Part shown: positions 1 to 64,000 of the stretch, piece after piece
Position numbering within the stretch: the first letter of the stretch is position 1
Layout: each line of letters starts with the position of its first letter
Source of the DNA: Pseudomonas frederiksbergensis
GTDB lineage: Bacteria; Pseudomonadota; Gammaproteobacteria; Pseudomonadales; Pseudomonadaceae
Reading direction: 5' to 3'
DNA: 64,000 bases
Assembly: GCF_900105495.1 (NCBI RefSeq)
Contig: NZ_FNTF01000002.1
Coordinates: forward strand, 1,277,501-1,341,500
The notes under the pieces: generated by a model
What the model was told of the DNA's origin: nothing
What the model saw: only the letters and a program-made list of their open reading frames with translations
The model's database searches: none
Program-made: the position numbers and the translations under genes

Positions 1-2
1 TC

Positions 3-1115
<1,113 letters not shown>

Positions 1116-1135
1116 GGCTTGGATTTAGCGAATGA

Positions 1136-1163
1136 AAAAGCCGCCCTTCGGGGCGGCTTTTTT
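1136..1163 (+). terminator. Rho-independent terminator of pckA
   Basis: Hairpin AAGCCGCCC-TTCG-GGGCGGCTT followed by a T run. It lies 20 bp past the pckA stop. The A run on the left side means it may also work on the minus strand, where the KTSC gene ends at 1183. Confidence 0.9.
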
Positions 1164-1182
1164 ATATCAAAAAAAACATGCA

Positions 1183-1395
1183 TCAAGTCTTGGCATAACG
1201 AAACCGACCTTTTATTTCTTCGGCTAAGAACTGCCCCTTGGAAGGTGCATTTCTCAACGCATCAAATACATTCTGAGGCACATCAAAGTAATCATACAAA
1301 CTTCCGTTTTTGAACTCTACTTTCAAAACGCTTGTGTTTTCATCAAAGCCGATCCGGGCTAAGTTAGAAGACTCTGGTGTAGATTGCCATTCCAT
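1183..1395 (-). CDS. KTSC-domain small protein, third gene of SIR2-HerA operon
   Basis: A 70-residue protein that matches the KTSC domain along its whole length: SSNLARIGFDENTSVLKVEF at residues 9-28, then YDYFDVPQNVFDAL, APSKGQF and a C-terminal GRFRY. The domain is small and all-beta, named for its occurrence at the C terminus of lysyl-tRNA synthetase-like proteins; its function is not established. The ATG lies only 3 nt after the stop of the HerA gene, so the two are almost certainly co-transcribed and translationally coupled. The gene is the last of a three-gene minus-strand operon and ends near the pckA terminator. Its role in the operon is unknown; an accessory or regulatory subunit is an inference from position only. 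Confidence 0.8.
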   Translation of the reverse strand: MEWQSTPESSNLARIGFDENTSVLKVEFKNGSLYDYFDVPQNVFDALRNAPSKGQFLAEEIKGRFRYAKT

Positions 1396-1398
1396 TTC

Positions 1399-3324
1399 TC
1401 ACTCTCCTTGTTCATTTGACGTGTCTGCAGCAGGATTTGTTGCAGGGGATTGATGCTCATAGTGCGGAGTCTGTTTTCGCCATTGTCTAACCATCGCAGA
1501 GTAATCGTTAGGGTCACGGCGTTGTCCCCAACCTGCGGGTCCTTCATAAGCGATTTGGTTTTGATCGAGTAAGCTTCTTACTACCACCTTTGGATCAACG
1601 CTATCCGGTCGACGATTGGGCGGAGGGGGTGTAATTAAGGTGCGTACAGGCAGGCTTACTGCTTCGCCAACAATAATGGCCTCGCCAGTTCTCAGAACGG
1701 GCAGCATATCAAATAATCCCTTCAAGTTGTCGGAAGCTGCACTGGATATATGTCCGCGATCAACTTCGTTCGATAATCTAAGGGCGAAAATAGTGCCACA
1801 TTGCGAAAGTATGGTGGAGTCAATTTCAGAAGGGCGTTGACTTACAATCATCATTCCGACTCCGTACTTACGACCCTCTTTAGCTATTTTCCTTACGGCG
1901 GCAGCCGCCATGCCTGAGTTTTCTTTGGATAAGTAAGTGTGAGCTTCTTCTAAAACTAACAATAAAGGACGCTCGCGGCCACCTTCGGGTAAGTTTCTCG
2001 ACCAAAAAATCGCATCATACAAAACACGTAAAAGCGCTCCAATAAGATCATTGAGAATAGAAGAAGGGATTCCGGATAGGTCGAGTATAGTTATCGGGGT
2101 TGGTCCTCCAATCCAGCTCTGAAGAACCATATCCAGATCGGAAGCTGTTCTGCCATCAATGTTAGGGAGCCAGTCTCCAGGGTTGAATATAAACGCTAGC
2201 CTAGGGTCTCGTAACTTTGAGGCTAGCCCTGCGAGTGGTTGCTTCATGCCAATAGCATCTCTGCTCAACTGCACTCGCTCGTTTGCAGGTCCAGTTGTTT
2301 TGACTGTTCGGTAGAGTGGTGGAGTAACCGACATCGCATCGCCCAATTCAACAGGCGTTCCTAAAGCGTCTAAAACATAGGCTGGATCAACTTCGTCGGT
2401 GGCACCGCCGGGTCTTGGGATGAGCGTTAAGTGTTCGCGCTTATGGAGTTCAAACCAAAGCTTGTGTAAACAGAACGGAGTGGGGGTATCGACGGTAACT
2501 TGCGATATATCAACTCCATTTCGAGGTTGGCTTACTAGGCTTTCTTTTTTTAGTTGCACTACAAAGTCGGCCACACTTGACGAGTGAGTGTCTGATAATT
2601 TTCCAAATGCTAGTGTGGTGAATTCTTCAAAGCTTAATGCCCAAAATGGTATGTAAAGTGATGATCGCGCTCTAGCTATGTCACCCGAAATAGAGAAAAC
2701 AGACGCTTTATCTGATAGCGCACGTGAGTACTCTCCGTGGATATCTAATACTACGATCCTTGCGGAAGGGTAGCGCTCGCTATCAGACAAGGCACTAAGT
2801 AGTCCCGCTACGGTTGTAGATTTTCCTGAGCCCGTAGTGCCCACAACTGCAGAGTGGCGCGTAACTAGCTTGTTTATATTTATTAACGATGGAATGGACT
2901 CAGCGCTCGCTAGGTGCCCCACGGAAACAAAGTCTTGAGGCTCACCTGCACCGTAGATTGCTAATAGGTCTGCTTCGGTGACGATATGTACTCGATCTTC
3001 AATCGTGGGATGTTGTGAAATCCCTCGCTCAAATTTTCCTCCTCTTTGACCTTCGCCAACCATCTGTACTGTGACCCAACGATTTCCGTAGATTTTTTTA
3101 TCTTGCTCGCCGGAGGGGGCCGCTCCTGCTCCTACTTGAGATACAACACCATATAGGTCAACAAATCCCAGTGGAATACGTACGAAACTACCAATTTGCC
3201 CTATGCGATATCCTTCCCCATGCACGAAGCCAAGGCCTGTAACTGTGTCATTACTAAGTTCAACAGTTATAGTTGCTCCGTGTACATCTTGAACTGTTCC
3301 AATAAAGGTCGGGTCACGGAGCAT
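1399..3324 (-). CDS. HerA-like hexameric ATPase/translocase (DUF87), SIR2-HerA defence
   Basis: A 641-residue protein of the HerA/FtsK superfamily. It has an N-terminal HAS-barrel-like beta region (about 1-130), Walker A GTTGSGKST at 162-170, VLDIHGEYS at 192-200, Walker B LLLVLEEAH ending at about residue 461, and the motif SQRPSEID at 495-502, which is characteristic of bacterial HerA ATPases. HerA proteins form hexameric DNA-translocating rings. When paired with a SIR2 protein they form a known anti-phage complex that depletes NAD and degrades nucleic acid. The start overlaps the end of the SIR2 gene by 11 nt, with a ribosome-binding-like CCAGGTGA upstream. Base composition is clearly more AT-rich than pckA, which points to horizontal acquisition. 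Confidence 0.9.
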   Translation of the reverse strand: MLRDPTFIGTVQDVHGATITVELSNDTVTGLGFVHGEGYRIGQIGSFVRIPLGFVDLYGVVSQVGAGAAPSGEQDKKIYGNRWVTVQMVGEGQRGGKFERGISQHPTIEDRVHIVTEADLLAIYGAGEPQDFVSVGHLASAESIPSLININKLVTRHSAVVGTTGSGKSTTVAGLLSALSDSERYPSARIVVLDIHGEYSRALSDKASVFSISGDIARARSSLYIPFWALSFEEFTTLAFGKLSDTHSSSVADFVVQLKKESLVSQPRNGVDISQVTVDTPTPFCLHKLWFELHKREHLTLIPRPGGATDEVDPAYVLDALGTPVELGDAMSVTPPLYRTVKTTGPANERVQLSRDAIGMKQPLAGLASKLRDPRLAFIFNPGDWLPNIDGRTASDLDMVLQSWIGGPTPITILDLSGIPSSILNDLIGALLRVLYDAIFWSRNLPEGGRERPLLLVLEEAHTYLSKENSGMAAAAVRKIAKEGRKYGVGMMIVSQRPSEIDSTILSQCGTIFALRLSNEVDRGHISSAASDNLKGLFDMLPVLRTGEAIIVGEAVSLPVRTLITPPPPNRRPDSVDPKVVVRSLLDQNQIAYEGPAGWGQRRDPNDYSAMVRQWRKQTPHYEHQSPATNPAADTSNEQGE

Positions 3325-4540
3325 TTTGAGTCACCTGGTCGTCTCCAGTCCATGCAAGTTGGCGAGCGAGAAAGTCTCCAAAATATTTAAAGTCTCCAAG
3401 TTTGAACTCACTAGAGATTTCTTCCGGTGCTGCAGGATTATTTTGGCGCTTTATGACGCTGACGTTATGAAGTGGATGGTCCCTCTGTTCCTCAGTTTTC
3501 CAAGACTTATCTAAAGTGCCAAGCACTGCACCGTCGGCAGCCAATAAACTTAAGTTTGGGTGCTTGGCTGCTTTGCTTATTGCTTCGGGATAGTCGGCTC
3601 TATTGCCGAATAAAAGCCCAAAGCATATAGCTGTTGGATTGCTACGTAGTCCATGTAATATAACTTCGTTCAGATGTTGGTCAGCAAAAGAATATCCACA
3701 GGTTATTAAAACTGCTTGCCCTCTACCAAGGAATGATCTCAGTCTATCTTGCATCGCAAGATATGGCATTCTACGGCTTTGGTCATATTTAAGGTGGGAC
3801 GGATAGATCATTTGCCTGTCTTCATCACTAGATGCTTCGCGACGAATAACCTCTTCACTTTCCGTCCGCCACCAATTTACCGAGCCATGCAGTTTCCATA
3901 GCCTTGCCCATCTAGGAGGCAGAGATTCATTTTCTATAGATGTAAGGTCGAAGAAAGCATTTTTTGACCCAACAAACCCATCAAAGTATGGGATTTTGTG
4001 CATTTCTAGGGCTTGCTCAACCAACAAATCGTAGTTTGGGGTGAATATTTCGATTGGGTGCTCACGTTTAATTCCCCCTATCCATGTTGCGAGCTGGTGG
4101 TAAGGTGTTTTTTTTGTCGGAAGATCAACGCCTACCTCGGCAGTGGTCAACCTGCAAATCTCTTTGTCCAACGCAGCTAGTGATGATTTGGTCAGCCCAT
4201 CAATATTCCCCTCTCTAACAACATCTTGAAGAGCACGGATATGGGTCAAAATATCTTCTAATGTTGGGTTGGCTGGAATTCCATCTTTAAATCTATTCAT
4301 CAAAATAGAGTAGTCACCTTCAAACTCTCCAGGCGTGCTCAATTTTTCATGAATCAGAGTAGTTAATCCTCTTATATCGGGAATAAGTGGTTTTGTGCTG
4401 GATGATGGTGGGTCGGTAGGTAAGCGTATCGAGACCGGGCACCCCGCTCCGAGGAGGAAGGCTATACGCATTTTATCGGGGGCCAATGCTTGCTGGAGAA
4501 GAATGGATTGTCTGTACGGGCAATGAGGAACTGCTGTCAT
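3314..4540 (-). CDS. SIR2-family NADase, SIR2-HerA defence
   Basis: A 408-residue SIR2-fold protein. It has the NAD-binding GAG motif LLGAGCPVSI at 29-38, FTPNYDLLVE at 166-175 and KLHGSVNWW at 216-224, where H218 is the expected catalytic histidine. SIR2 proteins in defence operons hydrolyse NAD+ on phage infection, and together with HerA they assemble a large two-protein complex. The gene is first in the operon and overlaps herA by 11 nt. The start at 4540 is the longest option; an internal ATG at 4471, just before the beta strand leading to GAG, is possible, but neither has a strong ribosome-binding site. The 281 bp upstream (4541-4821) hold no gene, only a short run of GGCCTCGAT-type repeats at 4711-4737 and presumably the promoter. 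Confidence 0.88.
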   Translation of the reverse strand: MTAVPHCPYRQSILLQQALAPDKMRIAFLLGAGCPVSIRLPTDPPSSSTKPLIPDIRGLTTLIHEKLSTPGEFEGDYSILMNRFKDGIPANPTLEDILTHIRALQDVVREGNIDGLTKSSLAALDKEICRLTTAEVGVDLPTKKTPYHQLATWIGGIKREHPIEIFTPNYDLLVEQALEMHKIPYFDGFVGSKNAFFDLTSIENESLPPRWARLWKLHGSVNWWRTESEEVIRREASSDEDRQMIYPSHLKYDQSRRMPYLAMQDRLRSFLGRGQAVLITCGYSFADQHLNEVILHGLRSNPTAICFGLLFGNRADYPEAISKAAKHPNLSLLAADGAVLGTLDKSWKTEEQRDHPLHNVSVIKRQNNPAAPEEISSEFKLGDFKYFGDFLARQLAWTGDDQVTQNAP

Positions 4541-4821
4541 GAGATTTTCAATCCGTTGGTTATCTCGAGGTTCGCATCACTCCACGAGATTGGGTTGCTC
4601 GAGACTAGTCCTGATGGCGGGCGTTTGCCAGTAGATAGGGGCGGTTCAATTTTGGGGTTGCGATATAAGCTACTGACGGTTTCTGACGCTTGGGGAAGGG
4701 TCCAGGCGTTAGGCCTCGATGGCCTCGATGGCCTTGACGGTCAGTGGGGGGATTTGTAGGCGCGGCCTCGGGGTTAGAGGGGAGATGGCATGACCTTCAT
4801 TTACACCTACTCCCAGAGATA

Positions 4822-6093
4822 CTAATTACCAGAAAGCCGAAACGCTGGCGCCATGTTGTCTTGTTCACGCCTCGATAACCCCAACGCACCCGCCAGCGTT
4901 GGCCATTGGCTGACGACTCCTTGGAAACTCTCAATAATGTTTTCCGCATCGGCACGACTGACCCGAAAGTATTCCGCCACTTCGCGAGCAAGTTCGAGAT
5001 CCAAAGCGTTGTCGGCATCGGTGATATTGAGCTTCAATCCATCGGCGTGGGCTACCGGATTCATGTCGTAGGCATCAGACAGGCGCCATCCCCGACCGGG
5101 GTCAAGGATAAAGCCATGATTGCGCAGGTGGTCGTCGGTATTGGAGACCAGGATGTTGAACACGATACGAGACCATAACTCGCGAAGATCTGCGTTGGTT
5201 TCCGAGCCGTGTTCCATGAGCACTTCTGCTAACTCAAGGTAGCTGGCGCCCACCGATGCATCGTCACCGTCAACACGGTCGGTCAGGGTCATTGCTGAAG
5301 CAAAATGCAGTCGACCACCCTGTTCGGTGCGGTCGAAGCGCTTGACCATGAAGCAGTGATGTTCGCTCGCGAAACGGCGTGCAGTGCCGGTCGCGACCCG
5401 CAAGCCACAATGATTCGCCAAGGCATTCACCACCATTTCCCAGCCACCGACGTCATAGTCATCACGAGTGCTCGGGAACTTGGCGATCCATAAATGACCA
5501 TGCTCGTCAGCAACGCTGGCTTTTGGTCTGGCGCCACCTAGTGAGCCACCAGGCGCTATCAGCATCCTCAGCCACTCGCGCCCGTCGAGTGACGTATTGT
5601 CTGGATCGTTTTCCAAGGCTCGGCTTGCCTGCTCCAACGCGCGTAACTCGACAAAGGGTGGGGCGGCCAACCCATCGCGATCATCCAGAAAATTGCCTTC
5701 GTCATTGAGCTTGTAGCGGATAGCTCCAACCCGATAGAGGTCATGAACACCTAAAAGGAAATCTGACTCGTACAGCTTGGTGCCTTTAGGGGTCAACCCG
5801 TCACGGATGTCTCGTTCCAGCCGCCGCTTCATCAGCAATTGGCCCCATCGATCCGGGCTTGAATCGGCAAAAACGCCAAACCGGGTCTGATGTTGGCCAG
5901 GGAACTGCCGACCCTCAAAAAGGCCGATTCGGGGGTCCAGGGATGTGAAGCTCAACTCGGGATCGGCCAACGCCGCCGCGTCGTACTCAAACTCGAACAC
6001 GTTGGTGGCACGAGCCTTTCTGGCATGGAGGAACCCAAGACGCCTTGGTCCGTTCAAGGATTCCCAATCCGCATACACCGAGATCAATGTCAT
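4822..6093 (-). CDS. hipA: HipA-family serine/threonine kinase (toxin of HipBA-type pair)
   Basis: A 423-residue HipA-like kinase. It has an N-terminal subdomain with the [11 protein letters not shown] signature (78-88), a glycine-rich loop [11 protein letters not shown] at 181-191, an ATP-contacting lysine in WIAKFPS (K205), catalytic loop [11 protein letters not shown] at 318-328 and metal-binding DAYDMNP at 340-346. In E. coli HipA the serine of the flexible loop is autophosphorylated and the kinase phosphorylates GltX, causing persistence; S184 is the equivalent position here. The start overlaps the end of the upstream HTH gene by 4 nt (ATGA), the usual HipBA arrangement with the antitoxin first. 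The substrate cannot be told from sequence. Confidence 0.9.
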
Positions 6094-6581
6094 TTTTTAC
6101 CCGTCGTAGGTTTGGGGTTTTTCTTGGTTAACAAATTGGATAAAGAGTGAGTGTTCAAAGGGAAATCGGCACCAAGGTCCGATTCAGAGGGGCTGTCAAA
6201 TGCCCCCGTCTCTCTGTCGCGAATAGGTGGCGATACCTTCGCTGGCGCTACGCTGCGTACTCGTTGGCGTTTACTGGCCGCGAGGCTTGCTCTCGGGGTT
6301 AATTGAGCGTCTTGCAGCTGGCGCCCCAGCTCATCCACTGCGGCGAGTTTGCTCAGGTCTTTCTCCAAGCCCAGCACCTGCATCACTGACAAATAAGCCC
6401 CCATTGTCACGCCTGATCCACCTGACTCTAGAGAGCGCAGTGTTGTCAGTGACATGCCAGCCCTTTCAGCAACCTGCTTGGCTGTCAGCTTGCGGCGCAA
6501 CCGAGCGAGTTTGAGCCGCTCGCCAAATTCAGAGAGCAGCTTGGCTGCTGCTGGCAGGAGCGGCGCTGTTTTTTTAGCCAT
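6090..6581 (-). CDS. hipB: HipB-like XRE-family antitoxin/repressor
   Basis: A 163-residue protein with a helix-turn-helix domain at about residues 14-70 ([20 protein letters not shown], then [20 protein letters not shown]). It has a long basic, proline- and serine-rich C-terminal tail that is unusual for HipB, which is normally 85-100 residues. It precedes and overlaps hipA by 4 nt. The expected role is to bind and neutralise HipA and to autorepress the operon from the motif-rich region just upstream. The long tail could carry extra toxin contacts or be a degradation tag; neither is visible directly. Confidence 0.85.
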
Positions 6582-6583
6582 GT

Positions 6584-6783
6584 GCCATTATTCCTTCGTT
6601 TTTAGGCTTTAACTGCCAGAATAATAGCACTTATGTGATGATTTGCTGGGCTGCCCCAACGTGTAGCAAGTCTCTCTCTGCCAGTACGGCCGCTCCAGAT
6701 GGACGTCGGAGGCGGGATTATTGAAACTGCCATTATTCCAACCTAAATCGCTAAAAACAGCCAGAATATTGCCACTTAAGTGT
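6584..6783. promoter_or_regulatory. Candidate hipBA operator array (two paired sites)
   Basis: Two copies of the same arrangement lie upstream of hipB. GCCATTATTCC at 6584-6594 faces CAGAATAATAGCAC at 6617-6630, and GCCATTATTCC at 6729-6739 faces CAGAATATTGCCAC at 6762-6775, each followed by CTTA(T/A)GTG. The half-site is roughly GAATAATRGC, in inverted pairs about 30 bp apart, as expected for a dimeric HTH repressor. The second pair also overlaps the 3' end of the downstream-facing gene at 6786. Binding is inferred from repetition and position only. Confidence 0.6.
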
Positions 6784-6785
6784 GG

Positions 6786-7139
6786 CTAGATCCCTTCCAG
6801 AGCTTTTGTATCCCACCGTTGCAACTTGACCGCTTGGTAAAGCATGCCAATGGTCAGTGGGGCTTTGTCGCCACGACCTTTGGCTCGGCGTTTGAGGAAC
6901 ACATCGAATCCTTCCGGCTGGAAGTAGCGATAGGCGTCGTAGTCCACGAAGTCGATCCCAAACTGTTCTTCCAGCGCTTCCATCAAATGCCGCGCATCGG
7001 CACCGTCGCAGTCCAGGTCGAAGTTGATCGAGGTGGTGAGGCTGATGGTTTTGCGTTCGGGTAGTCCGAGTTCTTCGTGCAGCAGCTGCATGAGCAGGTG
7101 CATGGCGTGGTCGTCGGGGAAGTTTGGGGCGAGGTTCAT
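6786..7139 (-). CDS. DUF1493-like protein
   Basis: A 117-residue acidic protein, when started at the ATG at 7139 (NLAPNFPDDHAMHLLMQLLH after the Met). It has the pattern of DUF1493: an ELGLPE turn, LTTSINFDLDCDGADA (an acyl-carrier-protein-like DxDG loop), then EEQFGIDF and a basic C-terminal part. Function unknown. The same frame stays open upstream to 7313, through a segment that looks like an antitoxin N-terminus, so a 175-residue fusion is possible; an in-frame ATG at 7163 is a further option. Its 3' end abuts the hipBA operator region. Confidence 0.65.
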   Translation of the reverse strand: MNLAPNFPDDHAMHLLMQLLHEELGLPERKTISLTTSINFDLDCDGADARHLMEALEEQFGIDFVDYDAYRYFQPEGFDVFLKRRAKGRGDKAPLTIGMLYQAVKLQRWDTKALEGI

Positions 7140-7220
7140 GGGGCGTCTTCTGTTCAGGGCCATTTCGTGAGGCGGATTAAGCCTGATCTTGCGATGTGTT
7201 GGGTGTCGATCAGAGCAGCG

Positions 7221-7313
7221 AACGTGGAGTTCGCGGGAAGGCTGGCGCTCACCTCGTACGATCTCGTTCATTTGTTGCACGCTTTTCATCAGCTCATCAA
7301 AAAACTTGCTCAA
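7221..7313 (-). pseudogene. Remnant of NadS/HigA-type antitoxin N-terminus
   Basis: Reading from the ATG at 7313 gives SKFFDELMKSVQQMNEIVRG then ERQPSREL, the typical N-terminal arm of NadS/HigA-type antitoxins. The HTH domain that should follow is missing: the sequence changes to unrelated residues and runs into the DUF1493 frame. No partner toxin is present. Best read as a decayed antitoxin gene whose start now sits in frame with the DUF1493 gene. Confidence 0.5.
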
Positions 7314-7330
7314 GGTTATCCCCGGGATTT

Positions 7331-7357
7331 GATCGTTCCCACGCAGTGGGAACGATC
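7331..7357. repeat. REP-like palindrome (GATCGTTCCCAC family)
   Basis: Perfect inverted repeat GATCGTTCCCAC-GCA-GTGGGAACGATC. It is the shortest of seven members of this family in the window. Confidence 0.85.
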
Positions 7358-7368
7358 CTGGCTCGGTG

Positions 7369-7665
7369 TCAGGTTGGTGCTTTCCAGCCCATCATGCGTT
7401 GTTGGGCGACTTTCAGCAGGTCGCAGCCGTCCTGGGTCAACAGGTAGAGAGCGTGGGTGATGTGCGGGATGTCTTCCACGTCACCGTTTTTGAAGCATTG
7501 GCAATGTAGGGTTTTGAGCAGGTCGCTGGAAGCGCGGATGCGCTGGAGTGCGGCTTCGAGGATGTCTTGCGGGTTGGCTTCTGTGTCGATGATCAGGGGT
7601 GGGGAGTCGGTGAGGTTTGTTTCTAGTGGGCGGTAGCGATCGGGGAATGGGTTCAACGTTTTCAT
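7369..7665 (-). CDS. Conserved Pseudomonas small protein, paralogue of the 9275-9538 gene
   Basis: A 98-residue protein, with the ATG at 7665 chosen because TTGAGG lies at good spacing upstream. It shares DRYRPL, IIDTEA, a stretch of AALQRIRASSDLLKTLHC type, then DIPHI and LYLLTQDGCDLL with the gene at 9275-9538, so the two are clear paralogues. No enzymatic motif; probably a small helical cytosolic protein of the DUF3077-like group seen in Pseudomonas. A conserved intergenic element lies directly upstream. It sits on one side of the DUF5621 gene, its paralogue on the other. Confidence 0.7.
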   Translation of the reverse strand: MKTLNPFPDRYRPLETNLTDSPPLIIDTEANPQDILEAALQRIRASSDLLKTLHCQCFKNGDVEDIPHITHALYLLTQDGCDLLKVAQQRMMGWKAPT

Positions 7666-7720
7666 TGTTTGTAGCCTCAAATGCGTTAGCAATAACCCGC
7701 GCTATCGTGACCAAGCGATA

Positions 7721-7945
7721 GGAGGCGGACTGTGTTCGGGTTGGTCAACCGATGAGGCTCACATCCCGGCACGCCCGAGGGCGTCCCAAACACAGCCACC
7801 ATATAGGGTGCAGGCACTTGAAGTGCCGGCAGCATACAACGGACGCGTAGATATGAGCTATTCAGGTGACCAAGCCCGAGTCGCTGATTTGGCAGCGACA
7901 GCCCGACTATAGGTGTCAGCCGCCGGGCAGCGATAGACGATAAAG
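7721..7945. ncRNA. Conserved structured element A (candidate leader/ncRNA)
   Basis: This 355-bp gene gap (7693-8047) holds no convincing coding frame. It is homologous to element B at 40702-40925. Shared blocks are CCGGCA, CACAGCC(A/G)CCAT, (T/G)GGCAC and TTGGCAGCGAC. Two hairpins are visible: ACGCCC-GA-GGGCGT at 7771-7784 and GTCGCTG-ATTTGG-CAGCGAC at 7880-7899. Both elements lie 5' of a minus-strand small DUF gene. The orientation of any transcript is not known; by position it would be the leader of the 7369-7665 gene. Confidence 0.5.
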
Positions 7946-8047
7946 AGTCCCCGCTTGTAGGATCGGGCCGAACCTCGGCTAGGCCCTTTCTATAGGAATT
8001 TTCGCGAAGAATGTTCTCGCGCTTTCCACCCTCCCGCGCCCATCACC

Positions 8048-9175
8048 TCAACGAATATGCTGATACGAAGCCACATCCAGAAGGTCGGTGCTCAGCCCGG
8101 TCGCCGGCGCATAGATCGTGCCTTTCACTGCCGAGAACCTGACCCCATTACTGCCCAGCGAAACGTAGCGCTCGCCCTGGTCCAGCTCGGTGAAGTAGGT
8201 GTACGAGCACTTTTCCATCGCTTTGTATTTCGCGGCGGCGCTGGCCATGGTGTTGTGGTGTTTCTGCAGGTCGGCCGCGCTCAGGTTGAGGGTTTTGTTC
8301 AGCGGCACACCCCAGCGCTTCAGGCACACTTCGGCAAAGTGGCGGACGATCAGGCCGGGTTCGGCCAGCACTTTAGGGCCGCTGACACCGTCTGCTGCGG
8401 CGTTGCCAACCAGCGTGCCATGACGGCCGGGCATCGGGTAAATGTGGGTTCGGGTGCCGGTGGCCGTTTGCGGGATGACGCAGCTGAAGCCTTTGGAGCG
8501 CTCGTCTCGGGCGTAGAAGCCGACGTATTCTTTTACGTTGGCATTCAGTTTTACTTTGTCCTCCTGAAAGTTACCGATGCCCGGTACCGGATCAATCGCA
8601 AAGATATTGACCGGGATGTTCTTCAGTGCGCTGTCCTTGAACATGGCATTGGCCAGCATATGGCAACTAATACCGCCGCGGCTCCAGCCTACCAAGTTGA
8701 CCTTGGTTGGAATAACGCCGTCCTTGCGAAACGTTTTAATGATTTGTTCTTGCAACTTCTGCTGGGTCACGCTGCGGTCGCCATAGTTATATTTACGCCA
8801 CAGCCAGGAACCTTCGACGATCACGTCTTCGATTGGAATGCCTGCAGCCTTCAGGCGGTTGTATTCGGTCTCGGTCAGTTTTTCACGTTGCCAGTCACAC
8901 TGGCCTTTGATGATGTTGATGGCGTGTTTGACGTTCTCCTCCCAGCCCTTGCCGAACAGCGTGCCGCTCAGGCCATAGTCCTTGGATTGAGTGAACATCT
9001 CATCAGCTTGCAGGTTGCTGGTGCCGGGACCGTCGATCACGATCCATTCGGCAAACTCTCGGCCAGCATGATGGGAGGCGAGTGCCGAAACCAGTTCGCC
9101 ATTCCAGTAAGTTGGGTTTTGGTTGTCGAATTTGGTCGAGCCGGTACCGCAAAAGAAAATAGTTAATGTAGTCAT
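8048..9175 (-). CDS. DUF5621-type alpha/beta hydrolase, possible effector
   Basis: A 375-residue protein with no signal peptide. The N-terminus TTLTIFFCGTGSTKFD and the HAINIIKGQ and SWLWRKYNYGDR stretches match the DUF5621 family. VGWSRGG at 162-168 is a GxSxG nucleophile elbow with S165 as predicted catalytic serine; DPVPG and a late His (HFAE) are candidate acid and base. The fold resembles lipase-like type VI effectors of the Tle kind and related proteins in intracellular pathogens, so a phospholipase or esterase effector is plausible but not shown. It is flanked by two paralogous small genes that might be cognate partners. No VgrG, PAAR or Hcp gene is nearby. Confidence 0.7.
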   Translation of the reverse strand: MTTLTIFFCGTGSTKFDNQNPTYWNGELVSALASHHAGREFAEWIVIDGPGTSNLQADEMFTQSKDYGLSGTLFGKGWEENVKHAINIIKGQCDWQREKLTETEYNRLKAAGIPIEDVIVEGSWLWRKYNYGDRSVTQQKLQEQIIKTFRKDGVIPTKVNLVGWSRGGISCHMLANAMFKDSALKNIPVNIFAIDPVPGIGNFQEDKVKLNANVKEYVGFYARDERSKGFSCVIPQTATGTRTHIYPMPGRHGTLVGNAAADGVSGPKVLAEPGLIVRHFAEVCLKRWGVPLNKTLNLSAADLQKHHNTMASAAAKYKAMEKCSYTYFTELDQGERYVSLGSNGVRFSAVKGTIYAPATGLSTDLLDVASYQHIR

Positions 9176-9274
9176 TGTTGTGCTCTTGTTTGGTTTAAGA
9201 GCGTACAGGCTAGTTTGAGTTATTTAAATAATGAAGTGGTTAGTTGTTACCGGGGTTGTAGTGTGTTAGAGGTT

Positions 9275-9538
9275 TTAGTGCCCTATTCTTTGTTTGGCAA
9301 CTTCCAGTAGTTCGCAACCATCCTGCGTTAATAAATAAAGAGCATTCACGATATGAGGAATGTCTTTAACGTCGGCTTGTTTGAAGCACAGACAATAAAG
9401 CGTTTCGAGCAAATCGCTGGCCGCGCGCAGACGTTGGTGCGCAGCGTCGAGGACGGCGCCGGTGCTGGCCGTGGTGTCGATGACGAGGACGGGCGTTTCG
9501 CTGTAGCTGGTTTTGAGGGGACGATAGCGGTCTTGCAT
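9275..9538 (-). CDS. Conserved Pseudomonas small protein, paralogue of the 7369-7665 gene
   Basis: An 87-residue protein that aligns along its whole length with the gene at 7369-7665: DRYRPLK, VLVIDTTAS, AAHQRLRAASDLLETLYCLC, DIPHIVNALYLLTQDGCELL. Function unknown; predicted soluble and helical. It lies 99 bp upstream of the DUF5621 gene in the same direction and may be co-transcribed with it. The pair of paralogues bracketing the hydrolase looks like duplication of an accessory gene, but an immunity role is only a guess. Confidence 0.7.
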   Translation of the reverse strand: MQDRYRPLKTSYSETPVLVIDTTASTGAVLDAAHQRLRAASDLLETLYCLCFKQADVKDIPHIVNALYLLTQDGCELLEVAKQRIGH

Positions 9539-10014
9539 TTAGGTCAGTCCTATAGGAATTCGGGCAATCTCGCCGGCAGGCCGACACCCTGATTTCAGCC
9601 GCGCCGCAGACTATAGAAGGGCACGGCGCCGCGCGGCAATACGGCTTCGATGGACAGGTTTTGTAGGGGCTTTTCCTGCCTTTTCGGACCGAACCTACGT
9701 GTTTTCCGAGGTTTTTTATGCCCAAACCCTTAGACGGCAGATTTCCTACGGGGTTGTCAGGCGCAACCCATCAAACCTCTGTATGGGGCGCGCCAGAATC
9801 AGTAGGACGTTTCCAAATGTCCGCCCAACGCTTATCACGAATTAGGTATGCAATGGCCTCGATTTTGTTGTTGTGGGCCGGGGCATGTGGTGCGGTGGAT
9901 GCTGTAGATGTCACCGGCGAAATCAGCCCGGCCCATGCCATTTTGGCGAGCAAGAGCCAGGTTTTTCACGAGAAGGTGCTTAAAAGAGCAGCTATGGGTG
10001 ACGGTATTGGTGCC
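9539..10014. other. 476-bp gap with no convincing gene
   Basis: Short open frames exist on both strands (plus 9718-10038, with a hydrophobic stretch MASILLLWAGACGAV; minus 9771-9953), but they overlap each other, have weak or no ribosome-binding sites and show no family resemblance I recognise. Either could be real. The region near 9595-9640 is GC-rich with small inverted repeats around GGGCACGGCGCC. Confidence 0.4.
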
Positions 10015-11112
10015 CTAGATGGGGGACGACAAATCTGATTGCCCTGTCGCACCGATCTCGGATTCCGGGACTGGGCGCGAGGCTGCGTCCAGGTCCATCA
10101 ATCCTTGGCCGTAGGCTTCACTGTTTGCATAGATGCCGGTCCGGTTCGCGGTCGCCAGCAGGCGTTCGCGCACTTGCTGCGCGGTGAGCTCAGGATAGCG
10201 ACTATGCAGTGCTGCCAGGGCACCGCTGACCAGCGCGACCGCAGGAGAGGTGCCGGCAGTTTGGGCGTATTGGCCATCCTTGTGGGTGGTCAGCAGACCT
10301 TGGTCGGCGCCCGAATCGCCGCCCGGCACGGCGATGCACCAGGCCGCAGCCACACCGCAGTAGTTGGATTTTGCATTGATGGCGCTGCCGTCGTTCTTCA
10401 GCGCAACCACCGCGATCCAGCCCATTTCCAGTTCAGGTATGGCGATCGGCAAACCGGGCTCGACCAGCGGCTCTCGTTTCAGTTCGTTACCGGTCGGGAA
10501 CACAAATACCGCGCCGCCCCGGACCAGTTTTCGGGCGGTCACCAGCGACTCAGGCATGACCTGCTTATAACGGGCCTCATTGATCTCGGTCGCGGGAATG
10601 GCGTTGGCCCACGAATTATTGAAGATGCGCGTGCCCTTGTCGAAACCGGACTGCCAGGATTGCGCAATCTCACGGTCGAAGAAAAATGGCTCGTTGTCGT
10701 CACCGAAACGAAAGGGGATCAGTTGTGCATTGAACGCAACGCCATGCATGCCCTGACCATCCTTGTTGGCCGCCAGAATGCCAGCCATCTGGGTGCCGTG
10801 ACCGATTCTGTCAACGGTACCGACCTGGTTCTCGACATGGTCAAAGCCCGGATCGCGGATTCTTCCCTGGAATTCCGCCAAGTTGCTATTCAGGCCTGAA
10901 TCGACCAGTGCCACGGCCACGCCTTGACCGGTGCCACCGCGGGCGTAAAGGGTTGAAGCGTGAACGATCGCCAAACCCTTTTGGGCTCGATACTCCAGTG
11001 TTTCGAACGGGGCCGGATCGATGGGGGGCTGCGTGGGGTTTGTCAGGCATCCACTTAAGAGGAATGGCAACAAAAGCGCGAAGATAATTGAAAAACTGGG
11101 TATTTGAAGCAT
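10015..11112 (-). CDS. Subtilisin-like (S8) serine peptidase, lipoprotein
   Basis: A 365-residue protein from the ATG at 11112. A lipoprotein signal FALLLPFLLSGC puts the acylated Cys at residue 22, so the enzyme should be membrane anchored in the periplasm or outer membrane. The catalytic triad of family S8 is complete: D71 in VALVDSGLN, H105 in IGHGTQMAGI, S289 in AGTSPAVALVSG. The catalytic-site Asn is seen in FNNSWANA. It resembles the passenger part of Pseudomonas serine-protease autotransporters but has no C-terminal beta-barrel. An upstream in-frame ATG at 11166 would bury the signal peptide and is rejected. Substrate unknown. Confidence 0.85.
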   Translation of the reverse strand: MLQIPSFSIIFALLLPFLLSGCLTNPTQPPIDPAPFETLEYRAQKGLAIVHASTLYARGGTGQGVAVALVDSGLNSNLAEFQGRIRDPGFDHVENQVGTVDRIGHGTQMAGILAANKDGQGMHGVAFNAQLIPFRFGDDNEPFFFDREIAQSWQSGFDKGTRIFNNSWANAIPATEINEARYKQVMPESLVTARKLVRGGAVFVFPTGNELKREPLVEPGLPIAIPELEMGWIAVVALKNDGSAINAKSNYCGVAAAWCIAVPGGDSGADQGLLTTHKDGQYAQTAGTSPAVALVSGALAALHSRYPELTAQQVRERLLATANRTGIYANSEAYGQGLMDLDAASRPVPESEIGATGQSDLSSPI

Positions 11113-11382
11113 GGTCGTTCCTTCATGAATATCCGCGTACACCAGGCGTCCTGCCGTGATGACCATTTTCGCGGATAGTGATTTTTCTCGAAGTTGAACC
11201 TTACCAGTGGAATGGAGCGGGGAATTAGCGGCAAAGTGCCTTGTATGTTTCAGCCTGTGGCGAAGGTTCGTCCCGATAGACGCTGTATCATCCCGTATCG
11301 TTTTGGTCCCTGACCTTTTCTCGACTCGCTGCGTTTGCCGGCTAGGCTTTGGGCTTCGCAGCGGTCAACGGAGTGACAGCTT

Positions 11383-13317
11383 ATGCACAACACCCTGGAA
11401 CAGGTTTTCGGTTATCCGCAGTTTCGGCCCGGCCAGGAAGCGGCGATCAGCGCGGTGTTGGCCGGGCGTTCGGCGGCGGCGATTTTCCCCACCGGCTCGG
11501 GCAAGTCCCTGTGTTACCAATTGCCGGCCTTGCTGCTGCCGCACCTGACGCTGGTGGTCTCGCCGCTGTTGGCGTTGATGCAGGATCAACTGGCGTTTCT
11601 GCAGCGCCACGGCATTGCGGCGGGCAGTATCGATTCGGCCCAGAGCCGCGATGATGCCAGCGACGTCATGGCTCGGGCCAAGTCTGGCGAGCTGAAGATT
11701 TTGATGATCTCCGTGGAGCGCCTGAAGAACGAGCGTTTCCGCAATTTCCTGCAGCAAGTGCCCATCTCGTTGCTGGTGGTGGATGAGGCGCACTGCATCT
11801 CGGAATGGGGCCACAATTTCCGCCCCGATTACCTCAAGCTTCCCGACTATCAGCGCCAGTTCAACATCCCTCAGGCGCTGCTGCTGACCGCCACCGCAAC
11901 ACCCAAGGTGATCGCCGACATGGAGGCCAAGTTCGCCATTGCCGCCGACGATGTGGTGACCACCGGTTTCTATCGGCCAAACCTCAATCTGTTAGTGGAA
12001 CCGGTGCGCGGTCAGGACAAACGCCGACGCCTTGTCGAATGGATGAGCGAACGTCCAGGCCAGCCGAGCATCGTTTACGTCACCTTGCAGAAAACCGCTG
12101 AGCACATCGCCGAACACCTGGGGCGCAACGGCATACAGGCCGAGGCGTATCACGCCGGTTTGCCCCACGAACATCGGGAAGCCATCCAAAAGCGCTTTAT
12201 GGGCGGGCGGTCCAATTGCATCGTCGCCACCATCGCGTTCGGCATGGGCATCGACAAGAGCGACATCCGCAACGTGGTGCATTTCGACCTGCCCAAATCG
12301 ATCGAAAACTACAGCCAGGAAATCGGCCGCGCCGGGCGTGACGGGAAGCCGTCCGACTGCCTGGTATTGGCCAACCGCGACAGCCTCAATGTGCTGGAAA
12401 ACTTTGTCTACGGCGATACGCCTGAGCTCGATGGCATCCGCCATGTGCTCGACGAGTTGCAAGCCGCCGCGCCCGAGGGGCAGTGGGAGTTTCTGTTGGG
12501 GCCGTTGTCGGACCAAAGCAACATCCGCCAACTGCCGCTCAAGACCTTGCTGGTGCAGTTGGAACTGCGCGCAATCATTGCACCGCGTTACGCCTATTAC
12601 GCCGAATACCGCTTCAAATACTTGCAGGAACCAGAGGCTTTGCTGGCCCGCTTCGAGGGTGAGCGCAAGGATTTCGTCGCGGCGATCATCCAGACCTCGA
12701 GCCGCGCACGGACCTGGGCCACAGTGAATTTCGATGCGCTTTATGAACAGCATCAGGCCGAGCGTAATCGGGTGGTGAAGGCGCTGGATTATTTCCAGGA
12801 AAAGGGCTGGGTCGAGCTCGAAAGCAAGCAGATGACCGAGGTCTACAGCCTGCTGCAAACCGACTTTGATGCCCAAGCCTTGAGCGAAGAGTTGCACGCC
12901 TATTTCACCCGCCATGAGCAAACCGAGATCGCGCGGATTCACGCCATGCTGGATCTGTTCGCCACGGACCATTGCCTGGGTTATCGCCTGGCCGAGTATT
13001 TCGGCGATGAAAATGCGCCGCAGCAGTGCGGGCATTGTTCGGTGTGTCACGGGGATGTGGCGCGGTTGCCGACGCCACCGGAATTACCGGTGCTTGTGGA
13101 TAAAAACTTCGAGGCGTTGTGCGGTGATTTTATCCACAGGCATGAACAGCACACCGGCAACGTTCCGTCTGCGGAGCGCGTGACGCGGTTTTTATGTGGC
13201 ATCGGCGTGCCGCTGTTCACCAAGCTCAAGGCTCGCTCGATTCCCGGGTTTGCGGCGCTGGAAGATTATCCGTATGCCGAAGTCCGGACGTGGGCCGAGG
13301 CGTATTTGCCACGCTAG
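11383..13317 (+). CDS. RecQ-family ATP-dependent DNA helicase
   Basis: A 644-residue superfamily 2 helicase that unwinds DNA 3' to 5'. Motif 0 with FRPGQEAAI (14-22), Walker A PTGSGKS (36-42), DEAH box at 134-137, aromatic-rich loop region HCISEWGHNFRPDY, TATATP, and motif VI QEIGRAGRDG. Zinc-binding cysteines of the RecQ C-terminal domain are C531, C549, C552 and C555. The C-terminal extension after the zinc site does not look like a complete HRDC domain, so this is probably a second RecQ-type helicase rather than the housekeeping RecQ. It is preceded by 270 bp without a gene and followed directly by a REP cluster. Confidence 0.93.
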   Translation: MHNTLEQVFGYPQFRPGQEAAISAVLAGRSAAAIFPTGSGKSLCYQLPALLLPHLTLVVSPLLALMQDQLAFLQRHGIAAGSIDSAQSRDDASDVMARAKSGELKILMISVERLKNERFRNFLQQVPISLLVVDEAHCISEWGHNFRPDYLKLPDYQRQFNIPQALLLTATATPKVIADMEAKFAIAADDVVTTGFYRPNLNLLVEPVRGQDKRRRLVEWMSERPGQPSIVYVTLQKTAEHIAEHLGRNGIQAEAYHAGLPHEHREAIQKRFMGGRSNCIVATIAFGMGIDKSDIRNVVHFDLPKSIENYSQEIGRAGRDGKPSDCLVLANRDSLNVLENFVYGDTPELDGIRHVLDELQAAAPEGQWEFLLGPLSDQSNIRQLPLKTLLVQLELRAIIAPRYAYYAEYRFKYLQEPEALLARFEGERKDFVAAIIQTSSRARTWATVNFDALYEQHQAERNRVVKALDYFQEKGWVELESKQMTEVYSLLQTDFDAQALSEELHAYFTRHEQTEIARIHAMLDLFATDHCLGYRLAEYFGDENAPQQCGHCSVCHGDVARLPTPPELPVLVDKNFEALCGDFIHRHEQHTGNVPSAERVTRFLCGIGVPLFTKLKARSIPGFAALEDYPYAEVRTWAEAYLPR

Positions 13318-13400
13318 ATCGTTCCCACGCTCTGCGTGGGAATGCAGCCTGGGACGCTCCGCGTCCCTTTCACAGCCGAACGCGGAGCGTGGGAATGATC
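13317..13400. repeat. Compound REP/BIME (GATCGTTCCCACGC family)
   Basis: Starts at the recQ stop codon. GATCGTTCCCACGC-TCT-GCGTGGGAATG is followed by GGGACGCTCCGCGTCCC and then CGCGGAGCGTGGGAATGATC, giving nested inverted repeats. It may stabilise the 3' end of the helicase mRNA. Confidence 0.85.
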
Positions 13401-13514
13401 AGGTGGGCGGTCATCCATCCGCTGAATGTCGCTCATCACAGGAATAAATTTCAAAAACGCGCGGTGGCTGACTATGGTGAAGGCTGTCTTTGGATCGCCA
13501 ACAAGAGAACAACC

Positions 13515-14741
13515 ATGAGCCAGACACCGTTCACTATTCAGCGCGCCGCCGTCATTGGCGCAGGCACCATGGGCCGTGGCATCGTCATGTGCCTGGCCAA
13601 CGCCGGCGTCCCGGTGCAATGGGTCGATAACAATCCACAGATGCTTGAACAGGCGCTGGCCACCGTGGCGGAAACCTACGCCCACAACGTGGCTCAGGGA
13701 CGGATCGATCAGGCCGAGGCGGACGCACGCATTGCACGAGTAACGGCGGCTGCTGACTACGCGGCGGTCCGCGATGTCGATCTGGTGATCGAAGCGGTGT
13801 ACGAAAACCTCGAACTCAAGCAGAAAATCTTCCGTGAACTGGACGGTCTGCTCAAACCCGAAGCCATTCTGGCCAGCAATACCTCGGCGCTGGATATCGA
13901 TGCCATCGCTGCGGCTACTCGTCGTCCGCAACAGGTGTTGGGCCTGCACTTCTTCAGCCCGGCGCACATCATGAAACTGCTGGAAATCGTTCGCGGTGCA
14001 CAGACTTCACCGGCGGTGCTTGAGGCCGCCCTGGCACTGGGCAAACGCATGGGCAAGGTCAGCGTGGTGTCGGGCAACTGCCATGGTTTCATCGGCAACC
14101 GCATGCTGCATCCGTATGTGCTCGAAGCGCGCAAGATGTTGCTCGAAGGCGCTTATCCACATCAGGTCGATGCGGTGCTGCAAGGTTTTGGTTTCGCCAT
14201 GGGGCCGTTCCGCATGTACGACGTGGTCGGCATCGATCTGGAGTGGCGCGCTCGGCAGTTGGCGGGTGAAGGGCAGGATGCGCCTGAGGTTCAGGTGGAC
14301 AATCGTCTGTGCGAATTGGGTCGTTTCGGCCAGAAGAGTGGCAATGGCTATTACCACTATGAGCCGGGCAGTCGCCAGGCTGAGCACGATGTTGAAGTCG
14401 ATGCGCTGGTTTTGCAGGTCAGCGAAGAACTAGGGTTCCAGCGCCGCGAGATAAGCCCCGAAGAGATCCTGGAGCGCTGCTTGCTGGCACTGGTCAATGA
14501 AGGGGCGAAGATCCTCCAGGAAGGGATTGCCGAATCGGCGCACGACATCGATCTGGTGTACCTCAATGGCTACGGCTTCCCGGCGGACAAGGGCGGGCCG
14601 ATGGCGTGGGCGGATCAACAAGGGCTGGCGGATATTCACCAACGGTTGCTGGCACTTGAAACGAGGCAGGGCGATCAATGGAACCCGGCGCGGTTGATCG
14701 GGGAATTGGCGGCGGAGGGTAAAGGGTTTTCGGATCGGTAG
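13515..14741 (+). CDS. 3-hydroxyacyl-CoA dehydrogenase
   Basis: A 408-residue cytosolic enzyme oxidising L-3-hydroxyacyl-CoA with NAD+. The Rossmann motif VIGAGTMGRGI begins at residue 13, LVIEAVYENLELK and ASNTSALDI follow, and HFFSPAHIMKLLEIV contains the catalytic His of the family, with the Glu in the last part. NCHGFIGNR marks the start of the C-terminal dimerisation domain, which occurs in two copies (MGPFRMYDVVGID and YGFPADKGGPMAWAD). The longer frame starting at 13194 overlaps recQ and is rejected; ATG 13515 begins just before the Rossmann fold. It is followed by a REP and a thioesterase, suggesting a shared role in acyl-CoA turnover. Confidence 0.93.
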   Translation: MSQTPFTIQRAAVIGAGTMGRGIVMCLANAGVPVQWVDNNPQMLEQALATVAETYAHNVAQGRIDQAEADARIARVTAAADYAAVRDVDLVIEAVYENLELKQKIFRELDGLLKPEAILASNTSALDIDAIAAATRRPQQVLGLHFFSPAHIMKLLEIVRGAQTSPAVLEAALALGKRMGKVSVVSGNCHGFIGNRMLHPYVLEARKMLLEGAYPHQVDAVLQGFGFAMGPFRMYDVVGIDLEWRARQLAGEGQDAPEVQVDNRLCELGRFGQKSGNGYYHYEPGSRQAEHDVEVDALVLQVSEELGFQRREISPEEILERCLLALVNEGAKILQEGIAESAHDIDLVYLNGYGFPADKGGPMAWADQQGLADIHQRLLALETRQGDQWNPARLIGELAAEGKGFSDR

Positions 14742-14756
14742 ACTCCACTACGGCTG

Positions 14757-14870
14757 ATCGTCGTTCCCATGTTCTGCGTGGGAACGTCTCCATGGACGCT
14801 CTGCGTCCGCTCCTGAATGTGACGCAGAGCGTCACGGGCTGCATTCCCACGCAGAGCGTGGGAACGATCC
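14757..14870. repeat. Compound REP/BIME (GATCGTTCCCACGC family)
   Basis: Two outer arms (GATCGTCGTTCCCATGTTCT... and ...CACGCAGAGCGTGGGAACGATC) enclose an inner inverted repeat around GACGCTCTGCGTC and GACGCAGAGCGTC. It lies between the dehydrogenase and thioesterase genes. Confidence 0.85.
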
Positions 14871-14885
14871 TCAAGGCGAGAACCC

Positions 14886-15305
14886 ATGACTCAACGCGCC
14901 ACCTACCCGCACTTCCAGCCCATCACCACCCGCTGGCATGACAACGACGCCTATGGTCACGTCAACAACGTCACTTACTACAGCTTCTTCGACACAGCAG
15001 TGAACACCTACCTGATCGAAGTCGGGGGGCTGGATATCCATGATGGCGAAGTGGTGGGCTTTGTGGTGAGTTCGGCTTGCGATTACTTCGCGTCCATTGC
15101 CTTCCCTGACCGAATCGAAATCGGTTTGCGGGTGGGCAAGTTGGGCAACAGTTCGGTGCAATACGAATTGGCGGTGTTCAAGGCCGGGGAAGACGAAGCC
15201 TGCGCGGCAGGGCGCTTTGTGCATGTGTTTGTGGATCGGGCCTCTAATCAGCCGGTGGCGATTCCTGCCGGCTTGCGCGAGGCACTGCAGCGGTTGGTGG
15301 TTTGA
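14886..15305 (+). CDS. Acyl-CoA thioesterase, 4HBT hot-dog fold
   Basis: A 139-residue hot-dog-fold protein of the 4-hydroxybenzoyl-CoA thioesterase type. WHDNDAYGHVNNVTYYSFFD at residues 18-37 carries the catalytic Asp and the substrate-loop Asn. It hydrolyses short to medium acyl-CoA esters; exact chain length is not predictable. Same strand as and 144 bp after the 3-hydroxyacyl-CoA dehydrogenase, with which it is probably functionally linked. Ends 7 bp before a terminator. Confidence 0.9.
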   Translation: MTQRATYPHFQPITTRWHDNDAYGHVNNVTYYSFFDTAVNTYLIEVGGLDIHDGEVVGFVVSSACDYFASIAFPDRIEIGLRVGKLGNSSVQYELAVFKAGEDEACAAGRFVHVFVDRASNQPVAIPAGLREALQRLVV

Positions 15306-15312
15306 CGGGCAA

Positions 15313-15345
15313 AAAAAATCGCAGCCCTTGGGCTGCGATTTTTTG
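15313..15345. terminator. Bidirectional terminator
   Basis: AAAATCGCAGCCC-TT-GGGCTGCGATTTTTT, with A and T runs on both sides. It serves the thioesterase (plus) and the glycine-zipper gene (minus), which converge here. Confidence 0.9.
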
Positions 15346-15373
15346 ATCTACCGGTCAACGAGGTGATTCAACC

Positions 15374-15862
15374 TCAGTCGCGATAGCGATGTTTGTGCTT
15401 GCGATGACCATAGGCGTGACCGCGCCCCGGATGGCCGTCGCGGTAGTAGCGACGATCACCATGGCCACCACGATAGGAACGACGATCATCATCATCGTCA
15501 TCGCTCTTGTTGCCCATGTAGTTACCCAGCGCACCACCGGCACCGCCGCCTGCTGCGGAGCCGATCAGGCTGCCGGTGGTGCCGCCCACGCTGCGGCCGA
15601 CCACGTTACCGCCTGCTGCGCCCAACGCACCGCCAATAGCGGCTTCGCCACGGCTGCGTTTGTCTGCGCCAACAGCACTACCACCCGCGCCGCCCAGCGC
15701 CGCGCCAATGGTGGAACCTGTATTGCCGCCTAATGACTGACCGACGACCGAGCCAAGAACCCCGCCCAATGCGCCGCCCACACCTGCTTCGGTGGTGCCG
15801 CCGGCAGAAGCGAAGCCACTGACCAGGCCAAGGGACAACAAGAGAATCGAGGAGAACTTCAT
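15374..15862 (-). CDS. Glycine-zipper secreted/outer-membrane protein
   Basis: A 162-residue protein with a signal peptide (KFSSILLLSLGLVSGFASA, cleavage after residue 20 or so). The middle consists of repeated glycine-zipper segments (GGALGGVLGSVVG, IGAALGGAGGSAVG, IGGALGAAGGNVVG, IGSAAGGGAGGALG), typical of small outer-membrane-associated proteins. The C-terminus is an acidic DDDDD run followed by a His/Arg/Tyr-rich tail (HGDRRYYRDGHPGRGHAYGH), which could bind metal or anionic polymers. Function not known. Confidence 0.85.
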   Translation of the reverse strand: MKFSSILLLSLGLVSGFASAGGTTEAGVGGALGGVLGSVVGQSLGGNTGSTIGAALGGAGGSAVGADKRSRGEAAIGGALGAAGGNVVGRSVGGTTGSLIGSAAGGGAGGALGNYMGNKSDDDDDDRRSYRGGHGDRRYYRDGHPGRGHAYGHRKHKHRYRD

Positions 15863-15949
15863 AGAGGAACCTCAAGGGGATGACGGCGCGATCCTGAGGC
15901 CGTGTCATGGTCGTGACAATCGAAATCCGACGAGTAACACGACTTGAGC

Positions 15950-16049
15950 ACATTTCTATAAGTTACTGTTTTTTAGTCGGAACTTAAGCGTTTTTCGCCG
16001 GTCTTTAACTACTTCGGACAGGCCGTTTTCATGCAAAACGGCCTTTTTT
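15950..16049 (+). terminator. Orphan terminator; possible small RNA
   Basis: GGCCGTTTT-CATGC-AAAACGGCC (16021-16043) followed by six T residues is a strong plus-strand terminator. No plus-strand gene ends before it: the nearest, the thioesterase, has its own terminator 680 bp away. In the 336-bp gap between 15862 and 16199 the AT-rich stretch 15950-16020 is therefore a candidate small RNA gene. Only the terminator is firm. Confidence 0.5.
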
Positions 16050-16088
16050 GTGGGCGTTTGGAAAGTGATTGATCCGGAATATTCGATT

Positions 16089-16195
16089 GATCGTTCCCAC
16101 GCTCTGCGTGGGAATGCAGCCCGGGACGCTCCGCGTCCCAAAGCGGACGCAGAGCGTCCATCGAGGCATTCCCACGCAGAGCGTGGGAACGATCA
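16089..16195. repeat. Compound REP/BIME (GATCGTTCCCACGC family)
   Basis: Same nested layout as at 14757-14870: outer arms GATCGTTCCCACGCTCTGCG and its complement, inner arms GGGACGCTCCGCGTCC and GGACGCAGAGCGTCC. It touches the 3' end of the oxidoreductase gene. Confidence 0.88.
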
Positions 16196-16198
16196 GGG

Positions 16199-18547
16199 TC
16201 AGGCCGACTTGGCCATGATGAGTCCAGTCTCACTCGCCGCTTCCAACCGGATCGCCACAAACTTCGACGTTGGCGTATGGCTGCCATCCCCAATGCTCTC
16301 CAGCGGCACCAGCGGATTCACTTCCGGGTAATAAGCCGCGGCTTGCCCGGCAGGGATATCAAACGCCAGCAGCGTAAAGCCCTTCACCCGACGCACGCGG
16401 CCATCGTCCCAGATCGAAACGATGTCAGCCTTCTGCCCTGGCTTGAACCCCAGCCGAATGATGTCGGCTTCGTTGACGAACAACACATCACGCTGACCTT
16501 TCACGCCGCGATAGCGGTCATCAAGCCCATAAATCGTGGTGTTGTACTGATCGTGAGAACGCATCGACTGCATGATCAGGTCCGGCAATACGCCGGTGGC
16601 GCGAGTGCGTTCGTGCACCAGGTCTTTGGGCAGGACGTTCGCACGGAAATTGGCGCGCCCCGACGCGGTGTTCCAACGGCGAGCACCGGCGCTGTTGCCG
16701 AGGTAGAACCCGCCCGGGTTCTGGATCTTTTCGTTGAAGTCCTTGAAGCCCACCACGGTGTCGGCAATCAGGTCGCGGATGCGCCGGTAATCGGCCACCA
16801 GCCAGTTCCAGTCCACCGGTTGGCTGCCCAGGGTCGCGGCAGCGATGCCGGCAATGATCGCCGGCTCCGAGCGCATCTGGTTCGACAGCGGCTGCAACTG
16901 GCCGTTGGAGGCGTGAACCATGCTGAACGAGTCTTCGACGGTCACCGCTTGCGGGCCTTCGGTCTGGATGTCGATGTCGGTACGGCCCAGGCACGGCAGA
17001 ATCAGCGCCTCTTTACCGTGGGCCAGATGGCTGCGGTTGAGCTTGGTACTGATTTGCACGGTGAGGTCGCAGTTGCTCAGGGCCTGGAAGGTCCGTGAGC
17101 TGTCCGGGGTGGCTTGGGCGAAGTTGCCGCCCAGGCCGATAAAGATTTTCGCGCGGCCATCGGCCATGGCATGGATCGCCTCGACCACGTTGTGACCGTT
17201 TTCACGCGGCACCTTGAACTTGAAGCGACGCTCCAGTGAGTCGAGGAACGCCACCGGCGGACGCTCGTTGATGCCCATGGTCCGGTCACCCTGCACGTTG
17301 CTGTGGCCGCGCACCGGGCACAGACCGGCGCCGGGCCGGCCGATATTGCCGCGCAACAACATCAGGTTGGCGATTTCCTGGATGGTCGCCACCGAATGAC
17401 GATGCTGGGTGATGCCCATCGCCCAGCACATGATCACGTTCTTGCCTTTGGCGTACATCCGCGCCGCTTGCTCGATTTCAACCAGCGTCAGTCCGGATTG
17501 CTGGACGATCTGCTCCCACGAGGTGTCGTCGACGATGCCCAGGTATTCCAGCACGTTGACACTGTGTTCATTGAGGAAGTCGTGGTCGAAAACGGCAGGC
17601 TCACCCGCCTTCTGTGCGTCACGCTCCCACTGCAACAGAAACTTGGCCATGCCGCGCATGATCGCCATGTCGCCGCCCAATGCCGGACGGAAGTACGCGG
17701 TGTTGGTCGGCTTGTCGCCGTTGGTGAGCATTTCGATCGCGTGTTGCGGGTGCTGGAAACGTTCCAGGCCGCGCTCTTTCAACGGGTTGATGCAGACCAC
17801 CTGAGCACCGCGTTTTACCGCTTCGCGCAACGGTTCGAGCATCCGTGGGTGGTTGGTGCCAGGGTTCTGGCCCCAGACAAAAATCGCGTCGGCGTGTTCG
17901 AAGTCGTCGAAGGTGACGGTGCCTTTGCCGACGCCGACACTTTGCGCCATGGCCACACCGCTGGCCTCGTGGCACATGTTCGAGCAATCGGGGAAGTTAT
18001 TGGTGCCATAGGCACGCACGAACAATTGATACAGGTACGCCGCTTCGTTGCTGGCGCGGCCCGAGGTGTAGAACTCGGCCTGATCCGGGCTCGACAGGCC
18101 CTGCAAATGCTTGGCGATCAAGGAGAACGCAGCGTCCCAACTGATCGGCTTGTAGCGATCGGTTTCGGCGTCATAGCTTAATGGCTCGGTCAGACGACCC
18201 TGATATTCCAGCCAGTAGTCGCTTTGATCCAGCAACGAACTGACGCTGTGTTTGGCAAAGAACGCACCGTCGACACGGCGCTTGGTCGCTTCCCAGTTCA
18301 CCGCTTTGGCGCCGTTCTCGCAGAACGCCACCATGCCGGCTTCCTTGGAGTCGCCCCAGGCACAACCGGGGCAGTCGAACCCGCCGTTCTTGTTGGTTTT
18401 GAGCATCATGCGCAGGTTTTTCAGCGCGTTGTCGCTGGTCAACCAGGCGCGGGCAACGCTGGCCAGCGCGCCCCAGCCACCGGCTGGACCTTTGTAGGGC
18501 TTGTAACGCGGAACGGGTTTCTGGTCGGCTTGTTGATGTTGACTCAC
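16199..18547 (-). CDS. FdhF/YdeP-type molybdopterin oxidoreductase, alpha subunit
   Basis: A 782-residue molybdopterin enzyme of the YdeP-like 'oxidoreductase alpha (molybdopterin) subunit' group, probably cytoplasmic. FDCPGCAWGDS with C59 and C62 replaces the usual four-cysteine [4Fe-4S] motif of formate dehydrogenases. Further landmarks are TSGRASNEAAYLYQLFVRA, GVGKGTVTFDDFEHADAIFV, WGQNPGTNHPRMLE and, towards the C-terminus, MRSHDQYNTTIYGLDDRYRG in the molybdopterin-binding domain. The GTG start at 18547 overlaps the fdhD stop (GTGA); the frame continues upstream to 19018 but that part is only the shadow of fdhD. Physiological substrate not established for the family; E. coli YdeP is linked to acid resistance. 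Confidence 0.88.
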   Translation of the reverse strand: MSQHQQADQKPVPRYKPYKGPAGGWGALASVARAWLTSDNALKNLRMMLKTNKNGGFDCPGCAWGDSKEAGMVAFCENGAKAVNWEATKRRVDGAFFAKHSVSSLLDQSDYWLEYQGRLTEPLSYDAETDRYKPISWDAAFSLIAKHLQGLSSPDQAEFYTSGRASNEAAYLYQLFVRAYGTNNFPDCSNMCHEASGVAMAQSVGVGKGTVTFDDFEHADAIFVWGQNPGTNHPRMLEPLREAVKRGAQVVCINPLKERGLERFQHPQHAIEMLTNGDKPTNTAYFRPALGGDMAIMRGMAKFLLQWERDAQKAGEPAVFDHDFLNEHSVNVLEYLGIVDDTSWEQIVQQSGLTLVEIEQAARMYAKGKNVIMCWAMGITQHRHSVATIQEIANLMLLRGNIGRPGAGLCPVRGHSNVQGDRTMGINERPPVAFLDSLERRFKFKVPRENGHNVVEAIHAMADGRAKIFIGLGGNFAQATPDSSRTFQALSNCDLTVQISTKLNRSHLAHGKEALILPCLGRTDIDIQTEGPQAVTVEDSFSMVHASNGQLQPLSNQMRSEPAIIAGIAAATLGSQPVDWNWLVADYRRIRDLIADTVVGFKDFNEKIQNPGGFYLGNSAGARRWNTASGRANFRANVLPKDLVHERTRATGVLPDLIMQSMRSHDQYNTTIYGLDDRYRGVKGQRDVLFVNEADIIRLGFKPGQKADIVSIWDDGRVRRVKGFTLLAFDIPAGQAAAYYPEVNPLVPLESIGDGSHTPTSKFVAIRLEAASETGLIMAKSA

Positions 18548-19383
18548 GCTGGGTTCTCCGTCGCGGGGCTGTAGACCCGCGGCGCATTTTTCTGCGGCAG
18601 GTGGATGAGATTGAGGTTGTGGCGACGGGCCCATTGCACGGCAAGGCCCGTGGGCGACGACAGGCTGACCAGGGTCTGGATACCTGCGCGCAACACTTTC
18701 TGGATCAATTCGAGGCTGCAACGGCTGGTGACAATCACCAGCCCGCCGGTGATCGGGATCTTCTGACGGATCAGTCCGCCAATCAGTTTGTCGAGGGCGT
18801 TGTGTCGGCCGATGTCTTCGCGACCCAGCAGCAATTGGCCCTGACTGTCCATGAACACGGCGGCGTGTACCGCGCCGGAGTACTGGCCAAGAGGCTGGAA
18901 TGCTCCGATGCGCTGACGCAAGCCATCGAGCCATTCGGCGGGCGGCAAGGGCGCGCCGGGCAACACCTTGAGATCGGGCAATGCCTGTTCCACCGCTTCC
19001 ACGCCGCAAAGGCCGCAACCGCTGGTGCCAGCCATTTGCCGACGCTGTTGCTTGAGGTTCCAGAAGGCGCGGTTGGCGATGGTCACTTGCGCGTATTGCG
19101 CTGACCCCGAGCCGCTGAGTTGCAGGTCATAGATGTCGCAGGCGTCTTCGATGATGCCGCTGCCGAGGCTGAAGCCGACGATGAAGTCTTCAAGGTCCGT
19201 CGGCGTCACCAGCATGACCGCCTGACTGATGCCGTTATAAGCGATCGCCAACGCGACTTCTTCGGCCAGCGCGGTGCTGGCCGATTCCGTGTCTTGAAGG
19301 TCGCAGTAACTGTAGGTCTGGCTTGCGGCGGGCGCTGGCGTTTCGAGGGCTGGCGCCGCGCAGGCAGGGCGCTTGGCGTTCAT
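18544..19383 (-). CDS. fdhD: Formate dehydrogenase accessory sulfurtransferase
   Basis: A 279-residue FdhD protein. It takes sulfur from the IscS cysteine desulfurase and places it on the molybdenum cofactor of formate dehydrogenases. The active-site CxxC is in GTSGCGLCGVE (C123, C126). Conserved DLEDFIVGFSLGSGII and LLGREDIGRHNALDKLIGG regions are complete; ILVTSR-type motif appears as VIVTSRCSLEL. It precedes and overlaps the oxidoreductase by 4 nt, consistent with cofactor maturation of that enzyme. Confidence 0.94.
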   Translation of the reverse strand: MNAKRPACAAPALETPAPAASQTYSYCDLQDTESASTALAEEVALAIAYNGISQAVMLVTPTDLEDFIVGFSLGSGIIEDACDIYDLQLSGSGSAQYAQVTIANRAFWNLKQQRRQMAGTSGCGLCGVEAVEQALPDLKVLPGAPLPPAEWLDGLRQRIGAFQPLGQYSGAVHAAVFMDSQGQLLLGREDIGRHNALDKLIGGLIRQKIPITGGLVIVTSRCSLELIQKVLRAGIQTLVSLSSPTGLAVQWARRHNLNLIHLPQKNAPRVYSPATENPA

Positions 19384-19477
19384 GAGGTATCACCGAAGGG
19401 TTAGGCTGCCTTAAGCCTAGGCGCGTCAACTTGTCGCGTCTAATCGCTAATACTGATCTACCGATAGATGACGTCGA

Positions 19478-20365
19478 TCAAGAGCTAGGCAGCGATTGCT
19501 GAAGTATCGCGAAACAGGCTTCCGCGAGCGCCGACCGCGGGGCGCTGCGACGCATGATCAGCCCCAGCCGGGCGAGGGTTTGCGCATTTTCGATGGGGTG
19601 CAGACGCAAATGATCGGTGAGTTTTTCCAGGCCGCCGTCCATTGGCATCACGGCGCAGCAGAATCCACCGTGCACCGCTTGTAACAATTGGTGGACGGCA
19701 TCGGTTTGCAGCAACAGTTGCGGGGTGAGGCCGCGACTGTGGAAGTTGTGGTCGATGGACTGGCGAAAATGCATGCCGCTGGAAAGCATGCCCAGCGGCA
19801 GTTCGATCAGCGATTCCCAACTCAGCGGCGCCTCGTCGAAACTGAAGAAGCGCTGATCGTAGAGCAGGCCCATGCGGGTTTCGTTGAATGCCAGGGAATC
19901 GAAGCGTTCGCCATCCAGTCGCTCCAGGTACGAAACGCCCAGATCCAGGCGATTGTTTGCCAGTTGTTCGAGGATCTGCTCGGAACTCAGTGCCGAGAGT
20001 TCGAAGCGCAGGTTCGGGTGTTCGGCGTGCAGGCGTTGCATCAGCGGCAGCGGATCAAAGCTCGACAGCGGCACCACGCCCAGACGCAACGTACCGACCA
20101 GATTGCCGCGACAGGCAGCCGCTTCGGCCTGCAAGCCGTCGTAGGCCGCCAACACGGTGCGGGCCCACGCCAGCACCCGTTCACCCGGTGCGGTAAAACC
20201 TTCGAAGCGCTGTCCGCGATTGACCAGCGGCAACTCGAGTTCTTCTTCGAGGCTGCGCAGGCGCATGGACAGGGTCGGCTGGGTGATGTGACAACGCGCG
20301 GCGGCCTGGCCGAAATGCCGGGTTTCGTCGAGGGCGATGAGGAATTTAAGTTGCTTGATGTCCAT
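19478..20365 (-). CDS. LysR-type transcriptional regulator
   Basis: A 295-residue LTTR. The winged HTH is at residues 1-60 (FGQAAARCHITQPTLSMRLR, EEELELPLVNRG), followed by the effector-binding domain from about residue 90. It lies 94 bp upstream of fdhD in the same direction, so it may control fdhD and the oxidoreductase, though LTTRs more often act on divergent genes; the divergent neighbour is kbp at 20502. Effector unknown. Confidence 0.88.
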   Translation of the reverse strand: MDIKQLKFLIALDETRHFGQAAARCHITQPTLSMRLRSLEEELELPLVNRGQRFEGFTAPGERVLAWARTVLAAYDGLQAEAAACRGNLVGTLRLGVVPLSSFDPLPLMQRLHAEHPNLRFELSALSSEQILEQLANNRLDLGVSYLERLDGERFDSLAFNETRMGLLYDQRFFSFDEAPLSWESLIELPLGMLSSGMHFRQSIDHNFHSRGLTPQLLLQTDAVHQLLQAVHGGFCCAVMPMDGGLEKLTDHLRLHPIENAQTLARLGLIMRRSAPRSALAEACFAILQQSLPSS

Positions 20366-20501
20366 CTTCGCTCCAGGGCGCGGGAAGGCTTGGATTCTAG
20401 CGCTTGCGGGGAAGCGGCGTCATTGGTCGGGTTGGAACCGCAAGTGACGGCCTTGGGCTAGGCTTTTGCGTCTGGAACCCAAAACCCAAGGAGAGCGCAC
20501 C

Positions 20502-20942
20502 ATGAGTATTTTTAGCTTTGTGAAAGAAGCAGGCGAAAAACTTATCGATCTGCTGACGCCAGGCAACGCCAATGCCAGCGAGCAATTGAAGGAACACATC
20601 AGCAAAGTCGGCCTGGGTAACCCGAATGTGCAGGCGACGGTGGAGGGCGACAAAGTCACCTTGACCGGCGAAGTCGCCAGTCAGGAAGAGAAGGAAAAAA
20701 TCCTGCTGGCGGTGGGCAATATTGCCGGTGTCGCTAGTGTGGATGACCAGATCACCGTAAAGGGCCCGGTTGCTCAGGCGGCGCGGTTCGTCACTGTGAA
20801 AAAGGGCGACACCCTCAGCGCGATTGCCAAGGCTGAGTACGGCGACGCCAACAAGTACAACAAAATCTTCGAGGCCAACAAGCCGATGCTGTCTCACCCG
20901 GACAAGATCTATCCGGGGCAGTCGTTGCGTATTCCTGAGTAA
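20502..20942 (+). CDS. kbp: Potassium-binding protein Kbp (BON-LysM)
   Basis: A 146-residue protein with a short N-terminal helix ([17 protein letters not shown]), a BON domain at about 20-85 ([31 protein letters not shown]) and a LysM domain at about 97-145 ([40 protein letters not shown]). Nearly the same as E. coli Kbp/YgaU in domain order and length, a cytoplasmic K+ sensor. The ATG at 20502 is preceded by AAGGAGAG. It is followed by a long inverted repeat. Confidence 0.95.
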
Positions 20943-20964
20943 CGCTAAGACCGTGTGATGGCCT

Positions 20965-21053
20965 TCGCGGGCAAGCCACGCTCCCACAGGATCTGTGTCG
21001 TTCACGATGGATGCGAACGACACAGATCCTGTGGGAGCGTGGCTTGCCCGCGA
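20965..21053. repeat. Long inverted repeat (GTGGGAGCGTGGCTTGCCCGCGA family)
   Basis: Two 41-bp arms (20965-21005 and 21013-21053) match at 40 positions around a 7-nt centre. Each arm is a REP unit read outward. It sits in the convergent gap between kbp and yrfG and may act as a shared 3' end or cruciform. Confidence 0.9.
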
Positions 21054-21069
21054 TGCAGGCGACGCGGTC

Positions 21070-21732
21070 TCAGAGCCCGGCAATCAACTCCCGATAATCC
21101 CCCACCGCCGCAAACTCGGCCGTATCCTTCGGCCCTTTGCGGCTGTCCGGCTCGCTCACGGCCAACAAATGCGCCACCCCAAAATTCCGCGCACTGCGCA
21201 GGATCGGCAAGGTGTCGTCGATAAACAGGCTGCGCGCCGGATCAAAGCCGATGTCCGCCTGCAAGGCATCCCAGAATTGCGGGTTCTCCTTGGCAAAACC
21301 GTAATCGTGCGAGCTGATCAACCGCTCGAAATACGGCGCCAGTTCGATTCTTTCCAGTTTCAATGACAGCGAATCGCGATGCGCATTGGTGATCAGCACC
21401 ACGCGTTTACCCGCCTGTTTGATGGCGGCCAGAAAGGTGTCCGCATCCGGACGAAGGGCAATCAAATGCGCGGTTTCCAGTTTCAGTTCGCGCACCGACA
21501 ACTTGAGCTCGGCGCTCCAGAAATCCAGGCAATACCACTGCAACTGGCCGGCGTTGCGTTCGAACAACGGCTGCAATTCCATCTCGGCCATGGCCCGGCT
21601 CACCCCGTGCAATTCGGCGTAACGCTGGGGCAGGTGTTCCATCCAGAAATGGTTGTCGTAGTGCAGGTCCAGCAGCGTGCCGTCCATATCCAGCAGAACG
21701 GTGTCGATGTCGCGCCAGGGCAGCAGGGACAT
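21070..21732 (-). CDS. yrfG: HAD-family GMP/IMP nucleotidase YrfG
   Basis: A 220-residue haloacid dehalogenase-like hydrolase. Catalytic DMDGTLLDL (D15 nucleophile, D17), motif II ITNAH, and motif IV DDTLPILRSARN are present. E. coli YrfG dephosphorylates GMP and IMP. The start at 21732 is chosen because the catalytic Asp motif follows immediately; the longer frame to 22197 is the shadow of nudE. It is divergent from nudE, with which it shares a 90-bp promoter region. Confidence 0.93.
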   Translation of the reverse strand: MSLLPWRDIDTVLLDMDGTLLDLHYDNHFWMEHLPQRYAELHGVSRAMAEMELQPLFERNAGQLQWYCLDFWSAELKLSVRELKLETAHLIALRPDADTFLAAIKQAGKRVVLITNAHRDSLSLKLERIELAPYFERLISSHDYGFAKENPQFWDALQADIGFDPARSLFIDDTLPILRSARNFGVAHLLAVSEPDSRKGPKDTAEFAAVGDYRELIAGL

Positions 21733-21822
21733 AAAAAACTTCTCCAGCGGTAAAAAAGATATCCGACGTAAACAATCAGGATAGGCCGGGTATAGTAACG
21801 CGCTATCGCCAAGGAGCCGCTC

Positions 21823-22389
21823 ATGCGCCAGAAACCCACCATCCTCGCCCGCGAGATCGTCGCCACCAGCCGTTTGTTTTGCGTCGAAGAGCTGAAGTTG
21901 CGCTTTTCCAATGGCGTAGAGCGCACGTATGAGCGACTGGTCGGCAAGGGCGCCGGTTATGGCGCGGTGATGATCGTGGCGATGCTGGATGCGGACCACG
22001 CCGTGCTGGTTGAAGAGTATTGCGGCGGCACCGATGAATACGAGCTGTCCTTGCCCAAAGGCTTGATCGAGCCGGGCGAGGACGTGCTGGCGGCGGCCGA
22101 GCGGGAGCTCAAGGAAGAGGCCGGGTACGGCGCGCGGCAATTGGAGCATTTGACTGAATTGTCGCTGTCGCCCGGTTACATGAGCCAGAAGATCCAAGTG
22201 GTGTTGGCCACTGATCTGTACGAAGAAAGCCTGGAAGGCGATGAGCCTGAGCCGATGGGCGTGGACAAAATCAACCTGCGTGAGTTGTCGGCCCTGGCCC
22301 AGAACCCGCGATTCACTGAGGGCCGTGCATTGGCAGCGCTGTATCTGGCCCGTGATCTACTGACTCAGCGTGGAGCATTCCAGCCATGA
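21823..22389 (+). CDS. nudE: ADP compounds hydrolase NudE (Nudix)
   Basis: A 188-residue Nudix hydrolase that cleaves ADP-ribose, Ap3A and NADH. The Nudix box spans residues 80-102: GLIEPGEDVL then RELKEEAGY, with the catalytic glutamates intact. The stop overlaps the start of cysQ by 4 nt (ATGA), so the two are translationally coupled. Confidence 0.95.
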   Translation: MRQKPTILAREIVATSRLFCVEELKLRFSNGVERTYERLVGKGAGYGAVMIVAMLDADHAVLVEEYCGGTDEYELSLPKGLIEPGEDVLAAAERELKEEAGYGARQLEHLTELSLSPGYMSQKIQVVLATDLYEESLEGDEPEPMGVDKINLRELSALAQNPRFTEGRALAALYLARDLLTQRGAFQP

Positions 22390-23213
22390 TTTTCCCTCAT
22401 CCGTTGATGGCGCCTGTTGTTGAACTGGCGCTGAAGGCCGGTGAAGCGATACTGCCGTTCTGGCGCATCGGTACGGCTGTAACCGCCAAGGCTGACGATT
22501 CCCCGGTCACGGCCGCCGACATGGCCGCTCATCATGTGATCCTGGCCGGGCTGACGGCGCTGGACCCGAGCATCCCGGTGCTGTCCGAAGAAGACGCCAA
22601 CATTCCCCAGAGCGTGCGCGCCGGGTGGCAGCGTTGGTGGCTGGTGGACCCGCTGGACGGGACCAAGGAGTTCATCTCCGGCAGCGAAGAATTTACCGTC
22701 AACATCGCGCTGATCGAGCAGGGGCGAGTGGTGTTTGGCGTGGTGTCGATGCCGACCAACGGGCGCTTCTACGTCGGTGGTGCGGGTCTGGGCGCGTGGC
22801 GTGGCGACAAAGACGCGGCGCCTTCGCCGATTCAGGTTCGCGAGGTTCCTGCTGAAGGTGAAGCCTTTACGGTGGTCGCCAGTCGTCGGCATTCCAGCCC
22901 TGAACAAGAGCGCCTGCTGGCCGGGTTGAGCGACAGTCTGGGTGAACTGCAATTGGCTAATATCGGCAGTTCATTGAAGTTCTGTTTGTTGGCGGAGGGG
23001 GCGGCGGATTGTTATCCGCGGTTGGCGCCGACTTCGCAGTGGGACACGGCGGCGGCGCAAGGCGTGCTGGAAGGCGCGGGCGGTGAGGTGCTGGATTTGA
23101 GCGGTGCGCCGTTCAGTTATCCGGCGCGGGAATCGTTGTTGAATGAGTTTTTCCTGGCGCTGCCGGCCAAGGCTGCGTGGCGCGAAAAACTGCTGGAACT
23201 CGCCCGCCGTTAA
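22386..23213 (+). CDS. cysQ: 3'(2'),5'-bisphosphate nucleotidase CysQ
   Basis: A 275-residue inositol-monophosphatase-fold enzyme that removes the 3'-phosphate from PAP/PAPS in sulfur assimilation. The metal-binding signature is LVDPLDGTKEF (87-97), with the upstream acidic LSEED at 66-70 and the downstream motif PTSQWDTAAAQGVLEGAGGE. Operon with nudE; a REP hairpin starts at the base after the stop. Confidence 0.96.
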   Translation: MIFPHPLMAPVVELALKAGEAILPFWRIGTAVTAKADDSPVTAADMAAHHVILAGLTALDPSIPVLSEEDANIPQSVRAGWQRWWLVDPLDGTKEFISGSEEFTVNIALIEQGRVVFGVVSMPTNGRFYVGGAGLGAWRGDKDAAPSPIQVREVPAEGEAFTVVASRRHSSPEQERLLAGLSDSLGELQLANIGSSLKFCLLAEGAADCYPRLAPTSQWDTAAAQGVLEGAGGEVLDLSGAPFSYPARESLLNEFFLALPAKAAWREKLLELARR

Positions 23214-23244
23214 GATCGTTCCCACGCAGAGCGTGGGAACGATC
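23214..23244. repeat. REP palindrome directly after cysQ
   Basis: Perfect GATCGTTCCCACGC-AGA-GCGTGGGAACGATC. Without a T run it is not a classical terminator, but it lies exactly in the 39-bp convergent gap between cysQ and the next gene. Confidence 0.9.
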
Positions 23245-23252
23245 ACCGACGA

Positions 23253-23708
23253 TCACCGGTGCAGCACGTACTGCCCCGTAAACTTCACCGCATCGTCATC
23301 ACTGTCGGCATTGACGATCCGCGATTGCAGCGTCAACCGCGCCCGTCCATACCGCCGATACATCGCCAAAAACTTCTTCCACACCGCCGCACTCGGCGCA
23401 TGGCAAATCGCTGTCGCGTCCATGGTCACCGGCAGCGGATAGCTGATCTGTCCTTCCTGAATCACGATGTGCCCGCCTTCAACCCCTTCTTCATGCAAGC
23501 GCAAATGCAGCCAGCCCCAACCGGCCAGCACGGCGCCACAATACAGGCTGCCGCCGAACATGGTGCTTTTGTGATTGACGTTGGCCTCCAGCGGCAAGTG
23601 CAGGCGCAGTTGCTGGTCGTGCCAATCGAGCACTTTGAGGCCCATATCCCGCGTCAGGGGGATGTCGCGATGGAGGACTGATTCCAGATGACGGCTGTCG
23701 CGGCTCAT
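23253..23708 (-). CDS. YiiD C-terminal-like thioesterase domain protein
   Basis: A 151-residue single-domain protein of the YiiD_C putative thioesterase family (hot-dog fold). Key stretch: NVNHKSTMFGGSLYCGAVLA, where the Asn-His and the GG helix form the expected active site, then GWGWLHLRL. Start at 23708 chosen; the longer frame would overlap dctD by 30 bp. Substrate unknown; the family is inferred to act on acyl-CoA or acyl-ACP. Confidence 0.85.
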   Translation of the reverse strand: MSRDSRHLESVLHRDIPLTRDMGLKVLDWHDQQLRLHLPLEANVNHKSTMFGGSLYCGAVLAGWGWLHLRLHEEGVEGGHIVIQEGQISYPLPVTMDATAICHAPSAAVWKKFLAMYRRYGRARLTLQSRIVNADSDDDAVKFTGQYVLHR

Positions 23709-23748
23709 GCACGGATCTCTTGTTCGAAGATGATGATTTGACGGTAGC

Positions 23749-25140
23749 TCAATCGGCTTCGTCGGTGTGGCTGCTGCCACCGTCGGCGAAGTTCAGCCCG
23801 TGTTTGCGCAGTTTGTCGTGCAAGGTCTTGCGTGGGATGCCAAGGGCTTCGGCGAGGCTGCGCACCGAGCTGTGAGAGCGCGCCAGTTCGGCGGCGATCA
23901 AGCTCTTCTCGAAGTTTTCCACTTGTTCGCTGAGACCGCCGCTGACCAGCTCGACCGTCATGCCGGCAGCGCCATCGGCGGCGCTATTGTCCAGGGCCAG
24001 TTCCAGGCCCAGGGCAAAGCGTTCGGCCGCGTTCTGCAGTTCCCGCACGTTGCCCGGCCAGGTGTGGCGCAGCAGCAGGGCGCGTTGTCCCGGTTGCAAT
24101 TCGTGGGGCGGCAGACCGTGGCGAGCGCTCGCTTCATCGGCGAAATACTGAAACAGCATCAGCGCATCTTCGCCGCGCTCGCGCAGCGGCGGAATACGCA
24201 GCGGCGCAACGTTCAGGCGGTAATACAAGTCGGCACGGAAGCGGCCCTGATCGGCGGATTGACGCAGGTCTTCCTTGGTCGCCGCGATGATGCGGATGTC
24301 CAGCGGGATCAGCTGATTACCGCCCAAGCGCTCGACGACCCGCTCTTGCAGCAAACGCAGCAATTTCACCTGCACATCCAGGCTCATGCTTTCGATTTCA
24401 TCGAGGAACAACGTGCCGCCATTGGCGAATTCGAACTTGCCGATGCGGCGCTTTTGCGCGCCGGTAAAGGCGCCTGGCTCATGACCGAACAGCTCGCTTT
24501 CTACCACCGACTCGGCCAGGGCGCCGGCATTGATCGCCACGAACGGACCGTTGCGACGGCTCGACAGATCGTGCAATGCACGGGCGACAACTTCTTTGCC
24601 GGCGCCGGTTTCGCCAAGGATCAGCACATCGGCCTTGGTCGCCGCCAATGCACCGATCTGCTCGCGCAGGCGCAGCATCGGCGCCGATTGCCCGACCAGT
24701 CGGGCGCTCAGCGCATTGCGATCGCTCAGGGCCAGACGCAGGCTGCGGTTGTCCAGCACCAGACGGCGCAGGTCCAGGGCGCGGCGCACACTGTCGAGCA
24801 GGGCGTCGCTGGCAAAGGGTTTTTCCAGAAAGTCATAAGCCCCGGCGCGCATGGCCTGCACCGCCAGCGGCACATCGCCGTGGCCGGTAATCAGCAGCAC
24901 CGGCAGTTCCGGGTCCTGGGCATGCAGTTCAGTCAGCAGTTCAAGACCGTCCATGCCCGGCATGCGGATGTCACTGACCACCACGCCGGGCCAGTCGCGT
25001 TCCAGTTGCGCGGCCAGGCCCTTGGCTTCAGCGAGCGGCAGGATTTTCAGGCCGGCGAGGTCCAGGGTCTGGCTCAGGGCCTGGCGCAGGTGCGGATCGT
25101 CGTCGATCAGCACGACCTGGATGCGGTTGTCGATGGTCAT
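23749..25140 (-). CDS. dctD: Sigma-54-dependent response regulator DctD
   Basis: A 463-residue NtrC-type activator: receiver domain 1-125 with acidic LIDDD and phosphoacceptor D57 in VVVSDIRMPG, AAA+ domain about 148-375 with Walker A GETGAGKE (176-183) and the sigma-54 contact loop GAFTGA (223-228), then a Fis-type HTH near the C-terminus (SVRSLAEALGIPRKTLHDKL). It controls C4-dicarboxylate uptake. It overlaps dctB by 4 nt. The name rests on the partner kinase's sensor type and on gene order; the similar MifR family cannot be fully excluded. Confidence 0.85.
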   Translation of the reverse strand: MTIDNRIQVVLIDDDPHLRQALSQTLDLAGLKILPLAEAKGLAAQLERDWPGVVVSDIRMPGMDGLELLTELHAQDPELPVLLITGHGDVPLAVQAMRAGAYDFLEKPFASDALLDSVRRALDLRRLVLDNRSLRLALSDRNALSARLVGQSAPMLRLREQIGALAATKADVLILGETGAGKEVVARALHDLSSRRNGPFVAINAGALAESVVESELFGHEPGAFTGAQKRRIGKFEFANGGTLFLDEIESMSLDVQVKLLRLLQERVVERLGGNQLIPLDIRIIAATKEDLRQSADQGRFRADLYYRLNVAPLRIPPLRERGEDALMLFQYFADEASARHGLPPHELQPGQRALLLRHTWPGNVRELQNAAERFALGLELALDNSAADGAAGMTVELVSGGLSEQVENFEKSLIAAELARSHSSVRSLAEALGIPRKTLHDKLRKHGLNFADGGSSHTDEAD

Positions 25141-26951
25141 GCACTTCGGTCCTCGGACGGTTGCAGGTTCACACCCGGTGCGCCTGCACGCAACTTCAGG
25201 GTAATCAGGGCGCCGCCTTCCTTGTGGTTGGCGAACGACAGTTCACCGCCGAAGGCGCGCATCAGGGTTTCGCAAATCGCCAGCCCTAGCCCGAGCCCCT
25301 GGGTGCGGGTCTTGGTGGTGTAGAAAGGCTCGCTGGCGCGGCCAAGTGCCTCCAGGCAGAACCCCGGGCCATTGTCGCGAATGTACAGGTTGACGCCGTC
25401 GGCAGTGGATTGGGCACTCAACCAGAGCTTACGCGGCGGGCCTTTTTCCGTCAGGGCGTCCAAGGCGTTGGCCAGCAGATTGCCGAGCACCTGACGCAGA
25501 CGGGTTTCCCCGGCCTCGACCCACAGGGTGGCGGCCGGCAAGTCGCGGATCAGCTCGACTTCCATGCTGCGTCGACGCTTGGCCAGCAGCGCCAGTGCAT
25601 CGTCCAGCGCCGGTTGCAGGGCGACGCTTTCCGGGGCGTGGCGATCGCGTCGAGCGAAGGCGCGCAAGTGGGCGATGATCGACGCCATGCGCCCGGTCAG
25701 GTCGCTGATCAGCTTGAGGTTGCCCCGCGCTTCGTCGGTACGCTGATGATCGAGCAGCACCTCGGCGTTTTCTGCGTAGCTGCGGATCGCCGCCAGCGGT
25801 TGATTCAATTCGTGGCTGATGCTCGCCGACATGGTGCCAAGGGCCGACAGTTTGCCGGCCTGCACCAGATCATCCTGAGCGCGAACCAGTTCTTGCTGGG
25901 CGTGTTCGCGTTCCAGCACTTCCTGTTTCAGTCGACGGTTGAGGCCTTCGAGGTCGCTGGTCCGCTCGGCTACCCGGCCTTCCAGCTCGCGACGGGCCTT
26001 GGCTTCGAAGGCGATTCGATCAAGGTAATGACGACGGCGCTGCATCATCAGCCCCAGCAGCAACATCAACACCAGCAACGCCGCGCCACCGATGGCGACG
26101 ACCGTGCGTACCGGGCGATCGATCAAGGTGCGTGGGGCCAGGATGCTGACGTTCCAACCGGTTTCAGCGATGGGCTGGGTTTGCGTCAGCCAGGCGTTGG
26201 GGTTGAGCCGCAATGGTTTGGGATCACGGGTCGGATAAGGTTGAATCGCCGTAATCGCCTTGCGTTCTTCTTCGCCCAACGGGCGGGTCGAGCGGAATCG
26301 CCACTCGGGCCGCGACGTGAGAATGACCACGCCGTTATGGTCGGTCACCAGCAGTTGTTCCGGGGTTTTGCCCCAGAGGCTTTCGGTGTGGTCCAGGTCG
26401 ACCTTGACCACCAGCACGCCGATGATTTTTTCGCCACTACGCACGGCGGCGGCGAAGAAATAGCCGCGTTTGGCCGAGGTTGTGCCCAAACCGAAAAAAC
26501 GCCCGAGCCGCCCGGCCATGGCTTCGCTGAAGTACGGCCGAAAGGAAAAATTACGCCCGACGAAACTGTCGTGTTTGTCCCAGTTGGACGCGGCCAGGGT
26601 CTTGCCCGTGGTGTCCATCAGGTACATGACTTCGGCGCCGGTCTGGGCGCTGATGTTTTTCAGCAAGCGATTGGCGTTGCCTTGGGTGACGCCATCGTCG
26701 GGCGCGCCGAGGACCGCTCGCAGGGCCGGCAGATCGCCGAGGATCTGCGGCAACACTTCATAGCGGTGCAGGGTGCCCAGCAGGTTGGCGACGTAAAGGT
26801 CGAGGGTCTGCCGGTTCTGCCCCGCCAGTTCGCTGCGGTAGTAACGCTCGGCCAGATGTTCCAGCGGCCACAGCAATGGCGCCAGGCACAGCGCGAGCAG
26901 GGCCAGGCTGCGCCAGCGGGGTCTGCGGGGGAGGGTCGGAGTCATGAGCAT
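25137..26951 (-). CDS. dctB: C4-dicarboxylate sensor histidine kinase DctB
   Basis: A 604-residue inner-membrane kinase. TM1 at about 15-32, a large periplasmic double-PDC sensor domain (about 35-290) with LMDTTGKTLAASNW and RNFSFRPYF typical of DctB, TM2 near residues 295-315, a coiled coil (RELEGRVAERTSDLEGLNRR), a dimerisation domain with H380 in SISHELNQPLAAIRSY, and an ATPase domain with N box LLANALDAL and G boxes DNGPGF and GLGLGLA. No dicarboxylate transporter gene is in the window, so the target operon is elsewhere. Confidence 0.88.
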   Translation of the reverse strand: MLMTPTLPRRPRWRSLALLALCLAPLLWPLEHLAERYYRSELAGQNRQTLDLYVANLLGTLHRYEVLPQILGDLPALRAVLGAPDDGVTQGNANRLLKNISAQTGAEVMYLMDTTGKTLAASNWDKHDSFVGRNFSFRPYFSEAMAGRLGRFFGLGTTSAKRGYFFAAAVRSGEKIIGVLVVKVDLDHTESLWGKTPEQLLVTDHNGVVILTSRPEWRFRSTRPLGEEERKAITAIQPYPTRDPKPLRLNPNAWLTQTQPIAETGWNVSILAPRTLIDRPVRTVVAIGGAALLVLMLLLGLMMQRRRHYLDRIAFEAKARRELEGRVAERTSDLEGLNRRLKQEVLEREHAQQELVRAQDDLVQAGKLSALGTMSASISHELNQPLAAIRSYAENAEVLLDHQRTDEARGNLKLISDLTGRMASIIAHLRAFARRDRHAPESVALQPALDDALALLAKRRRSMEVELIRDLPAATLWVEAGETRLRQVLGNLLANALDALTEKGPPRKLWLSAQSTADGVNLYIRDNGPGFCLEALGRASEPFYTTKTRTQGLGLGLAICETLMRAFGGELSFANHKEGGALITLKLRAGAPGVNLQPSEDRSA

Positions 26952-27049
26952 CGAGCGCCTGTGGGTACAGGCGCATTATGCCTAGGCTTGCGGGCGCAGT
27001 CTGCGCGCCGTGTCGGGCACGCCTGTGCGGCGAAGATTCAGACGGCGTT

Positions 27050-27595
27050 TCAGGAAAAGACGTCAGCGTCCTTGAAGAGCGCGGCGGCCTGATCTTTGCC
27101 AGACAGTTGTGGTGCTTCGTCCAATTGCCAATCGATGGCCAGGTCCGGATCGTCCCAGCGAATGCAGCGCTCGGCGGATGGGGTGTAATAGTCGGTGGTT
27201 TTGTAGAGGAATTCGGCGAACTCGCTCAGCACCACAAAACCATGGGCGAAGCCTTCCGGGACCCACATTTGACGATGGTTCGTGGCAGACAGACGCACGG
27301 CCACCCATTTGCCGAAATGTGGCGAGCTGCGGCGAATGTCCACCGCCACGTCGAGGACTTCGCCCGTTGTGACGCGAACCAGTTTGCCCTGGGTGTTTTC
27401 CAGTTGGTAATGCAGACCGCGCAATACGCCTTTTTGCGAGCGGGAATGGTTGTCCTGAACGAAATTCGTCTCCAGGCCAGTCGCCTCTTTGAAAGCCCTG
27501 GCATTGAAGCTTTCATAGAAGAAACCGCGTTCGTCACCAAATACCTTGGGTTCGATGATCAGAACGCCAGGCAGGTCGGTGGTGACTACATTCAT
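27050..27595 (-). CDS. rmlC: dTDP-4-dehydrorhamnose 3,5-epimerase
   Basis: A 181-residue cupin enzyme in dTDP-L-rhamnose synthesis for LPS or exopolysaccharide. GDERGFFYESFNARAF (21-36), QDNHSRSQKGVLRGLHYQ with catalytic His, and WVPEGFAHGF are conserved in full. The start at 27595 is taken; the frame to 27739 adds nonconserved residues. The usual partners rmlB, rmlD and rmlA are not adjacent, so here rmlC stands alone. Divergent from the fusion gene at 27789. Confidence 0.95.
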   Translation of the reverse strand: MNVVTTDLPGVLIIEPKVFGDERGFFYESFNARAFKEATGLETNFVQDNHSRSQKGVLRGLHYQLENTQGKLVRVTTGEVLDVAVDIRRSSPHFGKWVAVRLSATNHRQMWVPEGFAHGFVVLSEFAEFLYKTTDYYTPSAERCIRWDDPDLAIDWQLDEAPQLSGKDQAAALFKDADVFS

Positions 27596-27788
27596 GGGGT
27601 TTCTCCAGCAATAGGCGTTAATGGGCGACATTCTTGCGCAAAGTGGCGGCCGGTGCGAGGGGGGTGATTTCTTTGCTGATTCATCCACTGATCCGAGCCT
27701 CAGGAAGGGGGCAGGCTGGCGAGGGGGGTTGCGTATCACCCAAAGCAGTGGCGATATAGGCGCCTAATAAAATTTCAGGGGTCGTTGT

Positions 27789-30701
27789 ATGCCACTTGCC
27801 ACGTTGATTCATCGCGCCAGTTTGCCCAGCCCGCAAGTGACTGCGGAGCAAGCGCTTGAGCTGCTGAAGGAACATTTCGGCCTGAGTGGAAGGTTACAGG
27901 CCCTCGGCAGCCAGCAGGATCTTAACTATCGGGTCGACAGCGACCAGGGGCGTTTTGTCCTGAAAATCTGCCGTGGCGATTACTCGGCGCAGGAGCTGCA
28001 CGCCCAGCACGCAGGGCTCAAGCATTTGGCGGAACACCCAGATGTGCATGTGCCACGAGTGATTCCTGCCAAAAACGGTGAAGACCTTCTCACCCTGGAG
28101 GTCGGCGGCCAAGCGGTGCATGTGCGTTTGCTCGATTACATCGAAGGCCAGTCGCTCACGCACCTGGATCATCTGCCCGGTCCAGTGGTGGCCGGTTTTG
28201 GTCGGCTCTGCGGAGAAATGGACCTGGCGCTGGCCGGTTTCGACCATCCGGGCCTTGAGCGCACGCTTCAATGGGACGCCCGCCACGCCAGCGCGCTGAT
28301 CGCGCATTTGCTGCCGGTCATCAACGACGACCAGCAACGCGGGTTGATCGCCGATGTGGCCGAACAGGCCGAGCGTCATTTGCAGCCGCTTGTGGATAAG
28401 TTGCCGGTGCAGGCCATTCACATGGATATCACCGACGACAACGTGGTGTGGCAGCGAGATTCGCAACGCCAGTGGCAACTGCAGGGGGTGATCGATTTCG
28501 GCGACCTGGTTCGTACCTGGCGTATCACTGATCTGTCGGTAACCTGCGCGGCGCTGCTGCACCACGCTGATGGTGATCCGTTTTACATTTTGCCGGCGGT
28601 TCAGGCCTATCACGCGGTCAATCCGCTCACCCATGAAGAGCTCCTGGCGCTCTGGCCGCTGATCGTCGCCCGCGCGGCGGTGTTGGTGCTCAGCGGCGAA
28701 CAGCAGGTCAGCATCGATCCGGGCAACGAATACAGCCGCGACAACCTCAGCCACGAATGGGAAATTTTCCGCGTTGCCACCTCGGTGCCGTTGGCGTTGA
28801 TGGAAGCGGCGATCCTCACCGCCGTCGGCCAGAACCTGCCGAGCATCGGCAGCGAAGGTTTCGCGCCGCTGCTGCCGAGCCTGGTGGGGCGTGAGTTTGC
28901 GTTGATCGATTTGGGCGTGCTCAGTCCGCATTTCGAGGCCGGCAACTGGGAGCAGGAGGGGATCGATCAGCGTCTGCTGACTGAAGCTGCCGTGGCTCAT
29001 GGTCTGGCGGCCAGTCGTTACGGGCAATATCGCTTGTCCCGCACCCGCCCGGACTGCGCCACTGAACCCGACACGTGTCCATTGCACGTCGAATTGCGCG
29101 TGCCCCACGGCACGGCGGTCGAATCGCCGTTCGCCGGGGTGGTGCATCAGCCTGCGGTGGGCGTGCTGCAACTGGACGGTCCGCAGTTGAGCGTGCGCCT
29201 ATGGGGCGTGACGCCGTCGCTGCACACGGGCGCTGCGCTGGTCAAAGGCCAGGTGCTGGGTTCGGTCAGCGGGCCGTTGATCGTGCAGTTGTGCCGCGGC
29301 GCTTCGTTCACGGCGCCGTTGTTTTGCACGCCGTCCCGCGCCGCGGCCTGGCAAGCGTTGTGCCCGTCACCGGCGATGCTGCTGGGGCTGGCCTGTGACG
29401 CCGAAGAGGAGCTCGATTCGCAGACCTTGCTGGCGCGCCGTGACGCCAGTTTCGCCCGCACGCAGAAACACTATTACGTCGACCCGCCGCGCATCGAACG
29501 CGGCTGGCGCAATCACCTGATCGACATGCAAGGCCGTTCCTACCTCGACATGCTCAACAACGTCGCGGTGCTTGGCCACGGTCATCCGCGTATGGCCGCG
29601 GTCGCCAGTCGTCAGTGGTCGCTGCTCAATACCAACTCGCGGTTCAACTACGCGGCGGTGGCCGAGTTCTCCGAACGTTTGCTGAAACTGTCGCCGGATT
29701 CCATGGACCGGGTATTCCTGGTCAACAGCGGCAGCGAGGCCAATGACCTGGCAATTCGCCTGGCCTGGGCCTACAGCGGTGGTCGCGACATGCTCAGCGT
29801 GCTGGAGGCCTATCACGGCTGGACAGTGGGCGCGGACGCGGTCTCGACCTCGATCGCCGACAACCCGAAGGCTTTGAGCAGCCGTCCGGACTGGGTGCAT
29901 CCGGTCACCGCGCCGAACACCTATCGTGGCGAGTTCCGTGGCCCGGATAGCGCCCCGGACTACGTGCGCAGCGTCGAACACAACCTGGCGAAAATTGCCG
30001 AGCAGAAGCGCCAACTGGCCGGTTTCATCTGCGAACCGGTGTACGGCAATGCCGGCGGTATCTCGTTGCCGCCAGGGTATTTGAAGCAGGTTTATGCGCT
30101 GGTTCGTGCTCAGGGCGGCGTTTGTATCGCCGACGAAGTGCAGGTCGGTTATGGCCGCATGGGCAACTTTTTCTGGGGTTTCGAAGAGCAGGGCGTGGTG
30201 CCGGACATCATCACCATGGCCAAAGGCATGGGCAACGGCCAGCCGCTGGGCGCAGTGATCACCCGTCGGGAAATCGCCGAAGCGCTGGAGGCCGAGGGTT
30301 ACTTCTTCTCGTCGGCCGGCGGCAGCCCGGTCAGTTGCCAGATCGGCATGGCGGTGCTGGATGTGATGGAGCAAGAAAAGCTCTGGGAAAACGCTCAGGT
30401 CGTGGGCGGGTATTTCAAGGAACGGCTTGAAGCGCTGATCGATAGTCATCCGCTGGTGGGCGCGGTGCATGGTTCCGGCTTCTATCTGGGCGTCGAGTTG
30501 ATCCGCAATCGCGAAACCCTGGAACCGGCGACCGAAGAAACCACGGCGCTGTGTGACCGATTGCGCGAGCTGGGGATTTTCATGCAGCCGACGGGCGATT
30601 ACCTGAACGTCCTCAAGATCAAACCGCCGATGGTGACCTCGCGCCGGAGCGTGGACTTCTTCGTGGACATGCTCTCCAAAGTCCTGGACGAGGGGCTCTA
30701 G
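27789..30701 (+). CDS. Three-part fusion: APH-type kinase, M23-like domain, class III aminotransferase
   Basis: A 970-residue protein. Residues about 20-340 are an aminoglycoside-phosphotransferase/choline-kinase-like domain, with the Brenner-type motif HMDITDDNV (H211-V219, catalytic D213) and GVIDFGDL near 235-242. Residues about 410-530 hold a beta-rich segment like a peptidase M23/biotinyl fold (VELRVPHGTAVESPFAGVV). Residues about 550-970 are a class III PLP enzyme with NSGSEANDLA, DEVQVGYGRMG and PLP-lysine K812 in ITMAKGMGNGQ. This fusion is known; in animals the separate kinase and lyase halves act on hydroxylysine or phosphoethanolamine (kinase followed by ammonia-phospholyase). The gene lies upstream of aguBA, suggesting amine catabolism. 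Substrate is unproven. Confidence 0.85.
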   Translation: MPLATLIHRASLPSPQVTAEQALELLKEHFGLSGRLQALGSQQDLNYRVDSDQGRFVLKICRGDYSAQELHAQHAGLKHLAEHPDVHVPRVIPAKNGEDLLTLEVGGQAVHVRLLDYIEGQSLTHLDHLPGPVVAGFGRLCGEMDLALAGFDHPGLERTLQWDARHASALIAHLLPVINDDQQRGLIADVAEQAERHLQPLVDKLPVQAIHMDITDDNVVWQRDSQRQWQLQGVIDFGDLVRTWRITDLSVTCAALLHHADGDPFYILPAVQAYHAVNPLTHEELLALWPLIVARAAVLVLSGEQQVSIDPGNEYSRDNLSHEWEIFRVATSVPLALMEAAILTAVGQNLPSIGSEGFAPLLPSLVGREFALIDLGVLSPHFEAGNWEQEGIDQRLLTEAAVAHGLAASRYGQYRLSRTRPDCATEPDTCPLHVELRVPHGTAVESPFAGVVHQPAVGVLQLDGPQLSVRLWGVTPSLHTGAALVKGQVLGSVSGPLIVQLCRGASFTAPLFCTPSRAAAWQALCPSPAMLLGLACDAEEELDSQTLLARRDASFARTQKHYYVDPPRIERGWRNHLIDMQGRSYLDMLNNVAVLGHGHPRMAAVASRQWSLLNTNSRFNYAAVAEFSERLLKLSPDSMDRVFLVNSGSEANDLAIRLAWAYSGGRDMLSVLEAYHGWTVGADAVSTSIADNPKALSSRPDWVHPVTAPNTYRGEFRGPDSAPDYVRSVEHNLAKIAEQKRQLAGFICEPVYGNAGGISLPPGYLKQVYALVRAQGGVCIADEVQVGYGRMGNFFWGFEEQGVVPDIITMAKGMGNGQPLGAVITRREIAEALEAEGYFFSSAGGSPVSCQIGMAVLDVMEQEKLWENAQVVGGYFKERLEALIDSHPLVGAVHGSGFYLGVELIRNRETLEPATEETTALCDRLRELGIFMQPTGDYLNVLKIKPPMVTSRRSVDFFVDMLSKVLDEGL

Positions 30702-30706
30702 ACTCT

Positions 30707-30731
30707 GATCGTTCCCACGCTGGGAATGATC
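30707..30731. repeat. Short, decayed REP palindrome
   Basis: CTGATCGTTCCCACGC is followed directly by TGGGAATGATCAG: a member of the GATCGTTCCCACGC family that has lost its centre. Confidence 0.7.
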
Positions 30732-30770
30732 AGTAAGGGTCTCGCTGAGGGTCTGTAAACACACATCCCT

Positions 30771-30858
30771 GTGGGAGTGAGCCTGCTCGCGATTGGGCAG
30801 GATCAGTCGATATCCATGTTGAATATTCGACCGCAATCGCGAGCAGGCTCACTCCCAC
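30771..30858. repeat. Inverted pair of GTGGGAGTGAGCCTGCTCGCGATTG repeats
   Basis: Arms at 30771-30795 and 30834-30858 are exact reverse complements (25 bp), separated by 38 bp. The 360-bp gap 30702-31061 also holds the short REP at 30707 and presumably the aguBA promoter near 30880-31020, where the sequence becomes AT-rich. Confidence 0.9.
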
Positions 30859-31061
30859 ATTGGTACGGCGCTAATTCGATAGATATCGGCTTATCTTCAA
30901 GAAAATATGACAAAAAGTTTGTTGGTGGCTTTAAAAGCCGATTTTTATCGGTTATAAAGTCACCGCTGCTCCGGTGTGGCCTCACCACGCCTGGTGCTTC
31001 CCATTTCTGTCATCGGTCGATTGCCACACTCGACCCTCAAGCATTGCCCCGGAGATGATTC

Positions 31062-31940
<879 letters not shown>

Positions 31941-31945
31941 TTGTC

Positions 31946-33052
31946 ATGACCACTTTGCACAGCACGCCTCGCGCCGATGGCTTTTACATGCCCGCCGAAT
32001 GGGCGCCGCAAACCCAGACCTGGATGATCTGGCCCGAGCGCCCGGACAACTGGCGCCTGGGTGGCAAACCGGCGCAAGCCGCGCACGTCGCGGTGGCCAA
32101 AGCCATTGCGCGTTTCGAACCGGTGACCGTGGCGGTTTCCGCCGGTCAATACGAAAACGCCCGTGCCCGCCTGGACGTGCCGAATATTCGTGTGGTGGAA
32201 ATGTCCAGCGACGACGCCTGGGTTCGCGACACGGGCCCGACGTTTGTCATCAATAACAGTGGCGAAGTCCGTGGTGTGAACTGGGACTTCAATTCGTGGG
32301 GCGGTTTCGACGGTGGGTTGTACTCGCCGTGGAATCGCGATTCCCAGGTCGGCGGCAAAATCCTCGAGATCGAGCGCAGCCAGCGCTACCGCACTGAGGG
32401 CTTTGTGCTTGAAGGCGGTTCGATCCACGTCGATGGCGAAGGCACGCTGATCACCACCGAAGAATGCCTGCTTAACCGCAATCGCAACCCGCACATGAAC
32501 CGTGCAGAAATCGAAGCGGTGCTCAGCGCGAATCTGGCTGTGGATAAAATCATCTGGCTGCCGGACGGTTTGTTCAACGACGAAACCGACGGTCATGTGG
32601 ATAACTTCTGCTGCTACGTGCGCCCGGGCGAAGTGTTGCTGGCCTGGACCGATGACCCGCAGGATCCGAACTACCCGCGCTGCCAGGCGGCAATGAAAGT
32701 GCTGGAGAGCAGCACCGACGCCAAGGGTCGCCCATTCACGGTGCACAAAATGCCGATTCCGGGGCCGCTGTATGCGACCGAAGAAGAGTGCGCCGGTGTG
32801 GATCCGGTTGACGGGACTCAGGAACGTAATCCGACCGTGCGTCTGGCCGGTTCCTACGTGAACTTTCTGATCGTGAACGGCGGCATTATCGCGCCAAGCT
32901 TTGATGATCCGTTGGATGGCCCGGCAAAAGAGATTTTGCAGAATCTGTTCCCGCAGCACGAAGTGGTGATGGTGCCCGGCCGCGAACTGTTACTGGGAGG
33001 CGGTAACATCCACTGCCTTACCCAACAACAGCCAGCCTCCCACAAAGAGTGA
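31946..33052 (+). CDS. aguA: Agmatine deiminase
   Basis: A 368-residue guanidino-group-modifying enzyme, converting agmatine to N-carbamoylputrescine and ammonia. Landmarks: [33 protein letters not shown] with catalytic Asp, [16 protein letters not shown] with the His, and nucleophile C357 in [15 protein letters not shown]. Starts 5 bp after aguB. A terminator follows 70 bp downstream. Confidence 0.97.
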
Positions 33053-33121
33053 GTGCGGTTGTAACAGCTTGAGTTGATTGCAAAATAATCCAGGCAAACG
33101 TTTTCGCTCACGGTTTGGCAC

Positions 33122-33157
33122 AAAGCCCGCAGCCCTACAGGACTGCGGGCTTTTTTG
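33122..33157 (+). terminator. Terminator of aguBA
   Basis: AAGCCCGCAG-(10 nt)-CTGCGGGCTTTTTTG. Confidence 0.9.
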
Positions 33158-33296
33158 TATCCGCTCGTCGACAGTTATGAAACTTTGGCACAGCTCTTGT
33201 ATCGCTCAGGGGGTAAACAGGGAGGGGGAGAACTGCGATGTTCTGTCATAAACCTTGGATAAGTTAGCCGCTCACAATCCAGGAGAGAGCGCGGAA

Positions 33297-33509
33297 ATGA
33301 ACGCCGAAATGAATGTAGTGAGCGAGCGGGCGTTGCATCCCCTGGCAGTAAACAGCGAATCGCTCCAGATCCTGGCGCACTGGTTGAAGTCCAATGGAAC
33401 GCGTCAGATCAGAGAACCTGATCCGCGCCGGACGATGATCGAACGCTACCCCGCTGGTTTATTCAGCGAAGCGGAACTGGAAGCGTTGTGGGATGTGATG
33501 GAAGGATAA
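33297..33509 (+). CDS. Small conserved hypothetical protein
   Basis: A 70-residue protein (ATG 33297 after GGAGAGAGCG; ATG 33309 is an alternative). Sequence landmarks: LHPLAVNSESLQILAHWLKS, REPDPRRTMIERYP, EAELEALWDVMEG. No domain recognised. It has its own terminator 23 bp after the stop, and the composition fits the core genome, so it is probably a real gene. Confidence 0.65.
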   Translation: MNAEMNVVSERALHPLAVNSESLQILAHWLKSNGTRQIREPDPRRTMIERYPAGLFSEAELEALWDVMEG

Positions 33510-33531
33510 GAAGAAAAACAACGGATTGGTA

Positions 33532-33563
33532 AAAGCGCTGCCGGGATGGCGGCGCTTTTTTTA
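33532..33563 (+). terminator. Terminator of the 33297-33509 gene
   Basis: AAAAGCGCTGCC-GGGAT-GGCGGCGCTTTTTTT with one bulge. Confidence 0.85.
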
Positions 33564-33609
33564 TGGGCGAAGGTTTTTTCGTGATCACTGGAGATGATCG
33601 TGCTGATTT

Positions 33610-33640
33610 GATCGTTCCCACGCGGAGCGTGGGAACGATC
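33610..33640. repeat. REP palindrome
   Basis: Perfect GATCGTTCCCACGC-GGA-GCGTGGGAACGATC, in the convergent gap before the TonB receptor's 3' end. Confidence 0.9.
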
Positions 33641-33656
33641 AAGTCGGGGGTGTTTT

Positions 33657-35747
33657 TTAGAAGCTGTAGGTCCCGGTCACGACCACACTGCGCGGTTCGC
33701 CCGGTTGAATCTGCGCCGCACTGGTGGCCGACGAGTAATAGGTCTTGTCGCTGATGTTGTTCAGCGCCGCGCGCAGGTCCCAATCCTTCTGCCGGAACCC
33801 GGCCAAGGCATCCCAGCGGCCATAACCCGGCAGCACGGTGGTGTTGAGGTTGTCGGCGTAACGTTGGCCCACCAGGGTCAGACCGGTTTCGGCGTACCAG
33901 CCCATTTCCGGTTTCCACGTCAGGAACAGGCTGCCGTTGTGCTTGGCCACGTTGCTGATGCGTTTGCCTTCAAAGCCGTTGTTGTCCTTCTCGACCGTCG
34001 CGTCCTGCACACCCACGCCACCGCGCACGTACCAATTGCCGGCAATTTTGCCGGTACCCGTCAGCTCGATCCCGCGGGAACGTTGCAGGCCGGTCATCAA
34101 GGTGACGGTCGGATTATCGGGATCGCTGGTACGACGGTTGTAAAGTTCCAGTTCGTAGATCGCCAACGTGGTGCTCAGGCGATCATCGAGCCAATCGCTT
34201 TTCACGCCGATTTCCTTTTGCTTGGTCAGCTCGGGGCTCAGGTCGTTGCTGTTGCCGGCGGCGCCTGGGGTGATACCGATCAAACCGCCGCCGACCGGGG
34301 AAAAGGTCTTGGTCCAGGAGGCGTAGAAGGAATGATTCTGCAGCGGCGTCCATACCAGTCCTACACGTGGGCTGGTGCTATGGCTGTCGCGATCTTCGGA
34401 AATGTCCCGCAGCTTGTTGGTCGACTCGATATCGAAAGTGTCGTAACGCAAACCCGCCAGCAGTTGCCATTGATCGTTCAGGCGCAGTTGATCCTGCACG
34501 TACACCGCACGGCTTTCGACTTCGGTGTGAGAGCTGCTGGACACTTGCATCCGCCCGGTATGGCGCAAATTGCGGTCGGGGTTGTACAGGTCCAGCGCCG
34601 GCACTGGCTGAGTCCCGCGCCCGGTGGCCGCGTTGTACAGCGTAGGGTCGCGCCGCTGGCTACCGATTTCGATACCGGTCAGCAAGCGATGCTCAAGGCC
34701 GAACGTGTCGAAACCGCCTTCCAGCTCGACGTTGTTGTAGACGTTGCGGGTGCTCAGGTCCTGTTGCCAGTGCTGGCGCGTGACCTTGTTGGTCGCCGGG
34801 GTGTAACCGGTCAGGTAGGTGTTGTCGAAATCGCTGTTGAGCTTGAACACGCCCAGGGTATGGCGCAGCTGCCAGTTGTCGCTGAGTTCATAACTGAGCT
34901 TCGAGCGCAGGGATTGCGACTTGTCGTCGATGAAATCGTGCTCGCTGCCGTAGGTCGTATCCCGTCCTACGTCCGCCGGGCGTCCGTTTACCCCGGGGAT
35001 TCCGCGATCCGGCGTACGGTTGTAGCGGCTGTATTCGTACTGCACCAGCCAGTTCAGGTCCGGCGTCAGTTGCCAGCTCATCGACGGAGCGAACAGTTGG
35101 CGATTGCCGCTCACGCCATCGCGGAAGCTGTTTTGATCCATGTTGCCCATGTTCAGGCGCAGGCTGATGTTCTCGCTCGGGTCGGTGCTGAGGTCGGCGT
35201 AGAGGCTGCGCAAATCGTCGCTGCCGCCCTGGGCCTCGAGGGTCGAACGGCGACCGAACTCGGGCAGTTTGCTGACCCGATTGACGATCCCGCCCTGACT
35301 GCCACGACCATACAAAACAGCGGCCGGGCCTTTGAGCACTTCGATGCGTTCGATGTTGTGCAAATCGCGCACGTATTGGCTGTCGTCGCGGATGCCGTCG
35401 AGGTAGAAGTCGTTGCTGGCGTCGAAACCGCGGATGCGCAGGCTGTCGAAGCGAGTGTCGGCGCCGCTGCTGACGTTGGGGATGCCGCTCAACGCGGTGC
35501 CCAGGTCGTTGGTGCCGTAATCCACGACGTTCGCGGTTTTAATCGAGTCGATGGCTTGTGGAACGTAGCGCACCGGCGTGGCGGTGCGGGTCGCGGTGCT
35601 GGTTTCTTTCACGCGTGGGTCATCGGCTTCGGCTTCGGCGCTGATCGACGTCTCGGGTAAAACAGTGGGGGCGGCGCAGGCAAAACCGGCCGAGAGAAAT
35701 GCAGAAAGCCCAAGGGTGACGGGTGTGAGGCGAAAGGGGGCAGGCAT
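33657..35747 (-). CDS. TonB-dependent siderophore receptor
   Basis: A 696-residue outer-membrane receptor. Signal peptide 1-25 (LSAFLSAGFACA). Plug domain from about 45 to 165 with YVPQAIDSI, RGFDASNDFYLDGIRDD and IERIEVLKGPAAVLYGRGSQ-type sequence, then a 22-stranded beta barrel ending in a C-terminal phenylalanine (VVTGTYSF), the signature for outer-membrane insertion. The plug resembles Fiu/PiuA-type catecholate siderophore receptors; the ligand is not certain. The TonB box is not obvious. A likely Fur site lies about 45 bp upstream of the start. Confidence 0.92.
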   Translation of the reverse strand: MPAPFRLTPVTLGLSAFLSAGFACAAPTVLPETSISAEAEADDPRVKETSTATRTATPVRYVPQAIDSIKTANVVDYGTNDLGTALSGIPNVSSGADTRFDSLRIRGFDASNDFYLDGIRDDSQYVRDLHNIERIEVLKGPAAVLYGRGSQGGIVNRVSKLPEFGRRSTLEAQGGSDDLRSLYADLSTDPSENISLRLNMGNMDQNSFRDGVSGNRQLFAPSMSWQLTPDLNWLVQYEYSRYNRTPDRGIPGVNGRPADVGRDTTYGSEHDFIDDKSQSLRSKLSYELSDNWQLRHTLGVFKLNSDFDNTYLTGYTPATNKVTRQHWQQDLSTRNVYNNVELEGGFDTFGLEHRLLTGIEIGSQRRDPTLYNAATGRGTQPVPALDLYNPDRNLRHTGRMQVSSSSHTEVESRAVYVQDQLRLNDQWQLLAGLRYDTFDIESTNKLRDISEDRDSHSTSPRVGLVWTPLQNHSFYASWTKTFSPVGGGLIGITPGAAGNSNDLSPELTKQKEIGVKSDWLDDRLSTTLAIYELELYNRRTSDPDNPTVTLMTGLQRSRGIELTGTGKIAGNWYVRGGVGVQDATVEKDNNGFEGKRISNVAKHNGSLFLTWKPEMGWYAETGLTLVGQRYADNLNTTVLPGYGRWDALAGFRQKDWDLRAALNNISDKTYYSSATSAAQIQPGEPRSVVVTGTYSF

Positions 35748-35790
35748 CTGAAGCGCATCCGAAAGGGTAGAGAAATTCGAGGGCGCGAAT

Positions 35791-35809
35791 GGTAATGCTT
35801 GTTATTTGC
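35791..35809 (-). promoter_or_regulatory. Candidate Fur box
   Basis: GGTAATGCTTGTTATTTGC matches 12 of 19 positions of the palindromic GATAATGATAATCATTATC consensus. It lies 44 bp upstream of the siderophore receptor start, where iron regulation is expected. Confidence 0.45.
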
Positions 35810-36001
35810 TTCCGTTAATTATTCTTGAAAGGTTCCGCTGTTTGATTATTTCTAATTGTGTCGAGATGGCTACAGTGGGGCCGTGAGGCCATTCGACCGA
35901 TTCATGAAACAGACTGAAAGCCATTCCAGCGTTTTTCAGAAACGGGTGGAGGACTAATCTGCCGGCATCTCGTTTTCCTACGCTTTTGCCGGAGCCTTCC
36001 C

Positions 36002-36673
36002 ATGATCCTTCACTACATTTACGACCCGTTATGCGGCTGGTGCTATGGCGCAAAACCGCTGGTGCACGCCGCCCAGGCTGTATTGCCAGTGATCGCCCAC
36101 GGCGGCGGCATGATGACCGGCGCCAATCGCCAGACCGTCTCGCCACAACTGCGCAACTACGTGATGCCCCATGACCGGCGTATCGCCGAGTACACCGGCC
36201 AGCCGTTCGGCGAGGCGTATTTCGAGGGATTGCTGCGTGATGAGACGGCGGTGTTCGATTCCGCACCGCCGATTGCCGCAGTGCTGGCGGCCGAGCAGAT
36301 TGCCGGCCGAGGGCTGGAGTTGCTGGGGCGATTGCAGAGTGCTCACTACGAGGAAGGTCGGCGCATTGCCGATGAAGCGGTGTTGTTAGAACTCGCGAAA
36401 GACCTCGGTCTGGAACCTCAAGCGTTCCAGGCTGCTTTCAAGGAAGCTGAAACCGATCGCCACATCAAGGACAGTCGAGCGTTGCTGGCCGAAGTCGGCG
36501 GCCAGGGTTTCCCTACCTTCGCCCTGGAACGCAACGGCCAATTTACCCTGATCGATATCGGCCCGTGGCTCGGCAAGCCGCAAGCCTTCGCGGCATGGCT
36601 GAGTCAGTCGCTTCCCGCACAAACGTCATCATCGGAGCTTCAAGCCTGTGGCCTGAACGGCTGCGCCGATTGA
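36002..36673 (+). CDS. DsbA-family thioredoxin-fold protein
   Basis: A 223-residue protein of the DsbA/FrnE group. The redox motif is C11-GWC14 in YDPLCGWCYGAKPL; the cis-proline loop is GGQGFPTFAL. It has no signal peptide, so it is cytoplasmic. Two more cysteines near the C-terminus (ACGLNGCAD) might form an extra disulfide. Function unknown; homologues act as protein disulfide isomerases or glutathione-dependent isomerases. Confidence 0.88.
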   Translation: MILHYIYDPLCGWCYGAKPLVHAAQAVLPVIAHGGGMMTGANRQTVSPQLRNYVMPHDRRIAEYTGQPFGEAYFEGLLRDETAVFDSAPPIAAVLAAEQIAGRGLELLGRLQSAHYEEGRRIADEAVLLELAKDLGLEPQAFQAAFKEAETDRHIKDSRALLAEVGGQGFPTFALERNGQFTLIDIGPWLGKPQAFAAWLSQSLPAQTSSSELQACGLNGCAD

Positions 36674-36802
36674 CGTTTACAAGTGATTTCTTAGACGTTT
36701 TTCGCCTATTCACAGACGATTCATGAAATTGACACACCATTAAGGGCGCGGCTAGGATTCGCCCCACGCCTGTGGCCAACCGCCACGACTCATAAAAATA
36801 AC

Positions 36803-36843
36803 AAAAAGGCCCGCCACGATTTCTTCGTGCGCGGGCCTTTTTG
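36803..36843. terminator. Terminator (possibly bidirectional)
   Basis: AAAAAGGCCCGC-CACGA-TTTC-TTCGTG-CGCGGGCCTTTTT. It ends transcription from the DsbA-like gene before the porin; flanking A and T runs make it work from either side. Confidence 0.85.
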
Positions 36844-36926
36844 TTTGGGGTGAAAAAAGAGTGCGATAGCGCCGTTTCAGCCGTTCGACACAGTGCGTAT
36901 CAACCGATCATAAGGAAAAGAACAAA

Positions 36927-38228
36927 ATGTTGAACAAGCGAATCAGCCTGATCGCTCTGGGGATGTTGAGTGCTACACAGGTCATGGCTAACGACCAGGC
37001 CGAGTCCAAGGGTTTTGTTGAAGACAGCAGCCTCAAAGTGCTGCTGCGCAATGCCTACATCAATCGCGACAAAAAAGACGGCAACGCCGACCAGCGTGAA
37101 TGGGGTCAGGCTGCCATCGGCACCTACACCTCGGGCTTCACCCAAGGTACCGTCGGCGTGGGCGTTGATGCCTTCGGTCTGTACGGCTTGCGTCTGGACC
37201 GTGGTAGCCACAGCGGCGGCCAAGGCATCGACTTCTTCAAGGAAGGCGACAGCGGTAACCCGGCCGGCGACCTGGCCAAAGCCGGCGGCGCAGTAAAATT
37301 CCGCGTATCCAGCACCGTTCTGACTTACGGCGACCAGATGCCAGTGCTGCCGGTGTTGAGCTACGACAACGGTCGCCTGCTGCCGGAAAGCTACACCGGC
37401 ACGCTGATCACCTCCAAGGAGATCGACGGCCTGGAACTGAACGCCGGCCGCTTCACCGCCGAATCGCGCAAAAGCGCTGAAGGCCATGACAGCGGCGGCT
37501 TGAAGTCGATCAACGTATTGGGCGGCAGTTACCAGTTCACCGAACAGTTCAAGGCTGCGCTGTACGCCTCCGACGTCGAAGACGTGCTGAAGAAGCAATA
37601 CGTGAACGCCAACTACGTGTTCCCGATCGACAAGGATCAGTCCCTGACCCTGGACTTCAACGGCTACCGCACCAAGCTGGACAGTTCCTACGTCCGCGAA
37701 AACACCGTGCCCGGCCAAAGCATCGTCACCGGCGACGACAACAAGATCTGGAGCCTGGCCGCCACCTTCGCCACCGGCGCGCACTCGTTCACGCTCGCCC
37801 ACCAGCGCAGCACCGGCGACAGCAACCTGGGCTATGCCTACGGTGGCTACCAGAAGGACCAAGGTCGCGTCGGCGATGGCGGCAACACCATCTACCTGGC
37901 GAACTCCTACTGGTCCGACTTCAACGCCGAAGACGAACGCAGCTGGCAGCTGGGCTACGGCCTGGACTTCAGCACCTTCGGCATTCCAGGCCTGAGCTAC
38001 AACTTCGCCTACGTGCGCGGCGACAACATCACCACTTCCACCAGCGAAGGCGGCACCGAGCGCGAAATCTTCAACCAGTTCAAGTACGTCGTGCAAAGCG
38101 GCCCGGCCAAAGACCTGAGCGTGAAACTGCGCAGCTCGATCCTGCGTGTGTCGCAGAAATCGAGTGAGTACAACTCCAGCGGTAATGAAGTGCGTGTGTT
38201 CGTGGATTACCCGATCAACATTTTCTGA
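36927..38228 (+). CDS. OprD-family outer-membrane porin
   Basis: A 433-residue substrate-specific porin. Signal peptide KRISLIALGMLSATQVMA, mature N-terminus NDQAESKGF. Typical OprD-family features: LKVLLRNAYINRDKK and the basic ladder residues, GLYGLRLDRG, FKEGDSGNPAGDLAK, LPVLSYDNGRLLPESYTG, and a C-terminal phenylalanine (VFVDYPINIF). These 18-stranded porins take up amino acids or carboxylates. The exact subfamily and substrate cannot be fixed. The RBS AAGGAAAAG precedes the ATG. Confidence 0.93.
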   Translation: MLNKRISLIALGMLSATQVMANDQAESKGFVEDSSLKVLLRNAYINRDKKDGNADQREWGQAAIGTYTSGFTQGTVGVGVDAFGLYGLRLDRGSHSGGQGIDFFKEGDSGNPAGDLAKAGGAVKFRVSSTVLTYGDQMPVLPVLSYDNGRLLPESYTGTLITSKEIDGLELNAGRFTAESRKSAEGHDSGGLKSINVLGGSYQFTEQFKAALYASDVEDVLKKQYVNANYVFPIDKDQSLTLDFNGYRTKLDSSYVRENTVPGQSIVTGDDNKIWSLAATFATGAHSFTLAHQRSTGDSNLGYAYGGYQKDQGRVGDGGNTIYLANSYWSDFNAEDERSWQLGYGLDFSTFGIPGLSYNFAYVRGDNITTSTSEGGTEREIFNQFKYVVQSGPAKDLSVKLRSSILRVSQKSSEYNSSGNEVRVFVDYPINIF

Positions 38229-38273
38229 TGATCGGTTGCGTTATCGAGGCCTGATGCAAGGCTGAGAAAGAAG

Positions 38274-38302
38274 AAGCCCCGACTGGTTCGGGGCTTTTTT
38301 TT
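38274..38302 (+). terminator. Terminator of the OprD-family gene
   Basis: AAGCCCCGA-CTGGT-TCGGGGCTTTTTTTT. Confidence 0.9.
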
Positions 38303-38370
38303 GGATGAAAGGGGGCGGCGTTGCGGGTTTCATTGCGTGAGGGGCTCAGTGGGAATGTCCGGATTCGAAA

Positions 38371-38538
38371 CGGTTTTGTGCAAAAAGCCAGATTTATGAT
38401 CGTTTTTGAGCAAGTAAAATCGTTTTTATGCGGTTGGGGTCAGTTCGACGGTGCCCAATTCAATAGCGGAGCTCAATTTTTATGTGCTCTGAATGTTCGT
38501 TTTTATGCATCAGCACCGAAAAATAATCATTTTTATGC
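38371..38538. promoter_or_regulatory. Array of TCGTTTTTATGC-like motifs upstream of fic
   Basis: In the 384-bp gap before the Fic gene, one 12-bp motif is repeated in the same orientation: CGGTTTTGTGC 38371, TCGTTTTTGAGC 38400, TCGTTTTTATGC 38420, TCAATTTTTATGTGC 38473, TCGTTTTTATGC 38497 and TCATTTTTATGC 38527. Spacings are about 20-30 bp, with one larger step. It looks like a binding-site array for a regulator; identity unknown. The region is AT-rich and has no coding frame of merit. Confidence 0.55.
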
Positions 38539-38612
38539 AGCGGGATCTGATTTTGATCGTTACTCTCCATTTGTAGTGGTTTGATTTGGTCGAGGTTTAA
38601 AAGGAGTGTGAC

Positions 38613-40226
38613 GTGAGCGAGTTTCCCGTAGACCCCATCGGTGCTGCCTGGCTGGCAACGACATTTGACGTGCGGCCGATGGCACGGCTATCCGTGTTAA
38701 GTCAGGTCGGTAGTCGACGGTCAACTCAGGTCGAAGACGGGTTTCGTCTTGAGACCTATACGGAAAACATGCGCCCCGATCCGGACCTTTCATCCCATCT
38801 GCAATTTCACCTGCGGCATGAAGTCCCGAACCTTGAGTTCTTGACCAGACTGTTTACCAAGGTGGGTCCTGCACCGGTACAAGGCTGGTTGAATGACGAG
38901 CCCACCGGCCAATATGCCCGTAGGTCGGCGTTCTTGTTTGAGTGGCTCACTGGCGAGCGGTTGCAGGCGCCAGAACCTATAGGCGGTAAGTATGTCGACG
39001 CCATCAACGCCGATCTAATGGTGGCGGCTTCACCTGAAGAGGCGGTGAAAGTGCCGCGTTGGCGAGTGAATGACAACCTGCCGGGCTCGAACTACTTCTG
39101 CCCAATTGTCGTCAAGACTGCAGCAGTCAAGTCAGCAGCGGACCTTGATGTGCCTCACCTCTTTGGCCAACTCACCGCAGAGTTTGGCGAAGCGCTTCTG
39201 CTGCGCGCCGCCGCATGGATGACGCTCAGGGAAAGTAAAGCCAGCTTCGCCATTGAAGGGGAGGCAGATCGTTCAACACGTATCCAGCGTTTCGCAGATG
39301 TGTTGGCGCGACGAACAGGTCAGGGCGAACTGCCGCTCACCGATGCCGCACTAGCTGAGATGCAAGAAGAAATCCTCGGAGCAGTGACCACACTGACACG
39401 CCTGGGGATCCGGCAATCTCCGGTGTTTGTTGGCGAAACTGTTCGTTATCAGGAAATTGTCCATTATGTCGCTCCCCCGGAAAGCGATCTGGAGCGGATG
39501 CTGGAAGGCATTCGCATCTTTCTGAATCGTACTCAAGGGCAATCCCCAGTCATGCGCAGTGCTGTAGCAGCGTTCGCTTTTGTGTATATCCATCCGCTGG
39601 CCGACGGCAACGGCCGGGTCCATCGCTTCCTGATCAACGACATTCTGCGTCGTGATGGGGCCATTCCAGACCCGGTGATTCTTCCGATTTCAGCTGTTAT
39701 CACCGACGACTCTGCTGAGCGGCGTCTTTATGACAGCGTGCTGGATCAGGTTTCAAAACCGCTCATGCAAGGCATACGAGACCAGGTAGCATTCGCCAAC
39801 ACTCGTACGCAATATCCTGACGGCGTGGTCTCGAATATTGAATTCACAGGCCAGGATCAGGCCCGCCCGGTGTGGCGCTATCCGAACCTGGGGCCACACG
39901 TTGTTTTCATGTCTAACGTCATTCGCCGCACCATCACCGAACAGATGCGTGAAGAGTCGCGGTATTTGCGCAGTCACATAAGGGCCAGGCAGGCAATCAA
40001 GGAGGTCGTTGAGATGCCTGATCAACAGGCTGATCGGCTCTTGCGATCCATAGAGCAGAACGAAGGGAAGCTGAGCAACGTATTGGCAAAGGAAATGCCT
40101 GTGCTGGCAAGGCCGGATATTTGGGCCGCCATTATCGAAGCTGTGGCTCAGTCGGTTCGGGGGGAGGAGCCGATAGACAGTAGCGTGAGTGATCGATATC
40201 ACCCGAATCAGCCAGTGGGTCGATGA
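38613..40226 (+). CDS. Fic-family protein, class II-type autoinhibited AMPylator
   Basis: A 537-residue Fic protein. The active-site motif H327-PLADGNGRVHR-338 matches HPFxDGNGRxxR, so AMP transfer to target hydroxyl groups is expected. Upstream, S211-FAIEG-216 fits the inhibitory (S/T)xxxE(G/N) helix motif that blocks ATP in class II Fic proteins. The N-terminal 190 residues and the C-terminal 150 (helical, with many Arg and Glu) are not recognised. GTG start at 38613, preceded by AAGGAG at good spacing. No separate antitoxin gene is next to it, consistent with built-in inhibition. Confidence 0.88.
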   Translation: MSEFPVDPIGAAWLATTFDVRPMARLSVLSQVGSRRSTQVEDGFRLETYTENMRPDPDLSSHLQFHLRHEVPNLEFLTRLFTKVGPAPVQGWLNDEPTGQYARRSAFLFEWLTGERLQAPEPIGGKYVDAINADLMVAASPEEAVKVPRWRVNDNLPGSNYFCPIVVKTAAVKSAADLDVPHLFGQLTAEFGEALLLRAAAWMTLRESKASFAIEGEADRSTRIQRFADVLARRTGQGELPLTDAALAEMQEEILGAVTTLTRLGIRQSPVFVGETVRYQEIVHYVAPPESDLERMLEGIRIFLNRTQGQSPVMRSAVAAFAFVYIHPLADGNGRVHRFLINDILRRDGAIPDPVILPISAVITDDSAERRLYDSVLDQVSKPLMQGIRDQVAFANTRTQYPDGVVSNIEFTGQDQARPVWRYPNLGPHVVFMSNVIRRTITEQMREESRYLRSHIRARQAIKEVVEMPDQQADRLLRSIEQNEGKLSNVLAKEMPVLARPDIWAAIIEAVAQSVRGEEPIDSSVSDRYHPNQPVGR

Positions 40227-40237
40227 CCGACTTACGC

Positions 40238-40266
40238 AAAAAGCCCCGATTGATTCGGGGCTTTTT
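40238..40266 (+). terminator. Terminator of fic
   Basis: AAAAAGCCCCGA-TTGA-TTCGGGGCTTTTTC, starting 11 bp after the stop. Confidence 0.9.
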
Positions 40267-40282
40267 CTTGTGTGCGATTTGT

Positions 40283-40576
40283 TTAGGGCGCGACGTTACT
40301 GGCTCGGTTGTTACCCGGTGCATCGAGCACCTTCGCTACGTCATCGATGATCGCCTTACTCATCTCCTGCAAAAAATGCGACGCCCAGGCATGCCGGTCG
40401 GTGTCACGAACCATGGCGGCGTCAGATGCGAGAAGTTTGGCGATGTGGAGCAGATCTGAGGCGTGGGAGAGGGCCTGGATGACCGGGACGCCGGCGTTGA
40501 TGCGGAACAGCGGTTGGTTGCCGTGGAAGGAGAAAGGCGTGAGGCCGATGGTTTTCAGGTCTTGGGGATTGGTCAT
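40283..40576 (-). CDS. DUF3077-family small protein
   Basis: A 97-residue protein. LFRINAGVPVIQALSHASDL and the following LLHIAKLLASDAA are the core of the Pseudomonas DUF3077 family, then WASHFLQEMSKAIIDDVAK. Helical, soluble, function unknown. ATG 40576 is chosen (AGGTGCCC upstream); the frame stays open to 40813, but that part lies in conserved noncoding element B. Convergent with fic. Confidence 0.8.
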   Translation of the reverse strand: MTNPQDLKTIGLTPFSFHGNQPLFRINAGVPVIQALSHASDLLHIAKLLASDAAMVRDTDRHAWASHFLQEMSKAIIDDVAKVLDAPGNNRASNVAP

Positions 40577-40701
40577 TGGGCACCTCCGGTTTTTGGGCGG
40601 TGGTGGGTGGTAACCAGTGAAGCGGTAACGCAAATTTTGGACGGATCGATAGCGGGCATTAGCAAAAACTCCTGAATCAAAGTTAGAGCTACCACGTTCG
40701 T

Positions 40702-40925
40702 TATCAGGCGAATGGGTGGCAGCTATGCGCGGGCTGATAAACCGGAGATACAGGAACCCGGCAGACCCGAAGGTCTCCCACGCACAGCCGCCATTACACG
40801 GAAATGTTGGCACAAAAAAAACGCCAGCAATCGTGATTTGGGGCGCTTGTGCGCCTGTATCTTACTCGGGTTATCAGGCCCGGTCGCCGAATTGGCAGCG
40901 ACGGGTTGAAGGTAGCTTGCGGGCG
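40702..40925. ncRNA. Conserved structured element B (candidate leader/ncRNA)
   Basis: Homologous to element A at 7721-7945. It keeps the same order of blocks: CCGGCAGACCCGAAGGTCT, CACAGCCGCCAT, GTTGGCAC, TTGGCAGCGACGGG. The first hairpin is AGACC-CGAA-GGTCT (40763-40776), where element A has ACGCCC and GGGCGT, so pairing is kept while the sequence differs. The second is GTCGCCG-AATTGG-CAGCGAC (40883-40902). In the 500-bp gap 40577-41076 nothing else was seen apart from weak frames over the element. Confidence 0.5.
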
Positions 40926-41076
40926 GAGGATGCGCAATCGTGGCTAGGTGGTGGCGTGGGTTGAAGGTTTTAGTGATTTTTATGGCTGGGCAATGATTAT
41001 TGGGCAGCCATAACTTTCATAATTTTGAAGAAGGCATGCTGATGGCCTTGCCGACTTGTTGAAGGAGATATTCGGA

Positions 41077-41265
41077 ATGGACATTGAATTGGATCAGTTT
41101 CAAAAGGATTTGCTGGAATCTGTACGCGAAATGAATGAGAGCCGCGCGGCTCAAGTCTCCAAGACCAGGCCGTTGCGAATACAAGATTGCATCGACACTT
41201 ACGTGTCGTCCTCAGCGACACATCCCAAGAACGTGTCGCCGAAACAGGAAAATAGCGACACGTAA
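41077..41265 (+). CDS. Truncated antitoxin-like small protein
   Basis: A 62-residue frame (ATG 41077, with GGAGATATT upstream). Residues DQFQKDLLESVREMNESRAA match the N-terminal arm of HigA/NadS-type antitoxins, but the HTH domain that should start near residue 35 is missing and the C-terminus is unrelated. Either a pseudogene or a stand-alone remnant. Same kind of truncation as at 7221-7313. Confidence 0.5.
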   Translation: MDIELDQFQKDLLESVREMNESRAAQVSKTRPLRIQDCIDTYVSSSATHPKNVSPKQENSDT

Positions 41266-41318
41266 CAAGACGGACTACAACAGAAGGGGCTGAGTCCTAC
41301 TGCAAAATCGCACAACGT

Positions 41319-41642
41319 CTAGCAGCCGTTAGCTTGTGAAATGACGATCTGAGGCAAAGCCCCGGCATCGTTGGACGGCAGGGTAAAAGTCGTTCGAAAA
41401 CCGAGTTTATCCAGCATGTCCATCATCGCATCGATCGTAAATTTCTCGATCTTGCCAGTGGTGAGTTCTGAGACGCGTGATTGGGTCACGTTCAACCTGG
41501 CTGCAGCCTCACTTTGTTTGAGGCCCAGGGTTTTGATGTAGTCAGTGATAAATATCGATAGCTCCATCTTCAACGCTGTTTTGCTAGCGACTTCGCTGTC
41601 ATGCGTGGCATGGAATGGGCTGTCGAAAAATTGAACTGCCAT
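41319..41642 (-). CDS. XRE/HigA2-type antitoxin, no toxin visible
   Basis: A 107-residue protein with an HTH_37-type domain: ELSIFITDYIKTLGLKQSEA, ARLNVTQSRVSELTTGK, then FTIDAMMDMLDKLGF. Proteins of this type normally follow a RelE/HigB-like toxin gene in the same operon. The 221 bp upstream (41643-41863) hold no toxin-sized frame, so this is an orphan antitoxin, possibly a solitary regulator. Confidence 0.75.
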   Translation of the reverse strand: MAVQFFDSPFHATHDSEVASKTALKMELSIFITDYIKTLGLKQSEAAARLNVTQSRVSELTTGKIEKFTIDAMMDMLDKLGFRTTFTLPSNDAGALPQIVISQANGC

Positions 41643-41863
41643 GAACGCCTCCCTACTTTGAGTTATCTAAAATTTGCGATAAACGCAGGCTAGTCGATTG
41701 ATCGTTTTTGATGCAAACGTATTGTGTCTGCGAGACATAACTCATTACATCAAGTAACTAATGATGTTCCCGCCCCCACCTTTATCCCCTCCAGCCAACC
41801 CCATACATTGAGCTCCAACGCCGACCCATTCATTCCGAAGGGAAGGTCACTTGGAGATTCCTC

Positions 41864-42085
41864 ATGCCTTTCGTAAGCGTACGCATCACCCGCGATGGCG
41901 TTACCTCTGAGCAGAAAGCTCAGGTGATCGCCGAAATCACTGAAACCCTGCAACGCGTCCTCAACAAGGACCCGCACCTGACCCACATCGTGATCGAAGA
42001 AGTCGACACCGATAACTGGGGCTACGCCGGCATCACCACCACCCAGTACCGCAAGCAGCTGGCTGAGGGGGAGGGGCAGTCATGA
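41864..42085 (+). CDS. 4-oxalocrotonate tautomerase family protein
   Basis: A 73-residue tautomerase. After Met removal the catalytic N-terminal proline is exposed (PFVSVRITRDG); later residues TSEQKAQVIAEITETLQRVL and THIVIEEVDTDNWGYAG are standard. Forms small hexamers or trimers and moves protons in keto-enol substrates. It overlaps the next gene by 4 nt, opening a three-gene operon. Confidence 0.92.
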   Translation: MPFVSVRITRDGVTSEQKAQVIAEITETLQRVLNKDPHLTHIVIEEVDTDNWGYAGITTTQYRKQLAEGEGQS

Positions 42086-42738
42086 CCGCGACCGTCTCCA
42101 TCGATTTCATCTCCGACGTGGTGTGCCCGTGGTGCGCCTTGGGAGCAACGGCGCTGGAGCAGGCGATCGAGAACGTGGCCGGTGAGGTTTCGGTGGAGCT
42201 GACCTACAAGCCCTTCGAGTTGAACCCGGACATGCCGGCAGTCGGCGAGAAAGCGGTTGAGCATTTGATGCGCAAATATGGACGAACCGCCGAAGACGTC
42301 GCCGCCGGCAAAGCGATGCAGATCGCTCGCGGTGAGGCCATCGGCTTCAAGTTTGATCTGGAGAAACGCAGCCACTTCTACAACACGTTTGATGCTCACC
42401 GGTTGTTGATGTGGGCGTTGCAGGAAGGGCGGCAGGTCGCACTGAAGAAGATCCTGCTGCGCGCTTACTTCACCGACGGCCAGAACCCGAGCGATCGCGA
42501 GACGCTGGTGGGTCTGGCTGCTGAAGCGGGACTGGATGCGGCGGCTGCTCAAGAGGTGTTGGCGTCCGGCGCGTTCGCCAAAGAAGTGCGTGAGCTTGAA
42601 GAGTTTTACCGCCAGCGCGGCATCAATTCGGTTCCGGCCATGGTGCTGAACGGTCGTCACTTGGTGTCTGGTTCGCAGTCGGTCGAGTACTACGAACAAA
42701 TGTTGAGACAAATGGCGAAGGCCCCCGCCGAAGCCTGA
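42082..42738 (+). CDS. DsbA-family oxidoreductase (FrnE-like)
   Basis: A 218-residue cytosolic thioredoxin-fold protein with C15-PWC18 in DFISDVVCPWCALGA, an all-helical insertion, and the cis-Pro loop GINSVPAMVLNG. FrnE-like proteins act as disulfide isomerases or in 2-hydroxychromene-2-carboxylate-type reactions. Operon with tautomerase (4-nt overlap) and SDR (43 bp on). Confidence 0.9.
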   Translation: MTATVSIDFISDVVCPWCALGATALEQAIENVAGEVSVELTYKPFELNPDMPAVGEKAVEHLMRKYGRTAEDVAAGKAMQIARGEAIGFKFDLEKRSHFYNTFDAHRLLMWALQEGRQVALKKILLRAYFTDGQNPSDRETLVGLAAEAGLDAAAAQEVLASGAFAKEVRELEEFYRQRGINSVPAMVLNGRHLVSGSQSVEYYEQMLRQMAKAPAEA

Positions 42739-42781
42739 TTACTTACTTTTTCAAACCACCATTTATTAGTTGAGGTTCATC

Positions 42782-43492
42782 ATGAGCAACTCGAAAAAAG
42801 TCATCGTAATTACTGGCGCTTCCCAAGGTCTCGGCGCAGGCATGGTCAAAGCTTTCCGTGATCTGGATTACAAAGTTGTCGCCACTTCGCGTTCGATCAA
42901 ACCGTCCACCGACCCGGACATCCTCACCGTGGCGGGCGACATCGGCAACCCGGAAGTCGCCCAGCAAGTCATCCGTGAAGCCATCGCACGTTTCGGCCGC
43001 ATCGACACCCTGGTCAACAACGCCGGGATCTTCGTTGCCAAGCCGTTCACTGCTTACACCGCGGAAGACTACGCCAACGTGCTGTCGGTGAACCTGAACG
43101 GCTTCTTCTACATCACCCAACTCGCGATCACCGAGATGGAAAAACAAGGCAAAGGCCACGTCGTCAACATCACCACCAGCCTGGTGGACCACGCCATCGA
43201 CGGCGTGCCGTCGGTACTGGCTTCGCTGACTAAAGGTGGATTGAACGCGGCAACCAAGTCCCTGGCCATTGAATACGCCAAGCGCGGGATTCGGGTGAAT
43301 GCGGTTTCCCCGGGCATCATCAAGACGCCGATGCATGGTGAAGAAACTCATGAAGCGCTGGGGAATCTGCACCCGGTCGGGCATATGGGCGAGATCAGTG
43401 ATATTGCGCAGGCTGTTGTTTATCTGGACAGCGCGAACTTTGTCACTGGCGAGATCCTGCATGTGGATGGTGGGCAGAGTGCGGGTCACTAA
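42782..43492 (+). CDS. SDR-family protein lacking the catalytic tyrosine
   Basis: A 236-residue short-chain dehydrogenase/reductase. NAD(P)-binding TGASQGLG at 11-18 and NNAG at 79-82 are normal. The Ser is S133 in VNITTSLVD and the Lys is K151, but the YxxxK position reads ASLTK, with alanine (A147) in place of the tyrosine. VSPGIIKTPMH follows. Such proteins may use another residue or act as binding proteins. The start at 42782 is used; 42770 is an alternative. Third gene of the tautomerase-DsbA operon. Confidence 0.9.
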   Translation: MSNSKKVIVITGASQGLGAGMVKAFRDLDYKVVATSRSIKPSTDPDILTVAGDIGNPEVAQQVIREAIARFGRIDTLVNNAGIFVAKPFTAYTAEDYANVLSVNLNGFFYITQLAITEMEKQGKGHVVNITTSLVDHAIDGVPSVLASLTKGGLNAATKSLAIEYAKRGIRVNAVSPGIIKTPMHGEETHEALGNLHPVGHMGEISDIAQAVVYLDSANFVTGEILHVDGGQSAGH

Positions 43493-43519
43493 GGCCGTTT
43501 TTCCCAACCCTGGAAACAA

Positions 43520-43551
43520 CAAAGCCCTTGCAGAAATACGAGGGCTTTTTT
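43520..43551 (+). terminator. Terminator of the SDR operon
   Basis: AAAGCCCTTGCAGAAATACGAGGGCTTTTTTTG. The 5' flank (CCCAACCCTGGAAACAAC) recurs before the terminator at 44039. Confidence 0.85.
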
Positions 43552-43754
43552 TGTAGAGAAACGGAACTGATGAGTTTGTGAGGGGGATGCAAAAAATGAA
43601 AAAATCTTGTCCTTTCTGACGCTGTTTCAATCGGATGCGCGGACTTGAATGAGATCAGAGATTATTTTGAAAAAATAACCTGAGGCTGCAGTGAATCCGA
43701 ACTATCGTGGGGTGATGAGTGGCATTTCGCCACGCATTATCTATAGGTGATTCG

Positions 43755-43985
43755 ATGGAGCGGTATAAAAATCTCAGTGGCGATTCGAATGTTGTCGCTT
43801 ATGAGCTAGGACAAGGATCAATCACTGTTCAATTCGCTAGCGGCACGCATAAGACGTATATCTACGACTCGGCTAGGCCCGGCACAGTGATGGTCGCTGA
43901 GATGCAACGTTTAGCAGTGGCGGGGCGGGGGTTGAACAGCTACATCGGGCGTGTTGTGAAGGGTAGCTACTCGGGAAAACGTTAG
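43755..43985 (+). CDS. KTSC-like small protein
   Basis: A 76-residue protein (ATG 43755). GDSNVVAYELGQGSITVQF, then YIYDSARPG and AVAGRGLNSYIGRVVKG resemble the KTSC domain, though less strictly than the gene at 1183. Function unknown. It is bracketed by two similar terminators (43520 and 44039), as if inserted as a module. Confidence 0.65.
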   Translation: MERYKNLSGDSNVVAYELGQGSITVQFASGTHKTYIYDSARPGTVMVAEMQRLAVAGRGLNSYIGRVVKGSYSGKR

Positions 43986-44038
43986 TCAGAGAGCATTATT
44001 TTCCAAGGGGATAAAGCAGATTTCCAAACCCCGGAAAC

Positions 44039-44073
44039 AAAAAAGCCCTCGTATTTCTACGAGGGCTTTGTTT
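44039..44073 (+). terminator. Terminator of KTSC-like gene
   Basis: AAAGCCCTCGTA-TTTC-TACGAGGGCTTTGTTTTG. A copy of its 3' flank occurs at 45086. Confidence 0.88.
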
Positions 44074-44095
44074 TGTATGGTGCCGGCATCAGACG
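44066..44095 (+). repeat. 30-bp direct repeat, left copy (att-like)
   Basis: Matches 45086-45115 at 29 of 30 positions (T for C in GGCATCAG). Contains TGGTGCCGGCATCAG at 44078-44092, one mismatch from the 3' end of tRNA-Thr at 53795-53809. It borders the gene at 44150. Confidence 0.8.
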
Positions 44096-44149
44096 GAAAA
44101 ATAGATCCGTCCCCTTTTTTCCTGAACGCTCATTATCAGCTTGACCGGA

Positions 44150-44971
44150 TCACGGGCTTGGTGGATTCAGAGCGCGATTACTTCGGGTCAGGAAGGTCGC
44201 GAATACCCATGCGAGTGCGAAAATTAGAAACATCATTCCGGCAATGAAATAGCCCGTTAAACCCAGCTCTGAACAGGTTTTGCTTGCGAAATACACACCT
44301 GACATCACACAGACCATGGTCGTAGGGATTTTTATCATTGGTCCAATCTTAGTAACCGATCGAAAGTCAGTTATACCCAGGAAAAACAGGTAGAAGGTCA
44401 AGCTAGTCACGGCTACGACGCCAGTGAGAGATGCTGTAAATGGCCGCGACTGATTTTGCGTCATGTCTTCAAAAATAATGTCTCGCACGCCCGCGATCCT
44501 AGCGTGCGCTACTAGATCAAGTGGACCTGAACTCACGATGGTGACAGTGACTTGATCCTTTGGATTCGAGAGGAAAGGCAGAAACTTAAGCCTGTTTTCT
44601 TCGATCGATACTTTGGCGGGTATACCTGCAGGGTCTGACCCTGTGATCTGAGCCGTAATCAGCTTGGAATCGTTTTTTGTGCGTACTTCGAGCGATGTTT
44701 CAAAGTCGGCGCTGAGAATAGGTTTCGAGCCGGTATTGATAAGTGCAAGTGAGTAAATATGGGGTGAATCGATTTTCGATCCGTTAACGGTTATCTGGAG
44801 ATCGTGAATCTTTGAGTCAGAAGGCAGCTCAAGGTCTGATGAAGAGACAAGGCGGACTGTGAGTGAATGAGCGGTAAAGTCTGCTTTCCAGAAATAGAAA
44901 GGTATCACCACGCTGACGATGGCGATCAGACTCGTAAGCGCAAACTTCCAGTCCAGCACTTTCCATTTCAT
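44150..44971 (-). CDS. Hypothetical membrane protein (three or four TM)
   Basis: A 273-residue protein with TM1 near the N-terminus (FALTSLIAIVSVVIPFYFW), a beta-rich extracytoplasmic domain of about 140 residues (SLTVRLVSSSDLELP, DLQITVNGSK), and C-terminal TM segments (VVAVTSLTFYLFFLGI, TTMVCVMSGVYFAS, FIAGMMFLIFALAWVFATFL). No family recognised. The base composition is lower in GC than core genes. It is the only gene between the two 30-bp direct repeats, so it is probably the cargo of a small past insertion. Confidence 0.7.
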   Translation of the reverse strand: MKWKVLDWKFALTSLIAIVSVVIPFYFWKADFTAHSLTVRLVSSSDLELPSDSKIHDLQITVNGSKIDSPHIYSLALINTGSKPILSADFETSLEVRTKNDSKLITAQITGSDPAGIPAKVSIEENRLKFLPFLSNPKDQVTVTIVSSGPLDLVAHARIAGVRDIIFEDMTQNQSRPFTASLTGVVAVTSLTFYLFFLGITDFRSVTKIGPMIKIPTTMVCVMSGVYFASKTCSELGLTGYFIAGMMFLIFALAWVFATFLTRSNRALNPPSP

Positions 44972-45063
44972 GTGCTCGCTTCCATTGCAGACGCCGCGCT
45001 GTCGTAAGTGGCCTAGAAGGTTTTGCGCTTATTACGTGACTTATTACGTATCGCGCATAAACG

Positions 45064-45089
45064 AAAGGCCCGCATTTCTGCGAGCCTTT
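45064..45089 (+). terminator. Terminator-like hairpin at island left end
   Basis: AAAGGCCCGCA-TTTC-TGCGAGCCTTTGTTTTG with small mismatches. It is directly fused to the att-like core, as at 44039. Confidence 0.7.
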
Positions 45090-45115
45090 GTTTTGTATGG
45101 TGCCGGCACCAGACG
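45086..45115 (+). repeat. 30-bp direct repeat, right copy; candidate attachment site
   Basis: Contains TGGTGCCGGCACCAG (45098-45112), identical over 15 bp to the 3' end of tRNA-Thr (53795-53809), in the same orientation. Taken as the distal attachment site of the island. Confidence 0.7.
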
Positions 45116-45921
45116 AACGGTATGTTTCGGCGAGACGAGGTTTTTCGGGCGTCTGGAGTTCGTTGGAAAATTCGACGTACCCCAACTAGTAACTATAAAT
45201 AAATCAGCTAGTTATGGCGTTAGGTGGAATCGAATTCGGGATTTTTTAGATGTCAGTACATTGTCGGTCTGTAAGTAATTCAGAGCCGCATACGAATGGT
45301 AAACCTCCTGAATTCGAACGTTGTCGATCATCCCTTCCGTAGAGAATAGGCAGGAATCCGCCAAAAGCTGCCGTGGCGACAGGCAGCAGACGGCCAATAC
45401 GCTCGCCAGATGATCGATGCCGGCCCTCGTCGTTTCTCGTCGGGGGTACAGACTCGACGGCGGGTACTAATGCACAGAGGGGAAACATGAGAACAGGCTT
45501 CAGCGGCACAGACCGTACGGCCCCTTACCGGTGCCTAACCGATGAACTCTTGCTCATCGACACAGTTTCTAATAACTCATAATGAGTTACGGGTATAAAA
45601 TTTCGTTGCATTGAGGTATCAAGAAACGTTGCGATCGGCTCGCCGTTTTGGCGAGAGATGAGCGGTTAAAGTTCACTACTGCCAGCGACTGCAATGGTCT
45701 ATAGCGGCCTTTATTGGTCAGTCACCATCCCGGCACGTAATCGCTCAAGCAGATGGAATAGTATTCGCCTCGAGAGCCATGGACATGCGTTACTGACGTT
45801 GGTACCGTCATGCAAAGGGTGGTAGTCCACTGACAGGCTACGGGACGGATTCTATGTATAACGCAACTATCGCAAAGCCTTCCGTTGTAACTCGATGCAA
45901 CCACTATGCTTTTTTCGCCCA
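45116..45921. other. About 800 bp without recognisable genes
   Basis: Left part of the island. Several short frames (for example minus 45246-45509) lack start signals and family resemblance. The sequence includes scattered small inverted repeats and probably the promoter for the cargo operon near 45800-45920. Likely decayed DNA. Confidence 0.5.
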
Positions 45922-46458
45922 ATGATGATATTTGTGGCGGGTGTATATGGTGTTGGCAAAACAACTATTTGCAACTTTCTGGCAAGTAGTCTGGGCTATG
46001 TTGCCGTCAGCGCTAGCGCACTAATTAAACAGCGTCGGGGCGAGACGACTTGGGACGACGTAAAAAGAACGAGTGACATTTCAACAAATCAGGATCATTT
46101 AATACAAGCAGTACATGATCTTCAAAATACCAATCAAAAGAATATTCTGGATGGCCACTTCGCGCTTTTAGATAATGCCGGAAAAATCCTGACGGTCGAC
46201 ATTAATGTTTTTTTAGCATTAAACATTGACGCAGTACTTTTGATTGAGGATCAGCCCGCAGAAATACTAGCACGCTTAAATCTACGAGATTCTGCCAGCT
46301 GGGAATTGTATGTATTAGAAAACTTAGTTATAGCAGAGCGAGAAGGCGCGCTCAGATTTCATCGAGAAAGTGGTATTCCTATTGCGATTTTTCAAAGAGA
46401 TGAATTGCAAGAAATTGTGAAATTTATATCAGATCTCGAAAGTAGCAATAAAAGATGA
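45922..46458 (+). CDS. P-loop NTPase, nucleotide-kinase-like
   Basis: A 178-residue protein with Walker A GVYGVGKTTI right at the N-terminus (MMIFVAGVYGVGKTT), VSASALIKQRRGE, DGHFALLDNAG and a lid-like RLNLRDS. The fold resembles adenylate-kinase-like AAA_17/AAA_33 proteins that phosphorylate small molecules or nucleic acid ends. Starts at 45922 and 45925 are both possible; an upstream ATG at 45895 is less likely. First gene of a four-gene plus-strand operon; 22 bp to the next. AT-rich. Confidence 0.75.
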   Translation: MMIFVAGVYGVGKTTICNFLASSLGYVAVSASALIKQRRGETTWDDVKRTSDISTNQDHLIQAVHDLQNTNQKNILDGHFALLDNAGKILTVDINVFLALNIDAVLLIEDQPAEILARLNLRDSASWELYVLENLVIAEREGALRFHRESGIPIAIFQRDELQEIVKFISDLESSNKR

Positions 46459-46480
46459 TCTACGGATCAAGGAGCGGCAA

Positions 46481-47539
46481 GTGAACGGCCTGCAATATAA
46501 GAAATTCTCCGAGATTAACATCAATGACATTTTTTTTGACTCATTAAAAGCTGACTATAGTGAGTTCGCAGATTGGTTTTTGAAGAAGTCAGACGCGGGA
46601 GAGGAAGCCTACGTCTTCTATAATTCCCGCCGTAGGATGGACGGCTTCCTATATTTAAAAAAGGAAGCTGCCTCTGACATTACTATCGATCCACCTCTCC
46701 CGGCGGGGACTGCTCTTAAAGTGGGCACATTGAAAATCAACGCCCATGGCACAAAGCTTGGAGAACGATTCGTAAAAAAAGTTTTTGATCATGCAATGAG
46801 CCTAGGTGTTGATTATATTTACGTAACAGTGTTCGACAAGCACGATGGGCTCATTGCATTACTAGAGCGTTATGGATTTGAAAAGCGGGGAGAGAAAATT
46901 AGTCATAATGGATCAGAACACGTCTTGATCCGAACTTTGAACGAGATTTCTGGAGATGTAGTCAAAGATTTTCCTCACTTCGATGTTTCCAATAAACAAT
47001 ATTATTTATTGGCTATCTATCCCCAATACCATTCCTCATTTTTGCCTGACTCGATACTAAATGGAGAGAGCCATGACATATTGGAAGATGTTTCTCACAC
47101 GAACAGCATTCACAAAATTTATATCTCAGGCATAAATCGTACAAAGTGCCTGAAGTCCGGCGACATTATTGCTATTTACCGAACCAACGATGGGAAGGGA
47201 AAAGCGTATTACCGTTCAGTGGTTTCATCATTAGGCGTGGTAGAAGAGGTTCGTCAAATAAGATCATTCAAAAATGAGTCTCAGTTTATTAAATATGCAA
47301 AGCCTTATAGCATATTTACTATTGAGCAGTTAAAAGAGTATTTTACCAGCAAGCAAAAATCATATATAATAAAATTTACTTACAATGCAGCATTGAAAAA
47401 AAGAATTATCCGAAAGCGATTAATTGAAGAATGTTTAATTAGCACTCGTACTCGATGGGATTTCACCCGGATTACAGAAGCTCAGCTAAGATGGATCGCG
47501 GATAAAGGTGAAATAAATGAAAGTATTATTGTCAATTAA
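46481..47539 (+). CDS. GNAT acetyltransferase fused to PUA/EVE-like domain
   Basis: A 352-residue protein. GTG start, with AAGGAG 7 nt upstream. Residues about 1-150 are GNAT-like: YVFYNSRRRMDGFLYLKKE, LKVGTLKINAHGTKLGERFV (the acetyl-CoA-binding motif with KLG(E/K)R), IYVTVFDKHDGLIALLERYG and FEKRGEK. Residues about 170-330 (QYYLLAIYPQYHSSFLPDS, GINRTKCLKSGDIIAIYRT, GKGKAYYRSVVSSLGVVEEV) look like a PUA-superfamily fold, as in EVE or ASCH proteins that bind modified bases or RNA. The 3' end overlaps the ASCH gene by 23 nt. Confidence 0.75.
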   Translation: MNGLQYKKFSEININDIFFDSLKADYSEFADWFLKKSDAGEEAYVFYNSRRRMDGFLYLKKEAASDITIDPPLPAGTALKVGTLKINAHGTKLGERFVKKVFDHAMSLGVDYIYVTVFDKHDGLIALLERYGFEKRGEKISHNGSEHVLIRTLNEISGDVVKDFPHFDVSNKQYYLLAIYPQYHSSFLPDSILNGESHDILEDVSHTNSIHKIYISGINRTKCLKSGDIIAIYRTNDGKGKAYYRSVVSSLGVVEEVRQIRSFKNESQFIKYAKPYSIFTIEQLKEYFTSKQKSYIIKFTYNAALKKRIIRKRLIEECLISTRTRWDFTRITEAQLRWIADKGEINESIIVN

Positions 47540-47930
47540 GCCCGAGTATGCCAGCAAAATCCTTAGCGGTGAAAAGAAATTTGAATTTCGAAAAGTGTCT
47601 TTTACTAATAGCGAAATCAAAACTGTAGTGATTTATGCAACAAAACCAGTTGGTAAAGTCGTTGGTGAATTTGAGGTTTTGAAGATTTATAGTGATTCAC
47701 CTACAAATATCTGGAAGCGGACGAAGCGCTATGCGGGTATTGATAAAAAATATTTCGACAGCTACTACGAAGGTAAAAGCTTAGCGGTGGCGATTGCGGT
47801 TGGTGCTGTTCACGAATATGAAAAGCCTAAAAACCTATCGGATATCGGGGTGGGGATCTCTCCCCCTCAATCTTTCTGCTATATTAAAGCTGCCGACTGT
47901 GACCAGCAGCGAGAGCTTGAGCTTGTATAG
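47517..47930 (+). CDS. ASCH-domain protein (PUA-like)
   Basis: A 137-residue protein. KVLLSIKPEYASKILSGEKK then FEFRKV is the classic ASCH start, followed by VVIYATKPVGKVVGEFEV and YAGIDKKYFDSYYEG. ASCH domains are PUA-fold proteins; some bind RNA, some are N4-acetylcytidine amidohydrolases (YqfB-like). Which applies here is unknown. Starts inside the end of the GNAT-PUA gene, indicating translational coupling. Confidence 0.85.
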   Translation: MKVLLSIKPEYASKILSGEKKFEFRKVSFTNSEIKTVVIYATKPVGKVVGEFEVLKIYSDSPTNIWKRTKRYAGIDKKYFDSYYEGKSLAVAIAVGAVHEYEKPKNLSDIGVGISPPQSFCYIKAADCDQQRELELV

Positions 47931-47939
47931 GAGCTCTCA

Positions 47940-48518
47940 GTGGTGACAAGACCAGTGTTCGGGGGGGATATGGCGTGGGATTCTAGCTTATTGAAAGTCA
48001 TTGATCGTAAGTTTCTTATTGCGAATCCGTGGGCGCACGATGAATTAATGCCTCTTATCATGGGGCACCTTTACGAGTTATCTGGTTATTATCCAGAATT
48101 TAATCAATGGCTGGATCATAAGGTTATTCCTGGTCTAGTATCGGGTGAGAGATCAATACTCTTGGAGCACAGCCGTGGTCAACTCGCTGGCCTAGCAATC
48201 GTGAAGGATGATTCAGTAGAACAGAAACTGTGCTGTTTACGTGTCCTGCCGAAGTTCCAAGGAACTGGTGTAGGTCTGAAGCTGTTTGAAAGATCTTTCG
48301 AGGCGCTGAATAATAGCGCGCCATTACTTTCAATCGCCGAAGAGCAAAAGCATGTATTTGAGAAGCTTTTTAAATATTATGGCTTCGAGCTTGCAAAAAA
48401 ATACTATAGTTATTATCGTCCGCGGAAAGACGAGCTGAGCTTCAACGGCTTGATCGAGCCTGAGCCAAGCTTTAAACGTGTTTCGAGCGACCAAAGGAAG
48501 TTAATTTTTACTACGTAA
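47940..48518 (+). CDS. GNAT-family N-acetyltransferase
   Basis: A 192-residue acetyltransferase; GTG start after TAGGAGCTCTCA. The acetyl-CoA motif is CCLRVLPKFQGTGVGLKLFE with QGTGVG, followed by FEKLFKYYGFELAKKYYSYY. The substrate is unknown. Fourth gene of the cargo operon, 9 bp after the ASCH gene. Its 3' end overlaps the convergent gene by 18 bp. Confidence 0.82.
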   Translation: MVTRPVFGGDMAWDSSLLKVIDRKFLIANPWAHDELMPLIMGHLYELSGYYPEFNQWLDHKVIPGLVSGERSILLEHSRGQLAGLAIVKDDSVEQKLCCLRVLPKFQGTGVGLKLFERSFEALNNSAPLLSIAEEQKHVFEKLFKYYGFELAKKYYSYYRPRKDELSFNGLIEPEPSFKRVSSDQRKLIFTT

Positions 48519-49880
48519 ATATCGTAGCATTCTTTTTTTTGCACTTTCAAATAATGGCTTCGACCCGATTATTAGGAGGCCAATACCTAGGTACATAGAA
48601 AGCCAGCCAGTTTTTACACCGCAACCATTAGGGAATTTTTGTATTACGCACTCATTGGTGATTTCCCACAAAGCGCTACCAGCAACTCCGAATATCAGTA
48701 CTAGTGCTATAAATCTAATAATCGATAGATAATCCGATTTCACCTTGGAAAATCGACCGAGCACTATCAAGTCCTTTACTCTTGTGCTGTCCTCTCTACT
48801 TGCCGTCCATTGGTATCCCAGATAGTTTCTAACACTATTCTCTTCCGAAATCCCTACGCTATTATCCAAGCGAATATATTCATTCCAGACCTCTTCGTCC
48901 ATTAAGGAGCGATAACCTTTATAGTCTTTAGTGTCAGAAACGCAGACTTCATCGCGAATAGTTGTCAAAAAACAATGAATTCGCTTGAATTTCGGAAATT
49001 CTAGTTTTTCGTTACCGCTTAATAGTTCTTCAGGGACTCCACGTAAAACATTAATTCTAAAGTCAATAATGCGAGTTTCTGTATTGGAACTAATGAGCGC
49101 TCGGTCTTTCTGTAAGAAATTCACGCTATATACGGTTGATGGGATATTTCTGATTCGAAATCTTATATAAGCTGATTGTCGCTTATCTTCTGGCTTTACA
49201 AAGCCGGGACGACTTGGTAGTGCAATAGTTAATCGAGTACAAAGGTTCTCATCGCTCAAGAATATGGGTTCAACTTTAAAAAGCTGCGTATTGAGCCTAA
49301 GAAGTGAAAACGGCTTTTCATCTTTGCCATCTTTTCGAAAGCTAATATTGGCGAAATTTCCTTCCGCGAAACCATCGTAGTGTACAACTTCGTTAAATAT
49401 TGCAGCTACGCTTTTTTCGCCATTTAATCTTGCCCCTAAATCGCTAACATCCTTCAGCTCGACTTTCCATGGCAAGTCAACTACGACCGCGCAGTACTTG
49501 TCCCGCTGACCAATCATTACTCCAACATCCATAAATGGAGAAATACGATCTCGCCCCGTCTCCCAAAGATTTACATGGAGTTCGTCCTCTAGCTCCCTCT
49601 CACATAGATCACCAGTGGCCTTACGTCTTTCAGCCTCTTTCTCAGCAATACGTTCTGCATTTGCTTTTTTTGTAAAAGCTTTCCAGCTACGAGTTGAAAA
49701 GTGAGCATCATTATCTACGTGGCTATCGGACTCGCCTTCAGATGCAGTGGAGGGCGTCGGGGCTGTCTGCTTTGGCTGATCGCCTGAAGGGACCGCTTTT
49801 CTCTGATCGCAGTCACATTGAACTGGTGTCTCGGTGTCAGATAAATACCTGACGATTATCCCTGAAAAAGAATGGCGCAT
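48501..49880 (-). CDS. Hypothetical protein with two C-terminal TM segments
   Basis: A 459-residue protein from ATG 49880 (earlier in-frame starts up to 50051 are possible but add no recognisable sequence). A charged segment (AFTKKANAERIAEKEAERRK) may be coiled coil; a large soluble middle part (VGVMIGQRDKYCAVVVDLPW, VVHYDGFAEGNFANISFRKD) is not recognised; two TM helices at the end (IIRFIALVLIFGVAGSAL, LSMYLGIGLLIIGS). AT-rich island gene. It could be a membrane effector or sensor; no motif proves it. Confidence 0.65.
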   Translation of the reverse strand: MRHSFSGIIVRYLSDTETPVQCDCDQRKAVPSGDQPKQTAPTPSTASEGESDSHVDNDAHFSTRSWKAFTKKANAERIAEKEAERRKATGDLCERELEDELHVNLWETGRDRISPFMDVGVMIGQRDKYCAVVVDLPWKVELKDVSDLGARLNGEKSVAAIFNEVVHYDGFAEGNFANISFRKDGKDEKPFSLLRLNTQLFKVEPIFLSDENLCTRLTIALPSRPGFVKPEDKRQSAYIRFRIRNIPSTVYSVNFLQKDRALISSNTETRIIDFRINVLRGVPEELLSGNEKLEFPKFKRIHCFLTTIRDEVCVSDTKDYKGYRSLMDEEVWNEYIRLDNSVGISEENSVRNYLGYQWTASREDSTRVKDLIVLGRFSKVKSDYLSIIRFIALVLIFGVAGSALWEITNECVIQKFPNGCGVKTGWLSMYLGIGLLIIGSKPLFESAKKRMLRYLRSKN

Positions 49881-50142
49881 TGAAAGCGTCCTTGAATGCG
49901 GCTGGTGTGCCAAGCATATTTGGCCGGCTATTATAAGGCATGTCAATATTGTAGCAGCGGAATCAAGATGCTCAGCAGTATCGTTCGGCCCCAGATCTCG
50001 CCCTGCTATCAAGTGAAATGCCTTCAGGCGCGTAGTCCCGTTGAAATACATCTTTTAGGCTGATAGCTGTGGTTACGAATGGCAGATGGGCCGGCGGCCG
50101 CTGTCCACCAACGTCCTCTCTTGGCCGTTTTCTGACCTTCGT

Positions 50143-50418
50143 CTAGCGGTTGAACTGCCAAGGTTTTCCTAGGCGATAAGTGAGTAATTGCATGGTCAGC
50201 AAATAGTAATAGCGCGTCGATTCAGTGTGCTGGTTTAGGTGGTGATTCAAAAACCACGCAAGGTGTTTTCTCTGCCAAGTCCATGGATTGTCGCGTTGCC
50301 AGCGCTCAGCGATTGCTGTTTGGATAGCCTTCGCCTGACGCAGGTGGCGTTGACGCGTGGTATACGACCCGGTCAGGACGCTCACCAGGAACAGATCCAT
50401 ATCGAATGCCGTGCTCAC
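50143..50418 (-). CDS. Recombinase-associated small protein
   Basis: A 91-residue protein, rich in Trp, His and Tyr (WQRDNPWTWQRKHLAWFLNH, TRYYYLLTMQLLTYRLGKPW). No domain recognised. It starts inside the stop of the recombinase (4-nt overlap), so it is co-translated and probably works with it, perhaps as a directionality or accessory factor. Confidence 0.65.
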   Translation of the reverse strand: MSTAFDMDLFLVSVLTGSYTTRQRHLRQAKAIQTAIAERWQRDNPWTWQRKHLAWFLNHHLNQHTESTRYYYLLTMQLLTYRLGKPWQFNR

Positions 50419-51395
50419 GCTCGACCACCAATGTAAGCGGCCACCACGACGATACGGCCGTGCCCCAGCTCATAGCTGATTTGTACTCGGGCATCCTGAT
50501 CTAGGCGCCGGTCGAGTTGATAGCAATTGCCTCCGTTGATGGGGGCGAGATGATGGGTGATTTGCTCATAGCGTTCGCAAGCATAGGCTGCCCGCAATTC
50601 GTGGAAGCCTTTGAGGTCGTGCTTATGGATGATGTCCCGTGCGGGGCTGACGATTCCCTGCAAGAAATCGAGGTAGCGTTCGTTCGGTGCAAGTAGGTTG
50701 CGGCTACCGTCGGGCGAGACCTGTTCGGCAAACCTCTGTGCGTCACGAATATGATCATCTACCGTAATCCAACGAGGTGCTGATGCGCCTGAACGGCCAC
50801 CTTTGGTGCCGTCCTGGATGTTGATCTTTCCGAATTGCTTGGCTTCACGTTTTAGACGGGGAAGGTCGGCCAAAATCGCCTCGCGCAAGCGCATACCGGT
50901 GGCTCGCGCTAACTGAGCGATGGCCGCGGCGCGCGGCTGCTGGTTTTCGCAAAGCACCTCTACGATCCGCTTCACCTGTTCGCGGTCCTGGCCTTGCGGC
51001 ACTGAACGACGAACACTGGTGCGCTGCATTCCCAGCGCCTTACTCGGGCTCGGCACTTTCACATACGGATCACCGCGAAGCGCGGCCATGGTCCGATTCA
51101 CACTGGACAACCGGTTTTGCGCAGTCGCGATGGCCATCTCACCTCGTTCAACTTGTTGGCGCAGATGTCCGGCGTAGTCCAGCAAGGTCTGCCAATTAAT
51201 CTGCCGCGCATCGTTAAATCCTGGTCCATCCTCCGACCGACACCAGCGTACAAACGCCTGCCAGCGATCAGTGTGCGCTTTGACCGTCCCGTAATGCCCA
51301 CCGCCAAACAGATCTTTCAGCGCTTGCGGCCCCGCATAGCTCAATTGCCGGCCATAGCCAAAATTGCGCCCATCCCGTCTACCGACCAATGCCAT
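50415..51395 (-). CDS. Tyrosine recombinase, integrase-domain protein (second recombinase)
   Basis: A 326-residue site-specific recombinase of the 'integrase domain-containing' type common in Pseudomonas islands. An N-terminal SAM-like DNA-binding domain (about 25-110) precedes the catalytic core, with candidate catalytic residues R169/R171 (ATGMRLREAIL), K198 (DGTKGGRSG), H265 and R268 (GFHELRAAYACERY), H312 (LGHGRI) and Y321 (AYIGG). Intact by these criteria. Distinct from the P4-type integrase near the tRNA. Confidence 0.83.
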   Translation of the reverse strand: MALVGRRDGRNFGYGRQLSYAGPQALKDLFGGGHYGTVKAHTDRWQAFVRWCRSEDGPGFNDARQINWQTLLDYAGHLRQQVERGEMAIATAQNRLSSVNRTMAALRGDPYVKVPSPSKALGMQRTSVRRSVPQGQDREQVKRIVEVLCENQQPRAAAIAQLARATGMRLREAILADLPRLKREAKQFGKINIQDGTKGGRSGASAPRWITVDDHIRDAQRFAEQVSPDGSRNLLAPNERYLDFLQGIVSPARDIIHKHDLKGFHELRAAYACERYEQITHHLAPINGGNCYQLDRRLDQDARVQISYELGHGRIVVVAAYIGGRA

Positions 51396-51685
51396 GATCG
51401 AACTCCTCTCTAAGCCAAAACTTTTAAAACCTTCCTCACGTCATCCCGCCAAGAATGCTGAGTGTTATCAGGGATCAAGGCCCCTGCGACCTGTGAGGGT
51501 TGTCCACTAACGCGGGACTGGCGGCTCCTTACGACCGGGAGCTTGGGCATCTCATGATCTGACCTCCTGAGCACTTCCGAAGAAGTGGGCGGGTGGAGGC
51601 TGCACTGGCTGACGAGGCCAGCGCCGCGAGATCCTGAGTTAGGTGAAGGCAGTGATGCGATGACCGGGGCGTGCCTGACTGTCAG

Positions 51686-51988
51686 TCAGGTGCAGTCCAT
51701 TCTCTGGGCTGCGGCACCATCATCTGCATCGCTGTTGCCGGTGACTTCGGTGTTTGTCACGCCGATTGTCACGAGGGGGAATGCCGCAAAGCCTTGTACG
51801 AGTTGGGCTGCAGCAGCGGTTGGAGCGCCCGTCTCTTTCCGGGAGAAAGAGACGGGCGCAGGTTGGCGCACGGGAGTGGCCAAGCGGATAGGTTGCTGCA
51901 GGGCAGCTATGAAAGGGGATGAGTTGCCGCAGTGGGCACACTGGTAAAAGTAGGCATCCATCACTCGGCGAGTGACCGTGCGAGCCAC
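51686..51988 (-). CDS. Doubtful small zinc-ribbon-like protein
   Basis: A 100-residue frame with MDAYFYQCAHCGNSSPFIAA near the N-terminus, which looks like one half of a zinc ribbon (CxxC). The C-terminal part is read through the perfect hairpin and has low-complexity Ala residues. Opposite-strand frames are equally long, so coding is not established. Confidence 0.3.
   Translation of the reverse strand: MARTVTRRVMDAYFYQCAHCGNSSPFIAALQQPIRLATPVRQPAPVSFSRKETGAPTAAAAQLVQGFAAFPLVTIGVTNTEVTGNSDADDGAAAQRMDCT
51825..51859. repeat. Perfect 15-bp hairpin
   Basis: GCGCCCGTCTCTTTC and its exact complement around the loop CGGGA. No T run follows, so it is not a normal terminator. Confidence 0.9.
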
Positions 51989-52098
51989 CGGACGCTAATC
52001 GCACTTTGGGAGAACCACCACGGTGTGGCGTAGCCTTAAAGGTTCTGGCTACCTGGGTTGCTGTCAACGACAGCGCTTTGCCCGATCTTTTCTACGCC

Positions 52099-52188
52099 TG
52101 TGGATAATTCGGGTCAAGGCTCGAATTTTCGGGAGTTCTGCGGCTGTGGATGAAATTATCCACCGGTGGAAATCCGTGGTTTTCCACA
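52099..52188. promoter_or_regulatory. Cluster of four DnaA-box-like sites (candidate origin)
   Basis: TGTGGATAA 52099-52107 is a perfect DnaA box. TGTGGATGA 52145, TTATCCACC 52156 and TTTTCCACA 52180 differ by one base each. The last three lie in inverted order in 44 bp, next to AATTTTCGGG and GTGGAAA/TTTCCAC repeats. Confidence 0.5.
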
Positions 52189-52222
52189 GACAGTTGCGTG
52201 GGCTTTAGATTTTTTAAGTGAG

Positions 52223-52265
52223 GTCCATCCAAGCAGGGCGGCTTTGCAGCCCCGCTTGGATGGAC
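52223..52265. repeat. 17-bp inverted repeat downstream of integrase
   Basis: GTCCATCCAAGCAGGGC pairs with GCCCCGCTTGGATGGAC (one mismatch) around a 9-nt loop, 36 bp beyond the integrase stop on the minus strand. No clear U tract follows. Confidence 0.8.
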
Positions 52266-52301
52266 CCGCGTGGAAGGGCGGACAACGGTGATCTCACAGG
52301 C

Positions 52302-53630
52302 TTACCCACGTTTGGATGCGCCACGGCTATTTTGTAGGGCGGTGATGTTGTCGCCGACGGGGTGAGCGAATTCGTGGGGCGTCACATGCCCATGGCGGTT
52401 GGCGTCGATGTAGTTGCTCCACCACGCCATGATCAGCCGGCGCTGCTCCAGAAATTCAGCTTTGTGGATATACGCGGCACGCACGCGGTTGCGTTCCTTG
52501 TGGCTCATTTGTCTTTCGATGGCTGCGTCGGTCCATAACCCGGACTCCAGCAGGGCGCTACAGGCCATGGTCCTGAAGCCGTGGCCGCACACGTCCTTGC
52601 TGGTGTCATAGCCGACGTTGCGGAGCATGGTATTCACCGTGTTCTCGGACATGGGCTTCCAGTACTTGTGGTCGCCCGGTAGCACCAACTCTGAAAAGCG
52701 ACTGAGGCTGCGCAGGCGCTCCAGTATTTCGATGACCTGCGGCGATAGCGGAACCATTTGAATGTCGCCGTTCATCTTGGTCCCGCGTGTGGAGTTGCGT
52801 ACCCCTTCAATCGGTGCGCGCGTATCGGGGATTTCCCACATGGCACGTTGGAAGTCGAACTCACTCCATCGAGCGAAGCGCAGTTCGCTGGAGCGGACGA
52901 ATACATGCAGAGTCAGTAGCACAGCAAGGCGCGTCAGCTCGCGGCCGTTGTAGTTGTCGATACGGTGTAGCAGTTCGGGTAGGCGGTTGAGGGATAGGGC
53001 CGGGCGATGGACTGTGCGCGGCGCGTGAATCGAGCCTGCCAGATCCAGTGCAGGATTCATGGTGATCTGCCGAGCCCTTTTGGCCCCGCGCATGATGGTG
53101 GATAAGTAGTTCTGTACCCTTAACGCCACATCCATGGTGCCGCGTTCCTTGATGCGCTGGGTGATCTCTAGCAGGTCATGGGTATCGAGTTCAGCGATGG
53201 GGCGTTGGCCGATCAACGGGAAGACGTGGGTACGCAGTCGGCTCATCACGGTTTTTGCGTGTCCTTCGGTCCAGCGACGGGACATGTCGGTGTGCCACTC
53301 CAGAGCAACGGTTTCGAAAAGCAGTGCCGCCCGCTGGGCTACGATCTTGGCCTTCTTCTTTTCTTCCATTGGGTCGAGATTGTCGAGCAGCAACGCCTTG
53401 GCTTCGTCTCGCTTACGTCGTGCGACGGAAAGGGTAACGATGGGGTAATTGCCGATGATGAGCGTACCTTCCTTGCCGCTGGGCTTGGTGTACTTCAAGC
53501 GCCAGGTCTTCACGCCATTGGGTTTGACGAAAAGGTACATGCCGCCGCCGTCGAACAGTTTGTAGGCGCGTTCGCGGGTTTTGGCCGTGCGGCATTGCAG
53601 GTCGCTGAGAGGGATCGCTAGACGTGGCAT
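52302..53630 (-). CDS. P4-type tyrosine integrase (DUF4102 arm domain)
   Basis: A 442-residue integrase. The N-terminal arm-binding DUF4102 domain (LFDGGGMYLFVKPNGVKTWR, IIGNYPIVTLSVARRKRDEA) is followed by a core-binding domain (about 100-190) and the catalytic domain with R246 (VRSSELRFARW), H350 and R353 (CGHGFRTMACSALLE), H377 (QMSHKERNRVRAAY) and Y387. It is complete and therefore probably active. It lies 164 bp from the 3' end of tRNA-Thr, the typical site. Start at ATG 53630; the frame to 53768 adds unlikely residues. Confidence 0.93.
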   Translation of the reverse strand: MPRLAIPLSDLQCRTAKTRERAYKLFDGGGMYLFVKPNGVKTWRLKYTKPSGKEGTLIIGNYPIVTLSVARRKRDEAKALLLDNLDPMEEKKKAKIVAQRAALLFETVALEWHTDMSRRWTEGHAKTVMSRLRTHVFPLIGQRPIAELDTHDLLEITQRIKERGTMDVALRVQNYLSTIMRGAKRARQITMNPALDLAGSIHAPRTVHRPALSLNRLPELLHRIDNYNGRELTRLAVLLTLHVFVRSSELRFARWSEFDFQRAMWEIPDTRAPIEGVRNSTRGTKMNGDIQMVPLSPQVIEILERLRSLSRFSELVLPGDHKYWKPMSENTVNTMLRNVGYDTSKDVCGHGFRTMACSALLESGLWTDAAIERQMSHKERNRVRAAYIHKAEFLEQRRLIMAWWSNYIDANRHGHVTPHEFAHPVGDNITALQNSRGASKRG

Positions 53631-53725
53631 AGGGGTACGCGCTCCTGACCGGAAAATCGCAGTACCCCTAACATACCCTCGGGGAAGGGGGATTTTGTTG
53701 GATCCCGACAGAGGGTCCTGGAACG

Positions 53726-53752
53726 AAAAAACCCGCCAAAGGGCGGGTTTTC
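53726..53752 (-). terminator. Terminator of tRNA-Thr (inside island end)
   Basis: Read on the minus strand: AAAACCCGCC-CTTT-GGCGGGTTTTTTCG, 43 bp beyond the tRNA 3' end. Confidence 0.85.
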
Positions 53753-53794
53753 GGGGCTTCCAGAGCATTCGGTGGAATGCAATGGAGCCTAATG

Positions 53795-53870
<76 letters not shown>

Positions 53871-53999
53871 GTGTTGGGCGACGATTATAGCGATTGGGTT
53901 GGTTCTGTAAACCCCTGAATTCAGACTATTTTTGCGCAGGCGTCAGGCCCGCCCCACGGGCGCTTCTGCGGGGCCGGCCAATGCGATTGCTTTAAAGCG

Positions 54000-55241
54000 T
54001 TACACGCCGTTTTTAACCGCGTTGATCAAGTCCTGGCTCAGCACCTGCGCGGGCGCCACTTGCACGCTTTGCGTGTAGAACGGCGGCAGGTTCTGGGCCA
54101 GTGTCGACAAGGCTTGCGGGGTGGTGTTGCCCGGCAGCAGCACGTATTGGAGGTTGGACGGATAGCTCTGTGGAACCGGGCCTTCCATGGTCGAACCGTA
54201 CGCGCCGAAGGTCATCACGGCCTGCGGGGTGGTGGGGTCGGGGGCGTAGAGGAAGACGAAGGTGCCGTATTTTGGATGCGTCAGGTATTGCTCGGCCTGG
54301 GCGCGAACCGCTGGGTCGGGGTCGTTCATCAGGGTCCAGCGCATGACCGCGTAGTTGCGGGTGGTTTCCATGAACGCTGTCCGAATCGGCGACTGGTTCT
54401 CGACGCCGCCCAGACACACCAGCAGGTTGCCGAACGGATCGATGAGGGCTACCGAGTTGAACACTGTGCTTTGTTGCGCAGTCTTCAATAGCGGCGGAGC
54501 GAGTTCTGCGCCGGGGTCACGCGGGTTGGCCGATTGCACAGTCAATGCAAACGGGCTGAGCGCAGTCAGTGCCTGGCGGACTTTGCTGGTGGCCGGGAGG
54601 TTTGCCGGGTTTTGCAGTTGATCCGGCGGCAGACCGCTGTTGTTGCTGGCCTCGCGGACGGTGTTGACGCTGGCGGAGAAGATCGAACTGGTGAGGAAGT
54701 AAGCCGCCGAGTCGATGGTCTGGCCAGCAAACACCGGACTGGTCGAGCCCTGATAGGCACGGCTGACCGGCGCCGCAATCGCGTAATAACCCCAGGTGTC
54801 TTGCGCCTGTTGGCGGATCTGCGGCGGCAGCGATGGAAAGGTGAACTGGCTGTTGTAGTTGATGCCTGCGTAGTCATCGATCGCACTGACGGCGACGTTA
54901 AATCCTGCAGTCAGCAGCGAACCGGCGCACATGGCGCACGGGTCTAGCGTGGTGACGACGGTCAACTGATTGGGCGGTGGCAGGTTCAATGGCGCGGCGT
55001 TTTCGTAGTACCAGTCCACCAATTGCCGTTCGCCGTGGGCGGTCGGGTCATGAGGTAGAAAGTACGTGGTGCCACCGCCGGGGATAGGCATCAGCACGTT
55101 GTTGTGCAGCGCGGCGATGACCTCGCCCGTTGCGTTGTTGATGATGGCGCCGCCCACCGCGAAGGTTTGCTGCAGCGCAGCTTCAATGGCTTGGTTGGCG
55201 ACGGTATCGACGGCTTCCTGTGCACTGTTCAATGTGCTCAT
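54000..55241 (-). CDS. Cytidine-deaminase-fold protein, long form
   Basis: A 413-residue protein. Zinc-site signatures of the CDA superfamily are complete: H69-GE71 in DPTAHGERQLVDW and P101-CAMC-105 in TTLDPCAMCAGSLL, with E71 as proton shuttle. The first 160 residues form the deaminase domain; the remaining 250 (VFAGQTIDSAAYFL, LLPGNTTPQALSTLAQNLPP) are not recognised. Most guanine or cytidine deaminases are 130-160 residues, so this is an unusual two-part protein. No signal peptide. Substrate unknown. The 297 bp upstream hold a single DnaA-like box at 55519 but no gene. Confidence 0.75.
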   Translation of the reverse strand: MSTLNSAQEAVDTVANQAIEAALQQTFAVGGAIINNATGEVIAALHNNVLMPIPGGGTTYFLPHDPTAHGERQLVDWYYENAAPLNLPPPNQLTVVTTLDPCAMCAGSLLTAGFNVAVSAIDDYAGINYNSQFTFPSLPPQIRQQAQDTWGYYAIAAPVSRAYQGSTSPVFAGQTIDSAAYFLTSSIFSASVNTVREASNNSGLPPDQLQNPANLPATSKVRQALTALSPFALTVQSANPRDPGAELAPPLLKTAQQSTVFNSVALIDPFGNLLVCLGGVENQSPIRTAFMETTRNYAVMRWTLMNDPDPAVRAQAEQYLTHPKYGTFVFLYAPDPTTPQAVMTFGAYGSTMEGPVPQSYPSNLQYVLLPGNTTPQALSTLAQNLPPFYTQSVQVAPAQVLSQDLINAVKNGV

Positions 55242-55538
55242 GATCTTCCCAGCTCCTTGCTGTTTGAGCGCCAGGAAAATCTGGCGTTTGGCAACGATAG
55301 TTGAGGTTTCGCCGGTCGTTATGTTGTTTTGTCTTAATGCTTATGCACAACGGGATCTGTACCGCACCTGTTTAGAGGCAAATTTGCGGACCCGTTCTCA
55401 TTTGCTCGCAAATACCTGTTTTCCCGCTTTTTTTACAGGTGTACGAAAATTGTACAGTTGTGTTTCTGCCCCGAAACAGCCGGATATATTGGATCCACGA
55501 TAATTTCATCCCCAGAGTTATCCACAGGCTGGAGCGTT

Positions 55539-56768
55539 TTAAGGGCGCTCAGCCAGGATCAGGAAATTACGCGGTGTAAGCGGGGTTTCGCAGAAGGTGC
55601 CGAGGCGGACCGCATACCCCTGCTCGGAGAGGAAAAGGGCACGATCGAGTACCAGCCAAAGCTCCAATGGGCGTCGGAAAAGTCCGCGCAGCAGCTCGAG
55701 ATTGCGCACTTCAGCCAGTCGCTGCCAACCGGTGGCTTCGAGCGCTGGCCAATCGTGCGCTCCGATTGTGGATAACTCCTTGAGCGCGGCTAAATGATGG
55801 CAGTAATCGGCAAAGGATCTATCCAGCCAGGCACTGGGCAGCGACGGGGTGGGCAGGTATTCGTCAACGCCGCGAAGTTGCCGTTGCAGCAGGTCGAAAC
55901 CCAGGCGCCGGGCCATGGAGGTGTCGCGCTGGCGTCGGACGCGAGCGCCGGCGGTGACGGTTTCGTTCATCGGCAGCGAGAGATCTTCGAGCGACAGTTG
56001 TAGGTCGGATCGCATACCCGCAGAGGAAAGCGCCTGATATTCACTCACACTGATCCGGTTGTAGCAGCAAGGGGCGATGGCCAACTGCTTGCAACCGGTG
56101 GCGCTCGCGAGTTGCATCAGCCGCACGTGAAGATCACCGCAGGCGTGCAGCGCTACCGGCGTGTGGCCGGCCTTCAGTAAAGAGGCAGCCCCCGGCGCGA
56201 GCACGTCTTGCTCGACGTGAAGCGCATGCAAATGATGACGCTGACTGAGTGCCTGGCCACTGGCGACCAACGTCGGGTCATATTCCAGGCAAGTGAGCTG
56301 CTGACCGGTTTGTAACAGGCGTCGCCCCAGATGTCCTTTGCCCGAACACCAATCCAGCCAATGCTTCGGCGCCTCAGCAAATTTCAGCCGACTGGCAAAC
56401 GCCTCGATCTGCTGCCACTTGCGCCCCGGCACATCGACATTCAGCCGATGGCCAGCTGATTCGAGTGCGTGAGGCGGCAATTCAGCTACAGCGCTCAGTT
56501 CGAGGGATAGCGCCGCCAGTGAAGCGAATGGCTCCGGCGCCTGCAGAAGAGCAGGTTGGTTATGAGCATTTTCCGCATCGTCCAATGACCTGCCGCGTAG
56601 CCATGCAGACAACTCGGGGTAGGACGCTTCCCACGGAAGCCGCAGGTGAGTAAATGGACGAGGTTTCCACAGCGCCTGATGCTTTGTCAGAAAAGCATCC
56701 AGCGCCGTGAAGCGGGCGAGCAGGGCCTCGCCCGTCAGCACGTAAGAATCAACGCCCTTGGCAGGCAT
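55539..56768 (-). CDS. SAM-dependent methyltransferase (Methyltransf_32-like)
   Basis: A 409-residue protein. The SAM-binding motif I is HWLDWCSGKGHLGRRLL, then LTCLEYDPTLV and VALHACGDLHV with CKQLAIAPCCYN, which are typical of the GSTCD/Methyltransf_32 group. N-terminal 130 residues are a helical lead domain. Substrate unknown; rRNA or tRNA is often suggested. It starts inside the end of the permease gene (20-bp overlap), placing it at the end of the amino acid transporter operon. Confidence 0.85.
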   Translation of the reverse strand: MPAKGVDSYVLTGEALLARFTALDAFLTKHQALWKPRPFTHLRLPWEASYPELSAWLRGRSLDDAENAHNQPALLQAPEPFASLAALSLELSAVAELPPHALESAGHRLNVDVPGRKWQQIEAFASRLKFAEAPKHWLDWCSGKGHLGRRLLQTGQQLTCLEYDPTLVASGQALSQRHHLHALHVEQDVLAPGAASLLKAGHTPVALHACGDLHVRLMQLASATGCKQLAIAPCCYNRISVSEYQALSSAGMRSDLQLSLEDLSLPMNETVTAGARVRRQRDTSMARRLGFDLLQRQLRGVDEYLPTPSLPSAWLDRSFADYCHHLAALKELSTIGAHDWPALEATGWQRLAEVRNLELLRGLFRRPLELWLVLDRALFLSEQGYAVRLGTFCETPLTPRNFLILAERP

Positions 56769-57438
56769 CGACGCGCAGCCAGCGCTCCAACTGACGGAAC
56801 GCCTGCACCAATACAAACGACATCAATAGATAGAACACACCGGCAGTAAAGAACATGTCCACCGTCAGGTAGTTGCGGGCAATGATGGTGCGCGCCATGC
56901 CGGTGAGTTCCAGCAGGGTGACGGTGCTCGCCAGAGAACTGGCCTTGAGCATCAGGATCACTTCGTTGCTGTAGGCAGGCAGGCCGATCCGTGCCGCTCG
57001 CGGCAGGATGATGAAAAACAGCGCCTTGGCCTTGGACATGCCCAATGCGCGTGCCGCTTCGATCTCACCGGGCGGAATCGCCTGGATCGCGCCGCGCAGG
57101 ATCTCCGCAATGTAAGCCGCCGTGTGCAACGTCATGGTAGCCGTGGCGCACCAGAACGGGCTTCGCAGGTAAGGCCACAGGACGCTGTCGCGCACCGCGT
57201 CGAACTGCGCCAGGCCGTAATAGACCAGGAACAACTGAACCAACAGTGGTGTGCCGCGAAAGAAAAAGATGTAGGCGTAGGGAAACGCGCGAACGTACCA
57301 AAGCTTGGACGAGCGCGCGATGCCCAATGGGATGGCCAGCAGCAGGCCGAGAATCACGGCGATGCCCACCAGCTCCAATGTCAGGGTGGCGCCCTGGATG
57401 AACTTCGGCAGCCATTTGTAGATGACTTCCCATTCCAT
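56749..57438 (-). CDS. hisM: Basic amino acid ABC transporter permease HisM-like
   Basis: A 229-residue inner-membrane permease with five or so TM helices. LWYVRAFPYAYIFFFRGTPL and the EAA loop EIEAARALGMSKAKALFFII are diagnostic for polar amino acid permeases. It shares one base with the hisQ stop (TAATG). Transports histidine, arginine, lysine or ornithine; which of them is not fixed. Confidence 0.9.
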   Translation of the reverse strand: MEWEVIYKWLPKFIQGATLTLELVGIAVILGLLLAIPLGIARSSKLWYVRAFPYAYIFFFRGTPLLVQLFLVYYGLAQFDAVRDSVLWPYLRSPFWCATATMTLHTAAYIAEILRGAIQAIPPGEIEAARALGMSKAKALFFIILPRAARIGLPAYSNEVILMLKASSLASTVTLLELTGMARTIIARNYLTVDMFFTAGVFYLLMSFVLVQAFRQLERWLRVDACQGR

Positions 57439-58130
57439 TACGTCGTCCTCACAAAGCCGCGGGCGGCGCGTTTTTCCAGAAAATGCATGCCAACCATGGC
57501 CAGTATTGTCAGGCCCAGATACATGAAGGCCGCGACCATGAAGAACGTAAATGGATGCTTGGCGAAGGTCACGGCGTTCTGTGCATGACGCATGATTTCT
57601 TCCAGGCCGATGACGGACACCAGTGCCGTGTCCTTCATCAGGACCATGAACAGGTTGCCCAGCCCCGGCAGTGAGATGCGCCACATCTGCGGCATGATCA
57701 GTCGGGTGAAGATGCGAAATTTCGACAGCCCCAACGCCACACCCGCTTCGCGGTGACCTTTGGGGATAGCCAGAATCGCACCACGAAACACTTCCGTGGC
57801 GTAGGCGCCGAAGCACAGCCCCAGCGCAATCACGCCAGCGGCGAAGGCATTGAGTTCGAGGTCGGGCTTGCCGAAGAACTCGCCCAGGGCACGCATCAGG
57901 TTGACCGTGCCGAAATAGATCAACAGTACCCAGAGCAATTCAGGGATGCCGCGAACCAGGGTTGAATAAGTGCCGCCAAGCCATTGCAGCGGCTTGTACG
58001 GGGAAGTCTTGGCCAAGGCGCCGAGCAGACCGAGCACCAGCCCCAGGCACAAGGCCGAGAGTGCCAGTTTCACAGTCATCAGCGCGCCAGCGGCGAGCGC
58101 CGGGCCGAATCCGTAGAGATCGATAGTCAT
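57438..58130 (-). CDS. hisQ: Basic amino acid ABC transporter permease HisQ-like
   Basis: A 230-residue permease. GALMTVKLALSALCLGLVLG, YSTLVRGIPELLWVLLIYFG and the EAA loop HREAGVALGLSKFRIFTRLI. Start at 58130 (ATG); the extended frame to 58157 has no better start. Partner of HisM. Confidence 0.9.
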   Translation of the reverse strand: MTIDLYGFGPALAAGALMTVKLALSALCLGLVLGLLGALAKTSPYKPLQWLGGTYSTLVRGIPELLWVLLIYFGTVNLMRALGEFFGKPDLELNAFAAGVIALGLCFGAYATEVFRGAILAIPKGHREAGVALGLSKFRIFTRLIMPQMWRISLPGLGNLFMVLMKDTALVSVIGLEEIMRHAQNAVTFAKHPFTFFMVAAFMYLGLTILAMVGMHFLEKRAARGFVRTT

Positions 58131-58207
58131 GGATTTCTTTTCAAATCGCGCAGGCAATGCCAGGGACTGGCGCCGTCAGATAACGGCGCCGGCCCGACAG
58201 GTCAGAA

Positions 58208-58954
58208 TCAATAGATGCTGAACGGGAAATACTTGTCGTTGATCTTTTTGTAGGTGCCATCAGCGACGATTTCTTTCAGTGCGGTGTTCAGCTTCGTACG
58301 AATCTCATCGCCTTTACGTACAGCGATACCGATCTTGTCGCTTTCTTCCACCGGGTCGCCTTTGAACTCATAAGAACGGCCGGCGTCGCTTTTCAGCCAC
58401 TCGTAGTTGACGTACTTGTCCGCCAGGATGGCGTCCAGGCGACCGGAAGTCAGGTCGAGGTAGGCGTTTTCCTGGGTGTCATAAAGTTTGATTTCGACGC
58501 CTTCCATGTTGTCTTCCAGCCAGGTGCCAGCGAGGGTCGCACGTTGTGCGCCGATCACTTTGCCTTGCAGGGAAGCCTTGTCGGTTTTGAAGTCGACGTT
58601 TTTCGGCGCGATGAATTGCAGCTTGTTGGAGTAGTACGGGTCGGTGAAGTCCACCGCTTGCTTGCGCTCGTCGGTGATCGACATCGAGGAGATCAGGAAG
58701 TCGAACTTCTTGGCGTTCAAGGCCGGAATGATGCCGTCCCAGTCAGACGTGACCACGGTGCATTCGACTTTCATCTTGGCGCACAGGGCGTCGCCGATTT
58801 CTTTGTCGAAGCCGACGACATTGCCACTGGCATCTTTGTTGTTGAACGGCGGGTAGGCCGCTTCGATGCCCATCTTCAAGGTCTCGGCGGCGGCACCGGC
58901 GCTGAAGGCCAGGGTGACGGCAGCCGCCAGGAAGATTTTTTTGTAGTTCTGCAT
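58208..58954 (-). CDS. hisJ: Periplasmic basic-amino-acid-binding protein
   Basis: A 248-residue type II binding protein. Signal peptide KKIFLAAAVTLAFSAGAAA. The mature part has MGIEAAYPPFNNKDASGNVV, FDKEIGDALC, ISSMSITDERKQAVDFTDPY with R83-type carboxylate contact, and DAILADKYVNYEW. This is the HisJ/ArgT (lysine-arginine-ornithine) family. It is 13 bp after the ATPase gene and 77 bp before hisQ. Confidence 0.93.
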   Translation of the reverse strand: MQNYKKIFLAAAVTLAFSAGAAAETLKMGIEAAYPPFNNKDASGNVVGFDKEIGDALCAKMKVECTVVTSDWDGIIPALNAKKFDFLISSMSITDERKQAVDFTDPYYSNKLQFIAPKNVDFKTDKASLQGKVIGAQRATLAGTWLEDNMEGVEIKLYDTQENAYLDLTSGRLDAILADKYVNYEWLKSDAGRSYEFKGDPVEESDKIGIAVRKGDEIRTKLNTALKEIVADGTYKKINDKYFPFSIY

Positions 58955-58967
58955 GCGGGTAGCTCCG

Positions 58968-59741
58968 TTAGCGGTTGCTGGACATGAATTGTTTGCAGCG
59001 CGCCGAAAGCGGGTTTTCGAACACCTGCTGTGGCGATCCTTGCTCTTCTACCAGGCCCTGGTGGAGGAACACCACCTCGCTGGACACCTGACGGGCGAAA
59101 CCCATTTCATGGGTGACCAGCAGCATGGTGCGGCCTTCTTCGGCCAATGCGCGGATGACATTAAGTACTTCCTGGACCATTTCCGGGTCAAGGGCGGAGG
59201 TAGGTTCGTCGAACAGGATCACCTTGGGCTGCATCGCCAACGTGCGGGCAATGGCCGCGCGTTGTTGCTGACCGCCGGAGAGTTGCGCCGGGTAGGCGTG
59301 GCGTTTGTCCGCGATGCCGACCTTGGCCAGCAAGGCCTCGGCGACTTCGATGGCCTCGGCCTTGCTCTGGCCGAGTACGCGGCGCGGCGCTTCGATGATG
59401 TTGTCGAGCACGCTCATGTGCGGCCAGAGATTAAAGTTTTGAAATACAAAACCGATCTCGCTGCGCAGGCGGTTGATCTGCTTGCCATCGGCAGCAACCA
59501 GTTCGCCGTTCTTGGCGGCCTTGAGCTTGAGTTCTTCGCCGGCCACCAGGATTTGTCCCTGATGCGGGTTTTCCAACAGGTTGATGCAACGAAGGAAGGT
59601 GGACTTGCCGGAACCGGAAGAACCCAGGATCGAGATCACGTCGCCGTCGCGGGCGGTCAGCGAGATGCCTTTGAGTACCTCGAGCTGTCCGTAGCGTTTG
59701 TGCAAGTTGCGGATTTCAAGCGCGGGCGTGGCCTCAGCCAT
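58968..59741 (-). CDS. hisP: Amino acid ABC transporter ATP-binding protein HisP-like
   Basis: A 257-residue ABC ATPase. Walker A LGSSGSGKSTFLRCINLLE, Q loop FQNFNLWPHMSV, signature LSGGQQQRAAIARTLAM, Walker B VILFDEPTSALDPEM, H loop LLVTHEMGFA. First gene of the operon (ATPase, binding protein, two permeases, methyltransferase). The 566-bp upstream gap is shared with the divergent permease. Confidence 0.95.
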   Translation of the reverse strand: MAEATPALEIRNLHKRYGQLEVLKGISLTARDGDVISILGSSGSGKSTFLRCINLLENPHQGQILVAGEELKLKAAKNGELVAADGKQINRLRSEIGFVFQNFNLWPHMSVLDNIIEAPRRVLGQSKAEAIEVAEALLAKVGIADKRHAYPAQLSGGQQQRAAIARTLAMQPKVILFDEPTSALDPEMVQEVLNVIRALAEEGRTMLLVTHEMGFARQVSSEVVFLHQGLVEEQGSPQQVFENPLSARCKQFMSSNR

Positions 59742-60307
59742 GTGCGTTCCTCATAAGTATTTCGCTCCTGCTATTGGCGGCCTTCCTGGCGAGGCGGCCA
59801 AGCTAGCATAGCGTCTGAATGACAGCCAACAGCGCTACGGACGCTAAACAGCTGGCGTGTGGCAGGTTGTCGCATCGGTACAGCAGACTGTCGCGCTGCT
59901 ATCAACCGAACAGCCGTTTGAACCCTGCCTGTCGATAAAAAGGCTGGGGCTGTCCCGTAAAAAAGGGCGCGATGTTGCCAGCTTTGACGGGGGGTTGGAA
60001 GCGCTAACCGGCCAAACGTTCCTGATCCGCACTTTTATTGTGCATCGCGTTATTTTTGGGTGTGTTTCTGGTGCGCCACTTCGTTCCTGAAAGTGGGTCG
60101 CAGGGTAACGCTCTGGCGAATTGCCATTAATCTCAATGACTTGCGATGACTGTCCGGTCCGGCGGAGAGCCCCATGTTTGGGTGCTTTGTAATATTTTGG
60201 CGCAATTATTGCGTGCAGAATACGGAACGCCCTGTTGGTTTCTTTTTACGAGAAGGAACGCCACGCCGGGTGGACGTCATCGCTTTTCCTTACAAAAGGT
60301 AGTTTCA
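59742..60307. other. 566-bp divergent intergenic region
   Basis: Between the ABC transporter operon and the permease. Contains a sigma-54-type promoter near the permease (60197). The rest holds only short frames without support (for example 59857-60090); promoter elements for the ABC operon should lie close to 59742. Confidence 0.6.
60197..60213 (+). promoter_or_regulatory. Candidate sigma-54 promoter of the amino acid permease
   Basis: TTGGCGCAATTATTGCG has GG and GC ten bases apart and fits TTGGCACG-N4-TTGCW except for one or two positions. About 95 bp upstream of the ATG. Nitrogen-source transport genes in Pseudomonas often use sigma-54. Confidence 0.6.
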
Positions 60308-61699
60308 ATGAGCAGTACCCCAAGCTCCAATGGCCTCGAACAGGGGCTCAAACCGCGTCATGTGACCATGCTGTCGATCGCCGGGGTTATCGGTGCCGGC
60401 CTGTTCGTCGGCTCGGGCCACGCCATCGCTGCTGCAGGCCCGGCCGTGCTGTTGGCCTACGCTGCCGCCGGTATGCTGGTGGTGCTGGTGATGCGCATGC
60501 TTGGCGAAATGGCCGTGGCTTCACCCGACACCGGCTCCTTCTCGACGTACGCCGATCGCGCGATCGGTCACTGGGCCGGTTTCACCATCGGCTGGCTCTA
60601 CTGGTGGTTCTGGGTACTGGTGATTCCGCTGGAAGCCAACGCCGCCGCGACCATCCTGCACGCCTGGTTCCCGAATGTGGCGATCTGGGCCTTCACCTTG
60701 GTCATCACCTTGCTGCTGACGGTGACGAACCTGTTCAGCGTGAAGAACTACGGTGAATTCGAATTCTGGTTCGCCCTGGTCAAAGTCATCGCGATCGTCG
60801 GCTTCATCGGCCTCGGCGTTCTGGCGATTTTCGGCTTCCTGCCGACCAGCCAGGTCAGCGGCGTTTCCCACTTGTTTGACACTCAGGGCTTCCTGCCGAA
60901 CGGCATGGGCGCAGTGTTGGGCGCGATCCTGACCACCATGTTTTCCTTCATGGGCACCGAAATCGTGACCATCGCGGCCGCGGAATCGAAGAACCCTGGC
61001 CAGCAAATCTCCAAGGCCACCAACTCGGTGATCTGGCGGATTGGCTTGTTCTACCTCGTGTCGATCTTCATCGTTGTGGCCCTGGTGCCGTGGAACGATC
61101 CGGTACTGGCAGCCGTCGGCTCCTACCAGACCGTGCTTGAGCGCATGGGCATCCCGAATGCCAAGCTGATCGTCGACATCGTGGTGCTGGTTGCTGTGAC
61201 CAGTTGCCTGAACTCGGCGCTGTACACCGCTTCGCGCATGATGTTCTCTCTGGGCAAGCGCGGTGATGCACCGGCCGTTTCCCAGCGCACCAACAAGAGC
61301 GGCACGCCGTACTGGGCCGTCATGTTGTCCACCGGCGCTGCGTTCATTGCGGTTTTCGCCAACTACGTGGCCCCGGCCGCCGTGTTCGAATTCCTGCTGG
61401 CCAGCTCCGGCGCTATCGCGTTGTTGGTGTATCTGGTGATCGCGATTTCGCAACTGCGTATGCGCAAGCAGCGCATGGCACGCGGTGAAAAAATCGCTTT
61501 CAGCATGTGGCTGTTCCCGGCCCTGACCTACGCGGTGATCGTATTCATCGTGGCGGCCCTGACCATCATGCTGTTCCAGGAAGCGCATCGCGTGGAGATT
61601 CTCTCTACTGGTCTGCTGAGTTTGTTGGTGGTGGCTGCCGGTTTGTTTGTGGCTCGTCGTCGCAAGCTGCAGAAGATGGGGGCGGTGGTGCTGAACTGA
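60308..61699 (+). CDS. gabP: GABA permease-like amino acid transporter
   Basis: A 463-residue APC-family permease with twelve TM helices. LKPRHVTMLSIAGVIGAGLF (the first membrane segment, unwound GAG motif), ALPGE-like region as AVASPDTGSFSTYADRAIGH, and MFSFMGTEIVTIAAAESKNP. Closest to GabP by motif memory, though other small amino acids cannot be excluded. ATG 60308 with AAAGGTAGTTTCA upstream; frames starting at 60146 include noncoding leader. Terminator follows. Confidence 0.85.
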   Translation: MSSTPSSNGLEQGLKPRHVTMLSIAGVIGAGLFVGSGHAIAAAGPAVLLAYAAAGMLVVLVMRMLGEMAVASPDTGSFSTYADRAIGHWAGFTIGWLYWWFWVLVIPLEANAAATILHAWFPNVAIWAFTLVITLLLTVTNLFSVKNYGEFEFWFALVKVIAIVGFIGLGVLAIFGFLPTSQVSGVSHLFDTQGFLPNGMGAVLGAILTTMFSFMGTEIVTIAAAESKNPGQQISKATNSVIWRIGLFYLVSIFIVVALVPWNDPVLAAVGSYQTVLERMGIPNAKLIVDIVVLVAVTSCLNSALYTASRMMFSLGKRGDAPAVSQRTNKSGTPYWAVMLSTGAAFIAVFANYVAPAAVFEFLLASSGAIALLVYLVIAISQLRMRKQRMARGEKIAFSMWLFPALTYAVIVFIVAALTIMLFQEAHRVEILSTGLLSLLVVAAGLFVARRRKLQKMGAVVLN

Positions 61700-61716
61700 T
61701 TCGCACCGCATAACGC

Positions 61717-61756
61717 AAAACGGCCGCTGTCAGTGATGACAAGCGGCCGTTTTTGT
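61717..61756. terminator. Terminator, bidirectional
   Basis: AAAACGGCCGCTGTCA-GTGA-TGACAAGCGGCCGTTTTTG. Ends the permease and, from the other side, the small protein gene at 61772. Confidence 0.9.
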
Positions 61757-61771
61757 TTCTGAGGCGAGTGT

Positions 61772-62224
61772 TTACTCGGCCTTTACTTCCTGAGCATCCA
61801 GCGACTCGCGATAGCTGTCGAGCGCCGCGCCGAAGTCAGTGATGAACTGCGGATCCGTCAGCCAGGCCTGGGCGGTGTCGCGGTCCATGCCGTCGGCCCA
61901 CATGCGGTAATCGATCAGCATGTCGGCGGCCAGGTGAGTGGCGGCCATGGCTTCGTTGTCGGCGTTTTCCATGTCCAGCAGTTCTGGATGGTCGCTGATG
62001 ATTTCGGCGAGGTCTGACAGCAGGGTCAGCAGCATGTCGTTGCGGCTGGTGGCCTCTGCATCGCGCATTTTGCTGAACATCGCCAGGGTGTATTCCGGGA
62101 TCGGCTCGCCGATTTCGCCCAGGTCATCGTCCAGTGCAGCGGGTTTTCTGCCGTGGATATTGATTTGCTTCGCTTTGATCTTGGCGCGTTTGGCGCGTTT
62201 CTGTTGCTTGTTCAGGGAGGCCAT
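61772..62224 (-). CDS. Small lysine-rich-headed protein, paralogue 1
   Basis: A 150-residue protein with a strongly basic N-terminus (ASLNKQQKRAKRAKIKAKQI) and an acidic helical rest (EYTLAMFSKMRDAEATSRND, WLTDPQFITDFGAAL). It shares the basic head and the YRMWADGMDRDTAQAWL/YRQWSTETDEASALAWI region with its neighbour. Function unknown; the head suggests nucleic acid or ribosome binding. Confidence 0.75.
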   Translation of the reverse strand: MASLNKQQKRAKRAKIKAKQINIHGRKPAALDDDLGEIGEPIPEYTLAMFSKMRDAEATSRNDMLLTLLSDLAEIISDHPELLDMENADNEAMAATHLAADMLIDYRMWADGMDRDTAQAWLTDPQFITDFGAALDSYRESLDAQEVKAE

Positions 62225-62230
62225 GGGAAC

Positions 62231-62647
62231 TCAGTTCGGTTTCTGTTGGTTTTGGGCCGCGATAGCTTCGGAAGCTGCCACGTAATCAGTTTGGAAGGCC
62301 GGGGACTCAATCCAGGCCAGGGCACTGGCTTCGTCCGTTTCGGTGGACCATTGGCGGTACTCGATCAGCGCAGCGATGATGAAATCTGTCGCTGTTTCTT
62401 CGCCCTCCTGCTCCAGCACCAGCGCGAGCAGCGGGTGTTCAAGGAATGCCTTGCACATGGCTTGCTGACTGATCTTTTGCGCGTCGCTCATTTCTTTGAA
62501 CAGGTCGGTCAGGTCCACCGATTCAAAGTCGATGCGGTCGTCGTTCGGGTCCAACTCGACCGGCGCGGCGGCCCGTTGGGTGCGGTTCTGCTTGGCCTTG
62601 GCTTTGGCGCGGGTGGCGCGTTTGTTCTGCTTGTTGGCGGATGCCAT
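62231..62647 (-). CDS. Small lysine-rich-headed protein, paralogue 2
   Basis: A 138-residue protein (ATG 62647). ASANKQNKRATRAKAKAKQN at the start, then LTDLFKEMSDAQKISQQAMC and IAALIEYRQWSTETDEASAL. Aligns with the gene 7 bp downstream; a tandem duplication with clear divergence. Same operon. Function unknown. Confidence 0.75.
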   Translation of the reverse strand: MASANKQNKRATRAKAKAKQNRTQRAAAPVELDPNDDRIDFESVDLTDLFKEMSDAQKISQQAMCKAFLEHPLLALVLEQEGEETATDFIIAALIEYRQWSTETDEASALAWIESPAFQTDYVAASEAIAAQNQQKPN

Positions 62648-62683
62648 GGGCTCGTTCCGTATTCCGATGAGTGGGAGCATCAG

Positions 62684-63658
62684 TCAGTTGCGTGGCACTA
62701 GCCGCCCGGGTGTGTCGGGGGCCAGTTTGCCGGTCTGCAACCAGGACAATGCAATGGGCCATAGTGTGGCTTGGTATGGGCTACGAAAAAAGGCGAAATG
62801 TCCGACTTCTTGTTCGCCGATGTCTTCGGGGGCGATTCGCAAGTGGGCATTCGTGCTGTTGGTGAAGTAACCCAGCAGCCGTTCGATGGCTGGAATCGTA
62901 CCGTAAGGATCGTCGCTGATGCTGATGGCCAGGGTGTGTGCGGTGACGGATGAGAAGGGCAGGCGCCCGGTCTTTGCGTGAAGAACGCGACCGCTGGGGC
63001 GTTTCTCGTAGTGCGCGGTGGGCATGCTCCAGTCGCGAACCACGCCAGCGGGGGTGTCCTCTAGCCAGCCGAGACGTTTGCCGGGGAAGTAGCCGCAAAG
63101 CAATGTCATCAACGGCATCGCCAGATGCCACTTGCCGAACATCCGCCAGCGATAGGCGGGTGCGTAATCGCGCCAGTAAGCGAATTGCGCACCGACGGTC
63201 AGCAGACGTCGAATCAAATGCCCGGAAGCTCCCAGGCCCGCTGCACAGCCTCCAAAGCTGTGGCCTACAACATCGATGGGTTGCCCGGGGAATTCACGCT
63301 GAGCGCGCTTGAGCATCGCCTCAAAGTCCAGCGCGCCCCAATCTGACCATGAAGCCCGTAACCCTTTCAGCGATGCGGGTCGCGATTCGCCGATGCCACG
63401 GTAGTCGTAAGTGATCACGTCGAAACCGTTGGCGAACAGGTAATCGGCGAATCGCGAGTAGTGGCGGCAGCGGACGGAGGTGGCGGCGTTGATGATGACC
63501 ACCGGGCGGGTAGCGTCGTGACGGGGGTGCCGCCAGGTAAAGCCGCCGAGGCTGTAGTCGTCTGCGGCGGGCTCCTTGAACGGTTCGCCTGCCGTAGATA
63601 TGCGCGGTGGCAACTCGGCTTGAGTGGGGGCCAGTGAGGGCATGTCCTGCAAATTCAT
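62684..63658 (-). CDS. Alpha/beta hydrolase
   Basis: A 324-residue esterase/lipase-like enzyme from ATG 63658. VVIINAATSVRCRHYSRFAD, VITYDYRGIGESRPAS and the nucleophile elbow VVGHSFGGCAAGL; the Asp and His of the triad are probably in ISDDPYGT and GHFAFFRS. No signal peptide. Substrate unknown. Ends 36 bp before the small paralogues and may be in their operon. Confidence 0.85.
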   Translation of the reverse strand: MNLQDMPSLAPTQAELPPRISTAGEPFKEPAADDYSLGGFTWRHPRHDATRPVVIINAATSVRCRHYSRFADYLFANGFDVITYDYRGIGESRPASLKGLRASWSDWGALDFEAMLKRAQREFPGQPIDVVGHSFGGCAAGLGASGHLIRRLLTVGAQFAYWRDYAPAYRWRMFGKWHLAMPLMTLLCGYFPGKRLGWLEDTPAGVVRDWSMPTAHYEKRPSGRVLHAKTGRLPFSSVTAHTLAISISDDPYGTIPAIERLLGYFTNSTNAHLRIAPEDIGEQEVGHFAFFRSPYQATLWPIALSWLQTGKLAPDTPGRLVPRN

Positions 63659-63727
63659 CGGCGTCGGACCTTTGCGGGTAGCTGCCAACGATAGTCTTCG
63701 CGCAGCGCATGAACAATCCACCCGTGC

Positions 63728-64000
63728 TTATCGGAGCCTGTGCTTGAGTATTCGCTCCTCAAGCACCGCCCATTCCCGATCCAGCTCCGCGCGAAGTTCC
63801 TCCTCGCTCGGCAGTACCAGTCTGTAGGTACTGGCGAACAGTTGTTCGTTGCCTTGCAGCACTGAATAGCGCACCACCGATTCATCTTTTTGTGCGCAGA
63901 GAATGAGGCCGACGGTGGGGCCATCCTCCGGTCCGCGCTTGAGGTCGTCGTACATGCGCACGTACATGTCCATCTGGCCGACATCCTGGTGGGTCAGTAC
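63728..64000 (-). CDS. YhcG/DUF1016-type PDDEXK nuclease, C-terminal end only
   Basis: The frame is open through the right edge. The visible 90 residues (LTHQDVGQMDMYVRMYDDLK, PTVGLILCAQKDESVVRYSV, GNEQLFASTYRLVLPSEEEL) are the C-terminal part of YhcG-like proteins, which combine a DUF1016 domain with a PDDEXK nuclease fold. The catalytic residues are outside the window. Such genes usually occur singly and may act in defence or in DNA repair. Confidence 0.85.
   Translation of the reverse strand, partial: VLTHQDVGQMDMYVRMYDDLKRGPEDGPTVGLILCAQKDESVVRYSVLQGNEQLFASTYRLVLPSEEELRAELDREWAVLEERILKHRLR

What the first reader, a model, noticed from the sequence alone, without database searches (positions are those of the whole stretch)
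45922..48518. Candidate new system: P-loop protein, GNAT-PUA, ASCH, GNAT
Four genes in a tight AT-rich operon on a mobile island: a small nucleotide-kinase-like NTPase, an acetyltransferase fused to a PUA/EVE-like domain, an ASCH (PUA-fold) protein translated from within its 3' end, and a second acetyltransferase. PUA, EVE and ASCH folds read modified bases or RNA, some ASCH proteins remove acetyl groups from N4-acetylcytidine, and GNAT proteins can acetylate aminoacyl-tRNA. A defence or competition system based on acetylation of tRNA or nucleosides is a plausible reading. I know no described system with this composition.
Basis: inference. Interest (0 to 1): 0.75.

Follow-up and report, generated by a model that had tools for sequence, protein, structure and literature searches.

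The report
Five-gene version of GevTA phage-defence module
The four reported genes are real, but the core pair is an already catalogued toxin-antitoxin-like phage-defence candidate; what looks new is that a second acetyltransferase and an overlooked, probably membrane-anchored protein on the opposite strand travel with it in three bacterial phyla.

Summary
The four ORFs exist and are intact, but the composition is not undescribed. GNAT-PUA and ASCH are full-length matches to PADLOC candidate PDC-M11A/B. (PIN-)GNAT-EVE + ASCH, often with AAA_17, was described by Bell et al. 2020. A phage record labels the pair GevT toxin / GevA antitoxin. All five lie within 5 kb in 13 places in Pseudomonadota, Campylobacterota, Bacillota and viral contigs, in shuffled order. 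All 6 places found with DN48 in plasmids and viral contigs sit beside the system. GNAT2 is a distant relative of the toxin's GNAT domain. The block is cargo of an ~8.7 kb tRNA-Thr element; a same-species genome carries Gabija there. ASCH lacks the YqfB threonine nucleophile, so the acetyl-eraser idea is unlikely; it is kin to the RNA-cutting ZmASCH. Verdict: a new five-gene variant of a known kind for which I found no experiment, probably a toxin-antitoxin-type abortive-infection system. The roles of GNAT2 and DN48 are inferred.

The parts
45922..46458 (+). P-loop kinase-like protein (AAA_17 family), Walker A GVYGVGK and DGH motif
   Evidence: G8, G11, G13, K14, D78, H80 and R123 in 30 of 30 aligned rows (a few identical copies), and invariant in 13 of 13
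46481..47539 (+). GNAT-EVE protein, GevT-like (PADLOC PDC-M11A); GNAT fold about 1-155, PUA/EVE-type C-terminal half
   Evidence: PDLC04419 E 5.8e-141; model pLDDT 84.6
47517..47930 (+). ASCH protein, GevA-like (PDC-M11B), start overlapping the GNAT-EVE 3' end by 23 bp
   Evidence: PDLC04425 E 9.7e-51; overlap of exactly 23 bp in 76 of 83 pairs
47940..48518 (+). GNAT2, stand-alone acetyltransferase distantly related to the GNAT domain of GNAT-EVE; acetyl-CoA motif QGTGVG
   Evidence: phrog_13728 hit by both GNAT2 (1.2e-23) and GNAT-EVE (4.7e-29); hhalign E 3.3e-6
48501..49880 (-). DN48 (name given here): 459-aa protein, beta-sandwich plus two C-terminal helices, the first clearly hydrophobic (probable membrane anchor); conserved fifth gene, convergent with GNAT2 (ends overlap 18 bp)
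   Evidence: the longer ORF runs to 50051, but the start at 49880 (MRHSFSGI) is the one kept in relatives
45098..45111 (.). attachment-site copy: TGGTGCCGGCACCA, same as the tRNA-Thr 3' end
   Evidence: exact 14-mer (a palindrome) found only here and at 53795 in the 64-kb window
53795..53870 (-). tRNA-Thr(TGT), integration target; its 3' end carries the other att copy (53795-53808)
50143..50418 (-). small protein of the recombinase module (91 aa)
   Evidence: counterpart (92 aa) in same-species locus L113
50415..51395 (-). tyrosine recombinase, Integrase_1
   Evidence: PF12835 E 1.1e-8
52302..53768 (-). tyrosine integrase with Arm-DNA-bind_3 domain, next to tRNA-Thr
   Evidence: PF13356 1.6e-22, PF00589 4.1e-14

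Best explanation
A five-gene variant of the GNAT-EVE/ASCH (GevTA, PDC-M11) toxin-antitoxin-like phage-defence kind, carried as cargo of a tRNA-Thr integrative element. Proposed working: GNAT-EVE is the toxin. Its PUA/EVE-type half docks on an RNA, most likely a (modified) tRNA, and its GNAT half acetylates a target there and stops growth. ASCH is made by translational coupling from the toxin's own message, so the two are produced in step. It keeps the toxin silent, perhaps by binding the same RNA or the toxin, having the same type of fold as the toxin's C-terminal half. Infection upsets the balance and the cell stops before phage can mature. The P-loop kinase-like protein is an optional regulator. 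GNAT2 and DN48 form an accessory pair: DN48 a membrane anchor or membrane effector, GNAT2 its likely modifier. SHOWN HERE: gene composition, five-gene linkage across phyla, conserved motifs, fixed overlap, mobile context, swap with Gabija. FROM A RECORD'S LABEL ONLY: which of the pair is toxin and which antitoxin. INFERRED: target, antitoxin mode, trigger, translational coupling, roles of P-loop, GNAT2 and DN48.
For: PADLOC PDC-M11A/B full-length hits. GevT toxin / GevA antitoxin labels on the homologous pair of E. coli phage PhiR47_2, between cI and kil, with the same 23-bp overlap. Published proposal of a toxin-antitoxin role for (PIN)-GNAT-EVE + ASCH + AAA_17. All five genes within 5 kb in 13 places: window, L002, L003, L004 and L039 (there with some genes in pieces), L005, L040, L090, L092, L094, L095, L202, L204. 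From the DN48 side: 3 of 3 plasmid records and 3 of 3 viral loci lie beside the system; in L091 the contig ends before GNAT-EVE but ASCH and GNAT2 are there. DN48-bearing GNAT-EVEs need at least 3 changes on an 89-row tree. Distances co-vary: GNAT2-DN48 r 0.94, GNAT-EVE-DN48 r 0.92 over 11 loci, 0 of 1000 permutations as high. Same site in a same-species genome: Gabija GajA 9.3e-233, GajB 2.2e-263, plus an Mrr-type nuclease. Known defence genes near 3 of 4 relatives checked with 10 proteins picked by eye: L040 short pAgo + TIR, L072 AbiEi/AbiEii, L005 type IIG RM; none for the one protein of L092.
Against: No experiment on any member was found; the toxin/antitoxin labels come from one database record whose paper I could not find. 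The GNAT-EVE acetyl-CoA loop departs from Q/RxxGxG (HGTKLG here; K, R or L at the fourth place in 92 of 94 rows, gaps in 2). GNAT2 and DN48 are absent from most relatives: 6 of the 80 genome loci have both and 4 have DN48 alone; of 80 viral loci 2 have both. So they are accessory. GNAT2-like genes also occur without the system in 5 of 9 plasmid records: four Variovorax records matched with identical scores, of which one was opened, and one Rhizobium. A defence neighbourhood does not prove defence. The relative ZmASCH is reported as a ribonuclease, which is odd for a plain antitoxin.
Confidence: 0.6

Rival explanations
1. Addiction module: GNAT-EVE and ASCH chiefly stabilise the integrative element (or a prophage) by killing or stalling cells that lose it; phage defence is secondary or absent.
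For: It lies in an att-flanked element, in phage records and viral contigs and on plasmids; toxin/antitoxin labels.
Against: The site swaps Gabija for this block; pAgo, AbiE and RM neighbours; addiction alone does not call for a P-loop protein, a second GNAT and DN48.
Confidence: 0.17
2. Base-modification system: GNAT-EVE acetylates a nucleic-acid base, the P-loop enzyme handles the nucleotide, ASCH reads the modified base (acetylation of a DNA base is the proposal of Iyer et al., as summarised by Bell et al. 2020; the P-loop and ASCH roles are my extension).
For: PUA/EVE/ASCH folds are reported to bind modified bases; the P-loop protein weakly resembles nucleotide kinases.
Against: The P-loop gene is absent from most loci (27 of 86 have it); the nearest GNAT folds are protein N-terminal acetyltransferases, though a fold shows no function; no role for DN48.
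Confidence: 0.1
3. Two neighbouring but separate modules: GevTA plus an unrelated DN48-GNAT2 module sharing the cassette.
For: DN48 and GNAT2 are adjacent in all 14 places holding both, and in the four same-strand cases DN48 precedes GNAT2; most GevTA pairs lack them; GNAT2-like genes exist without GevTA in 5 of 9 plasmid records.
Against: All 6 places found with DN48 in plasmids and viral contigs sit beside GevTA; linkage persists through rearrangements in three phyla; GNAT2 is kin to the toxin's GNAT domain; strong co-divergence.
Confidence: 0.08
4. One reading: ASCH erases acetyl groups that GNAT puts on cytidine or tRNA.
For: YqfB is an ASCH-domain N4-acetylcytidine amidohydrolase; K20 and R25 fit its Lys21 and Arg26 by spacing.
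Against: The nucleophile Thr24, whose alanine mutant is inactive, is Glu in 82 of 82 rows; the closest solved relative is ZmASCH, a single-strand RNase. The YqfB comparison is by motif spacing; no alignment to YqfB was run.
Confidence: 0.03

Closest known systems
PADLOC phage-defence candidate PDC-M11 (M11A + M11B)
   Same: GNAT-EVE and ASCH match its models nearly end to end, E 5.8e-141 and 9.7e-51.
   Different: Only A and B models appear in the hits seen; the P-loop protein matched VakA weakly, GNAT2 only M11A weakly, and the DN48 ORF nothing. DN48 and GNAT2 are extra. That PDC stands for phage defence candidate is recalled.
GevT/GevA of Escherichia phage PhiR47_2 (PV340567)
   Same: Same two proteins (48.5% identity for GNAT-EVE), same order and the same 23-bp overlap.
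   Different: Lambda-like phage; no P-loop, GNAT2 or DN48 gene among the annotated neighbours or found by HMM in the 11-kb stretch.
(PIN)-GNAT-EVE / ASCH / AAA_17 operons of Bell et al. 2020 (PMC7641849)
   Same: GNAT-EVE + ASCH + AAA_17 gene set, proposed toxin-antitoxin role.
   Different: No long N-terminal extension for a PIN domain here; a second stand-alone GNAT and a membrane partner are not mentioned in the passages and sections I read. Figures are not held.
ZmASCH (ZMO0922, PDB 5guq/5gus)
   Same: ASCH homologue (1.3e-12), itself a PDC-M11B hit at 1.3e-28 (128-residue fragment). Tyr47, Gln127 and Ser128 are kept as Y40, Q118, S119 in 82 of 82 rows.
   Different: Lys53 is Gly in 80 of 82. 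Its genomic neighbours could not be examined.

Membership tests
PDC-M11 (PADLOC) | M11A protein (GNAT-EVE) present | tested here: met
   PDLC04419, residues 4-352 of 352, E 5.8e-141
PDC-M11 (PADLOC) | M11B protein (ASCH) adjacent | tested here: met
   PDLC04425 E 9.7e-51, 23-bp overlap
PDC-M11 (PADLOC) | phage defence shown by experiment | not testable with these tools
   No paper held contains the term PDC-M11
GevTA toxin-antitoxin pair | homologues of GevT and GevA in the same order with the same overlap | tested here: met
GevTA toxin-antitoxin pair | GNAT-EVE is toxic and ASCH neutralises it | not testable with these tools
   Only a record label; no paper found among those listed
GNAT-EVE operons of Bell et al. 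2020 | GNAT with a C-terminal EVE/PUA-fold domain | tested here: met
GNAT-EVE operons of Bell et al. 2020 | AAA_17 P-loop partner (often) | tested here: met
   AAA_17 9.8e-16
YqfB-type ac4C amidohydrolase | Lys21-Thr24-Arg26 catalytic set | tested here: not met
   Glu at the Thr24 position in 82 of 82 rows, matched by motif spacing
ZmASCH-type RNA-cleaving ASCH | Tyr47, Lys53, Ser128 cleft residues | tested here: inconclusive
   Tyr and Ser kept 82 of 82; Lys53 replaced by Gly in 80 of 82
M1 aminopeptidase (DN48 fold neighbour) | HEXXH zinc motif | tested here: not met

The most novel reading that the evidence does not exclude
The block is a two-armed defence system. A GevT/GevA sensor-toxin arm watches tRNA or another RNA, and a second, membrane arm (DN48) is switched by acetylation from GNAT2, a cousin of the toxin's own catalytic domain. 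Loss of control over GevT would free DN48 to damage or depolarise the membrane. This would be an acetylation-gated membrane effector, a kind I do not know.
Probability: 0.2. Interest if true: 0.75.

Novelty: new variant of a known kind. Interest (0 to 1): 0.5.

Why it matters
GNAT-EVE/ASCH pairs are widespread (2092 database proteins match GNAT-EVE at E <= 0.001; 16 phage and 31 plasmid records), yet I found no published experiment on them among the papers listed by my searches (open-licence papers only, long lists cut at 10-20). The five-gene variant adds two testable partners, one of them a probable membrane protein family without a Pfam match. It also gives a way in: a solved ASCH relative with mapped residues. 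The twin-GNAT layout asks a clean question: does GNAT2 counteract, copy or redirect the toxin's acetyl transfer?

Tried and rejected
Rejected: the YqfB-like eraser (Glu at the nucleophile position). Rejected: DN48 as an M1 peptidase (no HEXXH). Looked for and not found: a Pfam match for DN48 (0 of 74 members at E <= 0.01), a PHROG match for DN48, a conserved RNA inside the block (Rfam hits in 43.5-54.5 kb: radC RNA and tRNA above the gathering score, three weak ones below). Sampling by DN48 over 369 genomes of the class gave only the window's own genome, so a frequency could not be estimated that way. Contig-length coincidences (24 of 103 DN48 rows share a longest-contig length with the 120 listed of 2092 GNAT-EVE rows; 15 of 103 with the 66 GNAT2 rows) are only a hint. 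A viral-contig search with GNAT2 gave 2 loci, both on contigs already found with DN48. The genomic neighbours of ZmASCH in Zymomonas could not be reached. VIA on the GNAT-EVE model covered residues 1-156 in the main, so EVE kinship rests on Foldseek, annotation and Bell et al. The long GNAT-EVE proteins of L086-L088 are taken for the PIN-fused type from their length and PADLOC models; no PIN search was run. The 80 genome loci are the best 80 of 154 relatives and the 80 viral loci the best 80 of 142, so their proportions lean to close relatives. In some searches and 105 genes in pieces (L004, L039) were used as their largest piece; L091 was left out of the tree (no GNAT-EVE in it); L001, L082-L088 and L093 were left out of the tree counts. 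The 82 ASCH rows and 30 P-loop rows include a few identical copies (window loci fetched twice).
Full report

IT IS NOT UNDESCRIBED. Both middle proteins hit PADLOC PDC-M11 nearly end to end. Bell et al. 2020 (PMC7641849; I read passages and sections 10 and 24) describe GNAT-EVE fusions, often with PIN, in operons with ASCH 'and often' an AAA_17 ATPase. They place GNAT-EVE in prophages, propose toxin-antitoxin action and suggest aminoacyl-tRNA as target; they credit Iyer et al. for an earlier account, which is not held. Phage PhiR47_2 (PV340567) carries the pair between cI and kil as 'GevT toxin' and 'GevA antitoxin', with the same 23-bp overlap. I found no paper behind these names (nothing relevant in the listed rows). 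The phage pair is also found, at 99% identity or more, in 274 of 5426 E. coli genomes, all on chromosomes.

A FIFTH GENE. The minus-strand gene that ends against GNAT2 (48501-49880) recurs with the system. I call it DN48. HMMs built from its relatives and from GNAT2 relatives show all five genes within 5 kb in 13 places: this window; L002 Pseudomonas, L003 Erwinia, L004 Morganella (in pieces), L005 Methylophilus, L039 Janthinobacterium (in pieces), L040 Sphingomonas; two viral contigs (L090, L092); plasmids of Pseudomonas CIP-10 (L094), Paenibacillus cellulosilyticus (L095), Nitrosophilus labii (L202, beside TniQ, TniB and a Mu-type transposase gene) and Methylobacterium bullatum (L204). Order and strand differ between lineages. 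GNAT2 and DN48 are neighbours in all 14 places that hold both (the 13 and L091), and DN48 precedes GNAT2 in the four same-strand cases. DN48 without GNAT2 occurs in L047, L056, L066, L072 and L096, all from Rhizobium relatives.

UNBIASED DIRECTION. Loci found by GNAT-EVE cannot test linkage from the other side, so I searched with DN48. In plasmids 3 of 3 records have GNAT-EVE within about 1.3 kb. In viral contigs 3 of 3 loci have ASCH and GNAT2 beside it, and 2 of 3 also GNAT-EVE, the third contig ending first. In 369 genomes of the class only the window's own had it. With GNAT2 in plasmids, 4 of 9 records have the system. Five do not: four Variovorax records matched with identical scores, of which the one opened has a short GNAT beside Wadjet genes, and one Rhizobium, each looked at over 6 kb on either side. 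On a tree of 89 GNAT-EVE proteins the 18 DN48-bearing ones need 3 changes, forced by starred branches; one gain and two losses is not excluded, and L202 sits on a long branch. Distances over 11 loci co-vary: GNAT2-DN48 0.94, GNAT-EVE-DN48 0.92, GNAT-EVE-ASCH 0.94, GNAT-EVE-P-loop 0.58. Shared ancestry of the hosts adds to such correlations.

NOT ALWAYS PRESENT. Among 86 loci: ASCH within 5 kb in 84 (in L047 and L056 it belongs to a second set upstream), P-loop in 27, GNAT2 plus DN48 in 10, DN48 without GNAT2 in 5, and none of the four partners in 1. In 80 viral loci: ASCH in 79, P-loop in 18, all five in 2. GNAT-EVE was found in 7 of 398 genomes of the genus, the window's own included; three of the seven are distant matches (28-30% identity) in longer, 504-547 aa proteins. 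The one of these I scanned matches PADLOC's long PDC-M11A models; I take it for the PIN-fused type of Bell et al., untested. So the core is the pair; P-loop, DN48 and GNAT2 are add-ons in that order of frequency.

MOBILE SETTING. TGGTGCCGGCACCA, the tRNA-Thr 3' end, occurs in the window only at 45098 and 53795, bounding about 8.7 kb. The interval holds the five genes, a 91-aa gene, an Integrase_1 recombinase and an integrase with an Arm-DNA-bind_3 domain. In a same-species genome (G349) the recombinase part (window 50163-54810) is about 90% identical, but the cargo is Gabija (GajA 9.3e-233, GajB 2.2e-263) and an Mrr-type nuclease. In G047 a long (504-aa) GNAT-EVE, ASCH and P-loop set lies between the positions matching window 52282 and 52314 of the same module. 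Such swaps are the best evidence for a defence role. Neighbour check of 10 proteins picked by eye in 4 loci: short pAgo with TIR partner (L040), AbiEi/AbiEii (L072), type IIG RM (L005), nothing for the one protein of L092; the other loci were not checked.

MECHANISM. Most likely a toxin-antitoxin-type abortive-infection system: GNAT-EVE toxin, ASCH antitoxin made in step through the fixed overlap. Toxin and antitoxin share a PUA-type fold, so competition for one RNA is an attractive, untested mode. GNAT2 and DN48 may give a membrane-linked second arm. Confidence 0.6 for the overall kind, about 0.2 for the second-arm idea.

NOVELTY. The kind is known; this five-gene form, with DN48 and GNAT2, I did not find in print (searches; open-licence PMC papers only, long lists seen in part, figures not held). 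Hence new variant of a known kind.

Noticed in passing
window 1399-4540 (-): A SIR2 + HerA pair: HerA 1e-156 and SIR2 1.7e-132 in PADLOC. It is a second, known kind of defence system in the same window, far outside this element.
   Followed up: partly
L113 4975-10028 (same-species genome G349): Gabija (GajA, GajB) and an Mrr-type nuclease at the tRNA-Thr site where the window carries the five-gene block.
   Followed up: yes
L119 5806-8277 (G047), matching window 52282/52314: A 504-aa GNAT-EVE + ASCH + P-loop set in a second cargo position of the same recombinase module.
   Followed up: partly
window 51954-52088 (-): radC RNA motif (RF01754, 83.5 bits, gathering 40) between the two integrase genes; its role there is unclear.
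   Followed up: no
window 44078-45111: A 273-aa protein gene (44150-44971, hydrophobic stretches near both ends by eye, no family match) lies between a degenerate att copy (44078) and the exact one (45098), as if an older cargo unit sits outside the present element.
   Followed up: partly
PDB 5guq/5gus (ZmASCH): The crystallised RNA-cutting ASCH protein belongs to the PDC-M11B family by HMM, a link I did not see made in the passages read.
   Followed up: partly
L202 (Nitrosophilus labii plasmid): The five genes lie next to TniQ, TniB and Mu-type transposase genes, which suggests a Tn7-like setting.
   Followed up: no
L203 (Variovorax plasmid): A short GNAT2-like gene without GevTA lies between a Wadjet JetD-domain gene and a DUF262 gene.
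   Followed up: no
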